Shown: one piece after another, positions 1 through 64,000 of the stretch | Layout of the letters: every line of letters starts with the position of its first letter | Position numbering within the stretch: position 1 is the stretch's first letter | DNA from: Gemmataceae bacterium | GTDB taxonomy: Bacteria > Planctomycetota > Planctomycetia > Gemmatales > Gemmataceae | Length of the DNA stretch: 64,000 nucleotides | Direction of reading: 5' to 3' | Assembly: GCA_019752375.1 (NCBI GenBank) | Contig: JAIEMG010000063.1 | Coordinates: 1 to 64,000 of the forward strand | The notes under the pieces: model-generated | Seen by the model: only the letters and a program-made list of their open reading frames with translations | Told to the model about the DNA's origin: nothing | Databases searched by the model: none | Program-made: the position numbers and the translations under genes

Positions 1-68
1 AACGCCCCGGTTGAGAGACCAAAACCGGGGCGTTTACACGCCCCGCTCGCCTTAAGTTAATGGCATTC
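1..68. mobile_element. Right part of a family-A palindromic MITE-like element
   Basis: Positions 1-12 and 23-34 are perfect inverted repeats (AACGCCCCGGTT / AACCGGGGCGTT). They are followed by a second hairpin, GGGGCGT-TTAC-ACGCCCC (27-44), and the terminal repeat CTTAAGTTAATGGCATTC (51-68). The same core and terminus occur in the complete element at 27283-27394, with the central spacer inverted. The left end lies outside the window, so the target duplication cannot be tested here. Confidence 0.7.
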
Positions 69-584
69 AGGCCAGTCGTTCAATATCGGCAGAAATTTAG
101 GCATATACCGATAAAGGCAAGGTCCACCACCCATCCGAGAACAGTGCTGGTTGCCCACAAAGCAGGCACAACCAGTGGACATAACGTAGCCACCTTGTCG
201 GTGCCCAGCGATTCACGGGAAGCGGTGTCCGAGTGCAATCCCCCTGATTACAATCGCTTGGTGCGTGCTGGGTAAGGGAGCCGCATCGCTTGTTGCCTGC
301 TGTCCAGCGCTTGGCATGGGATGTGCTTTTCGTTTAAGCAGCAGCCGGCTCACGTCGTAGCCTCTCCTCGGCAACCCGGCAGCCATCGGTCGCAGCTGCG
401 TTCTCTCCCGCCTGTTCCTCTCCGTGCAGACGTCCTGAACCGACGTGTGCGACAAACCGATTTTCCGCGTCCAATTTCGGCGACGACTTGGAACTAGACT
501 ACACAGAGTCGTTGCGCCTGGTTCGCTGCCGAAGAGACCGCCCGTCTCCGCGTGCAGACCTCGTTCAGGAGTGGAGGAGAACCC
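69..584. other. Intergenic region, no gene recognised
   Basis: I see no convincing gene here. The short plus-strand reading frames lack ribosome binding sites and resemble nothing known. A CTAGACT motif (494-500) about 85 bases before the next gene could be a -10 element, but no good -35 accompanies it. Confidence 0.4.
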
Positions 585-3500
585 TTGCGACCGCAACCAC
601 CGCTTCCCCGGCCGAGACGGCCTGGCGTCATCCTGCTTGTTGTCATCACGTTGCTGACGCTGTTCGCCGTCGTCGGCATCACGTTCGTCATCTATGCCCA
701 GGCGGAAGCCAGCTCGGCGCGGATCTGTCGCGAAGCGGAAACGCTGCAGCGCCCCGACATGGACCCGGAACTGCTGCTGTCGTACTTCCTTGGCCAGTTC
801 CTTTACGACACCGACAACCCGAAGTCCGCCCTGCGCGGCCACAGCTTGGCACGCACCATGTACGGCAAGCCCGGCAACACCACGGCCTACAACGGCACCG
901 GCCGGCTGCATACGGCTGCACCGGACGAATACTATCTCGTCAACTATGCGCAGTTCGGCGGCGCAGCGCCCAACCTGGACTCGGCCGGCAGCCCAAATCC
1001 GCCCTACACCTATGCCGACGTCAACACCATGCTCCTGGCTGCCGTGCGTGCCAGCGACGGCGCCGTGCTGGCGCCCTCGGGCCATCGCCCGGGCGACGTC
1101 GGCAACGGCGCGAACCCGTATTTCGGCTCGCTGGCGCCAAGCAATCCGAACTGGAACAACAAGGACGCACGCCGGAAGACGCTGCGGCCGCTGCCCGCGG
1201 ACCACTCCGGCTTCCCTGCCCCGGAAGACGCCGGCGGCGACGTGAAGAACCTGGCGGATTCGCCAGGGTCGATCATTCCCGGCACCAACCCGCCACAATT
1301 TGCCAACAACGACAGCGTGTGGATCGATCTCGACTTCCCGGTGATGAAGGGCCCCGACGGCCGCCGATTCAAGCCGCTGTTCGCGCCGCTGGTGCAGGAC
1401 CTCGACAACCGGCTCAACGTGAATGTCCACGGCATGATCCGCGGGTCGGGCGTGTTTCGCGGCAACTTCGCGTCCCACCAGGGATGGGGACCGTGGGAGG
1501 TCAACCTGAGCCGTGTCCTCACCGCCAACGCGGAGGCCAAGAACATCCTCCTTGGCAACGGCACCGTGCCGGGTCGCTATGACTCCGATGCCAACTACTG
1601 GGGGAACTCGAATTTTCGGCTGAGAGACCAACTCACGCCCGCCGGGCCGCACTACGCGATGACCGATTACGATGGCTGGAACGGCACCATCGCCGGCTAC
1701 CAGCTGCGCGTGCCGGGTAACAACTGGGCCGGCACTTACACCTGGCCGATGCACGATCTGCCGTTCCACAATGGCTGGGGTGCTCTGGCCCTGGCCTCGG
1801 GCGACTTCGAGGGGAGAAGCCATCCTCGCCTCTACAACTACTTCAGCCCCGAACAGAACACCTACTCCACGCTCGGTGTAACGGCGCAGAAGGATCGACG
1901 CTTTGCCGCATCCAACATGGAAGCGCTGCTGCGTTTCGGCGACTGCGGGTCGCCCGCGCTGACGTCCAACCTGTTCTTGCTTTGCCCACAGAGCTTCCAG
2001 AGCGCGAAGACGCGCCGGCTGGTGACCACGCACAGCTTTGACCTGTCGCGGCCGGGCACGACGCCCGTCGTCTGGGACCCCACCGCCCAGCCCTACGCGC
2101 TGACCGGCGCTTATCCGACCGGCGACGTACCGGCAGCGCCTGCCGCCGGCCAGGCCCCGCCCGCGAAGAGCGAATTCAACGTCGATTATGGCTCCCTGGC
2201 CGCCGCGATGGCTCGTATCGACCTGAATCGCACGCTGCCCGACTATCCGACGCCCGATGCGACGACGCACCGCATCCGCGACGAGGACCAGGCGACGTTT
2301 CAGGCCGCCCAGAGCGCCCGGCAACAACTCGCCAAGGAGATCTTCGACGTCCTGCGCCAGCTCACGGGTGCCGCCGACCCCGCCGCCAAGGACGTCCAGC
2401 AAGTGGACGCCCTGCGCTGGCTGGCCCAGCTGGCCGTCAACATCGTCGATTACGTCGATCGCGATGACTTCAGCACGCCGTTCAACTGGAGCGGTAAGGA
2501 GTGGGTCTTCGGCACCGAGTTGCCGCGCCTGCTGCTCAACGAAGTCTATGCCGATGCCAGCTACAACAACGGACTCGTCGCCGCCAATGTTCAGGACGTC
2601 CTTCGGGTCCGTTTCTGGGTCGAGCTGCTCAATCCCCGCTTCAATCTGGCAAAGCTCAATGGCACGCTGATCAACAAGTCGGTGCCCGAGGTGGAGAACG
2701 GCGACGCCCGGCTCCAGGTCCCGGCCGCTGGGAGCAAGCCGGCGTACGCCTGCTATCGCGTAATCATCACCGAAAGCGCCGATACCAACCTGACGCAGCC
2801 GAGCAACACGCTCGGTGAACCGGACCCGAAGAAGATCAAGCTGGTCGTTTCCGACTTCACGTCCGAACCAAAGGCGACGCCCGCGCTGGCGGGAGACGAG
2901 TTGTTCTTGGTCCACCCGATCAACGACCAGACGACCGGCCCCGCAGGCAAGAATCAGGGTTTCTACGTCCTTGGCCCGATTGACGACTTTCCCGGCACGA
3001 ACCCGCCCGTAGCGACCCTGCGCGTTCAAGACCAGAAGATTAACGACAACCGCAGCGCGCTCGTCTACGAGGCCGCGGCACGCACCGATGTCGCGACATT
3101 GAACCACAACATCCTGCTCCAGCGTCTGGCCTGCCCGTATCGTCCGCCGCAGCCCGACGCCGCGCAGCCCGATTACAACCCGTACGTTACGATCGATTAC
3201 CTCGACGGCTTGGCGACGAATAACAACGTCAACGGCATCAACGCGAAGGCGGTGGTCCTGACGGACTTGGCTTCCGTCGGCCGCAAGCAGCCGTTTGCCG
3301 CACACGGCTCGCAAGTCGTGGCCCAGGCCGCAACGCCCGCGGGCCAACCGAAGAACACTCTGTTCGCCATGAACGATCCCAAGCCCGCGGCCTTCGATTG
3401 GCTGGCGTTTCGCGATCGGCCGCTGATCAGCCCGGCGGAGCTCTTGCACGTCTCCGGATACAAGCCGCACGAGCTGACGCAAAAGTTCTATGTCGAAGAC

Positions 3501-4520
3501 ACCAAGGCCGGCACCGTCACGAAGAACGGCCACCAGGCGCCGTGGCTGGATGCGAAAACGCGGCTGCACCGCTTCTTCGAGTTCGTCGAGGCCGGGACGC
3601 GCATGCAGATGTCGCCCATCGGCGGCCGTGCGCCTGGCCGGATCAACCTCAACACCATCTGGGACATCGAAACCTTCCAGGCCCTGTGCGACGCCCAACC
3701 CGTCAACTTCTTCACCGACGCTCAGGTCAACACGATGTTTGCCCAGATGATGAAGTCGCGCACGCCAAGCGGCATTCCCGGCTCCCGTTTGGCACAGGCC
3801 GATCGTCCGTTCCTCCCTGGCGCCAGCCTGGAAGACACCGTTTATCGCGCCGATCCCGACAATGCAGGCAAGCGCCTGTTCGAAGTGGCGCTGGCGGCGC
3901 CGAACAGTCATCCGGCCCTTCGCTTCGAGCTGCTTCACAAGATCGCCAGCAACGTGACGACGCGGAGCAATGTCTTCGCGGTCTGGTTGACGGTTGGCTT
4001 CTTCGAGGTGGTCGATGACAGCGACGCGACCCGGCCGCCGATGCTGGGCAAGGAGATTGGCCGAGCCGAAGGCCGACACGTGCGCCATCGCATGTTTGCC
4101 GTGGTCGATCGCTCCAACCTGTCCGTGGCGTATGACCCGGCGACAATGCTGCCGACGGTCGGGACCGCGGGACCGCTGCCGTACTACATCGAAGCCCAGT
4201 CGGGCGTCTTGGCCCCTGGCGAAGTGACGGTGAGCGTTGCCTCGCAGGGCGGCAGCTATGAAGACACGTCTTGGGGCATCGGCGTCGGTTCGAAGCTGGT
4301 CGTGGACGTGGGCGCCAACCAGGAGATCGTCACCGTGAGCGCCCGCAGCTTCAACGCCGACACCGCCAAGCTGTCGTTCACCGCGACCTACACGAAACCA
4401 CACCCGCCCGGCTTTGCGATCAGCAATGCGGTGCTGGGACACCCGGGACCGCAGCCGAATTTCGATGCTCGCGGCAGCAGCTATGCGGGAGTGGTGCGCT
4501 ATTTCAGCATCATCGAGTGA
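585..4520 (+). CDS. Giant pseudopilin-like (GspK-type) exported protein
   Basis: About 1,311 residues. The TTG at 585 is preferred over an upstream GTG at 552 because GGAGGAG (573-579) lies five bases before it. The N-terminus is basic and then strongly hydrophobic (RRPGVILLVVITLLTLF), resembling the prepilin or minor-pseudopilin helix, followed by a very long, Asn/Asp/Pro-rich extracellular-type region with no recognised catalytic motif. GspK proteins of type II secretion have the same architecture but are about 300-350 residues, so this would be a greatly enlarged relative. The HEAT lipoprotein follows after nine bases, probably in one operon, and a secretin gene converges from the other side. 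The export prediction is firm; the GspK assignment is inference. Confidence 0.7.
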   Translation: MRPQPPLPRPRRPGVILLVVITLLTLFAVVGITFVIYAQAEASSARICREAETLQRPDMDPELLLSYFLGQFLYDTDNPKSALRGHSLARTMYGKPGNTTAYNGTGRLHTAAPDEYYLVNYAQFGGAAPNLDSAGSPNPPYTYADVNTMLLAAVRASDGAVLAPSGHRPGDVGNGANPYFGSLAPSNPNWNNKDARRKTLRPLPADHSGFPAPEDAGGDVKNLADSPGSIIPGTNPPQFANNDSVWIDLDFPVMKGPDGRRFKPLFAPLVQDLDNRLNVNVHGMIRGSGVFRGNFASHQGWGPWEVNLSRVLTANAEAKNILLGNGTVPGRYDSDANYWGNSNFRLRDQLTPAGPHYAMTDYDGWNGTIAGYQLRVPGNNWAGTYTWPMHDLPFHNGWGALALASGDFEGRSHPRLYNYFSPEQNTYSTLGVTAQKDRRFAASNMEALLRFGDCGSPALTSNLFLLCPQSFQSAKTRRLVTTHSFDLSRPGTTPVVWDPTAQPYALTGAYPTGDVPAAPAAGQAPPAKSEFNVDYGSLAAAMARIDLNRTLPDYPTPDATTHRIRDEDQATFQAAQSARQQLAKEIFDVLRQLTGAADPAAKDVQQVDALRWLAQLAVNIVDYVDRDDFSTPFNWSGKEWVFGTELPRLLLNEVYADASYNNGLVAANVQDVLRVRFWVELLNPRFNLAKLNGTLINKSVPEVENGDARLQVPAAGSKPAYACYRVIITESADTNLTQPSNTLGEPDPKKIKLVVSDFTSEPKATPALAGDELFLVHPINDQTTGPAGKNQGFYVLGPIDDFPGTNPPVATLRVQDQKINDNRSALVYEAAARTDVATLNHNILLQRLACPYRPPQPDAAQPDYNPYVTIDYLDGLATNNNVNGINAKAVVLTDLASVGRKQPFAAHGSQVVAQAATPAGQPKNTLFAMNDPKPAAFDWLAFRDRPLISPAELLHVSGYKPHELTQKFYVEDTKAGTVTKNGHQAPWLDAKTRLHRFFEFVEAGTRMQMSPIGGRAPGRINLNTIWDIETFQALCDAQPVNFFTDAQVNTMFAQMMKSRTPSGIPGSRLAQADRPFLPGASLEDTVYRADPDNAGKRLFEVALAAPNSHPALRFELLHKIASNVTTRSNVFAVWLTVGFFEVVDDSDATRPPMLGKEIGRAEGRHVRHRMFAVVDRSNLSVAYDPATMLPTVGTAGPLPYYIEAQSGVLAPGEVTVSVASQGGSYEDTSWGIGVGSKLVVDVGANQEIVTVSARSFNADTAKLSFTATYTKPHPPGFAISNAVLGHPGPQPNFDARGSSYAGVVRYFSIIE

Positions 4521-4529
4521 GGAACAGCC

Positions 4530-5096
4530 ATGAAGCGCACGCTTTCCGTGTGTCTGGCCGCCCTGATTCTGAGCGGCTGCGCCCGCAAGGCTCCGGCGCC
4601 GATGGATGCCGCGGTACCGTCCGTCGTTCCCGCCCCGTTGCCCCAGGCGTCGGAGGCGGCCCCCGCACCGACGTTTGAGAAACAGACCCCGCAACAGTGG
4701 GCGGACCAGCTCGAAGGCCCCAGTGCCGCCGACACGCAGCGTGCCGCCCTGGCACTCCGCGAGTTGAAGGACGCCGGCTATCCGCACTTACAAAAGGGGC
4801 TGCAAAGCCGCAGCGCCGAGACGCGTCTGGCCTGCTTGCAAGCCATGCCGCAATCGGTCGTCGTGGCAAAGCAGCGGGAGATGCTGCCGATCCTGATGTC
4901 GATGCTGGGAGACCCGAAATGGGCAGTTCGCCGCGATGCCGTCGTCCGGCTCTCCTGGTTCGGCACCCAGGACGGCGACGTGCTGCGTGCCCTGCGCCGC
5001 ACCGCAACCGGCGACGCTCACCCCAAAGTGCGTGCCATGGCGGCCGAGTGCGTCGGCAACATTGAAGACGAGATGCGCAACAAGGGACGCGAGTGA
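4530..5096 (+). CDS. HEAT-repeat lipoprotein
   Basis: 188 residues. The signal peptide ends in the lipobox LSGC (Cys about residue 17), predicting a lipid-anchored protein. After a Pro/Ala-rich linker (about 25-50), residues 60-185 form helical repeats of HEAT type: LKDAGYPHLQKGLQS, MPILMSMLGDPKWAVRRDAV and VLRALRRTATGDAHPKVRAMAAE, the latter two with the classic D-x-x-W/P-x-V-R pattern. HEAT repeats usually serve as protein-binding scaffolds. The Shine-Dalgarno AGGAA overlaps the end of the preceding gene, so the two are likely co-transcribed and may act together at the cell envelope. No enzymatic motif is visible. Confidence 0.75.
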   Translation: MKRTLSVCLAALILSGCARKAPAPMDAAVPSVVPAPLPQASEAAPAPTFEKQTPQQWADQLEGPSAADTQRAALALRELKDAGYPHLQKGLQSRSAETRLACLQAMPQSVVVAKQREMLPILMSMLGDPKWAVRRDAVVRLSWFGTQDGDVLRALRRTATGDAHPKVRAMAAECVGNIEDEMRNKGRE

Positions 5097-5188
5097 GGTG
5101 CCCTGAACCAAAGGGGAGTACCTGCGCCTCAATTTTGCATACGACTTAGTTAGTTAGGATCCGCGCAAGAATCACTTGTGCAATCCCT

Positions 5189-5246
5189 GTAGGACGGATT
5201 TCCAATCCGTCCGGTTTTCTAGGGACGGATTGGAAATCCGTCCTAC
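5189..5246. repeat. Paired-hairpin repeat (GGACGGATTTCCAATCCGTCC type)
   Basis: Two 24-base segments (5189-5212 and 5223-5246) are perfect inverted copies, and each is itself a hairpin with GGACGGATT/AATCCGTCC arms. The same core is found at 36467-36524 and 44986-45042 inside family-B elements. Here the flanks (CAAGAATCACTTG on the left, AACTTATTGTT on the right) look like worn remnants of the family-B terminal repeat. Confidence 0.75.
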
Positions 5247-5284
5247 TTGCCATTGTTCAACTTATTGTTACGCGGCCCCTTACT

Positions 5285-5310
5285 GCTTGCGGCTTCGCGA
5301 AGCCGCAAGC
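5285..5310. repeat. Perfect 26-bp palindrome
   Basis: GCTTGCGGCTTCG is followed at once by its exact reverse complement. It lies between two convergent genes and shares the GCTTGCGG / CCGCAAGC word with the hairpin at 57949-57995. It may contribute to termination or be a fragment of the local palindrome families. Confidence 0.6.
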
Positions 5311-5327
5311 GGCCAGATGAAAACGAA

Positions 5328-5356
5328 CGCGGCGACCGAAAGCATCGGTCGCCGCG
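5328..5356 (-). terminator. Rho-independent terminator candidate of the secretin gene
   Basis: A 12-bp perfect stem (CGCGGCGACCGA / TCGGTCGCCGCG) with a five-base loop lies 28 bases beyond the secretin stop codon. On the minus strand it is followed by the T-rich tail TTCGTTTTC, as expected of an intrinsic terminator. Confidence 0.6.
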
Positions 5357-5384
5357 TCGTCCCACCCCCGTCAAGGTACTCGAC

Positions 5385-8300
5385 TCATGGCCCCAGGCCG
5401 CCGACTTCACCGGTGCCGCCCGGACCACCACTGCGAACGCCGGTCTGCCGTTCCTCTTCCTCGGCGTTGATGATGATACGCGGCGTCACCATGATCAGCA
5501 GGCTGCTGGTGTCCCGTCCATAACCGACGTTCTTGAACAGACGGTTGATGTACGGGATCTTGCTCAGCACCGGCGGTCCGAACTCGTTGCGGCCCTCGTT
5601 GAGCAGCTTCAAGCCGCCCAGGAGCACCGTGCCGCCGTCCGGCACGCTCACCGTCGTCTGAATCGTCACGCTGGTGAACGTCGGCTGCTGGATGAACTGC
5701 GTGAACGGCACCGGCTGGCCCTGTGCACCACCCTCGAACACCGGCGTAATGAACGTCGTGATCGGGAACAGAGGCACCAGGGCGCTGGCCAGGTTCGTGA
5801 GCGTCGGAGCCAGGTTCAGACGCACGAAGCGACGGTCCGCGCTGACGACAGCCTGCACCGCCAGGTTGACGCCCAGCGGAATCGGCTGATTCTGCGGGAC
5901 GAAGGCAATCTGGCCGCCGGACTGCACCACCTGGACGTTGGTGATGAAGTACTGGAAGTCCTGAATCTGAATCGTCGACGTCTGACCGTTGAACAGCGTC
6001 AGCTTCGGTGCCTGCATGACGTTCATGCGCTTGTCGCCCTGGGCGGCTTCCATGAACATGAACACCTGGATGTCGCTGAGGAAGGCCAGACCCATCGACA
6101 GGCCGCCGTCGGCGCCGGGGATGCCCGGGTAGCCGCCAAACGGAGGAATCGCATACTGGAAGCTCGACGACCGGATCGGCACGTCGAGGTCCGGCGTCAG
6201 TGCCAGGCCAGGGCTGAACGAGCCGCCCGAGGCGCCCGGCTGCAAGCCGACGATCTGGTTGCGGCCGTTCAGGTCGTTGATGTAGTTCAACGGCTTGAAC
6301 TGCTGCGTCACGATCTGCGGCTCCAGCGTCTTGGTGCTGGCGTCGGTCTTCAAGTTCAGCTGGAAGTCCATGCCGATCCGCTCGAAGAACGCTTCGGACA
6401 GCGAGATCATGCGGACTTCGACCGACACTTCCAGGTCCTGCAGGCGACGCAGGGCGTCGAGCAGCTCCTGCACCTGTTCCTGTACGTCGGGCGTCTGGTT
6501 GATGACCAGGGCCATGCCGAGCGGGAAGAAGTCGATGGTGCCGGGACCGCCGACGTCGGACCAGCTCTGCGGCATGATGTTGTTGGTGATGAGCTTGATG
6601 AGCAGCTCTTCCATCGTGTTGGTCTGGCCCGGACCGCGGAAGCCGGCCTGCGGGATCGTGGACGGCGATCCGCCGGAAGTCGTCGAAGTCGAAGCGTTGA
6701 TGCGGTCGCCACCCGGCGTGCCGACCCCTTGGCCGTCCAGCATGGAACGCATCGCCGGCGTGCTGCCCTGGCGGACCAGGTTCGGATTGTCCATCGGTCC
6801 CTGGCTGATGGCCTTCATGAAGTTGGCCGCGTTCGGCACGATGTAGTTGTCCACGGGGATGATCAGGTCCGCCACGGGGAAGGTGCGTTGCACCAGCTTG
6901 CCGCGGGCGTGCCGTTCCGTGGTGATCTGTAGCACTTCATCCTTGATGACGTAGGTCAGGTGGACCTGGTGCAGCAGGATGTTCAGCGCCGACTTCATGG
7001 CGATGCCTTCGAGCTTCACCGACAGCGGCCGGTCCAGGCTGATGCCTTCCTCGTCGAGGGCCGGTTTGTCGGTGACGATGTTCATGCCGGACATGACGCG
7101 CAGATCGTCCACCACCTGGTGCAGTGGCGTGTCCTTGAATTCCAGGTTGATCGGACCGTTCAGCCGCCGCTCGATCTCGCGGTCCTTGTCGGTCTTCTTG
7201 CCGATCAGCTGGCTGGTCAGCGGATCGCGCTTGCCGACCCGGTTCTTCCAGTCCTTGGAGTTGAAGCTCACCGGTTCGTTGGTGTTCACGACCGGGCCCG
7301 GATCCTCGGCGTTGTTCAGATCGCTGGTGAAGTGGTCCTCGCGGTTGCGTTTGCCGGTCTGCACGTCGTTCTGGTTGCGCAGGATCCGGGCGCTGTAGAT
7401 CATGGCGTCGATGGCCGGGCTGTCCGGATCGAGCTCGCGAGCCTTGACCGCTGCCATCTCCGCCTCGCGGTACTTGCCTTCCTTGCGGAACTGGTTGTAC
7501 TGCGAGACGAGCTCCTTCACCTGGCGGTTCTTCTCCTGCTCCACCAGCGCTTCCTTGGCCTGCTTGCTGGCCACGGTGGTGCTCTTGCTCTTCATGAGCT
7601 GTTCGAATTCCTTCTGTGCCTTGAGCGTCTTGAACTGCTGGGCGCGTGCCTCGATGGGGCGACGCAGCAGGGTGAGACGATCCGGCTCCAGGTTGCTGTC
7701 TTCGAGCATGGTGCGGTAGCGGCCGAGGATTTCGAAGGCGCGGTCCACGTCGCCGGCCTGGAAGCGATCGGTCGCGTCCTTCTGGACGGCGAGGCCCATC
7801 TCCCGCATTTGCTGGAACTTGATTTCCTGCATGGCGCCGACCTGCTGCTGATAGCTGTCCGCCGGCTGATCGTTGCGGACCACGGTGACATTGCCCGTCC
7901 CCGGCGTGCCGGGAGTGACGGCTGGCGGCGTCGCCTGGGCGACGGCCGTGCTGGTGAACGGCTTCATGTCGGGGCTGAGCATGTAGTCCTTCATCCGCGA
8001 GTGATCCGTGGGCGGCAGCAGGCGTGCGTCGATCTCCTTGAAGATCGCCACGGCCTGGCCGAAGTCCTTGCGTTTGTAGGCGGCGACTCCGGCGTCGAAG
8101 CTCCGTTTGGCGGCGAGCTGACGCTGGTTGAACGCTTCCACGTCGCACTGCCGCAGCATGTCCTCGGCTTCCTTGCGGACCAGGTACGGACCGCTGAAGG
8201 CTTCCTCGGCCAGGCGACGCGCGACCGGCTCGTTGCCGCTCTTGAGCTCCAGCCGTGCCTTGGCCAGCAGATCGAGTCCGCGTTGCTGCTGCGGATTGAT

Positions 8301-10826
8301 CTCGTGCTGCGCCAGGCTGACGCCGCTGGTCGTCGAGGGCACGTTGAGCAGGGCGGGCGGCGTGCCCGCGGCGACGCTTGCCTGCGACTGCTTGACCCAT
8401 TCCGCCTTCTGGTCGATCGGAATCGTGTCCAGTCCGAAGCCGACGGCCAGCATACGAGCCTGGACCAGGTCGCTCTCGGCCTTGCGAAGCTGTTCGGCCT
8501 GGCCGGTCTGGCCGGCCGTGGTCGCGCCTTGCACCAGGCCCTGGATCCGGGTGTTGCACACGCTGCGCAGGTCCATCAGGGCGCGCTCGGGGCTGTCCTC
8601 ATCCGGCCCGAAGGCGACACTGGACTTCTGAGCTTCCTGCACCTTCTGCAAGGCCTCGATCAGTCGGCCTTCCTTCTGCATGACTCGCGCTTCGGCAACC
8701 AGCCGCTTGGCGTTTTGCTTGGCCAGGTCGGCCACCGGCGCCACCGGGGTGCCCGTCGTCGGGACCACCGGGGTGCCCGTCGTCGGGACGAACGAAGTGG
8801 TCGTCGGCACCTGAGCGACCGTGGTGGTCGGTGTCGTGCCGGTCGCCGGACCGAACGGGCTCGTGGTCGGCGTCGTGCCGACGCCCGTTCCCGGGGTCGT
8901 GGCCGGTCCCTGGACGACGCCGGTGCCCGGCGGCGTCAGAGGACCGGTCGGTGTCGTGTTGGCGACGACGGCCGGCGGCTTCGCGCCGGTGCCGGGCGGC
9001 GTCACGTCAGGCTTCTTGGTCGGCGTGTTCTGCACGATCGCGGTGTCCGGCGGCGGCGGCAGCTTGATCGGCTTGCTCTTGCTGCGCCCCGCCTGGGCGT
9101 CGGCCACGACCTTCTCCGGACGGTCGCCCAGGTCCCAGATGCTGTACGGGCCATGCAGGTGACGGGCGCGGTCCGCCATCTTCTCGGCTTCGTCAAACTG
9201 TCCCTTCTCGCAGAGACGCCGCGCCTCGACCAGCACGCGAGCCGCCTCTTCCTGATCGCGCTTGGTGCGCTGCTTCAGGATGTCGGCGCGCAACTTGTCG
9301 GGGTTGTCCTCGAACAGTCCCCAGCCGCTGGTCGGAGCGGAAGCAGCACGCTGGCACAGGTCCTTGGCCTCTTCCAGCTTGCCCTCGTTGTATTTCTCGC
9401 GGGCCTGGCGAAGCAGGACGTGCGCGTCTTGCTTCTCGCCGGTCTGCGCCGCGGCGGCGCTGGCGGTGGCGCCCGGCGCCGTGCCGGTCTTGGCCTCGAT
9501 GCGACGCACGTCCGCCAGGACCTTGTCCGGATTGTCTTCCCACCATTCCAGGTTCGGCCGCTTCTTGGCCGCCTGCTCGGCCAGTTCGCGTGCCTTGGCG
9601 GCGTTGCCGTCCTGGAGCGCCTTGCGGGCATCCTTCAACATGTCGCGAGCGGCCTGGGGATTGCTGTCCACGGTCGAAGGAGCGCTGGCGACGGGCGTGC
9701 TGGGACGCGCCGGCGTGGTCGGAGCGCCGGCGACGGGAGTCGTTGGCTTCGGCGTCGTCGGGACGCTGGCCACCGGGGTGGTCGGCTTCGGCGGAGTGGT
9801 GGCCGCGGTCGTGCTGGGCCGTGCGGTCGGGACCGGGGGCTTCGGCGTGGTTTCTTCGTCCTTTGGCCAGACCGGAGGCGGCGGCACGGAAGCAACGCCT
9901 TCACCGGTACGCGGAGCGCTCGGCTTGGGTAGCTCGGTACGCGGCGTCGTCGGTGTCGGCGGCTTGCTGGCCACTTGCTTGGTCCGCGCCGTCTGCACGT
10001 CCTTGAGCAGCTTGGTTGGGCTGTCGCCCCACAGGTGCATCGAAAACGCCGACTCGGCCTTGTCCGCGTCCTTCGCGTACTGTTCGGCCTTGTCGAGGTC
10101 GCCTTGCTCCAGGGCCGTGCGGCCGGCGGCCAGCATGCCCTTGGCGTCCAGCTTCACACCGGCGTTCTTGGCAACGGCTTTCGCCTTGGTGATGTCGTCG
10201 CGGATCTTGCGCGGGGTGTCCTCGCCGGGGGTGTACGCGGCGCCCAACGCATCCGCCTCGCTCGCCAGCGCCTCGGCGGCGGCAAAGTCGTTCTTGACCA
10301 GGAGGGCGCGGGCCTGCTGGAGCTTGGCGCGCGCGCGGGCCAGTGGGGCGGCGGATTCCGGCGGCGCTACGGGCTGCGAAGGCCCGGAGCCGCGCGGCCG
10401 CAGTTGCTCGGTGAGCTGCTGCGCCCGCTGGCGGTCGGCCGTCGACAGGAACTGGTTGCCCGTCACCTCCTTGAGGAGGTCGGAGGCTTCCTGCACCCGC
10501 CCGCCGCGAAAGGCTTCGTCCGCCTTTCGCAGTTGCTCGGTGCCGTCCCGACGGCTCTTGAGGGCCGCGCTGTTCTGCTGCACGCGAGTGCTCAGCTCCT
10601 GCTGCTCGGTCGCGCTGAGATCTTCCTTGCCGATTTCCGCCTGCTCGAAGAGCTTGGCGGCGAACTCGTACTCGCCGCGGCGGTAGAGGTCGATGCCGGA
10701 GGTCAGCGCATTGTGCGCGCGGGACGGCCGATCCTGCGACCGGCCCGCCTCGGTTTCCACGACGAGCAGCGCCAAGATTACCCCCAGCGCCAGTCGAACC
10801 CAACCTCGCGAATATGCCCTTGCCAC
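5385..10826 (-). CDS. Giant TPR-secretin (GspD/PilQ-like outer-membrane channel)
   Basis: 1,813 residues. The start is the GTG at 10826, five bases after a perfect AAAGGAGG; the frame stays open upstream but without a signal. A signal peptide (LALGVILALLVVETEAG) leads into some 1,000 residues of TPR-like helical pairs and Thr/Pro-rich linkers (about 290-390 and 590-700). An STN-type domain follows (about 1220-1300, LEFKDTPLHQVVDDL), then the secretin core with its signature near residue 1730 (VPDGGTVLLGG, then IPYINRLFKNVGYG and LLIMVTPRIII). Secretins form the outer-membrane pore of type II secretion and type IV pili. The usual length is 600-750 residues, so the N-terminal extension is exceptional. 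Its partner may be the pseudopilin-like gene at 585. Confidence 0.85.
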   Translation of the reverse strand: MARAYSRGWVRLALGVILALLVVETEAGRSQDRPSRAHNALTSGIDLYRRGEYEFAAKLFEQAEIGKEDLSATEQQELSTRVQQNSAALKSRRDGTEQLRKADEAFRGGRVQEASDLLKEVTGNQFLSTADRQRAQQLTEQLRPRGSGPSQPVAPPESAAPLARARAKLQQARALLVKNDFAAAEALASEADALGAAYTPGEDTPRKIRDDITKAKAVAKNAGVKLDAKGMLAAGRTALEQGDLDKAEQYAKDADKAESAFSMHLWGDSPTKLLKDVQTARTKQVASKPPTPTTPRTELPKPSAPRTGEGVASVPPPPVWPKDEETTPKPPVPTARPSTTAATTPPKPTTPVASVPTTPKPTTPVAGAPTTPARPSTPVASAPSTVDSNPQAARDMLKDARKALQDGNAAKARELAEQAAKKRPNLEWWEDNPDKVLADVRRIEAKTGTAPGATASAAAAQTGEKQDAHVLLRQAREKYNEGKLEEAKDLCQRAASAPTSGWGLFEDNPDKLRADILKQRTKRDQEEAARVLVEARRLCEKGQFDEAEKMADRARHLHGPYSIWDLGDRPEKVVADAQAGRSKSKPIKLPPPPDTAIVQNTPTKKPDVTPPGTGAKPPAVVANTTPTGPLTPPGTGVVQGPATTPGTGVGTTPTTSPFGPATGTTPTTTVAQVPTTTSFVPTTGTPVVPTTGTPVAPVADLAKQNAKRLVAEARVMQKEGRLIEALQKVQEAQKSSVAFGPDEDSPERALMDLRSVCNTRIQGLVQGATTAGQTGQAEQLRKAESDLVQARMLAVGFGLDTIPIDQKAEWVKQSQASVAAGTPPALLNVPSTTSGVSLAQHEINPQQQRGLDLLAKARLELKSGNEPVARRLAEEAFSGPYLVRKEAEDMLRQCDVEAFNQRQLAAKRSFDAGVAAYKRKDFGQAVAIFKEIDARLLPPTDHSRMKDYMLSPDMKPFTSTAVAQATPPAVTPGTPGTGNVTVVRNDQPADSYQQQVGAMQEIKFQQMREMGLAVQKDATDRFQAGDVDRAFEILGRYRTMLEDSNLEPDRLTLLRRPIEARAQQFKTLKAQKEFEQLMKSKSTTVASKQAKEALVEQEKNRQVKELVSQYNQFRKEGKYREAEMAAVKARELDPDSPAIDAMIYSARILRNQNDVQTGKRNREDHFTSDLNNAEDPGPVVNTNEPVSFNSKDWKNRVGKRDPLTSQLIGKKTDKDREIERRLNGPINLEFKDTPLHQVVDDLRVMSGMNIVTDKPALDEEGISLDRPLSVKLEGIAMKSALNILLHQVHLTYVIKDEVLQITTERHARGKLVQRTFPVADLIIPVDNYIVPNAANFMKAISQGPMDNPNLVRQGSTPAMRSMLDGQGVGTPGGDRINASTSTTSGGSPSTIPQAGFRGPGQTNTMEELLIKLITNNIMPQSWSDVGGPGTIDFFPLGMALVINQTPDVQEQVQELLDALRRLQDLEVSVEVRMISLSEAFFERIGMDFQLNLKTDASTKTLEPQIVTQQFKPLNYINDLNGRNQIVGLQPGASGGSFSPGLALTPDLDVPIRSSSFQYAIPPFGGYPGIPGADGGLSMGLAFLSDIQVFMFMEAAQGDKRMNVMQAPKLTLFNGQTSTIQIQDFQYFITNVQVVQSGGQIAFVPQNQPIPLGVNLAVQAVVSADRRFVRLNLAPTLTNLASALVPLFPITTFITPVFEGGAQGQPVPFTQFIQQPTFTSVTIQTTVSVPDGGTVLLGGLKLLNEGRNEFGPPVLSKIPYINRLFKNVGYGRDTSSLLIMVTPRIIINAEEEERQTGVRSGGPGGTGEVGGLGP

Positions 10827-11111
10827 CCTGGCCTCCTTTCCCCGTCCGACCCCCCGGCCGGTGCCCATTGCGGGATTGCTCCGTTCCGCACGGCCCGATG
10901 CCCGACCCGGCACCCGGCACCACTCCAAGACCTTGCCCCGCGAATGCGTCCCAGGAAAAACCTGAGCCATTCGGTTTCGCTAAAGGTAAGGCTTGGAAAG
11001 CGGCGGGACCATAACGCCGTGCCAACGGAGAATCAAGGCCAAGTGAAGACAAGTGCCAGAAATCGGCACGCTATCTCTTGATATGGGGAGAAACGAGCGA
11101 GGGCCGCCTTT

Positions 11112-11163
11112 TGTGGGGCCGGCTTCCAGCCGGCCAGATGACCGGCTGGAAGCCGGCCCCACA
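11112..11163. repeat. Paired-hairpin repeat (GGCCGGCTTCCAGCCGGCC type)
   Basis: Perfect 22-bp arms (11112-11133 and 11142-11163) around an eight-base loop. Each arm contains the self-complementary word CCGGCTTCCAGCCGG. The same word recurs at 31949-31971, 32158-32180 and 32192-32214. It sits between the divergently transcribed secretin and PuuD-like genes. Confidence 0.75.
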
Positions 11164-11203
11164 TTCTCATGCCGAAGCGTGGGAACGTGGGTGGTGCTTG
11201 GCC

Positions 11204-11233
11204 TTGTTTCTTTTTTTCGGCGGCGGCTATAGT
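11204..11233 (+). promoter_or_regulatory. Candidate sigma-70 promoter of the PuuD-like gene
   Basis: TTGTTT (11204-11209), an 18-base spacer and TATAGT (11228-11233). The -10 lies in the middle of an imperfect GC palindrome, GCGGCGG-CTATAGT-CCCGCCGC, which might modulate access. Seen by eye only. Confidence 0.35.
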
Positions 11234-11338
11234 CCCGCCGCTTGCTGAGGAAGCCCATCTCCGGGACATGACGTCCGGGAATACTCCATTTCTTGCCCCG
11301 AGGCCGACGCCTCGAAGCCGTCTCCAGGAGGGATGACG

Positions 11339-12091
11339 ATGCCCCACCCGACTCGTCCTTGGATCGCCATCAACGCCGATCTCGTGCCGGCCGGTAAGAC
11401 CACCTGCGCCTACGCCCGGCTCAACGTCGGCTACTTCGACGCGATCCTCAATGCCGGCGGTCTGCCGTTCATCCTGCCGCCGTTGGGCAAGGAAGCGGAA
11501 ATCGACGCCTTGCTGGACCGCGCGGACGGCGTGGTCCTCAGCGGCGGCCTCGACATGGACCCTCGGCGGCACGGACTGCCTTCGCATGCCGCCGTGCAGC
11601 CGATGGCCCAGCGCCGCGACGACAACGATCGCCTGCTGGTGCGGCGCATTATTGAACGCAAGATTCCCGTGCTCGGCATCGGCGTTGGCATGCAGCAACT
11701 GAACCTGGCGTGCGGCGGCGGGCTTTACATGCACCTCCCGGAGGATCAACCCCGCGCCATGCCGCACCGCGATGCAACGGGCGGTCCCCATCGCCATGCC
11801 GTATTGCTGGAGCCCGGCACACGCATGGAAGAGATCTACGGCGCCGGCGAAATCCGCGTGAACAGCACCCATCACCAGGCTGTTCGCGTGGTTGGGCCCA
11901 ACCTGCGTGTCGGCGCCCGCGCCCCGGACGGCATCATCGAAGCCATCGAAGGCGCCGACTCCGACTGGTACTGCGTCGGCGTCCAGTGGCACCCCGAATC
12001 GGAAAGCGCCTCCGCCCTGGACATGCAGCTCTTCGAGAGCTTCATCCAGGCGTGCTTGCGCAAGTCCCAGTCGCTGGAACTGGCAGCCTGA
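11339..12091 (+). CDS. PuuD-like class-I glutamine amidotransferase fold protein without catalytic Cys
   Basis: 250 residues. The ATG at 11339 has AGGAGGG six bases upstream, whereas the ATG at 11333 would abut it directly. The sequence follows peptidase C26 / gamma-glutamyl-GABA hydrolases throughout: SGGLDMDP (about 58-65), the nucleophile-elbow region LGIGVGMQQLN (about 112-122) and the QWHPES box (about 220) with the catalytic His and Glu. In the family the elbow reads GICRGMQ, with Cys as nucleophile; here that Cys codon is GGC, glycine. Either the protein is a pseudo-enzyme or chemistry has shifted. The nearby AnmK-like gene suggests a cell-wall or amine context, but that is inference. 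Confidence 0.75.
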   Translation: MPHPTRPWIAINADLVPAGKTTCAYARLNVGYFDAILNAGGLPFILPPLGKEAEIDALLDRADGVVLSGGLDMDPRRHGLPSHAAVQPMAQRRDDNDRLLVRRIIERKIPVLGIGVGMQQLNLACGGGLYMHLPEDQPRAMPHRDATGGPHRHAVLLEPGTRMEEIYGAGEIRVNSTHHQAVRVVGPNLRVGARAPDGIIEAIEGADSDWYCVGVQWHPESESASALDMQLFESFIQACLRKSQSLELAA

Positions 12092-12098
12092 GTGAATG

Positions 12099-12222
<124 letters not shown>

Positions 12223-12232
12223 GACTACTCCC

Positions 12233-13441
12233 ATGACAACCCGCTGGTTCATCGGCCTGACGCCCGGGTCGACGATTGATGGCATCGACGCTGCTCTGCT
12301 GGAAACGCAGGGAGTGGGTCTCGACCTGCGCGTACGGCTGCTAAAGTATCATCATCAGCCCTATTCGCCGGAGCTGCGTGCGTTGATTCGGCAGGCTGCA
12401 ACGCCGGGTGCGGTGCAGGCGCGTCAGATCAGCTTGTTGCATCGCGTGCTTGGTGAGACGCTGGCTGCGGCGGCGCGGCACGTGGCGGATGCCGCCAGCT
12501 TCAGCCTGCCGCAAGCGCTTTGCATCAGCTGTCCGGGCCAGTGTGTCTGGCAGGAATCCGAAGGGCGGTTTCCATCAGCGCTCGAGCTGGGCATGCCTGC
12601 CGTGGTGGCGGAGCGGACCGGGGTGACGTGCGTCAGCGATTTTCGCTGTCGCGACCTGGCGGCCGGCGGCCAGGCGGTGCCGTTGCACGCCATCGCGGAC
12701 TATCTGCTGTTTCGCCATGCGGAAGAGAACCGGCTGCTGCTGCACCTGGGCGGCCTGGCCAGCGCGGTCCTGGTGCCGGCCGGCGGCCGCGTCTCGGATG
12801 TCATGGGCATCGAGGCCGGCCCCTGCACCCTGCTGCTGGACGGCATCATCCACGAGTTGACCGGCGGGCGGGAGACTCACGACACCGGCGGCAAGCACGC
12901 GGTGCAGGGGCGGTGCATCGACGCGGCTTTGGAACACTGGCTGGGCCATCCGTACTGGCACCGGCGTCCGCCCCGCAGTCTTTCCTTTCAAGCATTTACC
13001 GCGGAGTTCGTCACCCAGGCTCGTCAGCTCAACGGCTCCCTTCACGATGTGCTTTGCACCGCAACGCACCTGGTGGCACGCGGGCTCGCGGCCACGGTGC
13101 GCAAGTTCCTGCCGCCCGGTCGAGTGCCGCCACGCGTGCTCCTGAGCGGCGGCGGCGTGCGCAACGGTTTCCTCTGGCACCTGCTCCAGCAGCAACTGGA
13201 CGCGGGAGAGATGGCACGCACCGATTCCGTCGGCGTGCCGGCCGAGGCACGCAAGGCCATTGCGTTTGGTATCCTGGGAGCGCTGGCCGTCGATGGCGTA
13301 CCATCCAACGTGCCGTCGATCACGGGGGCTTCGGGCGCGCGGCTGCTCGGCAGTCTGACTCCGGGTTCGCCGGCAAACTGGGCGAGGTGCGTCACCTGGA
13401 TGGCCGGCCAGATGATGCCGACCCTGTCGCGCGCGTCGTGA
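12233..13441 (+). CDS. anmK: AnmK-like anhydro-N-acetylmuramic acid kinase
   Basis: 402 residues. AnmK phosphorylates and opens 1,6-anhydro-MurNAc during cell-wall recycling in the cytoplasm. The family motif DFRxxDLAAGGQxxPL is clear at about residues 139-154 (DFRCRDLAAGGQAVPL) and contains the catalytic Asp. Further family blocks are LHLGGLASAVLV, GPCTLLLDGII, and the C-terminal LLSGGGVRNGFLW. The N-terminal phosphate loop, usually GTMSGTSxDGID, is degenerate here (GLTPGSTIDGID), so ATP handling may differ from standard AnmK. There is no visible Shine-Dalgarno because a repeat element abuts the ATG. Function is confident at family level only. Confidence 0.75.
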   Translation: MTTRWFIGLTPGSTIDGIDAALLETQGVGLDLRVRLLKYHHQPYSPELRALIRQAATPGAVQARQISLLHRVLGETLAAAARHVADAASFSLPQALCISCPGQCVWQESEGRFPSALELGMPAVVAERTGVTCVSDFRCRDLAAGGQAVPLHAIADYLLFRHAEENRLLLHLGGLASAVLVPAGGRVSDVMGIEAGPCTLLLDGIIHELTGGRETHDTGGKHAVQGRCIDAALEHWLGHPYWHRRPPRSLSFQAFTAEFVTQARQLNGSLHDVLCTATHLVARGLAATVRKFLPPGRVPPRVLLSGGGVRNGFLWHLLQQQLDAGEMARTDSVGVPAEARKAIAFGILGALAVDGVPSNVPSITGASGARLLGSLTPGSPANWARCVTWMAGQMMPTLSRAS

Positions 13442-13483
13442 AAAGGGGGGTACTGCAGCGAAAGCCCGATTCACCGAGACAGT

Positions 13484-13564
13484 CTGTAGCTGCAGGCTTT
13501 CGCCTGCGGACCAAATGTACGGCACCTCCGACGCCACTCCGCAGGCTGAAGCCTGCGGCTACAG
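13484..13564. repeat. Paired-hairpin repeat (GCAGGCTTTCGCCTGC type)
   Basis: Arms at 13484-13509 and 13539-13564 are nearly perfect inverted copies. Each contains its own hairpin (GCAGGC-TTTC-GCCTGC; CCGCAGGC-TGAA-GCCTGCGG). It sits between the convergent anmK and CBS genes. A GTTAATGGCATTT motif downstream (13635-13647) resembles a family-A terminus, but I find no matching left end. Confidence 0.65.
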
Positions 13565-13652
13565 TCGTTGCGCCGATCCTTCCACGGAAAGTAGCGCTGT
13601 AGTATTCGCTGACATGCCACCGGCACGTTGCCGCCGTTAATGGCATTTCAGG

Positions 13653-14168
13653 CTACTTGTCTTTGCAGAGATGCGTGATGTGCCGAAGCATGTCGCGGAC
13701 CGAGATGACGCCTTCGGGCTTGCCATCGCGAACGACCGGCAAGTGCCGATAACCGCCGACATCCATCTTGTGCAACGCGTAGGCAAGCGTCGCGTCGGTG
13801 GTCAGCGTCTCCGGATTGGGCGTCATGAACTCCTTGACGGGCAGGGCTCGGTAGGAATCGCCGTCGGCGTCCAGCTTGGTCAGCAGATCGCGTTCGCTGA
13901 TGATGCCGACGAGCTTGCCCGCTCCATCGACGACCAGCAGCGCCCCAATCCCCGTCCCGAGCATGGCCTGGATCGCATCGCCCAGAGTCGCGGTCGGCCC
14001 CACCACCACCGGCTCGAGTCGGCACAGCTTGCCGACGGAATCCTCCATCAAACTACGTTCGACACGATTGCTGGCGCTGGGCAGGTCCAATTGCGTCAGG
14101 TCCTGGCCACAGCCAGCGCATTCTTCGCCTCCAGGCAGATTATCATGGCCGCAGTTGGGACAAATCAT
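13653..14168 (-). CDS. Zinc-ribbon plus tandem CBS domain protein
   Basis: 171 residues. An N-terminal four-Cys zinc ribbon (CPNCG...CAGCG, residues 3-21) is followed by a CBS pair (about 45-170) with typical GALLVVDGAGKLVGIISERDLL and [26 protein letters not shown] pairs usually bind adenine nucleotides and report energy state. It lies downstream of korB on the same strand, and a second CBS protein precedes korA, so the pair may tune or sense the oxidoreductase. A repeat element lies six bases upstream of the ATG, leaving no visible ribosome binding site. Confidence 0.8.
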   Translation of the reverse strand: MICPNCGHDNLPGGEECAGCGQDLTQLDLPSASNRVERSLMEDSVGKLCRLEPVVVGPTATLGDAIQAMLGTGIGALLVVDGAGKLVGIISERDLLTKLDADGDSYRALPVKEFMTPNPETLTTDATLAYALHKMDVGGYRHLPVVRDGKPEGVISVRDMLRHITHLCKDK

Positions 14169-14174
14169 CGTAGT

Positions 14175-14247
14175 GGTCAGTGGTCAGTGGTCAGGGATCA
14201 GGGATCAGGAGTCAGAGAAATCGGTATGCTGACTCCTGATCCCTGCC
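14175..14247. repeat. GAGTCAG-type inverted repeat before the CBS gene
   Basis: The left arm AGGGATCAGGAGTCAG (ending at 14215) faces CTGACTCCTGATCCCT (14229-14244), and the left arm begins with tandem TGGTCAG units. Read towards the CBS gene it ends CTGACCACTGACCACTACG just before the ATG, the same end as the element before anmK. Confidence 0.75.
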
Positions 14248-14253
14248 TCCTGG

Positions 14254-15276
14254 TTAAGCGACTACCCAGGTATCGTCCGCGGCGAACAGGTCTTCGAGCT
14301 TGCCGCGGCCCTTGGTACGGATCGCGTCATCGATTTGTTTGTTGAGCGTATCCTCGTAGATTGGCCGCTCCACGGCGCGGAAAACACCGAAGCACTCCGG
14401 GAAACGCGGATAGACCATCCGGCTCAGCAGGTAAGCCAGGCTCGGCTCCTCGGCCTTTTCGTCGTGGATGAGCAAGTCGTCCACGGTGATGCCGTTGCCC
14501 AACGTGACCACTTCCGGATCGAGGCCGTGCAGCCGGATTCCCTTGTTGCGGTCCTTGCCGAAGATCAACGGCTTGCCGTGCTCCAGGTGCAGGATGTTGT
14601 CTGCCTTGATGCTCTTGTCGGTAGCGTACTCGAAGACCAGATCGTTGAAGATCTTGCAGTTCTGATAGATCTCGATGAACGCGGTGCCCTTGTGCGCCGA
14701 AGCGCGGCGGAGCGTTTCGGTCAGGTGGTTGATGTCCACGTCCACGGTGCGGGCAACGAACGTCGCTTCGGCGCCGATGGCCAGCGACAGCGGCCGCAAC
14801 GGGTTGTCGATGGAGCCAAGCGGGCTCGACTTGGTGCGCGTGCCGAGACGCGACGTGGGCGAATACTGCCCCTTGGTCAGGCCGTAGATTTCATTGTTGA
14901 ACAGCACGATCTTCATGTCGATGTTGCGGCGAATCGCATGGATCAGGTGATTGCCGCCGATCGACAGACCGTCGCCGTCGCCGGTGATGACCCAGACCGT
15001 CAGGTCGGGCCGACTCGCCTTGAGGCCGGTGGCGAAGGTCGGCGCCCGCCCGTGGATCGAGTGGAAGCCGTACGTGTTCATGTAGTACGGAAAGCGGCTG
15101 GAGCAGCCGATGCCGGAGACAAACACCATTTTCTCGCGCGGGATGCCCAATGGCGCCAGGGCCTTCTTCATCTGGGCGAGAATGGAGTAGTCGCCGCAGC
15201 CGGGGCACCAGCGCACTTCTTGATCGCTGGCCAGGTCTTTCGCCGTCAAGGTGGGCAGGGAGGTCGCCGTTGACAT
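14254..15276 (-). CDS. korB: 2-oxoacid:ferredoxin oxidoreductase, beta subunit
   Basis: 340 residues. The ATG at 15276 is chosen because GGAAGAGG precedes it; a longer in-frame start adds 22 residues of no family similarity. CPGCGDY (about 25-31) supplies Cys ligands for a [4Fe-4S] cluster. The TPP/Mg motif is GDGDGLSIGGNHLIHAIRRN with NNEIYGLTKGQ (about 100-135). The enzyme reversibly converts a 2-oxoacid such as 2-oxoglutarate, CoA and oxidised ferredoxin to acyl-CoA, CO2 and reduced ferredoxin in the cytoplasm. korA lies just upstream. Substrate choice (2-oxoglutarate rather than pyruvate) is inferred from the two-subunit layout. Confidence 0.88.
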   Translation of the reverse strand: MSTATSLPTLTAKDLASDQEVRWCPGCGDYSILAQMKKALAPLGIPREKMVFVSGIGCSSRFPYYMNTYGFHSIHGRAPTFATGLKASRPDLTVWVITGDGDGLSIGGNHLIHAIRRNIDMKIVLFNNEIYGLTKGQYSPTSRLGTRTKSSPLGSIDNPLRPLSLAIGAEATFVARTVDVDINHLTETLRRASAHKGTAFIEIYQNCKIFNDLVFEYATDKSIKADNILHLEHGKPLIFGKDRNKGIRLHGLDPEVVTLGNGITVDDLLIHDEKAEEPSLAYLLSRMVYPRFPECFGVFRAVERPIYEDTLNKQIDDAIRTKGRGKLEDLFAADDTWVVA

Positions 15277-15365
15277 ATAAACCTCTTCCAAAGTGTATTC
15301 AGAATTCCGCGGTGCATCGTCGGTGGCTCGGGCGGCAGCCACGGACTGTGACGACTCTCAATCAC

Positions 15366-17255
15366 TTACTTTAGCATTTCCTCGATCTTGGCTTCGATTT
15401 CGCTGACGAGGAACGGGCGTCCCTGGACCTTGTTCAAACCGACCGCATCCACCAGGAAGATGCCGCGCAGGAGCAGGCGCAGCTGGCCGGTGTTCAATTC
15501 CGGCACCAGCACCTTCTTGTAGCGCTTGAGCACGTCGCCGGTGTTCTTCGGCATCGGGTTCAGGTAGCGCAGGTGCGCCTGGGCCACCTTGTGGCCTTTT
15601 TTCTGCGCGTTCTTCACTGCCTCGTTAATCGACCCGTACGTCCCGCCCCAGCCGATGACGAGCAGGTCGCCTTCGGCGGGACCATTGACCGCCAGTTCGG
15701 GAATCTCGTTGGCGATGTTGGCAATCTTCTGGGCGCGCGTCTTGATCATGTGCTCGTGGTTGGCTGGATCGTAGGAGACGTTGCCGGTCACGTCTTCCTT
15801 TTCCAGGCCGCCGATGCGGTGCTCCAGGCCAGCGGTGCCGGGGATTGCCCACTGGCGCACCAGACGCTCGTCGCGCTTGTACGGCAGGAAGTGGGCTTCG
15901 CCGTTGCCATTGCCATTGCCCTTGGTCGGATGCTCGACCTTGATTTTCGGCAGGTCGTCCACCTTCGGAATCAGCCACGGCTCGGCGCCGTTGGCGAGAT
16001 AACCGTCCGACAGCAAGAAGACCGGCGTCATGAAGGAGATGGCAAGGCGGACGGCTTCAAAAACCATGTCGAAACAATCGGCCGGCGAGCAAGGCGCGAC
16101 GATGGCCACGGGGCACTCGCCGTTGCGGCCGAACATGGCTTGCAAAAGGTCGGCCTGTTCCGTCTTCGTCGGCAGGCCGGTGCTGGGGCCGCCGCGTTGC
16201 ACGTCGATGATGACGAGCGGCAACTCCGTCATGACGGCCAATCCGATGGCTTCGGATTTGAGACAGATGCCGGGGCCGCTGGTGCCTGTCACACCCAGGG
16301 ACCCACCAAAGGCGGCGCCAATCGCCATGCCGATGGCCGCGATCTCGTCCTCGGCCTGGATGGCGCGAACGCCGTACCGTTTCAGCTCCGAGAGATGGTG
16401 CAGGATGTCGCTGGCCGGCGTGATCGGATAACTGGCACAGCAGATGGGCATGTTTGCCAGGTTGGCGGCGGCGACCAACCCCAGCGCGATGGCCTCATTG
16501 CCCGTGATCTTGCGGTAGACGCCGGGCTTGATTTGGGCCTTGGGCACACGGTAATGAACCGGCAGCGCTTCGGTGGTTTCGCCGTAATTGTAGCCGGCCT
16601 TGAGGGTTCGCGTGTTTGCTTCGAGCACGGCGGGGTTCTTGCCGAACTTCTGATGGATCCAGCGCAGCGTCGGGTCGAGGGACCGTTCGTACAGCCAGAA
16701 GACCAGTCCCAGCGCGAAGAAGTTCTTGCATCGATCGGCCTCGCGCGGGCTGAGCTTCATGTCCGCGACGGCTTCACGGTTCAGCGTATTGATCCGGATC
16801 TTGTAGACGCGATAGCCCTTGAGCGAGTCGTCCTCCAGCGGATTGGCCTTGTAGCCGGCCTTGTGCAGGTCGCTGGTGGTGAATGCGTCGGAATTGACGA
16901 TCAGGATACCGCCGGACTCCAGGTCCTTGATGTTGGTTTTGAGCGCCGCGGGGTTCATCGCGACGAGCGTGTTGAGCTTGTCGCCCGGCGTATGGATGTC
17001 GTGGCTGGAGAAATGCACCTGGAAGCCCGAGACACCCGCGAGCGTGCCGGCGGGGGCGCGAATCTCGGCGGGGAAGTCCGGGAGCGTGCTGATGTCGTTG
17101 CCGAGCATGGCGCTGGCGTTGGTGAACTGTGTGCCGGCAAGCTGCATGCCGTCGCCGGAGTCCCCGCAGAAGCGAATGGTGACCGATTCCACTTCCTGCG
17201 CTTCGGCCTTCCGGGCTTGTGGACCAGGTGCGGCGGAGAGATTCGACACAGGCAT
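15366..17255 (-). CDS. korA: 2-oxoacid:ferredoxin oxidoreductase, fused gamma-alpha subunit
   Basis: About 629 residues from the ATG at 17255. A GTG at 17297, overlapping the stop codon of the CBS gene as GTGA, would add 14 residues and imply translational coupling; the choice is uncertain. Residues about 30-220 form the gamma domain ([17 protein letters not shown]). The alpha part carries the pyrimidine-binding region ([50 protein letters not shown]). Such gamma-alpha fusions pair with a KorB to form the complete enzyme. No ferredoxin gene is present in the window. The gene order CBS - korA - korB - CBS on one strand suggests a single operon. Confidence 0.88.
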
Positions 17256-17293
17256 GGCAGGGACTACCTTTGCATAAGACCGACGAACCCGAC

Positions 17294-17761
17294 TCACGCG
17301 CCTTCGCGTTCCTGAGGCACCGTGCCGGGGTCCGGGGGTAAGTTGTAAATCGTCGCCGGAAAATGCTCGACCAGGTAATGCACAATCCGCTTGACCGACA
17401 GCACGCCCACGGGGCAGCCCTTGTCATTGACGACCGGCAAGTGTCGGTAACCTCCCTCCACCATACGTCGTACCGCGGTGCTGATCGGGTCCTTGGGATG
17501 GACGGTCACCGGATGGGGAGTCATGCACTGCTCGACGGGGAGGGTCAATCGCTTCCCCTCGGCCAGGACTCGGCGAACCAGATCGCGCTCGGTGAAGATG
17601 CCGACGAGTTGCATGCCGGCACAGATCAGGACGCAGCCGACGTTGCTCTGCCGCATGACCAGGACCGCCTCAGCCACCGTCTGTTGCGGCTGCACCTGCC
17701 GGGGCGGCGTCGGTTGCAGACGCGAGACGCTGTCGATCTTCAGGTTCCTGGCCAAATCCAT
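17294..17761 (-). CDS. Tandem CBS domain protein upstream of korA
   Basis: 155 residues made almost entirely of two CBS motifs: [20 protein letters not shown] then [14 protein letters not shown], and [16 protein letters not shown] then [14 protein letters not shown]. There is no further domain. The gene overlaps or abuts korA and is probably its first operon partner. Known CBS pairs bind AMP, ADP, ATP or SAM. Acting as a regulatory subunit for the oxidoreductase is inference from position. The protein differs from the downstream CBS protein in lacking a zinc ribbon. Confidence 0.8.
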
Positions 17762-18043
17762 AGGTCGGCTCGCTCGCCGGTTGACACCCGGGAGGAGGGT
17801 GAGGACAGAGGCGCTGAGCTATCCTATTCTACGGCAAACCATGCGTGATGGATCGCCTTTGGGAAGAATAGCACCTAGCGCCGCGGTCGGCCGGAAATTC
17901 TCGCATGCTTTCGCGGGATTGCCTGGCAGGCCGTTCCGACCCCTCTTGCCCGAATCGCGCATCCGCGTGGGAAGATACAAGGAAAATTCTCGGTAAAGCG
18001 GGTGTTGCCGGCAAGGGGCAAAAAGATGGTACAGACTGACAAC

Positions 18044-18073
18044 GTGACAAAACGGGCGGTCCTCGGCTAGACT
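18044..18073 (+). promoter_or_regulatory. Candidate promoter of the metallophosphatase gene
   Basis: GTGACA (18044-18049), 18 bases, TAGACT (18068-18073). The rest of the 367-base gap 17762-18128 holds no gene I can recognise. Confidence 0.35.
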
Positions 18074-18128
18074 TGGAAGATGCCGCTGGCATGGTTTCCG
18101 CGACTTGAGCCTGGTAAGACGACCCCCC

Positions 18129-18974
18129 ATGCTTGATGCCGACCGCCGCCTGCGCCTCATGCGCCAGGCCATCTGGGCGTTCCTCAATACGCCCGGACGG
18201 CAAGGCCGCTTCGTCGCACTGGACAGCGCCTCGGAAGTCATGGTGGCGGGCGACATGCACGGCAACCTGGAAAACTTCAAGGGCCTGCTCGACCGCGCCC
18301 AGCTCGGCACCCATCCCCACCGCCACCTGGTGATGCAGGAGGTGATCCACGGCCCGCATCGCTACCCGCTCGGCGGCGACAAGTCGCACCAGATCCTGGA
18401 ACTGGTGGCCGCGCTCAAGGTCCAGCATCCGAAGCACGTCCACATGCTGCTCGGCAATCACGAGATGGCCCAGTGGACCGGCCAGGCCATCATCAAGGCG
18501 TCGGAGAAGTTGAACGCCCTGTTCCGCGAAGGCGTGGACACTGCCTATGGCCCCCGCAGCGGTGAAGTGTATGCGGCTTTCCTGGAACTGTTCGCTGCAC
18601 TGCCGGTCGCCCTGCGCACTCCCAATCGCATCTTCCTCAGCCACAGCCTGCCGTCCGCACGCAACCTCGACACCTTCGATCCGACGCTCTTGAAACGGCT
18701 GGCGGTGGACGGACACGAATGGAAGCCCGGCGGCACGCTTCACTCCCTCCTGTGGGGCCGCGATACGTCGCTAGGGAACGTGGAAGCCTTTCTACGCAAG
18801 GTGGACGCGGACCTGCTTATCAGCGGACACATTCCATGCGACAATGGCTTCACGGTGCCCAACCCGCGGCAGCTGATCCTCGATACGATGAAGACCCCCG
18901 CATGTTACTGCCTGTTCCCGACCGACCGCCCGCTGCATCACGAAGAGCTGTTGGATTGTGTAGGCATCCTCTAG
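18129..18974 (+). CDS. PPP-type metallophosphatase
   Basis: 281 residues from the ATG at 18129; a TTG eight codons upstream is possible. Metal-binding motifs of the calcineurin-like superfamily are present: GDMHGN (about 42-47), GNHEM (about 107-111), and later His residues in FLSHSLP and LISGHIP. The second block, usually GDxVDRG, is replaced by a longer region (MQEVIHGPHRYPLGGDKSH) where GGD and His could still supply ligands. Family members hydrolyse phosphoesters of proteins or small molecules; the substrate cannot be told. It stands alone between repeat-rich gaps. Confidence 0.75.
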   Translation: MLDADRRLRLMRQAIWAFLNTPGRQGRFVALDSASEVMVAGDMHGNLENFKGLLDRAQLGTHPHRHLVMQEVIHGPHRYPLGGDKSHQILELVAALKVQHPKHVHMLLGNHEMAQWTGQAIIKASEKLNALFREGVDTAYGPRSGEVYAAFLELFAALPVALRTPNRIFLSHSLPSARNLDTFDPTLLKRLAVDGHEWKPGGTLHSLLWGRDTSLGNVEAFLRKVDADLLISGHIPCDNGFTVPNPRQLILDTMKTPACYCLFPTDRPLHHEELLDCVGIL

Positions 18975-18979
18975 GGAGC

Positions 18980-19136
18980 AATGACGAATGACGAAGCCCT
19001 CCCTGCTGGAAGGACGAATGACGAAGCCCGAATGACGAATCAAGGACCAATGACCAAGCTCCAATGCCAAGCACTGCGCGCCGACCTTTGGTCATTGGGT
19101 ATTGGGCATTGATTCGTCATTCGGACTTCGTCATTT
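18980..19136. repeat. GACGAATGA / CCAATGACCAA inverted-repeat element
   Basis: The arms at about 19019-19062 and 19088-19136 are imperfect inverted copies built from short words: GAATGACGAA, CCAATGACCAA and CCAATGCC on one side, and TTGGTCATTGGG, GGCATTGATTCGTCATTC and CGTCATTTC on the other. Extra GACGAATGACGAAGCCC copies precede the left arm. A fragment with the same words lies at 46062-46092. It occupies most of the gap before the methyltransferase gene. Confidence 0.7.
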
Positions 19137-19177
19137 CTCCCAACGGTGGAGCGTGAGCTAGTCCTATAGAAATACCC

Positions 19178-19873
19178 ATGAACCCCAACCTTCCTCCGCT
19201 TCCCGAAACCCCGTACGACTCGCTGGGTGCTATCGTCCGCGAGAAGGTGATCGTGGATGATCAGACCTTCGTCATCGATCATCCGGGCGACTCGGATCGC
19301 TTATTGACCAACCCGGTCATCAAGAGCGCCTTCGCTGCCGACGAGTATTTGCCGTACTGGGCCGATCTGTGGCCGGTCTCGCGCATCCTGGCGAAAGTCA
19401 TCTTGCGCGAGCCGTGGCCTGAACCGAAGCCCGAAGCCATCGAAATCGGCTGCGGCCTGGGCCTGCCGGGCATCGCGGCACTGGCGCGGGGGCTGCGCGT
19501 GACGTTCACCGATTACGATGCCACCGCATTGCGCTTTGCAGCCGACAACGCGCGGGCCAACGGCTTCGAGAACTTCCGCACGCTCCAGTTCGACTGGCGT
19601 GCGCCGCCGGCGGACCTGTGTGCCCCGGTGATCCTCGTTTCCGACTTGCTGTACGAGCTGCGCAGCGTGGCACCCGTAGTCGCGATGATCAAGCAGATCA
19701 TGTTGCCAGGCGGCGTCTGCCTGTTGACGGATCAGGATCGAGTGCCATCGCACACGCTTCGGGAAATGTTGCCGACGGCGGGAATGACGTACACCACGCA
19801 AGCGATGAAGGCAGGCGAACCGGGGGGACGGCGCGTGCGCGGCACTCTGTATCGGATTACGCATGCGACATGA
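19178..19873 (+). CDS. Class I SAM-dependent methyltransferase (Methyltransf_16-like)
   Basis: 231 residues. The SAM-binding loop EIGCGLGLPGIAAL lies at about residues 88-101, followed by TFTDYDATALRFAADNARANG and the motif IV region ILVSDLLYE. The preceding YWADLWPVSRILAK is typical of the NNMT/METTL lysine methyltransferase-like family. Substrate is unknown; in this family it is often a lysine side chain or a small amine. No clear Shine-Dalgarno is seen. A TATAGA (19165-19170) just upstream may be a -10 element, which would make the leader very short. Confidence 0.75.
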   Translation: MNPNLPPLPETPYDSLGAIVREKVIVDDQTFVIDHPGDSDRLLTNPVIKSAFAADEYLPYWADLWPVSRILAKVILREPWPEPKPEAIEIGCGLGLPGIAALARGLRVTFTDYDATALRFAADNARANGFENFRTLQFDWRAPPADLCAPVILVSDLLYELRSVAPVVAMIKQIMLPGGVCLLTDQDRVPSHTLREMLPTAGMTYTTQAMKAGEPGGRRVRGTLYRITHAT

Positions 19874-19945
19874 AGCCCACTTTACGCCCACCCTGGCTGC
19901 CGACTACCATGTGAGATACGGCGATTGCCGGGAGGAGGGAGACCC

Positions 19946-20458
19946 ATGCAGACGCTCCGCTGGAGCCTGGGAACGCTGATCGTCCTGGGCGCCGTCGCCA
20001 TCGGGCATACCGAGCCGACGGAAGCAAAGGTCGAGATCAAGGTCGTCAAGTTCGCCGGCCTGGCGCAAGCCGTGCGCGAACGGGCAGGCAAGGTCGTCGT
20101 CGTCGATTTCTGGGCCGATTTCTGCATTCCGTGCAAGAAGCGCTTTCCGCACCTGGTCGAGATGGCCAACAAGTACAAGGACCAGGGCTTGGCTGTCATC
20201 TCCGTGAGCGTCGATGCCGATCCACACAAAAAGGAAGTGCAGGACACGGCACTCAAGTTCCTCCAGAACCGGAAGGCGACGTTCCTGAACCTGATGCTCG
20301 ACGAGCCGCCCGAGTACTGGTCGCAGAGGCTCGGCATCAAGGAGATCCCCTGTGTCTTCGTCTTCAACCGCGACGGCCGGTGGGTCCGGCTCGGCGGCGA
20401 GGACGTGTCGTCCGAAGACGTGGAGAAGCTGGTCGTCGAGTGGCTCAAGCAGAAGTGA
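19946..20458 (+). CDS. Exported TlpA-type thioredoxin-fold protein (CxxC)
   Basis: 170 residues. The ATG at 19946 follows GGAGGAGGGA; an upstream TTG is less likely. A signal sequence (LGTLIVLGAVAIGHTEP) targets the protein to the periplasm. The thioredoxin fold carries the redox motif WADFCIPCKKRFPHL at about residues 53-67, then LAVISVSVD and a cis-Pro region IKEIPCVFVFNRDG. Such proteins reduce or exchange disulphides outside the cytoplasm. The next gene is a close paralogue ending in the same VEKLVVEWLKQK, so this is a tandem duplication. The difference between the two at the first active-site Cys is the main point of interest. Confidence 0.85.
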   Translation: MQTLRWSLGTLIVLGAVAIGHTEPTEAKVEIKVVKFAGLAQAVRERAGKVVVVDFWADFCIPCKKRFPHLVEMANKYKDQGLAVISVSVDADPHKKEVQDTALKFLQNRKATFLNLMLDEPPEYWSQRLGIKEIPCVFVFNRDGRWVRLGGEDVSSEDVEKLVVEWLKQK

Positions 20459-20465
20459 GAACATC

Positions 20466-20993
20466 ATGACGATCGTGAGTCGCAAATCGGGCGTGCTCGC
20501 GCTGGCGCTGCTCGCCGGTGTCATCGGCGCCGCCGATGCACCGACGCCAAAGGTCGAAGTCAAGGTCGTCAAGTATGCGGAGCTATGTAAAGTCGTCCGG
20601 CAGCATATGGGGCAGGTCGTGCTGCTCGATTTCTGGGGATTGACCTGAATTCCCTGCGTCAAGAAGTTTCCGCATCTGGTCGAGATGCACCAAAAGTACG
20701 CGTCGCAGGGCCTGGTCGTGATATCAGTCAGCATCGAGGAGGAACGACAGAGTAAGAAGGACCAGGAAGATGTGTTGAAGTTCCTTCAGAAACGCAACGC
20801 AACCATGACGAACCTGGTCCTCGACGAATCGTCGGAAGTGTGGGCAGAGAAGCTGGGCGCGGGATTGCGGCCGTTGGTCTTCGTCTTCAACCGTGACGGC
20901 CGCTGGGAACGCTTCGACGCCACCGTGCTGGGCGAGGACGACGGCGACGCCAAGGTCGAGAAGCTCGTCGTCGAGTGGTTGAAGCAGAAATAA
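20466..20993 (+). CDS. Candidate selenoprotein: TlpA-type thioredoxin with UGA at the first redox Cys
   Basis: 175 codons from ATG 20466 to TAA if TGA at 20646-20648 is read through. Reading gives a signal peptide (VLALALLAGVIGAADA), then DFWGLT-TGA-IPCVKKFPHL. The TGA falls exactly where the upstream paralogue has Cys of CIPC, so decoding as selenocysteine would give UIPC. Downstream codons are intact for 115 residues and match the paralogue to the end (FVFNRDGRW, VEKLVVEWLKQK) with no frameshift. A hairpin with a GG-starting loop follows the TGA. Sec replacing a redox Cys in thioredoxin-fold proteins is well established in bacteria. The alternative is a fresh nonsense mutation. Standard gene callers would split this into 20466-20648 and 20685-20993. 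Confidence 0.65.
20672..20688 (+). promoter_or_regulatory. Candidate bacterial SECIS hairpin
   Basis: GCATCT-GGTCG-AGATGC forms a perfect six-pair stem with a five-base loop starting GG. The loop begins 29 bases after the in-frame TGA, inside the usual distance for bacterial SECIS elements, where SelB requires a G early in the apical loop. TTT/AAA pairing extends the stem below a small internal loop. In the all-Cys paralogue the matching bases (GCACCTGGTCGAGATGG) pair poorly. Confidence 0.5.
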
Positions 20994-20998
20994 CGTGC

Positions 20999-21028
20999 GG
21001 TGGGCCAGACACTCTTGTCTGGCCCACC
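20999..21028. repeat. Perfect 12-bp hairpin after the thioredoxin pair
   Basis: GGTGGGCCAGAC-ACTCTT-GTCTGGCCCACC, five bases after the stop codon at 20993. There is no T tract, so it is a weak terminator candidate. It resembles the other hairpin words of the region and leads directly into the thiamine-binding gene. Confidence 0.6.
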
Positions 21029-21048
21029 AAATTCCAAATGAGTTGCTC

Positions 21049-21369
21049 ATGGTCCTTCTCGATTTCAGCATGGCGCCGCTGGGCAGGGGTGAGAGTGTCG
21101 CGGCCTATGTGGCGCGTTGTCTGGAAATCGTGGCTGCCAGCGGCCTGGACTACCGACTGCACGCGATGGGCACCACGCTGGAAGGGGAGTGGGACGAGGT
21201 ATTCGCCGTGGTGCGGCGCTGCTTCGAGGCGTTGAAGCCCGATTGCGAGCGCATCAGCGTTTCGATCAAGGTCGACTACCGCACCGGTCCCGGCGGCCGG
21301 CTCGACAGCAAGGTGCGCCACGTGCAAGACCTGGTGCAGCAGCCGCTCCGGACAGGAAGCTCAACATGA
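21049..21369 (+). CDS. MTH1187-family thiamine-binding protein
   Basis: 106 residues from ATG 21049. The protein matches the MTH1187/YqgV (DUF77) family: MVLLDFSMAPLGRGESVAAYVARCL, LHAMGTTLEGEWDEVFAVVRRC and the C-terminal SVSIKVDYRTGPGGRLDSKV. Members form ferredoxin-like tetramers that bind thiamine or related ligands in the cytoplasm. The stop codon overlaps the next start as ATGA, so it is translationally coupled to the flavin reductase gene. The ribosome binding site is weak. Confidence 0.8.
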   Translation: MVLLDFSMAPLGRGESVAAYVARCLEIVAASGLDYRLHAMGTTLEGEWDEVFAVVRRCFEALKPDCERISVSIKVDYRTGPGGRLDSKVRHVQDLVQQPLRTGSST

Positions 21370-21851
21370 CGGACACCGATCCGCAACGACAGCTCGCGGC
21401 TGCCCTGGGCCGGGTGGCCAGCGGCTTGTTCATCCTCACCGCCCGCCACGGTGAAGCCGAGACCGGGCTGCTGTGCAGCTTCGTGCAGCAATGTTCGTTT
21501 CAACCGCCGCGGATCAGCATCGCCATCAAGCCCGACCGCGAAGTCGCGTCCTGGCTGACCGAAGGCGCCGGCTTCATCCTGAACATCCTCGACGACAACC
21601 AGACCGATATGGTGGCCCACTTCGGCCGCGGCTTCCGTGCGGGTGAACCGGCCTTCACGGACCTCGACTTGAAGCGCTCGGCTGACAATTCACCAATCTT
21701 GAGCGAGTCCTTGGGCTACCTCGACTGCCGCGTGGTGAGCCGGCATGGCGCGGGCGATCATGACTTGTTCATCGCCCAGGTGGTCGGCGGCGCGATGCTG
21801 AACGAAGGGCAGCCGATGGTCCATGTCCGGAAGTCAGGATTGCATTACTGA
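21366..21851 (+). CDS. Flavin reductase-like FMN-binding protein
   Basis: 161 residues. It has the split-barrel flavin reductase fold with LGRVASGLFILTAR at the N-terminus, GLLCSFVQQCSFQPPRISIAIKPDREVASWL and GFILNILDDNQTDMVAHFG, as in FMN reductases and flavoredoxins. It probably reduces FMN or transfers electrons from NAD(P)H to a partner, in the cytoplasm. The ATG overlaps the stop of the thiamine-binding gene (ATGA). A partner oxygenase is not evident next to it. Confidence 0.8.
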   Translation: MTDTDPQRQLAAALGRVASGLFILTARHGEAETGLLCSFVQQCSFQPPRISIAIKPDREVASWLTEGAGFILNILDDNQTDMVAHFGRGFRAGEPAFTDLDLKRSADNSPILSESLGYLDCRVVSRHGAGDHDLFIAQVVGGAMLNEGQPMVHVRKSGLHY

Positions 21852-21916
21852 TGCCAGCGGTTGAGTGCGTAGAATTATGGGGAGAAAACGCGGCAGCCGA
21901 TTTCGGAAGGCCCAAG

Positions 21917-22462
21917 ATGCGCAAGACCAGCTCGAAGGAATTGAAGAAGCCCAACAAACAGGTCGCAAGGGCCGCTCCCGCACGAAAATTGAACGGATCG
22001 ACAAAAGCAAAAAACGGTTCGACAACCACGTCGGCCGCATCCGGAACCGCGAAGACGCCGCGGACGAATTCCGCTAAGCGTCCAGGTTCGGACGCCCACC
22101 GGAATGAGTTGCTGGATCGGGCATTTGCGCGGAAGAATTGCGATGACCATGAGGGCGCCTTGCGAGCTTTCGCGGATGTGCTTGCGGAATACCCGGACTA
22201 TGCGCCGGCATTGGGGATGATGGGGAGCATCTATCTGTCGATGCTTGGCAAGCCGGCCGAGGCGATTCCACTGTTCCAACGGACCACCGCGCTTGTGCCA
22301 AAGTCCGAACTGGCCTCATTGGGGTTGTTCCACTCGCTCTGGGAAACAGGACACGAGGCGGAAGCCCTGAAAGAGTTGAAGCGTTTCCAATCGATTTCCC
22401 ACAGCCGCGACTACGACGAGATACTGGCGGAGTGGACGGAGGAACAGAATTCAACCCCATGA
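21917..22462 (+). CDS. Short TPR protein with basic N-terminus
   Basis: 181 residues from ATG 21917, with GGAAGG upstream; 22 further codons are open before it. The first 60 residues are Lys/Ser/Thr-rich and low in complexity (KKPNKQVARAAPARK), probably disordered. Residues about 70-170 form two or three TPR-type helical pairs (FARKNCDDHEGALRAFADVL, PALGMMGSIYLSMLGKPAEAIPLF, LGLFHSLWETGHEAEALKELKRF). TPRs mediate protein contacts. The last base pairs overlap the next gene as ATGA, so it may be an accessory of the sulfite-oxidase-like protein. Confidence 0.65.
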   Translation: MRKTSSKELKKPNKQVARAAPARKLNGSTKAKNGSTTTSAASGTAKTPRTNSAKRPGSDAHRNELLDRAFARKNCDDHEGALRAFADVLAEYPDYAPALGMMGSIYLSMLGKPAEAIPLFQRTTALVPKSELASLGLFHSLWETGHEAEALKELKRFQSISHSRDYDEILAEWTEEQNSTP

Positions 22463-23070
22463 ACCTACCGCAGTGTCCCCAGATCGTCAGCCCTGACGTC
22501 CATCGCGAAAACCGTATTCCGCCGCGTCAGGTCCTGACCCACAAGTGGCCGGTACTCCACGCCGGCCCGACGCCGACGTTCGACCGCGTTCACTGGAGTT
22601 TCCACGTCTGGGGTGAGGTCGAAGCACGCTGGCAGGCGACCTATGACGAATTCATCGCATTGCCGAAAGTCGACGTGCATGCCGATATGCACTGCGTCAC
22701 GCGCTGGAGCAAGCTCGACAACCGCTGGCACGGCGTGTCCACCCGCGAGGTGATGAAACCCGTGAAGCTGCTGCCGTCGGCGAAGTTCGTCATGGTTCAT
22801 TGCGAACACGGCTTCACGACCAACCTGCCGCTGGCCGACTTCCTGGGCGAAGACTGCGTCTTCGCCTGGGGCCACAACGGTCAAGACCTGGAACCCGATC
22901 ACGGCTGGCCCCTGCGCCTGGTGGTGCCGAAACTGTATGCGTGGAAGAGCGCCAAGTGGGTGCGCGGGCTGGAATTCCTGGAGACGGACCAGGCAGGCTT
23001 CTGGGAATCGTGGGAGCACGGCGGCTATCACATGCGCGGCGACCCGTGGAACGAAGAGCGCTTTCGCTAA
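22459..23070 (+). CDS. Sulfite oxidase-like molybdopterin protein
   Basis: 203 residues, starting at ATG 22459 in an ATGA overlap with the TPR gene. It has the single molybdopterin domain of SUOX-like proteins without haem or dimerisation domains. The key Cys ligand of molybdenum is in HADMHCVTRWSKLDNRWHGV (about residue 75), followed by MVHCEHGFTTNLPLADFL and the C-terminal LVVPKLYAWKSAKWVRGLEFL. There is no Tat signal, so a cytoplasmic location is likely. The physiological substrate is unknown. An aberrant extra feature is the WESWEHGGYHMRGDPWNEERF tail common to this subfamily. Confidence 0.85.
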   Translation: MNLPQCPQIVSPDVHRENRIPPRQVLTHKWPVLHAGPTPTFDRVHWSFHVWGEVEARWQATYDEFIALPKVDVHADMHCVTRWSKLDNRWHGVSTREVMKPVKLLPSAKFVMVHCEHGFTTNLPLADFLGEDCVFAWGHNGQDLEPDHGWPLRLVVPKLYAWKSAKWVRGLEFLETDQAGFWESWEHGGYHMRGDPWNEERFR

Positions 23071-23083
23071 GGGGAGGTTGGTC

Positions 23084-23731
23084 ATGCCTTCGCCATTCCC
23101 CGGGATGAATCCGTACCTCGAACATCCGTACGTCTGGACCGATTTCCGCAAGAGCTTCATTCCCGCTGCTGCAGCGGCCTTGGGCAAGCAATTGAGACCT
23201 CGTTATTTCACGAGGATCACAGCAGCGCCGGCTGTTCCCGTGGCCGAAATCGACGCCGAGCGAATTTCCTTTCTAGAAATCCGTCACTTGCAAAGTTTCG
23301 AGCTAGTCACAGTCCTTGAGCTCATCAGTCGGAGTCACAAGATTCCGGGTCCTGGTCGAGACCAGTACGAAACCAGGCGCCGCCAGCTGCTAGCCACTCC
23401 AGTTCATCTGGTCGAGATCGACTTCCTTCGAGCCGGCCCGCCCCTGGCTGATGCGCCGGCATGCGACTACTATGTGCTGGTCAGCCGAGCCTGTGATCGA
23501 CCGGTTGCCATGGTCTATCCTCAGTTTCTGCCCGATCCGTTGCCGGTCGTTCCGATTCCTCTTCCTCAGGGAGAGGATGACGCGACACTTGACCTCAAGC
23601 AGGTTATCGACCGTGTTTATGATGCGGCTTGTTATGAACTCTACATGTACAATCGCTCGCCGGAACCACCCCTCACACCCGAACACCAAGAATGGGCGAA
23701 GGCATTTGTGCCGCAACCCGTTGTGCAGTAA
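23084..23731 (+). CDS. DUF4058 family protein
   Basis: 215 residues from ATG 23084 after GGGGAGG. The signature MPSPFPGMNPYLEHPYVW and the conserved ELVTVLELISRSHKIPGPGRDQYETRRRQLL are those of DUF4058, a family abundant in planctomycetes and cyanobacteria with no known function but a resemblance to restriction-endonuclease-like folds. Most members are about 250 residues. Here the segment between RYFTRI and EIDAERISFLEIR is shorter than usual, so an internal deletion is possible. It stands between the molybdopterin gene and glcD. Confidence 0.75.
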   Translation: MPSPFPGMNPYLEHPYVWTDFRKSFIPAAAAALGKQLRPRYFTRITAAPAVPVAEIDAERISFLEIRHLQSFELVTVLELISRSHKIPGPGRDQYETRRRQLLATPVHLVEIDFLRAGPPLADAPACDYYVLVSRACDRPVAMVYPQFLPDPLPVVPIPLPQGEDDATLDLKQVIDRVYDAACYELYMYNRSPEPPLTPEHQEWAKAFVPQPVVQ

Positions 23732-23740
23732 AAGAACCTC

Positions 23741-25165
23741 ATGACCGCTCCTCTCCTCAAGCGTCTGCGCGACTTGCTCGGCCCCGACGCCCTGCTCACC
23801 GCTCCCAGCGATCTTCTCGTTTACGAGTGCGATGGCTTCACCATCGAGAAGAACACGCCCGACGTCGTCGTCTTTCCCACGTCGACCGAGCAGGTCGTGG
23901 CGGTGGTCAAGGCGTGCAACGACTTTGGCGTCCCCTTTCTCCCGCGCGGCGCGGGCACCAGCCTGGCGGGCGGTTGTTTGCCTGTTGGCGGCGGCGTCAT
24001 GATCGCCCTGACGCGGATGAAGCGCATCCTCGAAGTCAATTACCGCGAGCGCTATGCCGTCGTCGAACCCGGCGTCGTCAACCTCTGGCTCACGAATCAC
24101 CTGAAACCCCACGGCTGGCACTATGCGCCGGATCCGTCCAGCCAGGGCGCCTGCACTATCGGCGGCAATGTCGCGACCAATTCCGGCGGGCCACACACGC
24201 TCAAGTACGGCGTCACCGTCAATCACGTCCTTGGGGTCGAGCTCGTGCTGCCGGATGGACGGGTTGTTCGCACCGGTGGTCCTGCGGAAGACAACCCCGG
24301 CTACGATCTCACCGGCGTCATCGTCGGCAGCGAAGGGACCTTCGGCATCGCCACGAAGACGTGGGTGCGCATCACCCGCAACCCCGAGGCGTATCGCACG
24401 CTGCTCGGCGTCTTCGAGACGGTTGCCGATGCCACCAACACCATCAGCGAATTGATCGGCGCCGGCATCGTGCCTGCGGCGCTGGAAATGCTCGATTCGC
24501 TCATCCTCCAGGCGGTCGAGGCGGCATTTCACTTCGGTTTCCCGCTCGATGCTGGTGCAGTGCTCATCATGGAAGTGGACGGCCTGGAAGCGGGCCTGGG
24601 CGACGAGGCGGAGCGCATCATCGCCATCGCCAAGAAGAACAAGGCACGCGAGGTCCGCCGTGCCAACACGGATGCCGAACGGCTCTTGCTGTGGAAATGC
24701 CGGAAGCAGGCGTTTGGCGCCGTCGGCCGGCTGGCGCCCAGCTATTGCACGCAGGACGGCGTGGTGCCGCGCACCAAGTTGCCGCACATCCTCAACGAGA
24801 TCCAGCGCATCGGCACCAAGTACCAGCTGCGCATTTGCAACGTCTTCCACGCGGGCGACGGCAATATCCACCCGATCCTCCTCTTCGACGAACGCGATGC
24901 GGACCAGACGAAGCGCGTCCTGGCCGCCAGTCATGAGATCCTCGAAGAGTGCGTCCGGGTTGGCGGCAGCGTGACAGGCGAGCACGGCATCGGCGTCGAG
25001 AAGATCGATTTCATGTCGAAGCTTTTCACGCCGGAAGACCTGGGCGTGATGCTGCGCCTGCGCAACGCATTTAACCCAAATAATCGCTGCAGTCCGGCGA
25101 AGATGTTACCGACGGCTGGTGCGTGCATTGAAGCGAGCAAGGCGGGCCGACGCGCCGCCCTCTAA
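23741..25165 (+). CDS. glcD: Glycolate oxidase FAD subunit GlcD
   Basis: 474 residues, full length for the family. The N-terminal PCMH FAD-binding domain contains PRGAGTSLAGGCLPVGGG (about 67-84), the SSQGACTIGGNVATNSGG block and GSEGTFGIATKTWV. The C-terminal cap ends with the conserved NVFHAGDGNIHP and GSVTGEHGIGVEK. GlcD oxidises glycolate (or D-lactate) to the oxo acid, passing electrons through GlcE and GlcF to the quinone pool. Here glcE and glcF are 2.8 kb downstream on the same strand, separated by membrane-protein genes and a Uma2 gene. Confidence 0.88.
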   Translation: MTAPLLKRLRDLLGPDALLTAPSDLLVYECDGFTIEKNTPDVVVFPTSTEQVVAVVKACNDFGVPFLPRGAGTSLAGGCLPVGGGVMIALTRMKRILEVNYRERYAVVEPGVVNLWLTNHLKPHGWHYAPDPSSQGACTIGGNVATNSGGPHTLKYGVTVNHVLGVELVLPDGRVVRTGGPAEDNPGYDLTGVIVGSEGTFGIATKTWVRITRNPEAYRTLLGVFETVADATNTISELIGAGIVPAALEMLDSLILQAVEAAFHFGFPLDAGAVLIMEVDGLEAGLGDEAERIIAIAKKNKAREVRRANTDAERLLLWKCRKQAFGAVGRLAPSYCTQDGVVPRTKLPHILNEIQRIGTKYQLRICNVFHAGDGNIHPILLFDERDADQTKRVLAASHEILEECVRVGGSVTGEHGIGVEKIDFMSKLFTPEDLGVMLRLRNAFNPNNRCSPAKMLPTAGACIEASKAGRRAAL

Positions 25166-25202
25166 TGGCCGCTTCCGGGCGGCAACTCACGGAGACATTC
25201 CC

Positions 25203-25691
25203 ATGGAAGCACCGTTCGACCAGCTGCCCGAGGAGTGGCAAGAGCACGTCAAGCCGTACCTGCTGGACGTGATGCCGGTCCTGACCATTCCCATGTACGT
25301 GATGATGGGCCTCGGCGTGCTGGTGCTGCTCATCGCGCTGTGGCGGCTGGTCACGCTGCGGGTGTTCCGGGCGTTCTTCACGATGCTGGCGGGCCTGCTG
25401 ATGGCCTATTACCCGGTGGCGTATGGGTTCCACTGGTGGTATCTGAACGCCGACGCGGACCAGATGCCGGCCGAGGTCGCCGAGTACATGAAGGAAGTGC
25501 CCCAGCACTGGGCGCAGATCGATTACGGTATCCTGACCGGTGGCGGCGTGCTGGGCGCACTCCTCTACTGGATGACGATGGGAGGCCGGAAGAAGAAGGC
25601 CGGGTACGGGGCCAGCGAGTCGGAGGAGCGTATGCGCCAGCAGGCGATTCCACGGGCGGGCAGCAACAAGAACCCCTGGGACTTCAAATGA
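25203..25691 (+). CDS. Small integral membrane protein
   Basis: 162 residues from ATG 25203 (GGAGA upstream). Three hydrophobic segments are visible: about residues 30-50 (YVMMGLGVLVLLIALWRLV), 58-80 (FFTMLAGLLMAYYPVAYGF) and 110-125 (GILTGGGVLGALLYWMTM). A charged Lys/Arg/Glu tail ends in NPWDFK. I do not recognise the family. It follows glcD by 37 bases and may be co-transcribed. Confidence 0.6.
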   Translation: MEAPFDQLPEEWQEHVKPYLLDVMPVLTIPMYVMMGLGVLVLLIALWRLVTLRVFRAFFTMLAGLLMAYYPVAYGFHWWYLNADADQMPAEVAEYMKEVPQHWAQIDYGILTGGGVLGALLYWMTMGGRKKKAGYGASESEERMRQQAIPRAGSNKNPWDFK

Positions 25692-25877
25692 ATCGCCGTG
25701 TTTCGCCGCAGTTCCGATCGTAGGGCTTCCGAGCGTTTTTCTGACCGGCTGCGCGGTCGGATTTGCGTAGGAAGCCGTCTTGACTGGTAGTAGATTACTT
25801 CAGACCTGAGCATCCTCTCGTCGGCTATGGGAGCCGTCGAGCGGGTGAAACCTTCCTGCCCGGATTGAGATCCACCT

Positions 25878-26720
25878 ATGCCCATCAGCGTTCAGTGCAC
25901 CGCCTGTGGAAAAACCCTCAAAGTGCCGGATACGATGGCCGGCAAACGCGGTAAGTGTCCCTGCGGCAACGTGATCAGCGTGCCCGCGGGCGGCGGCGGT
26001 TTCCAGGCAGCGGCCCCGGCACGAGCCCCCGCGGGCGGCGGGCGCCCGTCCAAGGCGATGGTGTCGAAAGGTGGCGGAGACTTCCCCGCCGCTCGCACAT
26101 TCCCCAAGCTTTTCAACATCTGGTTGCTATGCTTGGGGCTTGAGATGGTGCTCGGGATCGTCATGGCCGTGGTGCTTTCGGTCGGTCTCAGTAGCGCGGC
26201 TAGCAAGATCGACAAGGCGGCGCCGCCGACGAACATATCGATCGACGATGCGTTCAAGGACCTGGAAAAACGCCAGAAGGAACAGGAGGAAGCCGCCAAA
26301 GGCGCCATGGGCGCTCTGGCCGGCGCTGGCATCGGCGGCACGATTACCGGCTGTGGGCTGACATTGGTCTACTTGATTCAGTTCGTTGTCGGCCTGATGT
26401 TCATTTACAAGGCGTGGGCTCTGATCCAAGATGGGACCGTGCGCACAACGCCGATGATGGCGATCCTCCTCCTGTTTGTGCCTATCTTCCAAATCTACTG
26501 GTACTTCGTGGCCTACTGGGGACTGGCGAAAGATCTGAACACATACGCCCAGGAGCGCGGCATCGACGCTCGAAAGGCGTCTGAGGGGATGATCCTGTGG
26601 GGGCTGGTCTTGCTGCTTCTCGGTTGCACTGCACCAATCGGCGCCATCATGCTGCTCTTGGGCTTTAACTCGATCAAGAACGCCTGCTTTGACATCGCCA
26701 CCGCCAAGGCAGGGGCCTGA
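25878..26720 (+). CDS. Zinc-ribbon membrane protein
   Basis: 280 residues. The N-terminal CTACGKTLKVPDTMAGKRGKCPCG (two Cys pairs) is the short zinc-ribbon head common in planctomycete membrane proteins. A Gly/Ala/Pro linker follows, then four hydrophobic stretches: about 82-105, 155-180, 196-216 and 236-260. An acidic and Gln-rich loop (DLEKRQKEQEEAAKG) lies between the first two. No enzymatic motif is visible; a role as stress or secretion-linked membrane protein would be guesswork. The 186-base gap before it has no recognised feature. Confidence 0.65.
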   Translation: MPISVQCTACGKTLKVPDTMAGKRGKCPCGNVISVPAGGGGFQAAAPARAPAGGGRPSKAMVSKGGGDFPAARTFPKLFNIWLLCLGLEMVLGIVMAVVLSVGLSSAASKIDKAAPPTNISIDDAFKDLEKRQKEQEEAAKGAMGALAGAGIGGTITGCGLTLVYLIQFVVGLMFIYKAWALIQDGTVRTTPMMAILLLFVPIFQIYWYFVAYWGLAKDLNTYAQERGIDARKASEGMILWGLVLLLLGCTAPIGAIMLLLGFNSIKNACFDIATAKAGA

Positions 26721-26745
26721 GTGGCTGATGAGATCCAACGAAGCA

Positions 26746-26789
26746 GCCGGGGCCGCAAGAGCGATTGATCGCGCTTGTGCGGCCCCGGC
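26746..26789. terminator. GC-rich stem-loop, possible terminator
   Basis: 18-base arms GCCGGGGCCGCAAGAGCG and CGCTTGTGCGGCCCCGGC pair with one mismatch pair around ATTGATCG. It lies 26 bases past the zinc-ribbon gene. No T tract follows, so it may instead be one of the local hairpin repeats. Confidence 0.45.
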
Positions 26790-26842
26790 CTGTAGTCCAG
26801 GTCCGACACTGCGTAACCGCCCCTTTGTCCGTTGAGGTCGCC

Positions 26843-27214
26843 ATGCTGGAAATCCTTATTGTTATCATGCTGTGCAAGAACCTGGGGAAACGTCTCCGAG
26901 AGAAGGGCCATACCCCGCTCGGTTACCAGGTTCTGCTGGTCGTGCTCTGGGTCGGCGGGGAATTTACCGCCGCCATGCTCGGCGGCGCCATCTCCGAGGT
27001 GATGAACCCCGGGCGCGAGCCGAACATGCTCCTCCTGTACGGATTCGCCCTCGTCGGTGCCGCGACTGGGGCGGGCATCACCTTCCTGATCGCGAACAGC
27101 CTATCGCCCACGGAGCAAGCCGAGAAGCAGTACCGCGAGGAGCCGTACTTTCAGGAAGGCCATGCTCCCGGCAACGATCAGTTCCGCCGCCGCGACGAGG
27201 GCTACCGCAGCTGA
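26843..27214 (+). CDS. Small membrane protein, unknown family
   Basis: 123 residues from ATG 26843. Hydrophobic segments at residues 2-11 (short), about 27-45 (YQVLLVVLWVGGEFTAAML) and 62-83 (MLLLYGFALVGAATGAGITFLIA). A hydrophilic, Glu/Arg-rich tail follows. It resembles hypothetical planctomycete proteins next to zinc-ribbon membrane proteins, but I cannot name a function. It may form a pair with the preceding gene. Confidence 0.55.
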   Translation: MLEILIVIMLCKNLGKRLREKGHTPLGYQVLLVVLWVGGEFTAAMLGGAISEVMNPGREPNMLLLYGFALVGAATGAGITFLIANSLSPTEQAEKQYREEPYFQEGHAPGNDQFRRRDEGYRS

Positions 27215-27249
27215 CGAGACCGCATACCTGCTGACCGGGAGGTTCGCCA

Positions 27250-27282
27250 ATGGCAACCGTGGCAATCAAGAAGCCTCTGGTC
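27250..27282 (+). pseudogene. Severed 5' end of the Uma2 gene
   Basis: ATG at 27250 with GGGAGG seven bases upstream begins MATVAIKKPLV. It is interrupted after 11 codons by the element at 27283, which brings an in-frame TAA within four codons. Removing the element and one copy of its 11-bp duplication fuses this piece in frame to 27406 onwards. Confidence 0.75.
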
Positions 27283-27394
27283 GAATGCCATTAACATAGG
27301 CAGGCGCCAGGCGACCGGGGCGTGTGAACGCCCCGGTTTTGGTCGCTCAACCGGGGCGTTCACACGCCCCGCTCGCCTTAAGTTAATGGCATTC
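27283..27394. mobile_element. Family-A MITE-like palindromic element with perfect 11-bp target duplication
   Basis: 112 bp. The left end GAATGCCATTAAC (27283-27295) and right end GTTAATGGCATTC (27382-27394) are perfect inverted repeats. Inside are two copies of the GGGGCGT..ACGCCCC hairpin in opposite orientation. The element is flanked by AGCCTCTGGTC at 27272-27282 and 27395-27405. There is no coding capacity, so any transposase acts in trans. Confidence 0.85.
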
Positions 27395-27414
27395 AGCCTC
27401 TGGTCCTTTTCCGC

Positions 27415-27942
27415 ATGACCAGCGACCAGTTCTGCGAGCTGCCGCCCAGCGACGCCTTCAAACTGGAACTGCTTGACGGAGAAGTGGTCATGGCCGCTCG
27501 TCCCGTGCCCACGCATCAGCATTTCCTGGGGGAGCTCTATGTGGTCCTCCTCGAATGGACGAAGAAGCGGAAGCTCGGGCGTGTCCTCTTTGACACGCTG
27601 ATGAAGGTCGAAGACGACTGGACGCCGGCACCGGACCTTTGCTTTCTCAAGACCGCCCACCTCAAGCGCGTCGAGAAGAAGCGGATCGTCGGGTCCGTCG
27701 ATCCGGCGGTGGAAATCCTGTCGGCCGGCAGCAAGGACGTCGATCGCGAAACCAAGTTCATGGCCTACGCCCGCTTCGGCATTCCCTGGCACTGGATCGT
27801 GGACCTCGATCATCGCATCTTGGAAGAGTACGAACTCGTTGGCACCGAGTACGGCGATCCCCTGAAAGTCCCGTTCGATCGGCCGTTCGCGCCGCGGCTG
27901 TTCCCGCGCTTGCGCATCGATCTGGCGTCGCTCGAATGGTAA
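27415..27942 (+). CDS. Uma2 family endonuclease, 5'-truncated by an insertion
   Basis: 175 residues remain from ATG 27415. The family (DUF820, PD-(D/E)XK nuclease fold) is abundant in cyanobacteria and planctomycetes. Motifs: MTSDQFCELPPSDAFKLELLDGEVV at the N-terminus, APDLCFL (about 72), PAVEILSAGSKDVDRETKFMAYARFGIPWHWIVD (about 98-130). The original start at 27250 was separated by a mobile element. No Shine-Dalgarno precedes 27415, so expression is probably reduced or lost although the nuclease core is intact. The gene lies between membrane-protein genes and glcE, unrelated in function. Confidence 0.75.
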   Translation: MTSDQFCELPPSDAFKLELLDGEVVMAARPVPTHQHFLGELYVVLLEWTKKRKLGRVLFDTLMKVEDDWTPAPDLCFLKTAHLKRVEKKRIVGSVDPAVEILSAGSKDVDRETKFMAYARFGIPWHWIVDLDHRILEEYELVGTEYGDPLKVPFDRPFAPRLFPRLRIDLASLEW

Positions 27943-28002
27943 CCCTCTCCGGTGGACGATCTGGCACTGCGCCCGTAACCTGAGTCCAGCCCCCGCGACT
28001 GA

Positions 28003-29262
28003 GTGGCCACCGTGGACGCCAACATCTGCCGGATCGATGATTTTGGCCCCCTGCCCGTCGTCCAGCCCGCTTCCGTTGCCGAACTGAGCGACATCGTTCG
28101 CGGCGCTGCGCTCCAGGATCAGGCGATTTACCCATACGGCGGCCGCACGATGCTCGACCATGGGTTGCCGCCCACGCGCCCCGGCATTGCGGTCGATCTC
28201 CGCGGCCTGACGCAGGTCATCGAATATCCGGCACGCGACATGACGATCACCGTGCAGGCCGGCATCACCCTGGCGAAGCTTGGAGAGTTGCTTCGGCCGG
28301 AAAATCAGCGGTTGCCGATCGACGTGCCGGACGCCGACCGGGCCACACTGGGCGGCGCCCTGGCAACCAACGTCAGCGGTCCGCGCCGACTGGGGCACGG
28401 CACCCTTCGCGATTACGTCATTGGCATCACCGTCGTCAACGACGAAGGGCACGAGGCAAAGGCGGGCGGCCGCGTCGTCAAGAACGTGGCCGGCTACGAC
28501 CTTTGCAAGCTCTACATCGGCGCCCTGGGCACGCTGGGCATCATCTCGCAGGTGACGCTCAAGCTGCGCCCGCTGGCCGATGAGCAGGCCCTCGTCATCC
28601 TTACATGTGAACCCCATGCGGTGGCAGCACTGCTCGATGCGCTACACCGTTCGCGCACCCGCCCGGTCTGCCTGGAGTTGCTCAACGACGCCGCGGTGGC
28701 AGCGCTGAACGTCCAGCATCCGGGGCTGCTGCCCGACGCCCCGCGCGTGCTGATCGTGGGTTACGAAGAGAAGCGCGAGACCGTCGCCTGGCAGGTTCAG
28801 CAGCTCATCGCGGAGTTGCCGGCGGGAACCCTGAAGAGCCTGGAATCGCGCGTCGGTTCCACTGCCGACCCGCTCTGGCAATGGCTCGTCGAATTCCCGG
28901 CTTGGTCCGGTGCCCTGCTGACCTTCAAGGCGAACCTGCTGCCCGGCGCGACGGCGGAGTTCTTCGCGAAAGCCGCCGACCTGCCCGAGGGGCTCGCGCT
29001 CCAGGCGCATGCGGGCAGCGGAATCGTGCTGGGGCACGCGACGGATGCCTTGACGCTGGAGCGTGCGCGGGCCATGCTAGCAGTGCTCGAACCGATCGCA
29101 ACCGCGGCCCAGGGCAACATCGTCCTGCGACGCTGTCCGACGGCATGGAAAGCAACGCTGCCCGTTTGGGGCAAGCCGCGCGAGGATCTCTGGCTGATGC
29201 GCGCCGTTCGCCAGCAGCTGGACCCGAAAGAACGCTTCAATCCTGGTCGCTTTCTCGTGTAA
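28003..29262 (+). CDS. glcE: Glycolate oxidase subunit GlcE
   Basis: 419 residues from GTG 28003; a second GTG three codons later is equally possible. It is an FAD-binding PCMH protein with the family blocks YPYGGRTMLDHGLPP (about 45-59), DVPDADRATLGGALATNVSGPRRLGHGTLRDYVIGI and the GRVVKNVAGYDLCKLYIGALGTLGIISQ segment. GlcE supports electron transfer in the GlcDEF complex at the inner membrane. glcF follows after 15 bases, so the two are one operon. Confidence 0.85.
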   Translation: MATVDANICRIDDFGPLPVVQPASVAELSDIVRGAALQDQAIYPYGGRTMLDHGLPPTRPGIAVDLRGLTQVIEYPARDMTITVQAGITLAKLGELLRPENQRLPIDVPDADRATLGGALATNVSGPRRLGHGTLRDYVIGITVVNDEGHEAKAGGRVVKNVAGYDLCKLYIGALGTLGIISQVTLKLRPLADEQALVILTCEPHAVAALLDALHRSRTRPVCLELLNDAAVAALNVQHPGLLPDAPRVLIVGYEEKRETVAWQVQQLIAELPAGTLKSLESRVGSTADPLWQWLVEFPAWSGALLTFKANLLPGATAEFFAKAADLPEGLALQAHAGSGIVLGHATDALTLERARAMLAVLEPIATAAQGNIVLRRCPTAWKATLPVWGKPREDLWLMRAVRQQLDPKERFNPGRFLV

Positions 29263-29277
29263 GGCCGGTCTTTATCC

Positions 29278-30630
29278 ATGACCCTGACCACTGCACGCAC
29301 ATCCCTGGACATTGCCCCCTTGCCGCCGAAGTCCGCCACCGGCATCGATTACGAGTTGTTCCTCGATTGCGTTCACTGTGGCTTGTGCACATCGGCCTGC
29401 CCCACCTACGTCGAGCTGGGCACCGAGATGGACAGCCCGCGCGGCCGCATCTACCTCATGCGGGCCGTGACCGATGCACGCATCGACCTCAACGACGACG
29501 TGCGCCGACATCTCGATCTTTGCCTCGACTGCCGGGCCTGCGAATCGGCCTGCCCGTCCGGCGTTCAGTACGGCAAGTTGATCGAGCCGTTCCGTCTGCA
29601 CATGGCCCGCACCCAGCCGGAGAAGCGTGAACTTCCGTGGCTGCAGCGGCTGCTGCTGTTTCACGTGACGCCTTCCGCCCGGCGCACGCGCCTGGCGCTG
29701 CTGCCCGCCCGCTTCCTCCAGTGGACCGGCCTGGATCGCCTGATCGAGCAACTGGGCCTGCTGCGTCACGTGCCGCCGTTCCTGCGTCAACTGCACGAGA
29801 TGCTGCCGCGACTCCAGCCGCATTACGGCAAGCTGCCGGAAGTGCTGCCGGCCGAGGGAACCAGGCGGGCGCGCGTCGCCCTCTTCACCGGCTGCGCGGG
29901 CGACGCCTTCTTCCCGCGGACGAACCTGAACACGGCCCGCGTCTTGCAAAAGAATGGTTGCGAGGTGGTCATCCCGCGTGCCCAGGTTTGCTGTGGAGCT
30001 CTGCACTATCACTCCGCATGCGAGGAGCCCGCCCAGCGCTACGCGGCCAGCAATTGCGACGTGTTCAAGGACGTGGACACGATCATCGTCAACGCGGCGG
30101 GATGCGGGGCGATGCTGAAGGATTACGGGCACTTGTTAAGTGCAACGCCGCAAGCGGCGGGGGGGGAGAAGTTCGCCGGCAAGGTGCGCGACGTCAGCGA
30201 GTTCTTGATGGAGTTGGGGCCGGTCAAGCCCATTCACCCGCTGCCGCTCAAGGCGGTCTACCACGATGCCTGCCACTTGTGCCACGCCCAGCAGATCCGC
30301 AAGCAGCCCCGGCAACTTCTGGAGATGATCCCCGAACTCAAGCTCGTGCCCTTGAACGAGAGCGAAATCTGCTGCGGGGCTGCCGGCAGCTACAACCTCA
30401 CGCAGCCGGAAATGGCCGAGCGCCTCGGCGAGCGCAAGGCGCGGAACATCCTCGACGCCGACCCGCAGGCCGTCTTCACCGGTAACGTCGGCTGTCTGCT
30501 CCAGGTCGCCCGCTACCTGCGGCCGACCCATCCCGACCTCTGGGTCGCGCACCCCATCGACGCCCTGTGGGCCAGCTACAGCGGCGAGCTTCCCAAACTT
30601 CCTTCAGACAAAAAGCGCGGGGCCCGATGA
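29278..30630 (+). CDS. glcF: Glycolate oxidase iron-sulfur subunit GlcF
   Basis: 450 residues. Two 4Fe-4S motifs near the N-terminus ([12 protein letters not shown] about 30-42, [12 protein letters not shown] about 82-93) are followed by two CCG domains: [11 protein letters not shown] with [11 protein letters not shown], and [10 protein letters not shown] with [11 protein letters not shown]. The protein relays electrons from GlcD to quinone. An oddity is the run at 30146-30166: the self-complementary unit CGCCGCAAGCGGCG, also seen in the intergenic hairpin at 57982, followed by eight G, encoding TPQAAGG in a variable loop. The stop overlaps the ridA start as ATGA. Confidence 0.88.
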
Positions 30631-31046
30631 GCCGGCAAAAAATCTCGAGCGGTACGCGCTGGGAACCGATCGCGGGTTACTCGCGTGCCGTGCGCGTCGG
30701 TCCGTTCGTCTACGTCTCCGGCACGACGGCCTGGGACGCCAGTGGCAACATCGTCGGCGGCGGCGATCCGTACGCCCAGACGGTCCAGATCCTGAAAAAC
30801 ATCGAAGCGGCCTTGCGCGCCGCGGGCGCCACGCTGCAAGACGTGGTCCGCACGCGCATGTACGTCACCAACATCGACGACTGGGAAAATGTCGCCCGGG
30901 CCCACGGCGAGGTCTTTCGCGACGTGCGGCCGGCCTGTACGCTGGTCGAATTGAGCCGACTGGTTTCCCCCGAAATTCTCGTGGAGATCGAAGCCGACGC
31001 CATCATCGGCGAGCTGGCCGATCCGCCCGCTCCTCCGCAACCGTGA
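30627..31046 (+). CDS. ridA: RidA/YER057c family deaminase
   Basis: 139 residues starting at ATG 30627 within an ATGA overlap. It has the RidA trimer fold: [18 protein letters not shown] (about 18-35), [34 protein letters not shown] and the C-terminal [26 protein letters not shown] with the Arg and Glu that bind substrate carboxylate. RidA proteins hydrolyse reactive enamines or imines from amino-acid metabolism. Translational coupling to glcF suggests it clears by-products of glyoxylate or amino-acid turnover; that link is inferred. Confidence 0.85.
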
Positions 31047-31054
31047 GGTTTCCT

Positions 31055-31939
31055 ATGCGTATCCAAGGCATCATTCCGCCCGTCGCCACGCCGATGCAGG
31101 CCAACGAAGACCTCGATGTGCCGCGCCTCAAGTGGTTCCTCGATCGCCACCTGGCCGCCGGCGTCCACGGCATCTTTGTGCTCGGCACCAACAGCGAATT
31201 CTATGCCCTGGACGAGCGCGAAAAGCAGGAAGTGATCGCCACGACGGTAGCCCATGTCAACAAGCGGGTGCCGGTCTATGCCGGCACCGGCGCGGAGACG
31301 ACGCGCGAGACCGTGCGTCTCACCAAGATGGCCGAGAAGGAAGGCGTCAATGGCGTTTCGGTCATCACGCCGTACTTCGTCATCCCCTCGCAGCAGGAAA
31401 TCTTGACTCACTTTCGCCGCGTTGCCGAGGCCACGTCGCTGCCGGTGATCCTTTACAACAACCCGGCCACCTGCGGCGGCGTCAAGTTCGACGTGGACAC
31501 CGTCGCCAAGCTGGCGGAGATTCCGAACGTCCTCGGCGTCAAGGATTCCAGCGGCGACTTGCAAAACACCATCGAGTACATGCGCGTGGTGCCGGACCGC
31601 TTTTCCGTGATGATGGGCCGCGACACCTTGATCTACCCGGCGTTGGTCATGGGCGCCCGCGGTGCCGTGCCGGCGACGGCGAACATCGCGCCGGAACTGC
31701 TGGTCGAGATTTACGAGATGTTTCAGCGCGGCGATTTCGCTGCATCGAAGGCAGCCCAAGCGCGGCTGCACCCGGTGCGTATGAGCCTGGGCCTGGGCAC
31801 CGCGCCCGGCGGCGTCAAGGCGGCGCTGGAGATGATGGGGATGAGCATCGGCCCGCCACGGTCGCCGGTGGGGCCGTTGCCGGCCGACAAGCAGCAGAAG
31901 ATGCGGGCGTATTTGAAAGAGGCGGGATTGCTGAACTAG
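31055..31939 (+). CDS. DapA-family aldolase
   Basis: 294 residues from ATG 31055 (GAGG six bases upstream). A TIM-barrel of the dihydrodipicolinate synthase / N-acetylneuraminate lyase family: FVLGTNSEFYALDEREK (about 43-59), the Tyr in LPVILYNNPATCGG (about 137) and the Schiff-base Lys in VLGVKDSSGD (about 165). The GTNSE in place of the DapA GTTGE argues for a specialised aldolase rather than lysine synthesis. Placed 8 bases after ridA and near glcDEF, it could split a 4-hydroxy-2-oxo acid to pyruvate plus glyoxylate or similar, but this is inference. Confidence 0.8.
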   Translation: MRIQGIIPPVATPMQANEDLDVPRLKWFLDRHLAAGVHGIFVLGTNSEFYALDEREKQEVIATTVAHVNKRVPVYAGTGAETTRETVRLTKMAEKEGVNGVSVITPYFVIPSQQEILTHFRRVAEATSLPVILYNNPATCGGVKFDVDTVAKLAEIPNVLGVKDSSGDLQNTIEYMRVVPDRFSVMMGRDTLIYPALVMGARGAVPATANIAPELLVEIYEMFQRGDFAASKAAQARLHPVRMSLGLGTAPGGVKAALEMMGMSIGPPRSPVGPLPADKQQKMRAYLKEAGLLN

Positions 31940-32214
31940 AGCACGTCCGTGGGGCCGGCTTCCAGCCGGCCGTGATTTTTCCTCTCGTCCCCAAGCTCTG
32001 GCTTGGGGACGCACGGCCGAGAAGCTCCGGCTTCTCGGAACTCGACGCTATGCGGGCGGCGTCGAGTCGCGCGAGACCTGCACGGCGAGAAGCGGGAGCT
32101 TCTCGGCCGTGCATTCCCAAGCCGGAGCTTGGGAACGAGGGAAAATAGGGCACGTCCGTGGGGCCGGCTTCCAGCCGGCCATGATTTTTCTGGCCGGCTG
32201 GAAGCCGGCCCCAC
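31940..32214. repeat. Nested array of hairpin words flanked by a 41-bp direct repeat
   Basis: Direct repeats at 31942-31981 and 32151-32190 (CACGTCCGTGGGGCCGG...GTGATTTTTC) flank a nested palindrome. From the outside in, it has CCCCAAGC-TCTG-GCTTGGGG (31989-32008) facing CCCAAGC-CGGA-GCTTGGG (32116-32133), then CCGAGAAGC-TCCG-GCTTCTCGG (32017-32038) facing GAGAAGC-GGGA-GCTTCTC (about 32087-32104), and CTCGACGC...GCGTCGAG (32041-32066) in the middle. A further GGCCGGCTGGAAGCCGGCC copy (32192-32210) closes the array just before the LLM gene. Confidence 0.8.
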
Positions 32215-32222
32215 AAGACACC

Positions 32223-33275
32223 TCACCGAAACGCCGCCATCACCATTTTCGCAAACAGCTCCTGCGTCTTGAGCACCTTCCAGTGCTCCAGGCCGCCGAA
32301 GTTGGCGACGATGGCCAGTTCCGTCACCGGCACCTGTTCGCGCAGCCGACGAATTTGGCAAATCACCTGCTCTGGCGTGCCGATGAAGCCGATCTCCTTC
32401 GCCAGGACGTCTTCATACGTCAGCTTCGTCAGCGATTCCAGCGCTCCGCTGGCATAGAATGCATAGCCCTTGGCGTTCAGTTCTTCCTTCGGCGGCAGGC
32501 CCTTGGTCGGGCTGGCGTTGAATGCAAGGAAGTTCAACAGCGCCGGCTTCACTTCCTTCTCGATCTGCCTGGGATCATCGCCGAGATACACGGGCCGGAT
32601 GTAGACGATGTTCGGCTTCTGTCCTGCTTTCTTGGCTGCGGCCAGGTAGGCGTCGATGCTTGGCTGCATCGCGGCCAACGGCAACAGGGGCGGCAAGAAC
32701 ATCCCCCAGCCGCGGGTGCCCGCCATTTCATACGTCGACAGACTGGTACCGCCGGCGAACAACGGCGGATAGGGCTTCTGCAACGGCTTTGGAACGACGC
32801 TCAGGTCCTTGAACCGATAATACTTGCCCTCGTAGCTGAAGCGGTCCTCGGTCCAGGCGCGCAGGACGATCTCTAGCGCCTCGTCAAATCGGCCCCGGCT
32901 CTCCGCCAGTTCCACGCCGCTGCGTTCGAAGAGCCACGCGTGGCCGCGGCCGAGCCCGGCTTCCAGTCGGCCGTTGCAGATGATGTCGGCAGCAGCGATT
33001 TCGCCCGCCAGGCGCATCGGGTTGGCGAGCGGAAGCGTGTGCAGGGCGACGCGGAAGCGAATGCGCTGCGTGCGTTGGGCGACGGCGCAGATCATTGCCA
33101 GGGGGTTCGCCGACGTCGAGAACTCCTGAAAGAAGTGATGCTCGATGATGGAGTAGACGTCGAAGCCGACCGAATCGGCGTGCTCCATCTGCCGCATGAT
33201 CTCGTGATACAGCTCGGCGTGCGGTTTGTCGCGCGGCGTCTGCAGCTCGCCGTAGAGCCCGAATTTCAGGGTCAT
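32223..33275 (-). CDS. LLM-class flavin-dependent oxidoreductase
   Basis: 350 residues from ATG 33275; the frame is open further upstream through a hairpin repeat, which argues against the longer start. A luciferase-like monooxygenase barrel: MTLKFGLYGELQTP at the N-terminus, SIIEHHFFQEFSTSANPLAMICAVAQRT (about 42-70), NGRLEAGLGRGHAWLFERSGVELAESRGRFDEALEIV, and a PPLFAGGTS segment. It uses reduced flavin, and oxygen or F420/FMN, on an unknown substrate. The 3' end nearly touches the repeat array, eight bases away. Confidence 0.82.
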   Translation of the reverse strand: MTLKFGLYGELQTPRDKPHAELYHEIMRQMEHADSVGFDVYSIIEHHFFQEFSTSANPLAMICAVAQRTQRIRFRVALHTLPLANPMRLAGEIAAADIICNGRLEAGLGRGHAWLFERSGVELAESRGRFDEALEIVLRAWTEDRFSYEGKYYRFKDLSVVPKPLQKPYPPLFAGGTSLSTYEMAGTRGWGMFLPPLLPLAAMQPSIDAYLAAAKKAGQKPNIVYIRPVYLGDDPRQIEKEVKPALLNFLAFNASPTKGLPPKEELNAKGYAFYASGALESLTKLTYEDVLAKEIGFIGTPEQVICQIRRLREQVPVTELAIVANFGGLEHWKVLKTQELFAKMVMAAFR

Positions 33276-33320
33276 GGTGACGTCTCGACAGCACCGGGAG
33301 GCATAAAGGCGGAATGGAAC

Positions 33321-33395
33321 GCGGAGCTGCGCTACGCGGATCAGACCAATCGATCCGCGTGAATCCGCCACGAAGTCCGCGTGGCGCAGCTCCGC
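33321..33395. repeat. Nested hairpin upstream of the LLM gene
   Basis: The outer arms GCGGAGCTGCGCTACGCG (33321-33338) and CGCGTGGCGCAGCTCCGC (33378-33395) have one mismatch. The inner arms CGCGGATC and GATCCGCG (33335-33342, 33352-33359) pair perfectly. This is the same palindrome-in-palindrome design as elsewhere. Confidence 0.7.
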
Positions 33396-33434
33396 AGGCT
33401 ATTCTACTTCCACACCTCGGCGGTGCAACGGCGC

Positions 33435-34682
33435 TCACGATCCTTTGAACTGCTTGTCGAACCACGTGAAGGCGTCGTCCTGCATCGGCTTTGTGAACTT
33501 GTGTGGCTCGTCGTAGAAGCGGCCATCGAACCGGTCCTTGACGCCGGCCTTCTTGTAGATGGCCGCGATCTTGTCGAGCGATTCCTTCATGCCGCTCAGC
33601 GGGAACAGGCCGTCCTTCGAGCACTGCTGCACCATCAACGGCTTCGGCGCCATCATCGATGCCACGTCGGGCAAATCGAGGTAGCGGTGCAGCCCGGGAA
33701 CGAAGTGGACGAACGAATGCGTGTCGAGGTGCGACTTGATCATCGGCTTCATGGTAGACATGAAGCCAACCACGCAGGCGGCGCTGATGCGCTCATCCAG
33801 GCCGGCGAGGAACGACGTGCGCCAGCCGCCCATCGAGATGCCGAGGCAGCCGATCCGCTTCGGGTCCACTTCCGGCCGCGTCACCAGGTAGTCCACCGTG
33901 CGAATGTCGTCCCAGAAGACAATGCCCGGCCACGTCAGCCCGGCGTAGCAGAGGCCCTTGACGATCGTGTCTTCCTTGCCGCGGCATTTCTGGTTCAGGG
34001 CCTTCACGTCGTCGAGACTGTACCTGGCGCGGTCGTAGCCGTGCTTCAGGTCCACGTCCATGAGGATGCGGCGTTCGCCGAACATGAACGCATCGATGCT
34101 GATGACGACGTAACCGCGCCGCACCAGCGCGGTGGCGGTCGGCCGGCCGTCGTAGTTGCGCTCGTGATAGCCAAGCATCGCCTCGTGGTTCGCCTTGCCC
34201 AGGTCGATGACTTTTTCCTTGCCGAACAGGAACATGCCGCCGTGCGAATGCAGGTCGACGATGGCCGGCGCCGGCGTCTTGACCTTCTTCGGAATCAGGA
34301 CGTAGGCTGGAATGCGGAATAACGGCGACGTGTTGAAGAGCACCTTCTCCCGGACGTAATCGCCTTCGTCCACCGTTTCGACGACTTCGGGCTTCGGGTC
34401 CACCTTGTCCGGGTGGTAGAGAAGGACGTCGAAGAGCTTCTCGCGCGCGGTCTTCTTGAACTCGTCCAGCTTCTGGAACCGGTCGCCGAGAAAGGAGAGC
34501 AAGTAGCGATTGGCATCGGCCAACTTCTCGACGTCGGGAAACAGGCTGCCGAGATTGGCACCGGTCGGTTTGAGCTCGCGCGGCCGATCGGCCTCGGCGC
34601 CTGCTTCCCCGGTGATGCCGAGCAGGCCAAGGGCCGCCAGTGTTTCGAGGAAATCGCGGCGCGAAGCAAATTCGGAAGGCAT
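33435..34682 (-). CDS. Exported alpha/beta hydrolase (acetylxylan-esterase-like)
   Basis: 415 residues. The N-terminus SRRDFLETLAALGLLGITGEAGAEA is a twin-arginine-like signal (one Arg pair). The hydrolase core has LHSHGGMFLFGKEK (oxyanion region, about 137-150), the nucleophile elbow GCLGISMGGWRTSFLAG (Ser about 258) and a late FYDEPHKFTKPMQDDAF with the catalytic His (about 396). It resembles planctomycete dienelactone-hydrolase/acetylxylan-esterase proteins acting outside the cytoplasm on sugar or ester substrates. The substrate is unknown. Confidence 0.78.
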   Translation of the reverse strand: MPSEFASRRDFLETLAALGLLGITGEAGAEADRPRELKPTGANLGSLFPDVEKLADANRYLLSFLGDRFQKLDEFKKTAREKLFDVLLYHPDKVDPKPEVVETVDEGDYVREKVLFNTSPLFRIPAYVLIPKKVKTPAPAIVDLHSHGGMFLFGKEKVIDLGKANHEAMLGYHERNYDGRPTATALVRRGYVVISIDAFMFGERRILMDVDLKHGYDRARYSLDDVKALNQKCRGKEDTIVKGLCYAGLTWPGIVFWDDIRTVDYLVTRPEVDPKRIGCLGISMGGWRTSFLAGLDERISAACVVGFMSTMKPMIKSHLDTHSFVHFVPGLHRYLDLPDVASMMAPKPLMVQQCSKDGLFPLSGMKESLDKIAAIYKKAGVKDRFDGRFYDEPHKFTKPMQDDAFTWFDKQFKGS

Positions 34683-34709
34683 GGCAAGCTCCGGAGGGAA
34701 ACCGGGCGG

Positions 34710-34937
34710 TCAACGAACGCGACCAACCCGGCGGCGAATCTCGTCCGCACCCAGCGCCAGCAGGCCCAGGTACTTGATGACCAAGGTGATACCGACCGTG
34801 ACGTACAGAACCAGCAGTCCGCGCAGCACCCAGACGGCATTGAATGGGCATGGGCAAGTTCCGCCATGGACAACGATCGGCCCGGTTTCGGCATGCATTG
34901 GACAAGATAAGAGGAAACGAGCACCAGTGCCAGTCAT
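34710..34937 (-). CDS. Possible small single-pass membrane protein
   Basis: 75 residues from ATG 34937, downstream of the family-A element. A hydrophobic helix at about 40-63 (AVWVLRGLLVLYVTVGITLVIKYLGLLAL) is followed by a basic tail GADEIRRRVGRVR. Four Cys/His near the N-terminus (SCPMHAE...GGTCPCP) could bind a metal. It has no strong ribosome binding site and no family I know, so it may be spurious. Confidence 0.4.
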   Translation of the reverse strand: MTGTGARFLLSCPMHAETGPIVVHGGTCPCPFNAVWVLRGLLVLYVTVGITLVIKYLGLLALGADEIRRRVGRVR

Positions 34938-34960
34938 GAGCTCAGGACGCCTGTAATCCC

Positions 34961-35091
34961 GAATGTCATTCAGTTGGCGAGCGGCAGCATGCAATTGCCC
35001 AGTGGCACGGACATTTCTGTCCGTGCGGTCAGGAAACTGCACGGACAGAAATGTCCGTGCCACAGACAACTCGCTTCAGTTGATGGCATAC
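34961..35091. mobile_element. Family-A MITE-like element (GCACGGACATTTCTGTCCGTGC core)
   Basis: 131 bp. The ends GAATGTCATTCAGTTGGCGA (34961-34980) and TCGCTTCAGTTGATGGCATA (35071-35090) are diverged inverted repeats. The core is two copies of the GCACGGACA-TTTC-TGTCCGTGC hairpin in opposite orientation. It is a reverse-orientation copy of the element at 39526-39656. No clear target duplication is visible, as expected of an older insertion. Confidence 0.75.
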
Positions 35092-35111
35092 AGTTGCGTC
35101 CCCCTTTGCTC

Positions 35112-36389
35112 TTATTCATCACCGCCCAGCGCCGCCAGCGATGCTCGGCCGTGCGCTGTCGTGGGCAACAACCGAGAAAGCAGTCCGGCGGCCAGAGTGA
35201 AAGCGACGCAAGCCCAGAGGCAGCCCATCAGCTTGAAATACTCGTACAGCACTCCCGACAGCACGGTGCCGGCCAAGCGGCCGCAAGCGTTGGCCATGTA
35301 GTAGAAGCCGACGTTCATCGCCACCTTATCACTGTCGGTGTACGCCAGGATCAAGTACGAGTGCACCGCCGAGTTCAGCGCGAAGACCATGCCGAAGGCG
35401 ATCAGTCCAATGACGACAACCAACGTCGGTTCCATGTCCGCCTGGAGTGCCAGGGCAATGCCGGCCGGGAACACGGCCAGCAGGAACGCCAGCCAGGTCG
35501 CCGTCACGCCGTCGGGTGTTCCACCCCGCGCTTCGTAACGGCGGCGCAGGATGCCCGGAGCGCACGCCTGGACGACACCATAGCCGATGATCCAGACGGC
35601 CAGGAAGCCGCCGACCTGCCAGAACGTCCAGCCCAGCATCGTGTACAGGAAAACCGGCAAGCCAACGACGAACCAGACGTCCCGCGAGGCAAACAGGAAG
35701 ACCCGCGCGGCCGCGAGGATGTTGACCGCCCGGTTGTTCGAGAACATGTGACTGAACTTCGCCTTCTTGTTCGACGTGCCCAGGCCGCCTTTCATCAGGA
35801 TCGCAGTCGCGATCAGGGCCGTCAGCACTACTGCCGCGAGGACGAATAGCGAGTGCTGGAATCCGACCAGATAGAGGAGCAGACCGCCGACAAAGAAGCC
35901 GACGCCCTTGAGCGCGTTCTTCGAGCCCGTCAGGATGGATACCCACTTGAAAAGCGTGGACTGCGCGTCCTCGGCCACCACGAACTTGATGGCACTCTTG
36001 GAGCTCATCTTCGTCAGGTCCTTGGCGATGCCCGACAGCGCCTGCGCGACCATGACGTAGGGGACCGTCAGCCAGGCCGGATCGGCCAGCGCCAGCATGC
36101 TCAGCGCGATGACCTGCATTCCGAGACCTGAAAAGAGCGTCGTCTTCAGGCCCAGCCGGGCAGCGAGCCAACCGCCAACCAGGTTGGTGACGATGCCGAA
36201 TACTTCGTAGAAGAGGAAGAGCATGGCCACCTGGATGGCCGAGTAGCCCCGCTGATTGAAGTAAAGCAGCACGAGCATGCGAACGGCGCCGTCGGTGAGC
36301 GTGTCCGCCCAGTACGCCGCCGTGACCAGGATATAGTTGCGAATGTTGCTGGTCGGCTTTGCCGCGGTGATCGACCCGACAGTCGCCAT
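35112..36389 (-). CDS. arsJ: ArsJ-type MFS transporter (1-arseno-3-phosphoglycerate exporter)
   Basis: 425 residues from ATG 36389, with AGAGGA seven bases upstream. Twelve membrane helices of the major facilitator type. The N-terminal blocks NYILVTAAYWADTLTDGAVRMLVLLYF, AMLFLFYEVFGIVTNLVGGWLAARLG and ALSGIAKDLTKMSSKSAIK are diagnostic of ArsJ. In known systems GAPDH makes 1-arseno-3-phosphoglycerate from arsenate and ArsJ pumps it out. Here a GAPDH gene and an ArsR-type repressor lie upstream on the same strand. A family-B element separates arsJ from gapdh, which may affect operon continuity. Confidence 0.85.
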   Translation of the reverse strand: MATVGSITAAKPTSNIRNYILVTAAYWADTLTDGAVRMLVLLYFNQRGYSAIQVAMLFLFYEVFGIVTNLVGGWLAARLGLKTTLFSGLGMQVIALSMLALADPAWLTVPYVMVAQALSGIAKDLTKMSSKSAIKFVVAEDAQSTLFKWVSILTGSKNALKGVGFFVGGLLLYLVGFQHSLFVLAAVVLTALIATAILMKGGLGTSNKKAKFSHMFSNNRAVNILAAARVFLFASRDVWFVVGLPVFLYTMLGWTFWQVGGFLAVWIIGYGVVQACAPGILRRRYEARGGTPDGVTATWLAFLLAVFPAGIALALQADMEPTLVVVIGLIAFGMVFALNSAVHSYLILAYTDSDKVAMNVGFYYMANACGRLAGTVLSGVLYEYFKLMGCLWACVAFTLAAGLLSRLLPTTAHGRASLAALGGDE

Positions 36390-36445
36390 GCGTCGGTCCT
36401 CTGTCCGGGGAGAAGTCGGCGTTCGCGATCGCACGCGTGCCTCAG

Positions 36446-36553
36446 AACTCATCCAAGAATAAATTCGTAGGACGGATTTCCAATCCGTCCTACAAACACG
36501 GACGGATTGGAAATCCGTCCTACGAAACCTACGAACTTATTCTTGGTTGAGTT
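36446..36553. mobile_element. Family-B MITE-like element between gapdh and arsJ
   Basis: 108 bp with terminal inverted repeats AACTCATCCAAGAATAAATT (36446-36465) and ACTTATTCTTGGTTGAGTT (36535-36553). The core is two GGACGGATTTCCAATCCGTCC hairpins in opposite orientation. Direct CTCAG copies at 36441-36445 and 36554-36558 look like a five-base target duplication, and the right copy includes the gapdh stop codon. Confidence 0.75.
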
Positions 36554-36554
36554 C

Positions 36555-37574
36555 TCAGTTCCGGGGCGGCAACGTCCGTGCGACCTTCTGAGCCAGTTCC
36601 ACCATGCGATTGACGTAGCCCCACTCATTGTCGTACCAGGCCAGGATTTTCACCTGCGTCCTGTCCACCAGCATCGTCGACGGCGCGTCCACGATCGCGG
36701 ACCGCGGATCGTCCTTGAAATCCACGGAGACGAGCGGACGCTCCTCGTAGCCGAGGATGCCTTGCAAGGGCCCGTCCGCCGCGGCCTTGAGCAGACCGTT
36801 GACCTCCTTGACGGTCGTCTCGCGCTGGACCTCGAAGACGCAGTCGGTGAGCGAGGCATTCAGCAGCGGAACGCGAACCGCGATGCCGTTGAGCCGGCCG
36901 TTCAGATCCGGGTAGATCAGGCCGATGGCCGTGGCCGAGCCCGTGGACGTGGGGATCAGGGACATTGAAGTAGCGCGGGCTCGCCGCAGGTCCTTGTGCG
37001 GCGCGTCCACGATCGTCTGGGTGTTGGTCATGTCGTGGATGGTGGTGATGACACCGTGGCGGATGCCGATGCCCTCGTGGATCACCTTGACGATCGGCGC
37101 CAGGCAGTTCGTGGTGCAGGACGCCGCGGTGATCACGTGATGCGTCTCGGCTCGGTATTCGTGGTCGTTGACGCCGACGACAAGGTTGAGAGCCCCTTCC
37201 TTGACGGGCGCTGCCACGATGACCTTGCGCACGCCCTGCTGGAAGTAACCGGCCAGCGTCTCGGTCGTCCGAAACTTGCCGGAACACTCCAGGACCAGGT
37301 CAACTCCGAACTCCCGCCATGGAACGTCGCTGGGGTTCGGCCGGGCGCTAAAAGTCAGCTTCTTGTCCTGGACGCGCAAGCTGCCATCCTCGGCCGTCGC
37401 CGCTTTTCCCCAGCGACCGTGAACCGAGTCGAACATGAGCAGGTGCGCCGCCACCTCTGGCCCGCCCTTGACCTCGTTGATGTGGGCGAACTCCAGATCG
37501 GGCCAGTCCCAGGCGGCTCGCAACGCGAGCCGGCCCATTCTGCCAAAGCCGTTGATGCCGACTCGAACGCTCAT
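36555..37574 (-). CDS. ArsJ-associated glyceraldehyde-3-phosphate dehydrogenase
   Basis: 339 residues with GGAGGAG just upstream of the ATG. Full GAPDH: NAD loop [19 protein letters not shown] (about 3-21), the active-site block [20 protein letters not shown] with catalytic Cys (about 150), and C-terminal [15 protein letters not shown]. In the arsenate pathway it uses arsenate in place of phosphate on glyceraldehyde 3-phosphate. Position between arsR and arsJ, rather than beside other glycolytic genes, marks it as the arsenical-detoxification paralogue. It ends directly at a family-B element. Confidence 0.86.
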
Positions 37575-37687
37575 GATGCTCCTCCATCAAGTGAAGCGAC
37601 GGACACGTGCCGGAGTCGAAGTCCGCGTGGCTGTCTCCAGGGGTGGCGTCACGAATCCGGACAGCAGCCGCCGGAGTCCTTCAGCTT

Positions 37688-38017
37688 TCAAGCCCTGGCC
37701 TGGTCCGCGCGGATCTCCGGCACGTCGGCAATGCAGCTGCCGAGGCACTCGACCAGTTTTGCGTGGAACGGAGTATGAGCCGGGGCGAGTGAATAGTAGT
37801 TCCACTGGCCTGCCCTCCGAACGACGACGAGCCCCGCCTTCCGCAGATAGGCCAGGTGCCGTGAAGCCCTGGGCTGCGGCAGGCGGAGGATGGTGTGGAT
37901 GTCGCCCACGCACAGTTCACCGCTCTGCAGGAGATGAAGGATGCGAAGCCGCGTCCGGTCCGCAAAAGCCCTGAAGAAGCGATCGACCTGTTTGATCGTC
38001 GGCGAAGCTCTGGGCAT
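37688..38017 (-). CDS. arsR: ArsR/SmtB-family repressor
   Basis: 109 residues from ATG 38017; nine further codons are open to a TTG. A winged helix: FADRTRLRILHLLQSGELCVGDIHTIL, then LPQPRASRHLAYLRKAGLVVVRRAGQWNYYSL. The classic metal site ELCVCDL is reduced to ELCVGDI (one Cys), with another Cys late (LGSCIAD), so metal or arsenite sensing may use a different Cys pair. Likely it represses the downstream gapdh-arsJ genes. Confidence 0.8.
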   Translation of the reverse strand: MPRASPTIKQVDRFFRAFADRTRLRILHLLQSGELCVGDIHTILRLPQPRASRHLAYLRKAGLVVVRRAGQWNYYSLAPAHTPFHAKLVECLGSCIADVPEIRADQARA

Positions 38018-38050
38018 ATATGCGGATCCGGGAATATACGTCAACGGTAA
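38018..38050 (-). promoter_or_regulatory. AT-rich promoter/operator region of arsR
   Basis: On the minus strand TTGACG (38044-38039) is followed by TATATT and an imperfect palindrome around CGGATCCG with TATA-type flanks. It could hold an ArsR operator; exact promoter hexamers are uncertain because a TATATG 18 bases on overlaps the start codon. Confidence 0.3.
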
Positions 38051-38204
38051 TATAATCGGGCGACCGCGCTTGGCTAGCCACCGGCTGCTGGTCTACGCGA
38101 AATCTTCACGCGATGTCGCGATGACCGAGATGGTTTTCAGGGGTTGTTCATCCGAGAAAGCGCCACGCGAGAGCAGGCGAGTCGGACCGCGACCGCGCGC
38201 GAAA

Positions 38205-38462
38205 TCAGCGCGGCTTCGGCTTCTCCCAGTTGGGGTCGTATTCGCGGGAGAAGATCTTCTGAATGCGCTCGGCGCGGCCGCCGCTCTGGTCGTGGAGGAC
38301 TTCCAGCGCTTGCCGGAGCTTCTGCAGGCGCGGATCGGCGTCGACGCTGCCCGCGCCGCGGCCGATGCGGTCCAGGACGGCGGCCAGCTCCAGGATACGG
38401 CCGCGTGCTTCGAGGAAGTACGAATCCAGCGCCTGCGGCGCGGGCAACGGCGTCAGTGTCAC
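38205..38462 (-). CDS. Small conserved-looking protein coupled to larE
   Basis: 85 residues. The ATG overlaps the larE stop codon as ATGA, good evidence for a real gene. The sequence is helical and charged (ALDSYFLEARGRILELAAVLDRIGRG, RLQKLRQALEVLHDQSGGRAERIQKIFSREYDPNWEKPKPR) with no signal peptide or membrane segment. I do not recognise the family; position suggests a partner of LarE or a housekeeping small protein. Confidence 0.6.
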   Translation of the reverse strand: MTLTPLPAPQALDSYFLEARGRILELAAVLDRIGRGAGSVDADPRLQKLRQALEVLHDQSGGRAERIQKIFSREYDPNWEKPKPR

Positions 38463-39346
38463 GGAACGGCTCCCTGGGATGGGACAGTGGCAAAGGCGAG
38501 CTTGCTTTCCAGGCTCACCAGCGCGTTCAAACTTCCGGAACGAAATCCCTGCAAATCCAGCGTCACGTACTGGAACCCCAGTTCGTTGAACCGGCGGACC
38601 AGCGCGTCGCGCACGGAGGGCTCGGCCAGGCGCGCCACCTCGGACAGCGGCACTTCAATGCGGGCCAGCTCGCCTTCGTGCAGCCGGACGCGGCACTCGC
38701 GCAGGTTCAGCGACTTCAAGAATGCTTCGCCCGCTTCCACGCGGGCGGTGCGTTCGCGCGTCACTTCGACGCCGGGCGCCAGGCGGCTGGACAGGCAGGG
38801 CGAGGCCGGCTTGTCCCACGTCGGCAGGCCCCAGGCACGGGCCAAGGCCCGTACGTCCGCCTTGGTAAAGCCCGCTTCCTGAAGTGGATGACGCACGCGA
38901 TGCTCCGCCGCGGCCTTGAGGCCCGGCCGATAGTCGCCCTGGTCATCGAGGTTGGCGCCGCTGCAGACGACGGCAACGCCCAGGCCGTCCAGACGGGTGT
39001 CGATCTGCGTGTACAGCTCGCTCTTGCAGAAGTAGCAGCGCGTGCCGTCGTTGCGGACATAGTCCGGGTTGGCAAATTCCTCCGTGGCGACGACGACGTG
39101 CCGGATGCCGATCTGCTGCGCCAGCCGCCGCGCGTCGGCCAGTTCGGTCCGCGCCACGCTGGCACTATCGGCGGTGACAGCGACGGCACGGTCTCCCAGC
39201 GCCAGATGCGCCGCCTGCGCCACGACGGTGCTGTCGATGCCGCCGCTGAACGCCACCGCAGCGCTGCCGAGAGCGCGCAAGACCTCCAGGAGACGGTCGC
39301 GCTTGGCGATCAACTCGGGCATCAGGTTGTTGCTGGCTTCAATCAT
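38459..39346 (-). CDS. larE: ATP-dependent sacrificial sulfur transferase LarE
   Basis: 295 residues from ATG 39346 (GAGAGGA upstream). The PP-loop VAFSGGIDSTVVAQAAHLAL (about 31-50) binds ATP. The conserved TRCYFCKSELY and the KPASPCLSSRLAPG block carrying the sacrificial Cys are both present. LarE adenylates and sulfurates the pyridinium precursor of the nickel-pincer cofactor used by lactate racemase and relatives. LarA, LarB and LarC are not in this window, so they would be elsewhere or the cofactor serves another enzyme. Confidence 0.85.
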   Translation of the reverse strand: MIEASNNLMPELIAKRDRLLEVLRALGSAAVAFSGGIDSTVVAQAAHLALGDRAVAVTADSASVARTELADARRLAQQIGIRHVVVATEEFANPDYVRNDGTRCYFCKSELYTQIDTRLDGLGVAVVCSGANLDDQGDYRPGLKAAAEHRVRHPLQEAGFTKADVRALARAWGLPTWDKPASPCLSSRLAPGVEVTRERTARVEAGEAFLKSLNLRECRVRLHEGELARIEVPLSEVARLAEPSVRDALVRRFNELGFQYVTLDLQGFRSGSLNALVSLESKLAFATVPSQGAVP

Positions 39347-39365
39347 GGTGGCATCCTCTCTCGCC

Positions 39366-39394
39366 AGTATAGGCGAGAGGTATGGCGTCCTCAA
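39366..39394 (-). promoter_or_regulatory. Promoter of larE with -10 in a hairpin loop
   Basis: On the minus strand TTGAGG (39394-39389), 17 bases, TATACT (39371-39366). The -10 sits in the loop of the palindrome CTCTCGCC-AGTATA-GGCGAGAG (39358-39379), a likely operator shape. The predicted leader is only about 12-15 bases. Confidence 0.5.
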
Positions 39395-39434
39395 GCCGCC
39401 CCTTGATGTCCCCCTCGGGCAGAGCAGTAAGGAA

Positions 39435-39509
39435 ATCGGGCTCGGACTGAGGTACGGGCACGAAAGAGTAGGAGTTCCCCGTTTTCGAGCCCGAGCCCCA
39501 GCCCGATTG
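39435..39509. repeat. AATCGGGCTCGG inverted repeat
   Basis: The left arm AATCGGGCTCGGACTGAGG (39434-39452) faces CGAGCCCGAGCCCCAGCCCG (39486-39505), with a few mismatches. It lies between larE and a family-A element. Nothing in the 447-base gap 39347-39793 codes for protein. Confidence 0.55.
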
Positions 39510-39525
39510 ATTTTGGGACAAGACG

Positions 39526-39656
39526 GAATGCCATTCACTTAAGCGAGATCTCCGTGGCACGGACATTTCTGTCCGTGCAATTTTCCGACCGCACGGACAG
39601 AAATGTCCGTGCCACGGAGAATTTCATGCTGCTGCTCGCCAAAGTTAATGGCATTC
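39526..39656. mobile_element. Family-A MITE-like element with 11-bp target duplication
   Basis: 131 bp. The ends GAATGCCATTCACTTAAGCG (39526-39545) and CGCCAAAGTTAATGGCATTC (39637-39656) are inverted repeats. The core contains two GCACGGACATTTCTGTCCGTGC-type hairpins. Flanks GGGACAAGACG (39515-39525) and GGGACGAGTCG (39657-39667) match at nine of eleven bases, consistent with an ageing target duplication. Confidence 0.8.
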
Positions 39657-39728
39657 GGGACGAGTCGCTCTCTTGTCCCGTCCCATCCCGATTTGCCCTG
39701 ATTACCGCCAAGAACGCAACAGGCTCCG

Positions 39729-39758
39729 TTGACCGCAAAGCGTTGCCGCGGACATAAT
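39729..39758 (+). promoter_or_regulatory. Sigma-70 promoter of the GT39 gene
   Basis: TTGACC (39729-39734), 18 bases, CATAAT (39753-39758). The GT39 gene follows with GGAGG just before its ATG. The family-A element ends 72 bases upstream. Confidence 0.5.
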
Positions 39759-39793
39759 CGGCCGCCCCCACTCGCGGGACACGGAGGTCCGCC

Positions 39794-41338
39794 ATGGCCG
39801 ACGCAACGCCCGGTTCGTTCGTTCTGCCGCGCTCGCTGCAGCTGCTGCTCAAGTGCATCTGGGCGCAGGTGTTGTTTCCGGGCTCCGTGACGCCTGCTCC
39901 GGCTATTCGACGGTCCGCATTGCTGATCCTTCTCATCGTACCGGGCATGTTGCTCTATCCGTGCATGGGATTTCACCTGTTCGAACCGGACGAGGGCCGG
40001 TACGCCGAGATCCCGCGCGAGATGCTCGTCCGCGGCGACTGGGTCGTTCCCCATCTTCAGGGGGTCCCCTATCTTGACAAGCCGCCGCTGTTTTACTGGC
40101 TTGTGATGGCCAGCTACGCCCTCTTCGGGATCGACGACTGGTCGGCGCGCCTGGTCCCCGCACTCGCGGTCCACGGGTGTGTGCTGTTGACCTACCTCCT
40201 CGGCCGCCGCAGTCTCGGTGAACGGCCCGCGTTCTGGGGGGCGCTCCTGCTCGGACTGGCGCCCGGCTTCCTTGGCGTCGGTCGCCTCTTGCTGCTCGAC
40301 GGCCTGCTGTCGCTGTGGGTGACGCTGGAGATCTTCTGCGCGTTTGAAGCGGTGCGTGGAGAGCGTTTGAAATGGGGCTGGTGGCTCCTGGCCGCGGGCG
40401 CCTGTGGACTGGGAGTGCTGACCAAGGGCCCGATTGCCGTCGTGCTCCTGTTGCCGCCGTTGACGGCATATTCGTGGCTCACGGGGCGCTGCTGCCGGGT
40501 CGGCTGGCGAGCCCTCCTGATCTACGTCGCAATCGCAATGGGGGTGGCGACGCCGTGGTTCATTGCGATCAGCATTCGCCTGCCGGAGTTTCCGCGCTAT
40601 TTCCTCTGGGAGCACCACGTCATCCGCTTCTCGACCGGCTTCGATCACTTGCGGCCCTTCTGGTTCTACGCCCCAATCGTGCTTGGTGGTCTGTTGCCGG
40701 GCTCGCTGCTGGGCTGGGCGTTCCTGCGTTTCTTGCTTTCGAGCGACGAGACGGCCCGTCAGTGGCGCTGTCCGGAGCTGGGCTTCCTCCTGCTGGTCGG
40801 TGGCTGGTGCGTGCTGTTCTTTTCCCTGTCGGAGTGCAAGCTGCCGACGTACATCCTGCCGGCCTTTCCGCCGCTGGCGCTGGCATTGGGCTACTTCCTG
40901 ACCGGCAGCCGCTGGGCGATGTCGCGCTGGACCGTCGCGGCATGCACAACCGGCTTCGTATTTCTCGCCGCAGCCCATTACGTGGCATTGCCGTGGTATG
41001 CGGAGCATCACTCGCCATTCCGTGAACCAGAGGTCGTGGAGCGTTATTGCGAACCTGGTACCCCGGTCGTGTGCTACCCGCGCAATTGCGATTCGGTGGC
41101 GTTCTACCTGGGCCGCGATGACCTGCGCACCTATCGCAGCAAGCAGACGCCCCAGCTCATCCATTACCTGGAGACGCAGCCGCGTACCGTACTCCTGTTC
41201 ACCCACCGTCACTCGATGGACGCCCTGCGCCAGGTGCTGCCCCCGCAGCTTTGCATGACCGATGCGACGCCGCTGTGCGGCTCGGCGCGCCCCGGAATCG
41301 AAGGCCTTTGCTACATGGCGGTGGTGAAGCGGAGGTGA
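39794..41338 (+). CDS. GT39/ArnT-like membrane glycosyltransferase
   Basis: 514 residues, with GGAGG upstream. About ten membrane helices. The catalytic loop motif FEPDEGRYAEIPREMLVRGDWVVPHLQGVPYLDKPPLFYWL (about 57-97) is that of the PMT/ArnT family with the Asp-Glu pair. Such enzymes move sugars from a polyprenyl-phosphate donor to lipid A, protein or another glycan in the membrane. The acceptor cannot be told. A soluble C-terminal part follows helix 10. Confidence 0.82.
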   Translation: MADATPGSFVLPRSLQLLLKCIWAQVLFPGSVTPAPAIRRSALLILLIVPGMLLYPCMGFHLFEPDEGRYAEIPREMLVRGDWVVPHLQGVPYLDKPPLFYWLVMASYALFGIDDWSARLVPALAVHGCVLLTYLLGRRSLGERPAFWGALLLGLAPGFLGVGRLLLLDGLLSLWVTLEIFCAFEAVRGERLKWGWWLLAAGACGLGVLTKGPIAVVLLLPPLTAYSWLTGRCCRVGWRALLIYVAIAMGVATPWFIAISIRLPEFPRYFLWEHHVIRFSTGFDHLRPFWFYAPIVLGGLLPGSLLGWAFLRFLLSSDETARQWRCPELGFLLLVGGWCVLFFSLSECKLPTYILPAFPPLALALGYFLTGSRWAMSRWTVAACTTGFVFLAAAHYVALPWYAEHHSPFREPEVVERYCEPGTPVVCYPRNCDSVAFYLGRDDLRTYRSKQTPQLIHYLETQPRTVLLFTHRHSMDALRQVLPPQLCMTDATPLCGSARPGIEGLCYMAVVKRR

Positions 41339-41340
41339 GG

Positions 41341-41715
41341 CCCGTGATAGAGCCGACACAAAAGCAGAGAAGGATCAGGAGGAAGATGAAGAGCAGGAAG
41401 AGGATTAAGAGCGAGATGAGGAGCAAGTAGCTGTCCAAAAACTACTTCCAAGATTGCCATCAAGAAAATGAACCACGGATGACACGGATCACACGGATAA
41501 AGACCCCTACGTGAAGCAGCGATCCATGAGGCGGTCAGGTCTGGAATCATTGCCATTTCTATCCGTGTCATCCGTGTCATCCGTGGTTGAATTTTCTGAG
41601 TAGCCAGATGTTTCGGACGGGCATGCCGGCCGCCGCGATGGACCGCCGGGCTTCCTGTTCTTACTCTTTATCTTCCTCTTAATCCTACTCTTCATCTTGC
41701 TCTTTCTTCTCTTCT
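41341..41715. repeat. Large nested inverted repeat (purine arm / CACGGATGACACGGAT arm)
   Basis: Outer arms: a purine-only-like stretch (about 41370-41427) faces a pyrimidine stretch (about 41652-41715) that is its rough reverse complement. Inner arms at 41471-41499 and 41560-41588 match in 28 of 29 bases and consist of CACGGAT/GACACGGAT words. There is no coding signal in the 439-base gap 41339-41777. Confidence 0.7.
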
Positions 41716-41777
41716 CCGAAGTTGCAACCAACGAACACAGCATGGGCTGCCGGCACAACTCTATTTACAATGGCGCT

Positions 41778-42218
41778 ATGGACGCAGCGCCTATAGATTA
41801 TGATGCTCGGTATCTTGCGGGGATTGTCCTGTTCAACCGCGGCGACTTCTTCGAGGCGCACGAGGTCTGGGAAGCCCTGTGGATGGATACTCCCGCGCCC
41901 GAGAAGCGCTTCTACCAGGGCCTGATCCAGGCGGCGGTCGGACTGTGTCATTTCAACAACGGCAACCTGCGCGGCGCGGCCAAGCTGTACTCTTCCAGCC
42001 GGGCGTACATGGATCGCTATGGCTCGCCGTTTCTGGGCATCGATACGGCCCGCTTCTGGGAGCAGATGCGACAGTGCTTCACGCCCGTACTGAACGTAGC
42101 CGATCCCGACCGGCACGCCATTCAGCTCGACGAGGCGCTGGTGCCGCGGATCGCGCTCGACCCACCACCAGTCGAATGGCCCGACCCTGGCCCTTTCCTG
42201 GAAGCAGAAGAGGAGTGA
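41778..42218 (+). CDS. DUF309 domain protein
   Basis: 146 residues from ATG 41778; the longer frame would start inside a pyrimidine repeat. The DUF309 core is VLFNRGDFFEAHEVWEALWMDTPAPEKRFYQGLIQAAVGLCHFNNGNLRGAAKLYSSS (about 16-75). The family is small, all-helical and of unknown biochemical role. A LON-domain gene follows 21 bases later and may share the transcript. TACAAT (41766-41771) lies just ahead of the ATG but seems too close for a normal -10. Confidence 0.75.
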   Translation: MDAAPIDYDARYLAGIVLFNRGDFFEAHEVWEALWMDTPAPEKRFYQGLIQAAVGLCHFNNGNLRGAAKLYSSSRAYMDRYGSPFLGIDTARFWEQMRQCFTPVLNVADPDRHAIQLDEALVPRIALDPPPVEWPDPGPFLEAEEE

Positions 42219-42239
42219 CGTTCGCGTCGCGGCACGACC

Positions 42240-42932
42240 ATGAGTGACGACACTCGGGGCCTGGACGATTTCAACGGCGTGGTGCGGCTGTTCCCACTGC
42301 CCAACGTGGTGCTGTTTCCCCACGTCATCCAGCCGCTGCACATCTTCGAGCCGCGCTACCGCCAGATGACCGCCGACGCCCTGGAAGGGGACCGCCTCAT
42401 TGCTCCAGCGCTGCTCCGTCCCGGCTGGGAAGCCGACTACGAGGGGCTTCCGGGCATCTGCCCGGTCGTGTGCATCGGACGAATCATCGGCGACCAGCGT
42501 TTGGCCGACGGGCGCTACAATCTGCTGCTGCGGGGCGTCAGTCGGGCGCGCGTCGTGGAAGAGCTCGTTCAGGAGAAGCCCTATCGCAGCGCTCGCGTCG
42601 AACTATTGACGGATGGTCCGCAGCCGGCCGCGGACGCGGCCAAGCGTTTCCAGTGCGAGCTGGACGAGGTTGTACGCGCCTGGTTTCCACCCCATGGCCC
42701 AGCCCTCGAGCAACTGCACAAGTTGCTCCGCGGCGAACTGCCGCTGGGCACCCTCTGCGACATCCTTGCCTTTGCAGTGCCGTTACCTGTCGAAGTGAAG
42801 CAGGGTCTGCTGGAAGAGCGGGATGTGGAGGCGCGCACGCGGGCTCTGCTGCAGCACTTGACCAACAGCGAGCCGACCCAAGCGTCGAAGGCCAGCGATC
42901 GCAAGTTCCCACCGGGATTCAGCAAGAACTGA
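42240..42932 (+). CDS. LON substrate-binding domain protein
   Basis: 230 residues. The N-terminal LON/PUA-like domain reads VVRLFPLPNVVLFPHVIQPLHIFEPRYRQMTADALEGDRLIAPALL (about 14-60) and RYNLLLRGVSRARVVEEL. There is no AAA or protease domain, so it is one of the free-standing LON-domain proteins, thought to recognise proteins or peptides. It follows DUF309 closely. No Shine-Dalgarno is obvious. Confidence 0.78.
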   Translation: MSDDTRGLDDFNGVVRLFPLPNVVLFPHVIQPLHIFEPRYRQMTADALEGDRLIAPALLRPGWEADYEGLPGICPVVCIGRIIGDQRLADGRYNLLLRGVSRARVVEELVQEKPYRSARVELLTDGPQPAADAAKRFQCELDEVVRAWFPPHGPALEQLHKLLRGELPLGTLCDILAFAVPLPVEVKQGLLEERDVEARTRALLQHLTNSEPTQASKASDRKFPPGFSKN

Positions 42933-43057
42933 TCCTTGCCGGAAGCGTGTCGCAGGGATAGAACTGGCCCCGCGCCACCGAATGGTGCAGGAAGAGGGGC
43001 TCACTCATTGACCCGAACGCCGAAAAGCCCAGTGAAGCGCCACGGCCGCGTCTGACG

Positions 43058-44956
43058 ATGGCCCTGGCGGCGCTCGGCGTCGTTTACGGCGACCTCGGCA
43101 CCAGTCCTCTCTACGCCGTCCGCGAGTGTTTCCGGCCGCAGCCCACCGGCGTGGCGCCCACGCCGGAAAACGTCCTGGGCGTGATGTCGCTGATCTTCTG
43201 GGCGCTGACGCTCGTCGTCATCGCGAAATACCTGACCGTGGTGATGCGGGCCGACAACCACGGCGAAGGCGGCATTCTCGCCATTCTGGCGCTCCTCCGC
43301 GGTCGGCGTCCCGCGGGCGACCCGGAGCAGCGATTTTCGCGGGGGATCGTCTTCGCCACGCTGGCGGTCTTCGGCACCTCCCTGCTGCTGGCCGATGGGA
43401 TGATTACGCCGGCCATCTCCGTCCTGAGCGCTGTCGAAGGATTGGAACTGGCTGCCCCCACGCTGGAACACCTGGTAATACCGATCACCGTGGTCATCCT
43501 CGTCGTGTTGTTCCGAGTCCAGCGCTACGGGACGGACCGCATCGCCAGCATCTTTGGTCCCACCATGCTGGTCTGGTTCCTGATGATCGCCGCGATGGGC
43601 CTGCCCTGGGTCGTCCGTTATCCGCAGGTGCTGTCCGCGCTCAGTCCGCATCACGGCGTCGAGCTGTTCGTCGTCTACCCCAGCAAGGGATTTTTTCTGC
43701 TGGGGGCCGTCGTCCTGTGCGTGACCGGGACCGAGGCGCTCTACGCCGACATGGGCCATTTCGGGCGCGGCCCGATCCGGCTGGCCTGGTACCTCGTGGT
43801 CTTCCCGGCCTTACTGCTCAATTACTTCGGCCAGGGGGCGTTCATACTCTCGCGCAATGGGCAAATCGTCGAGACGAACGTCCACGGCGACCCGAAGACG
43901 ATCCTCCTCTTCTTCGAGATGGTTTCGCCGCTGCTGCTCTATCCGGTACTGGTCGTCTCGACCGCGGCCACGATCATCGCATCGCAGGCATTGATCTCCG
44001 GTGCCTTTTCGCTCGCCGAGCAAGCGGTGCAGCTCGGCTACCTGCCGCGCTTGAAGATCGTTCACACGTCCGGGGAGATGACAGGGCAAATCTACGTCCC
44101 CCTGGTCAACTGGGCGCTGCTCTTCGCGTGCGTGCTGCTGGTCGTGGTCTTCAAGACGTCTTCGCACCTGGCGGCCGCCTACGGCGTTGCGGTCATCGGC
44201 ACGATGCTCATCACCTCACTGCTGCTCGCCGAGGTAACGCATGTCTGCTGGGGATGGCCGCGCCTGGCGACGGCGGCTTTGCTGGCGCTGCTGCTGATGG
44301 TGGACGTGCCGTTCTTCATCGCGAACCTGGCAAAGGTCGTCCGCGGCGGATGGATCCCCTTGCTGGTCGGGGCGATACTTTTCACCCTGATGACGACCTG
44401 GTACCGCGGTCAGCGCCTGCTGCAGGACCCGAACAATACTCGTTCCTACCCGATCGCGCTCAAGCAATTGATCGGGCTGATCGAAGAGATGGGGTTGCGT
44501 CGGGACGAGGCGACGTGCGTGGTCCTGACGGCGGCGGAGGACCGGGTCCCGGTGTCGGTCTTCGCGTCCATCAAGCGGACCCGCGTGCTGCCCAAGCGGA
44601 TGGTCCTGTTCACGGTCCGCGGCGAGCCGGTGCCCACGGTCGAGGAAGAGGATGTCGTCGAGGTGCGGGATTACGGGCAGGATTTTTTCGGTGTGACCGC
44701 GCGGCATGGCTTCATGGAAGTGCCTCGGATGCCGCGGTTCCTGGAACTCTGCACGCGGAAGGGACTCGACCTCGATCCCCAGCATGTGATGTTCTTCATC
44801 TCGCGAATGACGGTGGTGCCGACGGGCAACACGCCCCTGGCGACCTGGCGGAAGCAGTTGTTCGCCTTCCTGTACCTCAACGCGCGGCCGGCCACGTCGT
44901 ACTATCACCTGCCGCCTGACCGCGTCGCGGAGTTGGGTCGGCACATCGAACTCTGA
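43058..44956 (+). CDS. kup: Kup-type potassium transporter
   Basis: 632 residues from ATG 43058. Twelve membrane helices typical of the KUP/HAK/KT family: LGVVYGDLGTSPLYAVRECF at the start, NHGEGGILAILALL (about 67-80), GTEALYADMGHFGRGPIRLAW, and the long cytoplasmic C-terminal domain. It takes up K+ with protons. The frame is open 32 codons upstream without ATG, GTG or TTG; an ATT at 43007 with GAAGAGGGG seven bases before it would restore a typical soluble N-terminus (DPNAEKPSEAPRPRL). The gene stop lies in the target duplication of a family-B element. Confidence 0.85.
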   Translation: MALAALGVVYGDLGTSPLYAVRECFRPQPTGVAPTPENVLGVMSLIFWALTLVVIAKYLTVVMRADNHGEGGILAILALLRGRRPAGDPEQRFSRGIVFATLAVFGTSLLLADGMITPAISVLSAVEGLELAAPTLEHLVIPITVVILVVLFRVQRYGTDRIASIFGPTMLVWFLMIAAMGLPWVVRYPQVLSALSPHHGVELFVVYPSKGFFLLGAVVLCVTGTEALYADMGHFGRGPIRLAWYLVVFPALLLNYFGQGAFILSRNGQIVETNVHGDPKTILLFFEMVSPLLLYPVLVVSTAATIIASQALISGAFSLAEQAVQLGYLPRLKIVHTSGEMTGQIYVPLVNWALLFACVLLVVVFKTSSHLAAAYGVAVIGTMLITSLLLAEVTHVCWGWPRLATAALLALLLMVDVPFFIANLAKVVRGGWIPLLVGAILFTLMTTWYRGQRLLQDPNNTRSYPIALKQLIGLIEEMGLRRDEATCVVLTAAEDRVPVSVFASIKRTRVLPKRMVLFTVRGEPVPTVEEEDVVEVRDYGQDFFGVTARHGFMEVPRMPRFLELCTRKGLDLDPQHVMFFISRMTVVPTGNTPLATWRKQLFAFLYLNARPATSYYHLPPDRVAELGRHIEL

Positions 44957-45063
44957 AGCCATCCAAGAATAAGTTCGTATTTTTCGTAGGACGGATTTCC
45001 AATCCGTCCGTGTCTGCCGGACGGATTGGAAATCCGTCCTACTAACTTATTTTTGAATGAGTT
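44957..45063. mobile_element. Family-B MITE-like element at the kup stop codon
   Basis: 107 bp. The left end AAGCCATCCAAGAATAAGTT (44956-44975) and right end AACTTATTTTTGAATGAGTT (45044-45063) are inverted repeats. The core is two GGACGGATTTCCAATCCGTCC hairpins. CTCTGA occurs at 44951-44956 and 45064-45069, a likely six-base target duplication that contains the kup TGA. Confidence 0.72.
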
Positions 45064-45091
45064 CTCTGATGCCGCCATGCACCGCGCATGG

Positions 45092-45850
45092 TCATGGACA
45101 GATGAACGTGTCGGCTGGGTGAACGACACCCGGCGAGAACTCGGTGATCAGCAGTTCGCCTCGTTTCGTGCCGTCGATGTACGTCACACACCGTGACGGA
45201 TGTCGCACACCATCCGTTTCACGGTAGTCGAAGAATTCGATCTCACTGGTTCGGGCAGATTCGTTGGGGCCGCCGAGGGTCTTGACCTGCGACTTGACGA
45301 GCAAGCTGGTCTGTTCGTCGAAGAACATGGTCGTTGTCGGCAGTTCCGCCGCGACGTATTCGACGGCCACAACCTTGCGTCCGGCGATCTCAGCCGGGCC
45401 AAGCAGCCGCAGCGTGAACTCCTTGCCCTTGAGCGGCAGCAGGGTGTCGCAGTGGCGCTGACGCAGTTGCAGCCGCTCGGCGCGAAGGACCTCGGAGTTG
45501 AGCGGGCTGGGATCGCCATGGTCGATTCGCCGGAACCCCAGGTCTCCCTTGACGACGACGACGCAACGACGGGTTCGCCCATCCGTTTCGGTGACCATCT
45601 CTTCACGAGTGCAATCGGGGTACTGGGTGGCGAAAGTGCCGGTCGCGGACAGCACGCGATCTCCAAGGTACAGGGTCGTTTTGCCCTTGAATGCGACCGA
45701 CTGCAATCGGGCGACCTGTGCAGGCCCACCTTGAGCCTGGATCGCCCGATCGATGATCTTCTCGGCCGCCTCGCGCTGTGCGGGTTCCTGCGCCGTTGCC
45801 AAGCCCACCGACAGTGCCCCAATCACGACAATGCCGAAAGTGCGCAACAT
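45092..45850 (-). CDS. Exported planctomycete-type protein, possibly LolA-like
   Basis: 252 residues from ATG 45850 with GGGAGG six bases upstream; the open frame extends far upstream without signals. A signal peptide (MLRTFGIVVIGALSVGLATA) precedes a beta-rich domain: AQGGPAQVARLQSVAFKGKTTLYLGDRV, then KGKEFTLRLLGPAEIAGRKVVAVEYV and FFDEQTSLLVKSQVKT. The pattern suggests the outer-membrane-lipoprotein-sorting (LolA/RseB) fold, which I infer from shape only. No catalytic motif. Confidence 0.65.
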   Translation of the reverse strand: MLRTFGIVVIGALSVGLATAQEPAQREAAEKIIDRAIQAQGGPAQVARLQSVAFKGKTTLYLGDRVLSATGTFATQYPDCTREEMVTETDGRTRRCVVVVKGDLGFRRIDHGDPSPLNSEVLRAERLQLRQRHCDTLLPLKGKEFTLRLLGPAEIAGRKVVAVEYVAAELPTTTMFFDEQTSLLVKSQVKTLGGPNESARTSEIEFFDYRETDGVRHPSRCVTYIDGTKRGELLITEFSPGVVHPADTFICP

Positions 45851-46138
45851 GGCTCGCCTCCCGCCATTTCCTGTGTTCACGCTCCCCTGTCCAAGCGCAA
45901 GAGATGCTCGGACAGGGCTGGGTCGATAGCCGAGGGTGGGAAGAAACTCAAGTTCAGACTGCGGTCGCCGGCCGCAATTAGAAATGAAAACCGCCGAAGG
46001 AGCACCTCCCCCTTGTCGTCGTCCGCTCCTGGAATTCTGCCCGGGGGGGTGGGGCTTGGGCCATTCGTCATTGATTAGACATTCGTCATTAGAAATTGAG
46101 GCTACCGATCCAATGAACCAAAAGCTGGGGTGAGTTGA

Positions 46139-46738
46139 TGTTCGGCCTTCTGGCAAGCAGCCCCGGCGCTTCAGCGGTCGCACGGTGGCCTGGGCATCGG
46201 ACTGGCGCTGGTACGAGGCTTGGTTGAGCTCCACGGCGGCACCGTGGAAGCCCGAAGCGCTGGTCTCGGCAAGGGCAGCGAGTTTATCGTGCGCCTGCCA
46301 GCGGTTGACGGACCGACGCAGACGTCATCGGAAGCAACGAGTGACGGCCAGCCGGGTCGGAGCGGTCCAAAACTCCGCATCCTTGTCGTGGACGACAACC
46401 GAGACGCCGCGGAAAGTCTGTCCATGATGCTGCGATTGATGGGTCACGAGATTCAGACTGCCCACGACGGCGTGGAAGCGGTGCAAGCGGCGGCGACCTT
46501 CCAACCCGATGTGACGCTGCTGGACATTGGAATGCCGAAGATGAATGGTTACCAGGCGGCACAGCACATTCGGCAGCAGCCATGGGGCCGGAAAATGGCC
46601 CTCATCGCGCTGACCGGCTGGGGCCAGGAGGAAGACAAGAAGCGTGCCATTGCGTCGGGTTTCGATCTCCACCTGACCAAGCCCATCGAACCCGCCGCCC
46701 TGGAGAAGTGGTTGGCGGAGTTCACATCGCGAGTGTGA
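46139..46738 (+). pseudogene. Remnant of a hybrid histidine kinase: end of ATPase domain plus receiver
   Basis: The open frame begins after a stop at 46136 and reads LQRSHGGLGIGLALVRGLVELHGGTVEARSAGLGKGSEFIVRLP, the G-box end of a HATPase_c domain, then a full receiver domain: ILVVDDNRDAA, LLDIGMPKMNGY (phospho-Asp), IALTGW and LTKPIEP. Sensor, HisKA, N-box and the first half of the ATPase are missing. Any translation would have to start at TTG 46220. The receiver residues are intact, so a free receiver could still be made, but a decayed gene is more likely. Confidence 0.65.
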
Positions 46739-46745
46739 GCACTCG

Positions 46746-46985
46746 ATGTACCTGGGCCTGGTCATTGCCGCGTCCGCCGGTGTTGCGGCCGGTTTCATCA
46801 TGCTTTGCGGCGGCTTGGAGATGTCCAGGGACCTGCCGGAATTCCTGTGGATGGGGCCCCTGGTGCTGCTCCTGTCCACGGGCCTGCTGTTGTTCGCACT
46901 GCTACGGATTGCTCGCGATCCGGCGAAGGGCAAGGAAGGATGCTGGGGCACGCTGGCGGATCTGGTCGAAGTTTTGTTCCGTTGA
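46746..46985 (+). CDS. Small two-helix membrane protein
   Basis: 79 residues, starting seven bases after the receiver remnant. Hydrophobic helices at 2-22 (LGLVIAASAGVAAGFIMLCG) and 34-53 (FLWMGPLVLLLSTGLLLFALL). A short basic tail follows. No known family. The reading frame has good codon composition, so I list it with moderate confidence. Confidence 0.5.
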   Translation: MYLGLVIAASAGVAAGFIMLCGGLEMSRDLPEFLWMGPLVLLLSTGLLLFALLRIARDPAKGKEGCWGTLADLVEVLFR

Positions 46986-47132
46986 CCGTGCTATGTTCCT
47001 TTTTCATTTTCCTATTTCCTCGTCCGCTTCCTTTCCTCTCCCGTCGCGAGGCTATAGATTGGGAACCGCCGATGCGGAAGCACGTCCAAGAGAAGGGGCA
47101 GGGATTCTCCTGATCCCGCGGGAGACAAAGAC

Positions 47133-49421
47133 ATGTGCCGGGCCATCCTGATTCTGACGATTGTTTGCAGTTTTTTCGGCCTCCTCCATGGCGATGGCCA
47201 GGAAACGCCCAAGGGCGCAGTCAAGTTCTGGAAGGACATCCCCGAACAGGCCGACGTGCTCAGCGCCACGTTCCTGGGCGGCAAGGGCCACGAATGGCTG
47301 GTGTCCGGCGGCTTTCAACCGGACGGCACCATCGTGCTGGTCGGCAACGTGGCCGGCCCAGTCCTCGATCTGCCGGAGGTCGCCCGCGTCATCGGTACGG
47401 ATCTCGACAAGCCAGACGAGACGAAGCGAGTGCCAGTGCTGGAGAAGGGCAAGCAGAAAACCGACAAGGACAGCAAGCTGCTCTGGGAGAAACCCTCCTG
47501 GCGGCACGACGGCGTGACCGGTTTCGTCGTTCACTGTTCCAAGGACTTGAAAAAGGTCCTTAGCGTGCACCGGATGCCGTGGACGAGCGGCACCATCACC
47601 GCCGCAGTCGTGGACGTGGAAGGCGCCATCACCATTGCAGGGCGGGCCACCGACAACATCGTCAACCTCAGCGCTGACGTGGATCGCTGGGAAATCGGCG
47701 CCGATGCGGCACGCAAGTCCGGCGGTTGTCAGCACACCTTCGTCGCCCGGCTCCGGGCCGACGGCGCGAAGGCCGTCTGGCTGCGGCACGCCAAGGGGTT
47801 TTCCGATGCTCCACGACTGGAACTGCTGACCGACGGCAGTGTGCGCATGAGCGCCCAGGACGTTCGCGTGCTGGATGCCGACGGCAAGCTGGTCAGCGCC
47901 GTCGCGGTGCCGGGAGGCGTTCGGCAGACGACGTCGGTCAGTCCGCTTGACGACAGCATGGTCGTGGGCGGCGAGCATCATTCGCCCACGGGTCGGGAGC
48001 CGTGGCGTTGCCCGACGCTTAATGTCCACAAGGCCGACGGCGCGCTCAAGTACCAGCTCTACGACTGGGGCGGTCCCTACGTCGGGCTGGACAACCTTCG
48101 CCTGGTTTCCGATTCCGCGGTGCGGTTGGTGCGGCACGATGCCAACGGTAACATCCTGATCTCCGCGTGGTCCGACGGCGGCAACAGCGTGATGACGCGC
48201 GAGCCCGCCGACGTGCGCAGCGACGTGAAGCAACGCGGCCTCGGCATCACCACCGCCGGCGCCGGCGTGCTCAGCGCGGCCTACATCATTCAGATGGAAC
48301 CGAAGGACTGCCGCGTCACCGCCTGGACGACCTGGCTGGCGTTCACCCCCGCCGGCAAGCCGAACAGCATCTGGATCGACACCATGGGCAAAGCCGATGA
48401 CGGCTCGGTTTGTTTCGCCGGCCGTTCCGCATGGGGCCTGTGGCAAACGAAGAACCGGCTGAGCGAGTGCGAGCCGGCGGGTGAATACGTGGCGGTGCTG
48501 ACCCCGGATCTGGGCGGCGTGCGTTTCTGTTCTGCGGTGCCCGGCAGCGGCGTCTGCGAGGTGGGCGACGGCAGCACGAAGGCCGGCAGCGGCTGGAACG
48601 TGGTTTCCGGCATGGTGCGCGGCAGGCCAAAGATGATGTTCATCGGCAGCGCCGTCAAGGAGGCAGAGGTTTCGGGCAAGGTGAGCGCCACGCCCACCAA
48701 GAATGCCCTGCAGGACCAATTCGGCGGCGGCTGGTCGGACGGTTACGTCATCCTGCTCGATCTTTCCAACCGTGCCGACAAGACGCCACCGGAGGTCATC
48801 AGTATTCCGGAGCCGACCGAACCGCGGCCGACGAGCGCCAGCTTCGAGCGCGGCGCTTTCAGCAAGAGCGCGAAGAACGCGCCGAAGCCCGCCGCGGATG
48901 CCGTGTTTCACTTCAAGCCGGACGATCCCAAGTGGGTGGCGGTGGACGCCGAGTTCCGCGACCGATCCGCGAAAATGTGGCCCAGCTTCCTGTACGGCAA
49001 GCCGGTCAAAGGCACGTTTTCCTGGAAAGACGCCAAGCCGATCGCCATGCTCACCGTCGATTGTCCCGTAATCTGCCAGCCGAAAGGGGAGCAAGAGCGC
49101 CGCGTCCTTGGCGAACTGGTCAAGGGCGCCGACGCGTTGCCAAAGCTGATGCTGAGCCTCGAATCGCTCGGGCCGATCAAGTCGATGAACTCCGTGGACT
49201 ACTGCGAAGCCAAGGGCGTGCTGGAGCTGGCCGGCAAGAAGATCGCGGTGACACCCAAGGTCACGTTCGCGTTTTCAGGCCCAAAGGACAGCAACGCGAA
49301 CCGGGTGCAGCTGACGGCATGGCTGACCCTCAAGGGGGCCGACCTGGGGCTGAAAGCGCCGGGCACCGAGGGCGAGATTGACGTTCGCATCAGCATGAGC
49401 GGTAACGTCGCGGTGCAGTGA
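47133..49421 (+). CDS. Large secreted protein, unknown function
   Basis: 762 residues with GGGAG upstream. The signal peptide (MCRAILILTIVCSFFGLLHG) is followed by repeated strand-rich segments with W/V and Gly-Asp turns (LVSGGFQPDGTIVLVGNV, DVEGAITIAGRATDNIVN, LRADGAKAVWLRHAKG, DANGNILISAWSDGG), suggesting a beta-propeller. Residues about 640-760 (GTFSWKDAKPIAMLTVDC ... GVLELAGKKIAVTPKVTFAFSG) may be a separate beta-sandwich. The family appears confined to planctomycetes; no enzyme motif is visible. A TATAGA (47050-47055) upstream may be a -10. Confidence 0.65.
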   Translation: MCRAILILTIVCSFFGLLHGDGQETPKGAVKFWKDIPEQADVLSATFLGGKGHEWLVSGGFQPDGTIVLVGNVAGPVLDLPEVARVIGTDLDKPDETKRVPVLEKGKQKTDKDSKLLWEKPSWRHDGVTGFVVHCSKDLKKVLSVHRMPWTSGTITAAVVDVEGAITIAGRATDNIVNLSADVDRWEIGADAARKSGGCQHTFVARLRADGAKAVWLRHAKGFSDAPRLELLTDGSVRMSAQDVRVLDADGKLVSAVAVPGGVRQTTSVSPLDDSMVVGGEHHSPTGREPWRCPTLNVHKADGALKYQLYDWGGPYVGLDNLRLVSDSAVRLVRHDANGNILISAWSDGGNSVMTREPADVRSDVKQRGLGITTAGAGVLSAAYIIQMEPKDCRVTAWTTWLAFTPAGKPNSIWIDTMGKADDGSVCFAGRSAWGLWQTKNRLSECEPAGEYVAVLTPDLGGVRFCSAVPGSGVCEVGDGSTKAGSGWNVVSGMVRGRPKMMFIGSAVKEAEVSGKVSATPTKNALQDQFGGGWSDGYVILLDLSNRADKTPPEVISIPEPTEPRPTSASFERGAFSKSAKNAPKPAADAVFHFKPDDPKWVAVDAEFRDRSAKMWPSFLYGKPVKGTFSWKDAKPIAMLTVDCPVICQPKGEQERRVLGELVKGADALPKLMLSLESLGPIKSMNSVDYCEAKGVLELAGKKIAVTPKVTFAFSGPKDSNANRVQLTAWLTLKGADLGLKAPGTEGEIDVRISMSGNVAVQ

Positions 49422-49526
49422 CCGCGCCCGCCCACGATGCAGCGGAAGCCCCGCCAACCTAACGGATTTGTAACGAAAGTGTTCTATCCCTCGCACCCGT
49501 CGGCGATATAGTATTTTTCCTACCGT

Positions 49527-49579
49527 GATATCGCACCACTCAGTAGGAGCCAACTCCTGATGATTGGTGGTGTGACATC
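49527..49579. other. Stem-loop in the leader of the RND operon
   Basis: GATATCGCACCAC (49527-49539) and GTGGTGTGACATC (49567-49579) pair in 11 of 13 positions; AGGAG (49545-49549) and CTCCT (49553-49557) form an inner hairpin. TATAGT (49507-49512) lies just upstream as a possible -10. It may be a leader structure of the efflux genes. The rest of 49422-49780 shows nothing recognisable. Confidence 0.4.
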
Positions 49580-49780
49580 GGGCATCCTGCCCCCTGGCGT
49601 CACGTGCACGGACCGCCAGCCTCCACCGGACCTTCGCTCACGTCCCGGCACGGTGTTATAAGGATCGCGCAATGCCGCTCGATCAAGCCGGGGAAACCGC
49701 GCGCATGGTTCGCGGATCCTCGCCGCGGGTGCCTGCCCTCCTGAGTGATCCACCGCACAACCCAGAGGCGACCGACGAGC

Positions 49781-50875
49781 ATGAAATTCACACAGATCCC
49801 GGCCTTCCTCCTGGCGCTGGTTTCCTTCTCCCTGCCTGCTTGCCACGAGCAGAAGGGTCACTCCGAGATAGAGCGTCATAAGATCGTGGCGACCAGTCCG
49901 ATGGCCAAGGACATCATCGTCACCCAGCAATATGTCTGCCAGATCCACTCGCAGCGCCACATCAATGTCCGTGCCCTGGAGGGCGGGTATCTCGAGGAGA
50001 TCCCCGTCAAGGAAGGCCAGGCGGTGAAACGGGGCGATGTGATGTTCACGGTCATACCAGCTCTTTACAAGGCAAAGCTGGATGCCGAGTTGGCCGAGAC
50101 GAAGCTCGCGGAACTGGAACTGAAAAACACCCAACGGCTGCTCGAGAAAAAAGTGGTCTCCGAGAATGAGGTCGCGCTATACCAGGCCAAACTGGAGAAG
50201 GCCCAGGCCAAGGCGAAACTGGCGGCGGCCGAATTGAACTTTACCATCGTCCGAGCACCCTTCGACGGCATCATCGACCGCCTGCACGAGCAGCACGGCA
50301 GCCTGATCAAGGAGGGAGATATCCTTACGACCTTGTCCGACAACAGCGTGATGTGGGTCTATTTCAACGTGCCCGAGGCCCGCTACCTCGACTACATGAC
50401 CAGCGTGAATCAGGATGATGAGAGCCGGCGCATCGAACTCGTACTGGCGAACGGCAGCAAGTTCAAACACGCTGGCAAGATCGGCGCCATCGAGGCCAAG
50501 TTCAACAACGAGACCGGGAATATCCCCTTTCGCGCGGATTTTCCGAACCCGGAGCGCCTGCTGCGTCACGGTCAGACCGGAAACGTGCTGATCCAGCGAA
50601 CATTGAAAAACGCCATTGTCATTCCTCAGCGGGCGACCTTCGAGGTCCTCGACAAGCAGTACGTTTACGTCGTCGACAAAGACGACGTCGTGCGGCAGCG
50701 CCACATCGTCGTCCAAAACGAGCTGGACGACATCTTTGTCATCAAGAGCGGACTCGAGGTGACCGACAGGATCGTCCTCGATGGCGTTCGCCAGGTCCGC
50801 GACGGCGAGAAGGTGGAATGCGAGTTTTGCAAGCCGGAAGAGGCTCTGGCCAATCAAAAGCGCCACGCGGAATAG
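49781..50875 (+). CDS. RND efflux periplasmic adaptor lipoprotein
   Basis: 364 residues from ATG 49781. The lipobox LPAC (Cys about 20) anchors it to the inner membrane. HlyD/AcrA architecture follows: lipoyl half (VRALEGGYLEEIPVKEGQAVKRGDVMFTV about 60-88), coiled-coil hairpin rich in Lys/Glu/Ala (about 95-150), second lipoyl half (FTIVRAPFDGIIDRLHEQHGSLIKEGDILTTL) and beta-barrel (RQRHIVVQNE). It links the RND pump to the outer-membrane channel. The permease follows after 54 bases. Confidence 0.88.
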   Translation: MKFTQIPAFLLALVSFSLPACHEQKGHSEIERHKIVATSPMAKDIIVTQQYVCQIHSQRHINVRALEGGYLEEIPVKEGQAVKRGDVMFTVIPALYKAKLDAELAETKLAELELKNTQRLLEKKVVSENEVALYQAKLEKAQAKAKLAAAELNFTIVRAPFDGIIDRLHEQHGSLIKEGDILTTLSDNSVMWVYFNVPEARYLDYMTSVNQDDESRRIELVLANGSKFKHAGKIGAIEAKFNNETGNIPFRADFPNPERLLRHGQTGNVLIQRTLKNAIVIPQRATFEVLDKQYVYVVDKDDVVRQRHIVVQNELDDIFVIKSGLEVTDRIVLDGVRQVRDGEKVECEFCKPEEALANQKRHAE

Positions 50876-50929
50876 CAACGATTTCCGAACGCTTCCCGGT
50901 GCGGAACCCAATCAGATCGTCGTGATACC

Positions 50930-53900
50930 ATGTTCACAAGAATCCTTTATCGGCCGGCATTGGCGATCGTTATCTCGATTATCCTCTTGTTCCTTGGGAT
51001 GTTGGGGATCAAGACCCTCCCGATCGCTCAGTTCCCCTCCATCACGCCGCCAACCGTGGAAGTCGCTATTGCCTATCCTGGCGCCAGCGCCAACGTCCTG
51101 GTCGATTCGGTTCTGATCCCGTTGGAGCAATCCATCAATGGGGTCCAGAACATGCGCTATATCGCCTCCGATGCCACCAGCGCCGGCGAGGCGACGATCC
51201 GGATCTACTTCGAACCCGGCACGGACCCGGACATTGCGGTCGTGAACGTGCAAAACCGCGTCAACATCGTGATGAACCGGCTCCCGCCCCTGGTGCAACG
51301 AGAGGGCATCCTCGTCAGCCAAGTCGTGCCGAGCATGCTGATGTATGTGAATGTTTACAGCACGGACAAAAATGTTGACCAGACATTCCTTTTCAACTTC
51401 GCCAACGTCAACATCTTGCCCGTGATCAAGCGCATCCAGGGCATGGGTCGCCCCCGGAACCTCGGCAACCGCGCCTTCGCCATGCGGGTCTGGCTAAAAC
51501 CCGACCGCCTGCGTGCCTACAAATTGTCCACTGAAGACGTCATGAAAGCTCTGGCGGAACAGAGCGTGATTGGTTCTCCCGGACGACTCGGCCAGGCCAC
51601 GGGCAAAACGTCGCAATCGCTCGAATACGTCCTGACCTATGTGGGGCGCTATAACAAGGCGGATCAGTACGCCAACATCATTTTGAAGGCCAACCCCGAG
51701 GGTGAGATCCTGCGGCTCAGGGACGTCGCGGACGTCGAGTTGGGCTCGGAGTTCTTTGACATTTACTCGGACATCGACGGTCATCCGGCCGCGTCCATCG
51801 TCCTCAAGCAAAGTCCCGGCTCCAACGCCGCCGTCGTTATCGAGGAAGTCAAGAAAGAGCTCGAGCAGATCAAGAAGGAATCGTTCCCTCCCGGCATGGA
51901 CTATGAGATCGCTTACGACGTCTCCAAGTTCCTGGATGCCTCCATCGAAAAGGTGCTCCATACGCTGCTCGAAGCGTTCATTCTGGTGTCGCTGGTGGTC
52001 TACATGTTCCTCGGGGACTTGCGTTCCACGCTGATCCCGACCCTGGCGGTTCCGGTGTCGCTGGTCGGAACCTTTTTTTTCCTACAGTTGCTCGGTCTCT
52101 CCATCAACCTGATCACCCTTTTTGCGATGGTGCTGGCGATCGGCGTCGTGGTGGACGACGCGATTGTTGTGGTCGAGGCGGTGCACGCCAAGATGGCCGA
52201 GAAGCACCTGTCGCCCTATCGCGCCACCATGGAGGTCCTTCACGAGATCAGCGGCGCCATCATCGCCATCACCCTGGTGATGACCGCCGTCTTCATTCCG
52301 GTGACCTTCATTCCCGGGCCAGTCGGCACCTTTTACCGCCAGTTCGCCATGACGATGGCGACGTCGATTCTGCTCTCCGGCCTCGTGGCCCTGACGCTGA
52401 CACCCGTGCTCTGCGCCATGATTCTGAAGCCGCACAGCCACGCGAATCATGACACGCCCGCGCAACATGGGAAAAAGCGACGCGGCATCCTGGCCATTGC
52501 GCTGAGCATCATCTTTGGCGGGCTGGTGCTCCTCGGGATCACTTACGTGGCCTATCGCCTGTGGGGGCCGCTGGGATTTCTGCTCATTCTTGTGCCGTTT
52601 GCGCAGCGTCCTTTTGACCGCGCGGTCGAGAAAGTCACGAATGGATATACGGGCATCCTGCGTCTGGTCGTCACGCGCCGCACGCTGTCGATGTTGCTCA
52701 TCGGTGGGTTCGCGGCCGGTATTTTCTTCGTCAATCTGCGGCTGCCGACGGGGTTCATTCCAGGCGAGGACCAGGGCATCGTCTACGGAATCATTCAGAC
52801 GCCTCCGGGCTCGACGCTCGAGTACACCAACGCCAAGTCCCACGAACTGCAGGCACTCGCGAAAGAGCTCGAAGAAGTCACCACCGTCACCTCGTTGGCG
52901 GGCTACGAGGTGCTGACCGAAGGCCGGGGCTCGAACGCGGGGACCTGCATCATCAACCTCAAGGACTGGTCCGACCGCAAATTGACCGCGCGGCAGATCA
53001 TTGAGGAGCTCGAGAAGAAGTGCCATCGGATGTCAAACGTGAAGGTCGAGTTCTTTGAACCGCCCGCGGTTCCGGGTTTTGGCGCGGCCGGCGGTTTCTC
53101 CCTCCGTCTGCTGGACAAGACGAACACGACCGACTACAAGCGGCTCGGGGAAGTGACCGACAAATTCATGGCCGCCCTGTCCAAACGCAAGGAATTGAAG
53201 GGGTTATTCACCTTCTATACCAGCGACTACCCGCAGTACGAGCTGATCATCAACAACGACGCGGCCATGCAAAAGGGCGTCTCGATCGGGAAGGCGCTGG
53301 ACAACCTCAACATCCTCATCGGCAGCACCTACGAGCAAGGCTTCGTTCTCTTCGGGCAGTTTTACAAGGTCTACGTTCAGGCCGCGCCGGAGTTCCGACG
53401 GTTCCCCGAAGACCTGGACAACATGTTCGTCAAAAACGACCGTGGGGAAATGGTTCCCTATTCCTCGTTCTTGCAGATCAAGAAGACGCAGGGCCTCAAT
53501 GAGATCACCCGCTATAACCTGTACCCGTCCGCCACCATTCAAGGCGCGCCGGCTTCCGGGTACAGCAGCGGTCAGGCCCTCAAGGCGATCCAGGAGGTCG
53601 CCGCCGAAACCCTGCCTCAAGGCTACGGTATCGGCTGGGAAGGTCTCTCTTATGACGAGGCAAGGAAGGGAAACGAGTCGGTTTATATTTTCCTCATCGT
53701 CGTCGCCTTCGTTTATCTGGTCCTCGTGGCGCAATACGAGAGTTTTATTCTGCCGTTGGCGGTGATCCTATCGCTGCCGATCGGGATCTTTGGTTCCTTC
53801 CTGTTCCTGCAAGTCATGGGGCTGTCCAACGACGTTTACGCCCAGATTGGCCTGGTCATGCTGGTCGGTCTGCTCGGCAAGAATGCGATCCTGATCGTCG

Positions 53901-54253
53901 AATTCGCGGTGCAGCGGCGCCGGGAGGGCCTGTCTCTCCAAGATGCAGCGATCGAGGGCGGAAAACTGCGATTCCGACCGATTCAGATGACCTCCTTTGC
54001 CTTCATCGCTGGTCTCCTTCCGCTGGTCGTTGCCACCGGCGCCGGGGCGATCGGAAACCGAACCATTGGCACCACGGGGGTCGGCGGGATGCTTGTGGGG
54101 ACCGTGATCGGAGTCTTGGCAATTCCCGGCCTTTATTACTTGTTCGGCAGGATAGCCGACGGGCGCAAACTGCTGCGGGACGAGGTGGATGAACCCCTCA
54201 GCGAGCTTCTCGAACACGAACAGCTCCCACCGGAAGACGCTGGTACCGTGTAG
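50930..54253 (+). CDS. RND efflux permease (HAE1/AcrB type) with an extra membrane segment
   Basis: 1,107 residues, about 60 longer than AcrB. RND features: FPSITPPTVEVAIAYPGASANVLVDSVLIPLEQSINGV at the N-terminus, twelve helices, and the proton-relay Asp pair in GVVVDDAIVVVEAVHAKMAE (about 407). Between helices 6 and 7 there is an insertion (about 520-560) with hydrophobic segments (GILAIALSIIFGGLVLLG, GPLGFLLILVPFAQRP) not normal for the family. It exports hydrophobic or toxic compounds in exchange for protons as a trimer. Confidence 0.9.
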   Translation: MFTRILYRPALAIVISIILLFLGMLGIKTLPIAQFPSITPPTVEVAIAYPGASANVLVDSVLIPLEQSINGVQNMRYIASDATSAGEATIRIYFEPGTDPDIAVVNVQNRVNIVMNRLPPLVQREGILVSQVVPSMLMYVNVYSTDKNVDQTFLFNFANVNILPVIKRIQGMGRPRNLGNRAFAMRVWLKPDRLRAYKLSTEDVMKALAEQSVIGSPGRLGQATGKTSQSLEYVLTYVGRYNKADQYANIILKANPEGEILRLRDVADVELGSEFFDIYSDIDGHPAASIVLKQSPGSNAAVVIEEVKKELEQIKKESFPPGMDYEIAYDVSKFLDASIEKVLHTLLEAFILVSLVVYMFLGDLRSTLIPTLAVPVSLVGTFFFLQLLGLSINLITLFAMVLAIGVVVDDAIVVVEAVHAKMAEKHLSPYRATMEVLHEISGAIIAITLVMTAVFIPVTFIPGPVGTFYRQFAMTMATSILLSGLVALTLTPVLCAMILKPHSHANHDTPAQHGKKRRGILAIALSIIFGGLVLLGITYVAYRLWGPLGFLLILVPFAQRPFDRAVEKVTNGYTGILRLVVTRRTLSMLLIGGFAAGIFFVNLRLPTGFIPGEDQGIVYGIIQTPPGSTLEYTNAKSHELQALAKELEEVTTVTSLAGYEVLTEGRGSNAGTCIINLKDWSDRKLTARQIIEELEKKCHRMSNVKVEFFEPPAVPGFGAAGGFSLRLLDKTNTTDYKRLGEVTDKFMAALSKRKELKGLFTFYTSDYPQYELIINNDAAMQKGVSIGKALDNLNILIGSTYEQGFVLFGQFYKVYVQAAPEFRRFPEDLDNMFVKNDRGEMVPYSSFLQIKKTQGLNEITRYNLYPSATIQGAPASGYSSGQALKAIQEVAAETLPQGYGIGWEGLSYDEARKGNESVYIFLIVVAFVYLVLVAQYESFILPLAVILSLPIGIFGSFLFLQVMGLSNDVYAQIGLVMLVGLLGKNAILIVEFAVQRRREGLSLQDAAIEGGKLRFRPIQMTSFAFIAGLLPLVVATGAGAIGNRTIGTTGVGGMLVGTVIGVLAIPGLYYLFGRIADGRKLLRDEVDEPLSELLEHEQLPPEDAGTV

Positions 54254-54737
54254 ATCGCAACGACCGAAGTCGCTCCACCAGGAGTTTCTCTCCTTGGCGA
54301 GCGATGGCCCATGCGGAGGTAGATCTGTCGGTCCAGAGTTCGAGACTCATCCCTTCAACGACCGCAGCGAGCGGCCCCGAGCTTCCCTCGGGAAGTTCGC
54401 CTTCCCGCCAATGCCGGTGATCAGAATTTCCGCACCGCTTTTTCTCGTTCGTTACGGAATCTCTGAACTTTGTCGGCATAGTCGATAAAGTTCCCCCGCC
54501 TTCTCGGTCGAAATAACAAACAGGTGCGCTCGCTTGCTGCATGCCGCTGGTGCTGCTCCAACAGGTGGAGCCACGACAAGCTTCAATGGAGCGACCAGCT
54601 CGGATTTCATCTCAGCTCGGGATAGAAGAGTTCTCAATGATCCGGAACTTCCATGCTTGATCCACCAAAACACCGGTCGCCCATCGGGAGCTGAAGATCC
54701 TGGGCCAGGACGTCTGCGGACGTCAAGGACGGGGCGG
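54254..54737. other. 484-base gap inside the RND operon
   Basis: No gene or clear repeat is recognised. Some reading frames are open on both strands (for example towards 54542 on the minus strand), but they have no ribosome binding site and no family similarity. It may hold a decayed gene. Confidence 0.4.
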
Positions 54738-56330
54738 ATGAACATCTCCGTGAGTTTGTTGAACGCAAAGCACACGAAGCACATGCTCGTTTGCACCATG
54801 CTGCTGTTTCTGCCGGCCTGTGGCATCCCCACTCTACGTCAGGCGGAGCCGGGACTCGAGTTGCCGGCAGACTGTAACGGAGCGAGCAGCGCGGATAACT
54901 CCGCTCAGCTCTCGCCCGCCGAGTTTTTCAATGATCCGCTGCTCATTGGCTTGATCGATCAGGCGCTGGCGGGCAATCGAGAGTTGAAGATCCTGAATGA
55001 GGAGGTCGAGATCGCCAGAAACGACATTCTGGCGCGGCGAGGAGCGTACTTTCCCTTCGTCACCTTCGGGGCCAGCGCGGGGGTGGACAAACCCAGCCTG
55101 TTCACGCCTCTGGGGGCCGCCGAGGAGCAACTGGAATATCTCCCCGGCAAGCACTTCCCCGATCCGCTGCCCAATTTTCAGTTGGGCTTCAACTTGCTCT
55201 GGCCGCTGGATATCTGGAGGGAGCTGCGGAACGCCAGGGATGCGGCAGAGCAGCGCTTCCTTGCCGCCACGGAGCGGCGGAACTACTTCGTGACCCGTTT
55301 GGTCGCGGAGATTGCCGAGAATTATTACGGACTGATGGCGCTCGACAAACGGCTTGAGACTCTTGATAAGACCATCGAGCTTCAAGAGCAAAGCCTCAGT
55401 CTCTCCATCGAACGGAAGAAAGCGGGCCGCGGCACCGAGCTCGCGGTCCAGCGCTTCCAGGCCGAGGTTCGCAAGAACCAGAGCGAAAAGCTGATCGTCA
55501 AGCAGCAAATGGTCGAGGTCGAGAACCGCATCAACTTCCTCGTCAATCGCTTTCCGCAGTCCGTCGAACGCATGACTGCGGGTTTCTTCGATCTGATCGT
55601 TCACGCGCTGAGCGTCGGCGTGCCCGCGCAGCTGCTGCAGAACCGAGCGGACATCCGCCAAGCCGAACGCGAGCTGGAGGCTGCGGGGCTTGATGTGAAG
55701 GTCGCCCGCGCCCACTTCTTCCCCCGTCTGGACATCACGGCCGGCGTCGGCTACCAGGCCTTCAGTCCCCAATACCTGTTCTGGACTCCAGAAGCCTTGA
55801 TTTACAATGCCGCGGGCAACTTGGTCGCACCGTTGATCAACAAGAAGGCCATCAAGGCCGAATACATGAGTGCGAACGCCAGGCAACTGGAAAGCATCTA
55901 CAACTACCAGCGCGTCGTCCTCAACGCGTTCACCGAGGTTGTCAATCGCATGTCCAAGGTGGAGAACTACAGCAAGAGCATCCAAATCAAAAAGCAACAG
56001 CTGGAATCGCTGGAGGCCTCCGTCACCTCCGCCACCGACCTCTTTCAAAATGCCCGCGCCGAATACGTGGAAGTGCTGCTGGCCCAGCGTGACCTCCTGG
56101 AAGCGAGAACGGTCTTGATCGAAACCAAGAGGGAGCAACTGTCCGCGATCGTAAACGCCTATCAAGCCCTCGGCGGCGGCTGGCAAAGCGTTTTGCAAAG
56201 CGGTTGTCGGAACGCGGCGGTCGCGGGCAGCCTGCCCGAGCCCTCCTCTCCGCGCCCGGAAGAACTACTGCCCCCGCCGCGTCTGGCTCCGGCACCACCT
56301 GACATGGACGCCCAAAAAGCGGGGTCGTGA
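54738..56330 (+). CDS. Outer-membrane efflux channel (TolC/OprM type)
   Basis: 530 residues from ATG 54738; ATG 54783 is an alternative nearer the lipobox FLPACG. The OprM-like lipoprotein repeats the helical-hairpin unit twice: AENYYGLMALDKRLETLDKTIELQEQSL (about 195-222) and QLESIYNYQRVVLNAFTEVVNRMSKVENYSKSIQIKKQQLESLEASV (about 385-430). The DIRQAERELEAAGLDVKVARAHFFPRLDITAG block is the family signature. It completes the adaptor-permease-channel efflux system. The C-terminal tail is Pro-rich. Confidence 0.87.
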   Translation: MNISVSLLNAKHTKHMLVCTMLLFLPACGIPTLRQAEPGLELPADCNGASSADNSAQLSPAEFFNDPLLIGLIDQALAGNRELKILNEEVEIARNDILARRGAYFPFVTFGASAGVDKPSLFTPLGAAEEQLEYLPGKHFPDPLPNFQLGFNLLWPLDIWRELRNARDAAEQRFLAATERRNYFVTRLVAEIAENYYGLMALDKRLETLDKTIELQEQSLSLSIERKKAGRGTELAVQRFQAEVRKNQSEKLIVKQQMVEVENRINFLVNRFPQSVERMTAGFFDLIVHALSVGVPAQLLQNRADIRQAERELEAAGLDVKVARAHFFPRLDITAGVGYQAFSPQYLFWTPEALIYNAAGNLVAPLINKKAIKAEYMSANARQLESIYNYQRVVLNAFTEVVNRMSKVENYSKSIQIKKQQLESLEASVTSATDLFQNARAEYVEVLLAQRDLLEARTVLIETKREQLSAIVNAYQALGGGWQSVLQSGCRNAAVAGSLPEPSSPRPEELLPPPRLAPAPPDMDAQKAGS

Positions 56331-56360
56331 GCGCTCTTTAGAAGACGTGCCGTTCCGGCG

Positions 56361-56416
56361 ACCGGGGCGTGTGAACGCCCCGGTCCAGCAGAAACCAACC
56401 GGGGCGTTTACACGCC
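56361..56416. repeat. Hairpin core of family A without its terminal repeats
   Basis: ACCGGGGCGTGTGAACGCCC...GGT (56361-56384) and AACCGGGGCGTTTACACGCC (56397-56416) match the core of the element at 27283-27394, but no GAATGCCATT ends flank it. It may be a decayed or alternative version. Confidence 0.65.
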
Positions 56417-56425
56417 TGCTCTGTT

Positions 56426-56598
56426 CTCGTTACCGGGCTCTGGAGACGGCTGAAAAAGTCCTACGGGCTCCCACTTTGGCCATCAAGACGGCCAGATAGT
56501 GGGCAAAAAACGGGAATCACCCCGAGAATCTGGCCTTTAATGGCCGTTTTCTCCCACCGTGCCGACTTTTTCAGCCGTCTCCTCTGCCCGGTAACGAG
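56426..56598. mobile_element. 173-bp quasi-palindromic element with 19-bp perfect inverted repeats
   Basis: GGAGACGGCTGAAAAAGTC (56442-56460) is repeated as an exact reverse complement at 56564-56582. Outside it CTCGTTACCGGG (56426-56437) faces CCCGGTAACGAG (56587-56598). Inside, GGCCATCAAGACGGCCAGAT faces ATCTGGCCTTTAATGGCC with few mismatches. The whole unit could fold into one long hairpin. No coding capacity; terminal-repeat shape resembles insertion-sequence ends. Confidence 0.65.
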
Positions 56599-56922
56599 GG
56601 CGACTTCTCACTTAATTCGCGCGCGTGCCACTCGCCAGGAGTCCTCGAATCCGGGTCGTGAGGAGACCACCGTAGACGCCGCTCGTGAGACGGTGTTGCC
56701 GACACGACCTGAGCAAGGAAAGTCTGACAGGACTTCCTAGCTCATTCGTAGGATCCGTGATGCGGGCCATTCCTCCCGCCATTGTGTCGTCCGGTCCGCA
56801 CAGTGGACCCTCGAGGACGATGCAAATCCCATATCATCCATTCCACCTGCATCGCTGTCACGGATACATCTCCCGTGTACAATGCCTGGACATTTGCCGA
56901 ACCATCGGGAGGGTTCCTGTCC
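56599..56922 (+). other. Intergenic region before tdh
   Basis: No gene is recognised. TACAAT (56878-56883) about 40 bases before the tdh start may be a -10; the matching -35 is poor. Confidence 0.35.
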
Positions 56923-57948
56923 ATGAAAGCGCTCGTCAAGCGGCGGTCCGAACCGGGTTTGTGGCTGGAGGACGTGCCGCGGCCGGAAATCGGCGTCAAC
57001 GACGTGCTCATCCGGGTCGATCGAACCGGCATCTGCGGGACCGATCTCCACATCTATAAGTGGGATGACTGGGCGCGCAAGACCATCCCGGTGCCGATGG
57101 TCGTCGGTCACGAGTTCGTTGGCGAAATTGTCGCCGTCGGTTCCAACGTCGCCGACTTCCACCCCGGCGAAATCGTCAGCGGCGAAGGACATGTCGTCTG
57201 CGGACGGTGCAGAAACTGCCTGGCGGGCCGCCGTCACCTTTGCGCCGATACCAAGGGCATCGGCGTCAACCGTCCCGGTGCCTTTGCCGAGTATCTCTCC
57301 CTGCCGATGACCAACGTCTGGCATCACGAAGCGTCCATCGACCGCGACGTGGCATCGATCTTCGATCCGTTCGGCAACGCGGTCCACACGGCGCTCTCGT
57401 TCGACCTGTTGGGTGAAGACGTGCTCATCACCGGCGCCGGGCCCATCGGCATCATGGCGGCCGCGGTGGCGCGTCATGCCGGGGCCCGCTTTGTCGTCAT
57501 CACGGATGTGAATCCCTACCGCCTGGAGCTGGCCCAGCGCATGGGCGTCACGCGGGCCGTGGACGTGCGCACGGAGAAGCTTGTTGAGGTGCAGAACAAC
57601 CTGGGTATGCGTGAGGGGTTCGACGTCGGCCTGGAGATGTCGGGCAATCCGAACGCCTTTCGCGACATGCTGGCGAGCATGGCGCACGGCGGCAAGATCG
57701 CAATGCTCGGCATTCCCGAGAAAGAGATGGCCATCGACTGGAACCTGGTCGTCTTCAACATGCTGACGATCAAGGGCATCTATGGCCGCGAGATGTACGA
57801 GACGTGGTACAAGATGACCGTGATGCTCCAGAGCGGGCTGGACATCCGCCCGGTCATCACGCACCGCTACCATTACAGCGAGTTTCAGAAGGGATTCGAC
57901 GCGATGCTGTCGGGGGAATCGGGGAAGGTCATTCTGAAATGGAATTAA
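56923..57948 (+). CDS. tdh: L-threonine 3-dehydrogenase
   Basis: 341 residues from ATG 56923 with GGGAGGG upstream, the usual length of Tdh. Zinc-dependent medium-chain dehydrogenase: catalytic Zn ligands in [16 protein letters not shown] and [17 protein letters not shown], structural Cys cluster [15 protein letters not shown] (about 90-104), and the NAD loop [18 protein letters not shown] (about 172-189). It oxidises threonine to 2-amino-3-oxobutyrate, normally cleaved by Kbl; no kbl is adjacent. Confidence 0.87.
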
Positions 57949-57995
57949 CGCCGCTTGCGGCGTAGCACTCGTCAAGCGCTACGCCGCAAGCGGCG
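57949..57995. terminator. Bidirectional hairpin between convergent genes
   Basis: 18-bp perfect arms CGCCGCTTGCGGCGTAGC (57949-57966) and its reverse complement (57978-57995), each arm also self-complementary. It lies directly after the tdh stop and seven bases after the PEP-CTERM gene stop on the other strand. A T tract is lacking. Confidence 0.55.
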
Positions 57996-58002
57996 AGGTC
58001 GA

Positions 58003-58719
58003 TTACCGCCGCCGCCGCCACATCGTCGTCAGAAATCCCAGGCCGCCCAGACTGAACAGCGCCAGCGCCGGAGGCGCCGGGACCGTGGTGAGCTGGTCCT
58101 GCGCCGAGCCGCTGGACAATCCCACCAGGTCGTTCGCCAGGGTATGACCTGGCAGGTTCTTGCCAAGGCTGCTCAACCACGTCTGCGCCAGATCCACGAA
58201 CGCCGGGGCCGCCCCGCTGTAGTTGGAGTGAAAGGTGCCGCTGCCCCCAAGGTTGAGATCGGCGTCGTTGACGATCTCCCAGATGGCGATCTGGAACGCC
58301 GCTTCATCGTCCGCTGTGTGGACCTGGTTGCGATAGGTTCCCCACAGCTCGCGGATCAGGTCCGCCTTGGCGTTCCCCATGCCGGGGCCAGGGCCTGGAT
58401 CTCCGGGACCGCCGAAAGGCACGTCCTTGACGCCCACGATGAAGTACTTGTAGTTGCCGTTGAACCCAACGTGCTGAAGCAGTTCGGTGCAGAAGGTCGT
58501 GAAGTGCAGCGGCAACCCGGAATTACCTCCGGTCCGCGTCCAGTGCAGCGCGAGAGCGTAAGCCGAGCCGTTGGTGCCATTCAGCGTGTATTGAAAGGTG
58601 TTGACCAGCGGCGCGGGATCGAGAGTTGCTTCCACGTAATCCGCCCGCGCCGTCGCGCTGGCACTGATCAGAATCACCAGGGCGATTCCGTACCAAGAGA
58701 GATTTGCACGGTTCCGCAC
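58003..58719 (-). CDS. PEP-CTERM sorting-domain protein
   Basis: 238 residues from GTG 58719 (AAGGGG upstream). N-terminal signal (LVILISASATARA), a middle domain with TFCTELLQHVGF and an AFQIAIWEIVNDADLN segment typical of PEP-CTERM proteins with Cys/Trp-rich sensor-like folds, and the C-terminal sorting signal VPAPPALALFSLGGLGFLTTMWRRRR. The motif VPxP plus helix plus Arg tail is cleaved by exosortase and anchors exopolysaccharide-associated proteins. The sigma-54 regulator gene lies upstream on the same strand. Confidence 0.8.
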   Translation of the reverse strand: MRNRANLSWYGIALVILISASATARADYVEATLDPAPLVNTFQYTLNGTNGSAYALALHWTRTGGNSGLPLHFTTFCTELLQHVGFNGNYKYFIVGVKDVPFGGPGDPGPGPGMGNAKADLIRELWGTYRNQVHTADDEAAFQIAIWEIVNDADLNLGGSGTFHSNYSGAAPAFVDLAQTWLSSLGKNLPGHTLANDLVGLSSGSAQDQLTTVPAPPALALFSLGGLGFLTTMWRRRR

Positions 58720-58758
58720 ACTAACCCCTTTGCAAATTGACCTGAGGCGAATTCCTCT

Positions 58759-60150
58759 TCACGCGTTGACCGCACGCAACCGCGGCGGTTCGTCCCGGCC
58801 CCGATCGACAGATGGCGATCCCTTCAACAGTCCGTACTTCCGCATCTTCTTGTACAGCGTCACCCGGCTGACGCCGAGCAGCTGGGCGGCGCGGGTGCGG
58901 CTGTGGCTCGCTTCCTCCAGCGCTCGCTCCACCGTGGCGCGTTCGGACTCTTCGCGCCGGCGCGCCAGCGACAGACGCCGGCCGCGCGGCAGCTCGGAGC
59001 GCTCCAGGAAATACTCCTGGACCATCGGCGACAGGTGTGCGACCTGCAGTTCCGGCCCGTTGCTGACCAGCACGGCTTGCTGCACGACGTTTTCCAGCTG
59101 GCGAATGTTGCCCGGCCAGGGAAATGCCTCCAGCACCGCGATCACGTCGTTGTTGATCTCGAACAGGTCCTTACGGAATCGCGTCGTGAAGCGTGCTGCC
59201 ATGCCGCGCGTGAGCGGTGCGATATCGTCGATGCGGTCGCGCAGCGGCGGCAGGTAGAAAGGCATCACGTTCAGGCGGTAATAGAGATCGCGACGAAAGC
59301 GGCCCTGGTCGACGGCTTCCTCCAGATTACAGTTGGTCGCGGCGATGATGCGGGCTGTGCAGTGCTGCGTGTCGTTGCTCCCCACCGGCTCGAATTCGCC
59401 CGTCTCGATCACGCGGAGCAGGTTGGCCTGCTGCTCCAGGCCCAGTGCGTCAATCTCGTCGAGCAAGATGCTGCCGTCGCCGGCCACGGCGAACTTGCCG
59501 ACCTTGGCGGTATCGGCGCCAGTGAACGCTCCCTTGACGTGGCCAAAGAACTCGCTTTCCACCAGGTTCGGCGCCAGCGCGCCGCAAGGTACGACGACGA
59601 AGCGCTCTTCCCGGCGCGGCGAGAAGTCATGCAGCAGCCGGCCGATGAACGTCTTGCCGGTGCCGGTCTCGCCATCCACCAGCACCGTGACCGGATGAGC
59701 CGCGGCCAGGGCCAGCGAATCGACCAGCGGCGCCAGCGACGGCGTCTGCCGCAGCAAGCGTCGGCTGATTTCCTCCCGCAGCGGTTCGGCGCCCGCCGGC
59801 GTCCCGTCAGGCGCGTTCGCCTCGATCCAGCGAACGACCACTTCCGCCTGCACGGGCCAGGCGCGTCGGCCGCTTACGAACGGATCGAGGTCCGCGAGGT
59901 CTTTGGCGCCTGCTTCCAGAATCAAGATCGGGCAGCGTAGTTTCTGAAGACGTGACTCGCGAACGAAGGCGCGAACAGCAGCGGCGTCGGCAGCGGTAGC
60001 GAGCAGCAGCACCGGCGTGCGGGATTCGGGGCCGACGCAATCGCTCAGCGCGTCAAAGCGAATACTGGTGGCGGGCTTCAGATGGCGCTGCGCGTCCTGC
60101 ATCAGACGCACATCATTGCCGGCCAGCACAAATCGTCCGTGGGGTGCCAC
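58759..60150 (-). CDS. Sigma-54-dependent Fis-family regulator with degenerate receiver
   Basis: 463 residues from GTG 60150, six bases after AAGGAGG. The N-terminal 110 residues resemble a receiver but the phospho-Asp region is not clear. The AAA+ core has Walker A GETGTGKT (about 165), the sigma-54 contact GAFTGAD (about 218), the Walker B ILLDEID and FRRDLYYRLNVMPFYLPPLRDR. A Fis-type helix-turn-helix (RTRAAQLLGVSRVTLYKKMRKYG) ends the protein. Like PrsR, it may control PEP-CTERM genes such as the one immediately downstream; I find no -24/-12 site there. Confidence 0.85.
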   Translation of the reverse strand: MAPHGRFVLAGNDVRLMQDAQRHLKPATSIRFDALSDCVGPESRTPVLLLATAADAAAVRAFVRESRLQKLRCPILILEAGAKDLADLDPFVSGRRAWPVQAEVVVRWIEANAPDGTPAGAEPLREEISRRLLRQTPSLAPLVDSLALAAAHPVTVLVDGETGTGKTFIGRLLHDFSPRREERFVVVPCGALAPNLVESEFFGHVKGAFTGADTAKVGKFAVAGDGSILLDEIDALGLEQQANLLRVIETGEFEPVGSNDTQHCTARIIAATNCNLEEAVDQGRFRRDLYYRLNVMPFYLPPLRDRIDDIAPLTRGMAARFTTRFRKDLFEINNDVIAVLEAFPWPGNIRQLENVVQQAVLVSNGPELQVAHLSPMVQEYFLERSELPRGRRLSLARRREESERATVERALEEASHSRTRAAQLLGVSRVTLYKKMRKYGLLKGSPSVDRGRDEPPRLRAVNA

Positions 60151-60198
60151 CTGGCGCCTCCTTGCTTGATCGGTGTCGCCCGCCGAGGGATGGTCAGA

Positions 60199-60227
60199 AG
60201 TCTAGTTTTTTCGGAGCAAAGAAGCAA
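60199..60227 (-). promoter_or_regulatory. Candidate promoter of the sigma-54 regulator
   Basis: On the minus strand TTGCTT (60227-60222), 17 bases, TAGACT (60204-60199). The same CTAGACT hexamer context occurs at 494-500 and 18067-18073. The rest of 60228-60398 shows no gene. Confidence 0.4.
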
Positions 60228-60398
60228 TGCGACCACAGTGGTCAAGGAGAGTCTTGGGGGGCCCGGGGGGGGGGCGAACCGGGTTACAAAGCGGCGTGAA
60301 ACGTTGAAGAAAAACGGTAGGTCACGCTCCCGGCTCGCCAATTCTGACCTTGAAGAACTCCGGTCGCTGACGCTGCCGGCTCGCCGGATGGCGATGCC

Positions 60399-63300
60399 TC
60401 AGCGCCCTTCGTGCTCCGCCTTGAGCTTCTCGAACTCGTTGCGTTCGAGCGGATGCAGAAGTTGCGCCGTCAGGCCAAGGTTCTTGGCCTTCTGATACGC
60501 CGCTACCGAGGCCGTCCGATTGCGCACGGCGCGGTGCGCTTGCGCCAGATGGAAGTAACGCACGGCGGTCGGCTGAATGGCGACGGCTTCTTCGAGGTCG
60601 CCGACGGCCAGTTCGCCCTTCCCCAGTGCCAGATGGCACATGGCACGCGTATCGAGCAGGAACGGCGCCGGTCCGGCCAGCTCCATGCCGCGCTTGGTCA
60701 ACTCCACCGACTCCGCGCTCTTCTCGTGCAGGGCCAGGAGCACGGCAAGGTTATTGATCGCCAGTGCATTCTTCGGATCGTTTTGCAGCACGAGACGGTA
60801 CATCGCCAGCGCGTCGGCGTAACGGCCCTGCAAATCGCGCAGGTCGGCCAGCGCGATCAGCAACACAGGCGCCGTGGGCTTCTTGCGCAACGACGCCGTC
60901 AACCACTGGTCCACGCGCGTCAGCTGTGCTTGAGGCGCCGGTGCGGCACGCAAGATGCCGATGCACGTGGCAGCGATCGACTCCGGGGGACATTTCACCG
61001 CTGCACGCTCGCACAGGTCCAGTGCCTCTTCCGTCTTGCCGCGACGGCCCAGGAAGGCGGCCAACGCCAGCGAGCCTTCCGGCCCCTTGGCGTCCGCGGC
61101 GAACTGGCGCATGACCGGTTCCGCCGCGGCGGTGTGGCCGAGTTCTTCGAGCAGCAGGGCCACCGGCAAGCCCGCAGCCTCACCCTTGTAGGCACGGAGG
61201 AGGCGGATGGCCTCGTCGCCCTGCTTTCGCTGCGTCAGCAGGCGGGCCTTGAACTGGAGCGTGCGCCAGCTCTCCGGTTCGAGCTTTTCAAAACGACCGA
61301 GCCAGAGCTCGGCTTCGCGCGTGTCCTGGTGCCGAAGCAGTGCGTCGATGTAATAGGCCAGGTAAAGCGGATTGACGCTATCGCCGCCGGAAACCAGGGG
61401 GAGCAACTGCCGGCGCGCCTTCGACCAGTCACGGTCCGCTTCGTGCAGTCGAGCGAGGAGGAATTGCTCGTCGGGCGTGGGCGGAACGCGGGCGAACGAA
61501 TCTTCCAGGGCTCGAATCGAATCGCGCCGCCGGTTCGGCTGTGCGGCCAGCACCAGGGCGCGGGCACGCTGGTCTTCGACGGCCGGGTTCGGCTGCTTCA
61601 GGTTTTGCTCGACCAGCGCCAGGGCTTCGACGGACGGCGCGTAACCACCGCCCATGACGAGCGCCAGCGCGAGGTTGCGGCGCGCCCAGACCGCCGCGCC
61701 GTCTCCGCTGGATGCGAGGAGCTTGCGCAGGTGTGCCTGGGCTTCGACGGGCTGACCCATGCGCATGTGGAACCCCGCGACGGCGCGGAGCACCAGGGGA
61801 TCATCTGGCTGCGATGCCAGCGCCCAGCGATAGCATTCGCGTGCCTTGTCCCCCTGCCCGAGCGCCTCGTGGCAGACCGCCAGGGGGAGCATTGCCTGGG
61901 TGGCGGGCAACCGCTTGCGAGCTTCGGTCAGTGCTTTCTCGGCGGCTTCTTTCTGCTGGTTACGGGCCAGGAAGAGGATCAGGCTGGTCCAGGTTTCGGG
62001 CATGTCCCCGGCCAGGTCGACAGCGCGACGCAGGGTTTTTTCCGCTTCCTCGGTCTGTTTCAGGCTGCCGAGGATCTGGCCGAGCCAAAGCAGGTTGCGA
62101 TAGTCCTTCGCGTCGGCCGAGACGGCGCGGCGGGCCAGCTCCAGCGTCTGTTCGGGTGCGGCGTGGTTGAAGAACGACACTTCCGCCGCCAGCCGACCCA
62201 GGTCGCCAGTCAAAGGCGTCTGCTCTTCCAGCTTGCGCAGCACGTCCTGCGCCTCGGCGTAGCGACGACGCTCATGCAGGAGTTGCACGGCCCGGCGAAC
62301 GACCTGTGGCTGCCGATCGCCCATCGCAATCGCCTGGCGGTACTTTTCGAGGGCGCCTTCGACGTTGCCCTCGCGCTCGCACACTTCAGCGTCGAGCAGC
62401 ACGAGCAGCGACCAGTTGGGCCGGGCCTTGGCGGCTTCCACGAGGCGTGTTCGCGCTTCCGCCAGCGCGGCGCGGTCGCCCGCGGCGGCGAAGCGGACGC
62501 GCTGGGCGGCGTCCGCATAACGCCAGGCGCTGCCATCCTCGCCCTCTTGCTCGCGCAGTTCCTTCACCAGGCGACGGCAGGCGTCGGCATCGCGGTCCTG
62601 AAGGGCCAGCCGGAACTGAAGGAGGCGCGTCTCACAATCGCTTGGTTGCAGGGCCAGGAGCCGATTCGTCAACTGGCGGAGCAGCGGCACGTCTTCACTG
62701 CGCAGGCCGGCCACGATCAAGCCGCGCAGCAGCCGTTGTTGCTCGTCGCGGGTGAACTTGTCGCTATTGCTTGCCAGCGCGCCAAGCAGTGCGTGCATGT
62801 CCTTGCCAGTTCGGTCGCTGCGCAACGTGGCGCGGGCCAGGCGCAGGTCCACACTGTCGCCGAAGTCCTTTGCTACCTCATCGAGAAGGGTGGACACCTG
62901 GTCGGCCTGCTTCTGCTTCGCCGCCAGCGCCGCCAGTGCCAGCGGAAATTCGACGCGTTTCGGCTGCTCCCTGCGGGCCGCTTCGAGCAACTCGCGGGCT
63001 GCATCAATGCGATCCTGTGCCAGCAGCAGCTCTGCACGCAGAATGGTCCATTCGGGCAGCTGGCGCATGGTTTCCGGTGCATCGTCCAGCAGACGCTGCA
63101 CGTCGGGCCAGCGGCGCTGGTCGCGCGGCAGACGCATGGTGCGCTGCATTTGCAAGCGAGCCACCGTCAGGCGAGCGCCGGGTGCTTGTGGGAGGAGCTT
63201 GTCGTAGAGCGCGGCGGCTTCGTCGGTGCGGCCGGCGCTGGCGGTTGCCGCGGCCAGGCCCAGACGCGCCGGCAGCCAGGTGGCATCGATGTCGAGCGCG

Positions 63301-64000
63301 GCACGATACGCCGCGAGCAGAAGATCGACATTGCCGAGGTTCTGATGGCAGATCGCCAGGAGCATGTGGGTGTCGCGGTGCAGTTCCGGTTGGCCGCCCA
63401 GCTTGGCCCGTGCGCGATCGAGAAGGCGACGTGCCTCGGACCAGTTGCGCTCTTGCATCTGCAATCGGCCGCGCGAATGGTCGAGCAGGGCCGACAGCAA
63501 CGGCGTGCGTTCCAGCCGGGCCAGCACGGTCCGGGCTTCCGACGTCTCGCCCGCGTCGATCAACAGCTCCAGCGTGGTCCACAGGGCGCGCGGTTGATCG
63601 TTCAGCACCTCGACGCTTCTGCGAAGGTGTTCGACGGCTTGGTCTCGCCGTCCCGCACGCAGCTCGACACGTGCCAGGGACTGACACAAGCGTGCGTCCT
63701 TGGCGTGCAGTTGCATGCCGCGTTCCAGGTAGCCTCGGGCATCATCCAATCGATTGGACGCCATGGCGAACTCGGCGGAAGCAAGGAGCACCTCGGCATC
63801 GTCGGGTGCCAGCGCCCGGGCCTGGGCGACGTCGGCGCTGGCTTTTTCCATCGACAGGAATTCCGCAGCGTAGGTGCCGCGCGAGAGGTAAGCCGGGGCC
63901 GACCGCGGATTGGCGGCAACCATCTGATCCATGACGCGGTCGGCTTCCTGTGGCCGATTGAGTCGCCGGCGCAGCACGGAAGCGAGCTGAGCGTAATACT
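60399..64000 (-). CDS. Giant TPR protein, 5' part outside the window
   Basis: At least 1,199 residues; the frame is still open at base 64000 (YYAQLASVLRRRL), so the start lies beyond. It is made of consecutive TPR-like helical pairs: LRKLEEQTPLTGDLGRLAAEVSFF, AEKTLRRAVDLAGDMPETWTSL, ACRRLVKELREQEG, and a C-terminal canonical TPR pair (GRYADALAMYRLVLQNDPKNALAINNLAVLLALHEKSAESVELTKRGMEL). No signal peptide, membrane segment or catalytic domain is seen in the visible part. It probably scaffolds protein complexes, perhaps linked to PEP-CTERM/exopolysaccharide export (PrsT-like TPR proteins), which is inference from position. Confidence 0.75.
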   Translation of the reverse strand, partial: YYAQLASVLRRRLNRPQEADRVMDQMVAANPRSAPAYLSRGTYAAEFLSMEKASADVAQARALAPDDAEVLLASAEFAMASNRLDDARGYLERGMQLHAKDARLCQSLARVELRAGRRDQAVEHLRRSVEVLNDQPRALWTTLELLIDAGETSEARTVLARLERTPLLSALLDHSRGRLQMQERNWSEARRLLDRARAKLGGQPELHRDTHMLLAICHQNLGNVDLLLAAYRAALDIDATWLPARLGLAAATASAGRTDEAAALYDKLLPQAPGARLTVARLQMQRTMRLPRDQRRWPDVQRLLDDAPETMRQLPEWTILRAELLLAQDRIDAARELLEAARREQPKRVEFPLALAALAAKQKQADQVSTLLDEVAKDFGDSVDLRLARATLRSDRTGKDMHALLGALASNSDKFTRDEQQRLLRGLIVAGLRSEDVPLLRQLTNRLLALQPSDCETRLLQFRLALQDRDADACRRLVKELREQEGEDGSAWRYADAAQRVRFAAAGDRAALAEARTRLVEAAKARPNWSLLVLLDAEVCEREGNVEGALEKYRQAIAMGDRQPQVVRRAVQLLHERRRYAEAQDVLRKLEEQTPLTGDLGRLAAEVSFFNHAAPEQTLELARRAVSADAKDYRNLLWLGQILGSLKQTEEAEKTLRRAVDLAGDMPETWTSLILFLARNQQKEAAEKALTEARKRLPATQAMLPLAVCHEALGQGDKARECYRWALASQPDDPLVLRAVAGFHMRMGQPVEAQAHLRKLLASSGDGAAVWARRNLALALVMGGGYAPSVEALALVEQNLKQPNPAVEDQRARALVLAAQPNRRRDSIRALEDSFARVPPTPDEQFLLARLHEADRDWSKARRQLLPLVSGGDSVNPLYLAYYIDALLRHQDTREAELWLGRFEKLEPESWRTLQFKARLLTQRKQGDEAIRLLRAYKGEAAGLPVALLLEELGHTAAAEPVMRQFAADAKGPEGSLALAAFLGRRGKTEEALDLCERAAVKCPPESIAATCIGILRAAPAPQAQLTRVDQWLTASLRKKPTAPVLLIALADLRDLQGRYADALAMYRLVLQNDPKNALAINNLAVLLALHEKSAESVELTKRGMELAGPAPFLLDTRAMCHLALGKGELAVGDLEEAVAIQPTAVRYFHLAQAHRAVRNRTASVAAYQKAKNLGLTAQLLHPLERNEFEKLKAEHEGR

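Follow-up and report, generated by a model that had tools for sequence, protein, structure and literature searches.

A TlpA/ResA-like thiol-disulfide oxidoreductase of a Gemmataceae bacterium with a probable selenocysteine at its active site, encoded next to a cysteine paralogue

Table 1 of PMC13188914 comprises 119 prokaryotic selenoprotein families, including UxxC thioredoxin, thiol-disulfide isomerase-like (TlpA-like) proteins, and Redoxin. The thiol-disulfide isomerase-like selenoproteins (PF13905 / cd02966, UxxC) were first listed in work on the Sargasso Sea (PMC1088965) and also appear in tables of PMC9312934 and PMC13188914. Other selenoproteins were reported from marine planctomycetes in 2016 (PMC4807772). 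Our search, mainly of open literature, found no published description of a TlpA-like selenoprotein from Gemmataceae or Planctomycetota.

The window (the whole 64,000-nucleotide stretch of Gemmataceae DNA analyzed here) contains a reading frame that runs from ATG 20466 to TAA 20991–20993 and is interrupted by a single internal stop, the TGA at 20646–20648. The features of the locus are the following.

19178–19873, + strand: upstream methyltransferase gene, syntenic with many Sec-form loci of relatives
19946–20458, + strand: Cys paralogue in tandem (CxxC) and sister of the Sec copy; it too has an apparent signal peptide
20123–20125, + strand: TGC that encodes the first CxxC residue of the Cys paralogue, opposite the TGA of the Sec gene in the alignment
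20466–20993, + strand: Sec-form gene of a TlpA/ResA-like thiol-disulfide oxidoreductase, 175 residues, predicted Sec at residue 61 (UxxC), apparent signal peptide (from the ORF, homologue alignment, Pfam, and AlphaFold)
20646–20648, + strand: in-frame TGA taken as selenocysteine, at the first Cys position of CxxC (alignment)
20655–20657, + strand: retained codon (TGC) of the resolving Cys of UxxC (alignment)
20672–20688, + strand: SECIS-like hairpin (GCAUCU-GGUCG-AGAUGC) that begins 23 nt past the UGA and is rare in Cys homologues
21050–21369, + strand: downstream thiamine-binding gene (MTH1187/PF01910), start approximate
21363–21851, + strand: downstream flavin reductase-like gene (PF01613) that is syntenic with most Sec-form loci; start approximate

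The Cys paralogue and the Sec gene lie on the same strand, separated by 7 nt, and their proteins are ~53–56% identical. The active sites align as FWADF-C-IPC (Cys paralogue) and FWGLT-U-IPC (Sec gene). The alignment thus agrees with a sequence-only reading of this DNA, which had placed the TGA exactly at the first redox Cys, encoded by TGC in the tandem paralogue. On a different contig (C291, L054) the host genome has a further TGA copy that carries this hairpin as well, and there is an additional Cys copy elsewhere (C364, L055). Among 43 Sec-form loci, a methyltransferase neighbor is present at 21 and a flavin reductase neighbor at 29. As one or both of these neighbors are common to many loci, the orthology of the Sec forms is supported.

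The Sec protein scores above the Pfam gathering thresholds for AhpC-TSA, Thioredoxin_8 (PF13905), and Redoxin. Its AlphaFold model (pLDDT 90) is most similar among PDB structures to ResA/DsbE-like proteins (best matches 4nmu, 1st9, and 3gl3), and the best PDB sequence matches of the profile are of the same kind. From the model and the alignment together, the protein has a thioredoxin fold in which [CU]xxC begins the first active-site helix, opposite a conserved proline. Positions 61 (U/C), 64 (C), and 136 (P) are invariant in the alignment; the proline is presumably cis. By inspection, both window proteins and most homologues have an apparent signal peptide, and the Sec protein is probably exported. 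The sequence-only reading had called the protein a thioredoxin. This is borne out for the fold and its UxxC site; the profiles and the structure place the protein with TlpA/ResA and not with classical TrxA. There was no match to PF00085 at E <= 0.001, and the classical thioredoxin model TIGR01068 gave 20.9 bits against a cut-off of 96.8. The NCBIfam equivalogs for ResA, TlpA, DsbE, and StoA gave at most ~55 bits (cut-offs 123–230). NF047660 did not match at E <= 0.001, and NF041054 matched the Cys paralogue and related copies with 23–33 bits against a cut-off of 300. No NCBIfam model scored above its cut-off for the members of the Gemmatales clade that were tested.

We consider it very likely that 20466–20993 encodes an exported TlpA/ResA-like oxidoreductase with an attacking Sec (UxxC), whose UGA is decoded by way of the hairpin. 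SelB, bound to the hairpin at 20672–20688, would deliver the Sec-tRNA-Sec that decodes the UGA at 20646. A selenolate of low pKa could then reduce or exchange periplasmic disulfides, with the second Cys of UxxC as the resolving residue. The Cys version next door would have arisen by local duplication. Direct observation covers the position of the codon, its conservation, the hairpin, the machinery genes, and the phylogeny; Sec insertion, export, and redox function of the product are what we infer.

For the comparison of homologues, 59 relatives and then 102 genomes of the order Gemmatales were used, which gave 136 distinct homologues whose DNA was fetched. By named records the clade belongs to Gemmataceae/Gemmatales; the Isosphaeraceae homologues that were found carry Cys. 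The codon at the first active-site Cys is TGC in 74, TGT in 18 (Cys in 92/136 altogether), TGA in 43, and AAT in one. The column is therefore Cys or TGA only, apart from the AAT row, which is a degenerate third copy. Such a third tandem copy (L024, L069; genome G003) has lost the active site (AAT, no CxxC, FWNTWNVPA), and its frame is still open. Stops elsewhere in the gene would have spoken against Sec. Within the matched stretch of the 136 homologues there is no TGA outside the first-Cys codon; one match, from genome G090, also has a TAG in its extended stretch. That 43 homologues have TGA at just this codon is well outside what chance would give.

The hairpin consists of a 5′ arm (20672–20677, GCATCT), a loop (20678–20682, GGTCG), and a 3′ arm (20683–20688, AGATGC). 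In a 180-nt context every stem pair has a probability of at least 0.988. It is a stem-loop right after the UGA, inside the coding region, with a small G-containing apical loop, as is typical of a bacterial SECIS. A search of the window against Rfam gave no match; to our knowledge, Rfam holds no bacterial SECIS family. The consensus in the TGA genes is GCAUCU-GGU(C/U)(G/C)-AGAUGC. Of 43 TGA rows, 42 can form at least five of the six stem pairs and 38 can form all six; among 93 non-TGA rows, the counts are 16 and 1, respectively (Fisher 5e-27 for all six pairs). The outermost pair is changed on both sides, from G-C to C-G, in seven rows of one clade, which may be a single event. One TGA homologue (L120) is without the common hairpin; it has other strong hairpins after its UGA, and its genome (G087) has tRNA-Sec.

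Because the stem coincides with codons of the conserved residues PHLV[E/Q]M, protein conservation could mimic it, and the Cys rows serve as the control. The codon for the same His residue is CAT in 39/42 TGA rows versus 8/37 Cys rows, of which 29 have CAC. For the same Val residue, GTG occurs in 0/42 TGA rows versus 24/64 Cys rows. Either codon, CAC or GTG, disrupts stem pairing or changes the loop. It appears from these codons that synonymous choice in the TGA genes is constrained to preserve the hairpin; codon bias could make some contribution to the pattern. In the tandem Cys paralogue the same element is degraded to 4/6 pairs, which is not significant alone and hints at a decayed SECIS.

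The genome of the host, an uncultured planctomycete, contains tRNA-Sec with the anticodon UCA (74.9 bits), SelB (378 bits), and SelD (287 bits, contig C273). The SelD region (C273:2351-3274) lies inside a long ORF of 853 aa and is probably fused to another domain; the SelD of many relatives has one in-frame TGA instead. SelA was not found in the host metagenome-assembled genome (MAG), which is 92% complete and in 391 contigs; there are just weak SelA-like PLP proteins. One of these (C138; L153, G000), within ~3 kb of the tRNA-Sec gene, was considered as SelA and dropped, as it reaches 37 bits only and has an apparent export signal at its start. Since SelA is present in most relatives, we read the gap as incompleteness of the MAG, which is not proven. 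Given the completeness and fragmentation of the assembly, the missing SelA is weak evidence against Sec. Across relatives, TGA copies occur in 20/45 genomes that have one or more credible Sec genes, as against 0/14 genomes that have none (one-sided p ~0.001, kinship ignored). The column of TGA codons, the TGA-specific hairpin, and tRNA-Sec, SelB, and SelD strongly support the sequence-only reading of this TGA as Sec at the redox Cys; its search list of Sec genes was confirmed except for SelA.

The missing SelA would also fit suppression or a partial change of the code, in which UGA is read as Cys or Trp and no Sec is involved. We regard this as very unlikely. Within the family, TGA occurs at the redox Cys codon alone, and it goes together with the hairpin and with Sec genes in the genome. 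In addition, the adjacent Cys gene terminates with TGA (20456–20458), which shows that TGA is a stop in this host.

In some relatives a tRNA-Sec-like match was considered as a second tRNA-Sec and rejected because it bears a Cys anticodon. Such tRNAs with the anticodon GCA are found at L044:2011-2105 (genome G024), L200:1610-1703 (G042), L201:1834-1929 (G081), and L202 ~1727-1824 (G082). They give 51–56 bits against the Rfam tRNA-Sec model and have U73 and a long variable arm; the D stem is in most cases 6 bp long, with a loop of 4 nt. They resemble selC* tRNA-Cys. The list of phyla with selC* in PMC7609411 does not include Planctomycetota. A Cys-form TlpA-like gene is followed, ~60 nt downstream, by one of these tRNAs; two belong to a genus in which Sec and Cys have switched in the TlpA-like gene.

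An intact Cys paralogue in tandem might suggest that the second copy is a pseudogene, decaying after a nonsense mutation that followed duplication. We find this highly improbable. Dozens of orthologues across many genera share the position of the TGA, contain no further stop, and have a dedicated hairpin. Downstream of the TGA the second Cys is kept and the frame 20466–20993 is intact up to the last residue, as had been noted from the sequence. Between related TGA genes dN is well below dS in this part; the codons 3′ of the TGA are under purifying selection. It is just as improbable that translation ends at the TGA, leaving a truncated N-terminal peptide, and restarts at ATG 20685 to give a second product, a fragment of 102 residues. 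A mechanical ORF at 20685–20993 does exist; its start codon lies within the 3′ arm of the hairpin, its product would be without the entire active site, and both halves are conserved as one domain. An error of sequencing or assembly in a TGC/TGT codon, conceivable in a fragmented MAG, has a negligible chance, as the same TGA recurs in dozens of genomes, in independent assemblies from different samples, and again in the host genome (L054).

With Sec taken as the meaning of the TGA, the two forms have changed places often. On the 136-row tree there are 16 changes of the Sec/Cys label, at least 6 of them forced by well-supported branches; a careful 40-row tree has 9, at least 8 of them forced by supported branches. 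These trees indicate that switching is frequent in the Gemmatales clade. The Sec copy of the window groups with the adjacent Cys copy as its sister (97/92), and the nearest neighbor of the pair is a Sec copy at the same locus in genome G018 (92/85). On this topology, the simplest reading is a local duplication followed by a change from Sec to Cys in the window lineage. Gene conversion between the window copies could give the same picture. The genus g21 has an independent Sec/Cys sister pair (99/97; genome G021), and in g14 tandem Cys and Sec copies of five species form one supported clade (100/99). Adjacent Cys and Sec pairs thus appear to have at least three independent origins (the window lineage, g14, and g21). 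In g18, Sec is found in two species and Cys in two, and both Cys species keep tRNA-Sec.

The proposal that a Cys form and a Sec form stand side by side as a comparison pair holds: 19946–20458 adjoins 20466–20993, and such pairs recur in relatives. We see about an even chance that the arrangement, produced each time by duplication and divergence of one copy, is recurring and selectively maintained, with Se-dependent and Se-independent partners that differ in substrates or redox potentials. Within genera, Sec and Cys have switched repeatedly at a single syntenic locus in genomes that keep the Sec machinery; these cases provide natural comparison sets, which bear on why cells pay for selenocysteine in a periplasmic oxidoreductase. 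Annotation that stops at TGA would truncate or discard such genes, of which 43 were recovered from one order. The hairpin, earlier proposed from its G-rich loop and its SECIS-like distance, is real and specific to TGA genes; this very clear SECIS signature could seed an annotation model.

The closest described relatives are the thiol-disulfide isomerase-like selenoproteins, which share the TlpA/ResA-like fold, Sec at the first Cys, an in-gene SECIS just downstream, and PF13905. As far as the descriptions set them apart, the Gemmatales clade differs from the Sargasso type in its length of ~170 residues, its methyltransferase–flavin reductase locus, its nearly invariant hairpin sequence, and its recurring tandem Cys copies. 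The bacterial Sec-thioredoxins (PF00085) have UxxC and a thioredoxin fold in common with the window protein, whereas the latter is TlpA/ResA-like, has an apparent signal peptide, and falls far below the TrxA cut-offs. NF041054 (ResA-like WAxxUGC motif protein) and NF047660 (HUIPC) are likewise thioredoxin-like selenoproteins, with scores below the cut-off and no match, respectively. The Cys enzymes ResA, TlpA, and DsbE agree with the window protein in fold, in where CxxC lies, and in the conserved proline that precedes the last strands; in the window protein, Sec would replace the first Cys. Selenoproteins with a thioredoxin fold and UxxC are already known, and the Gemmatales clade is an added member.
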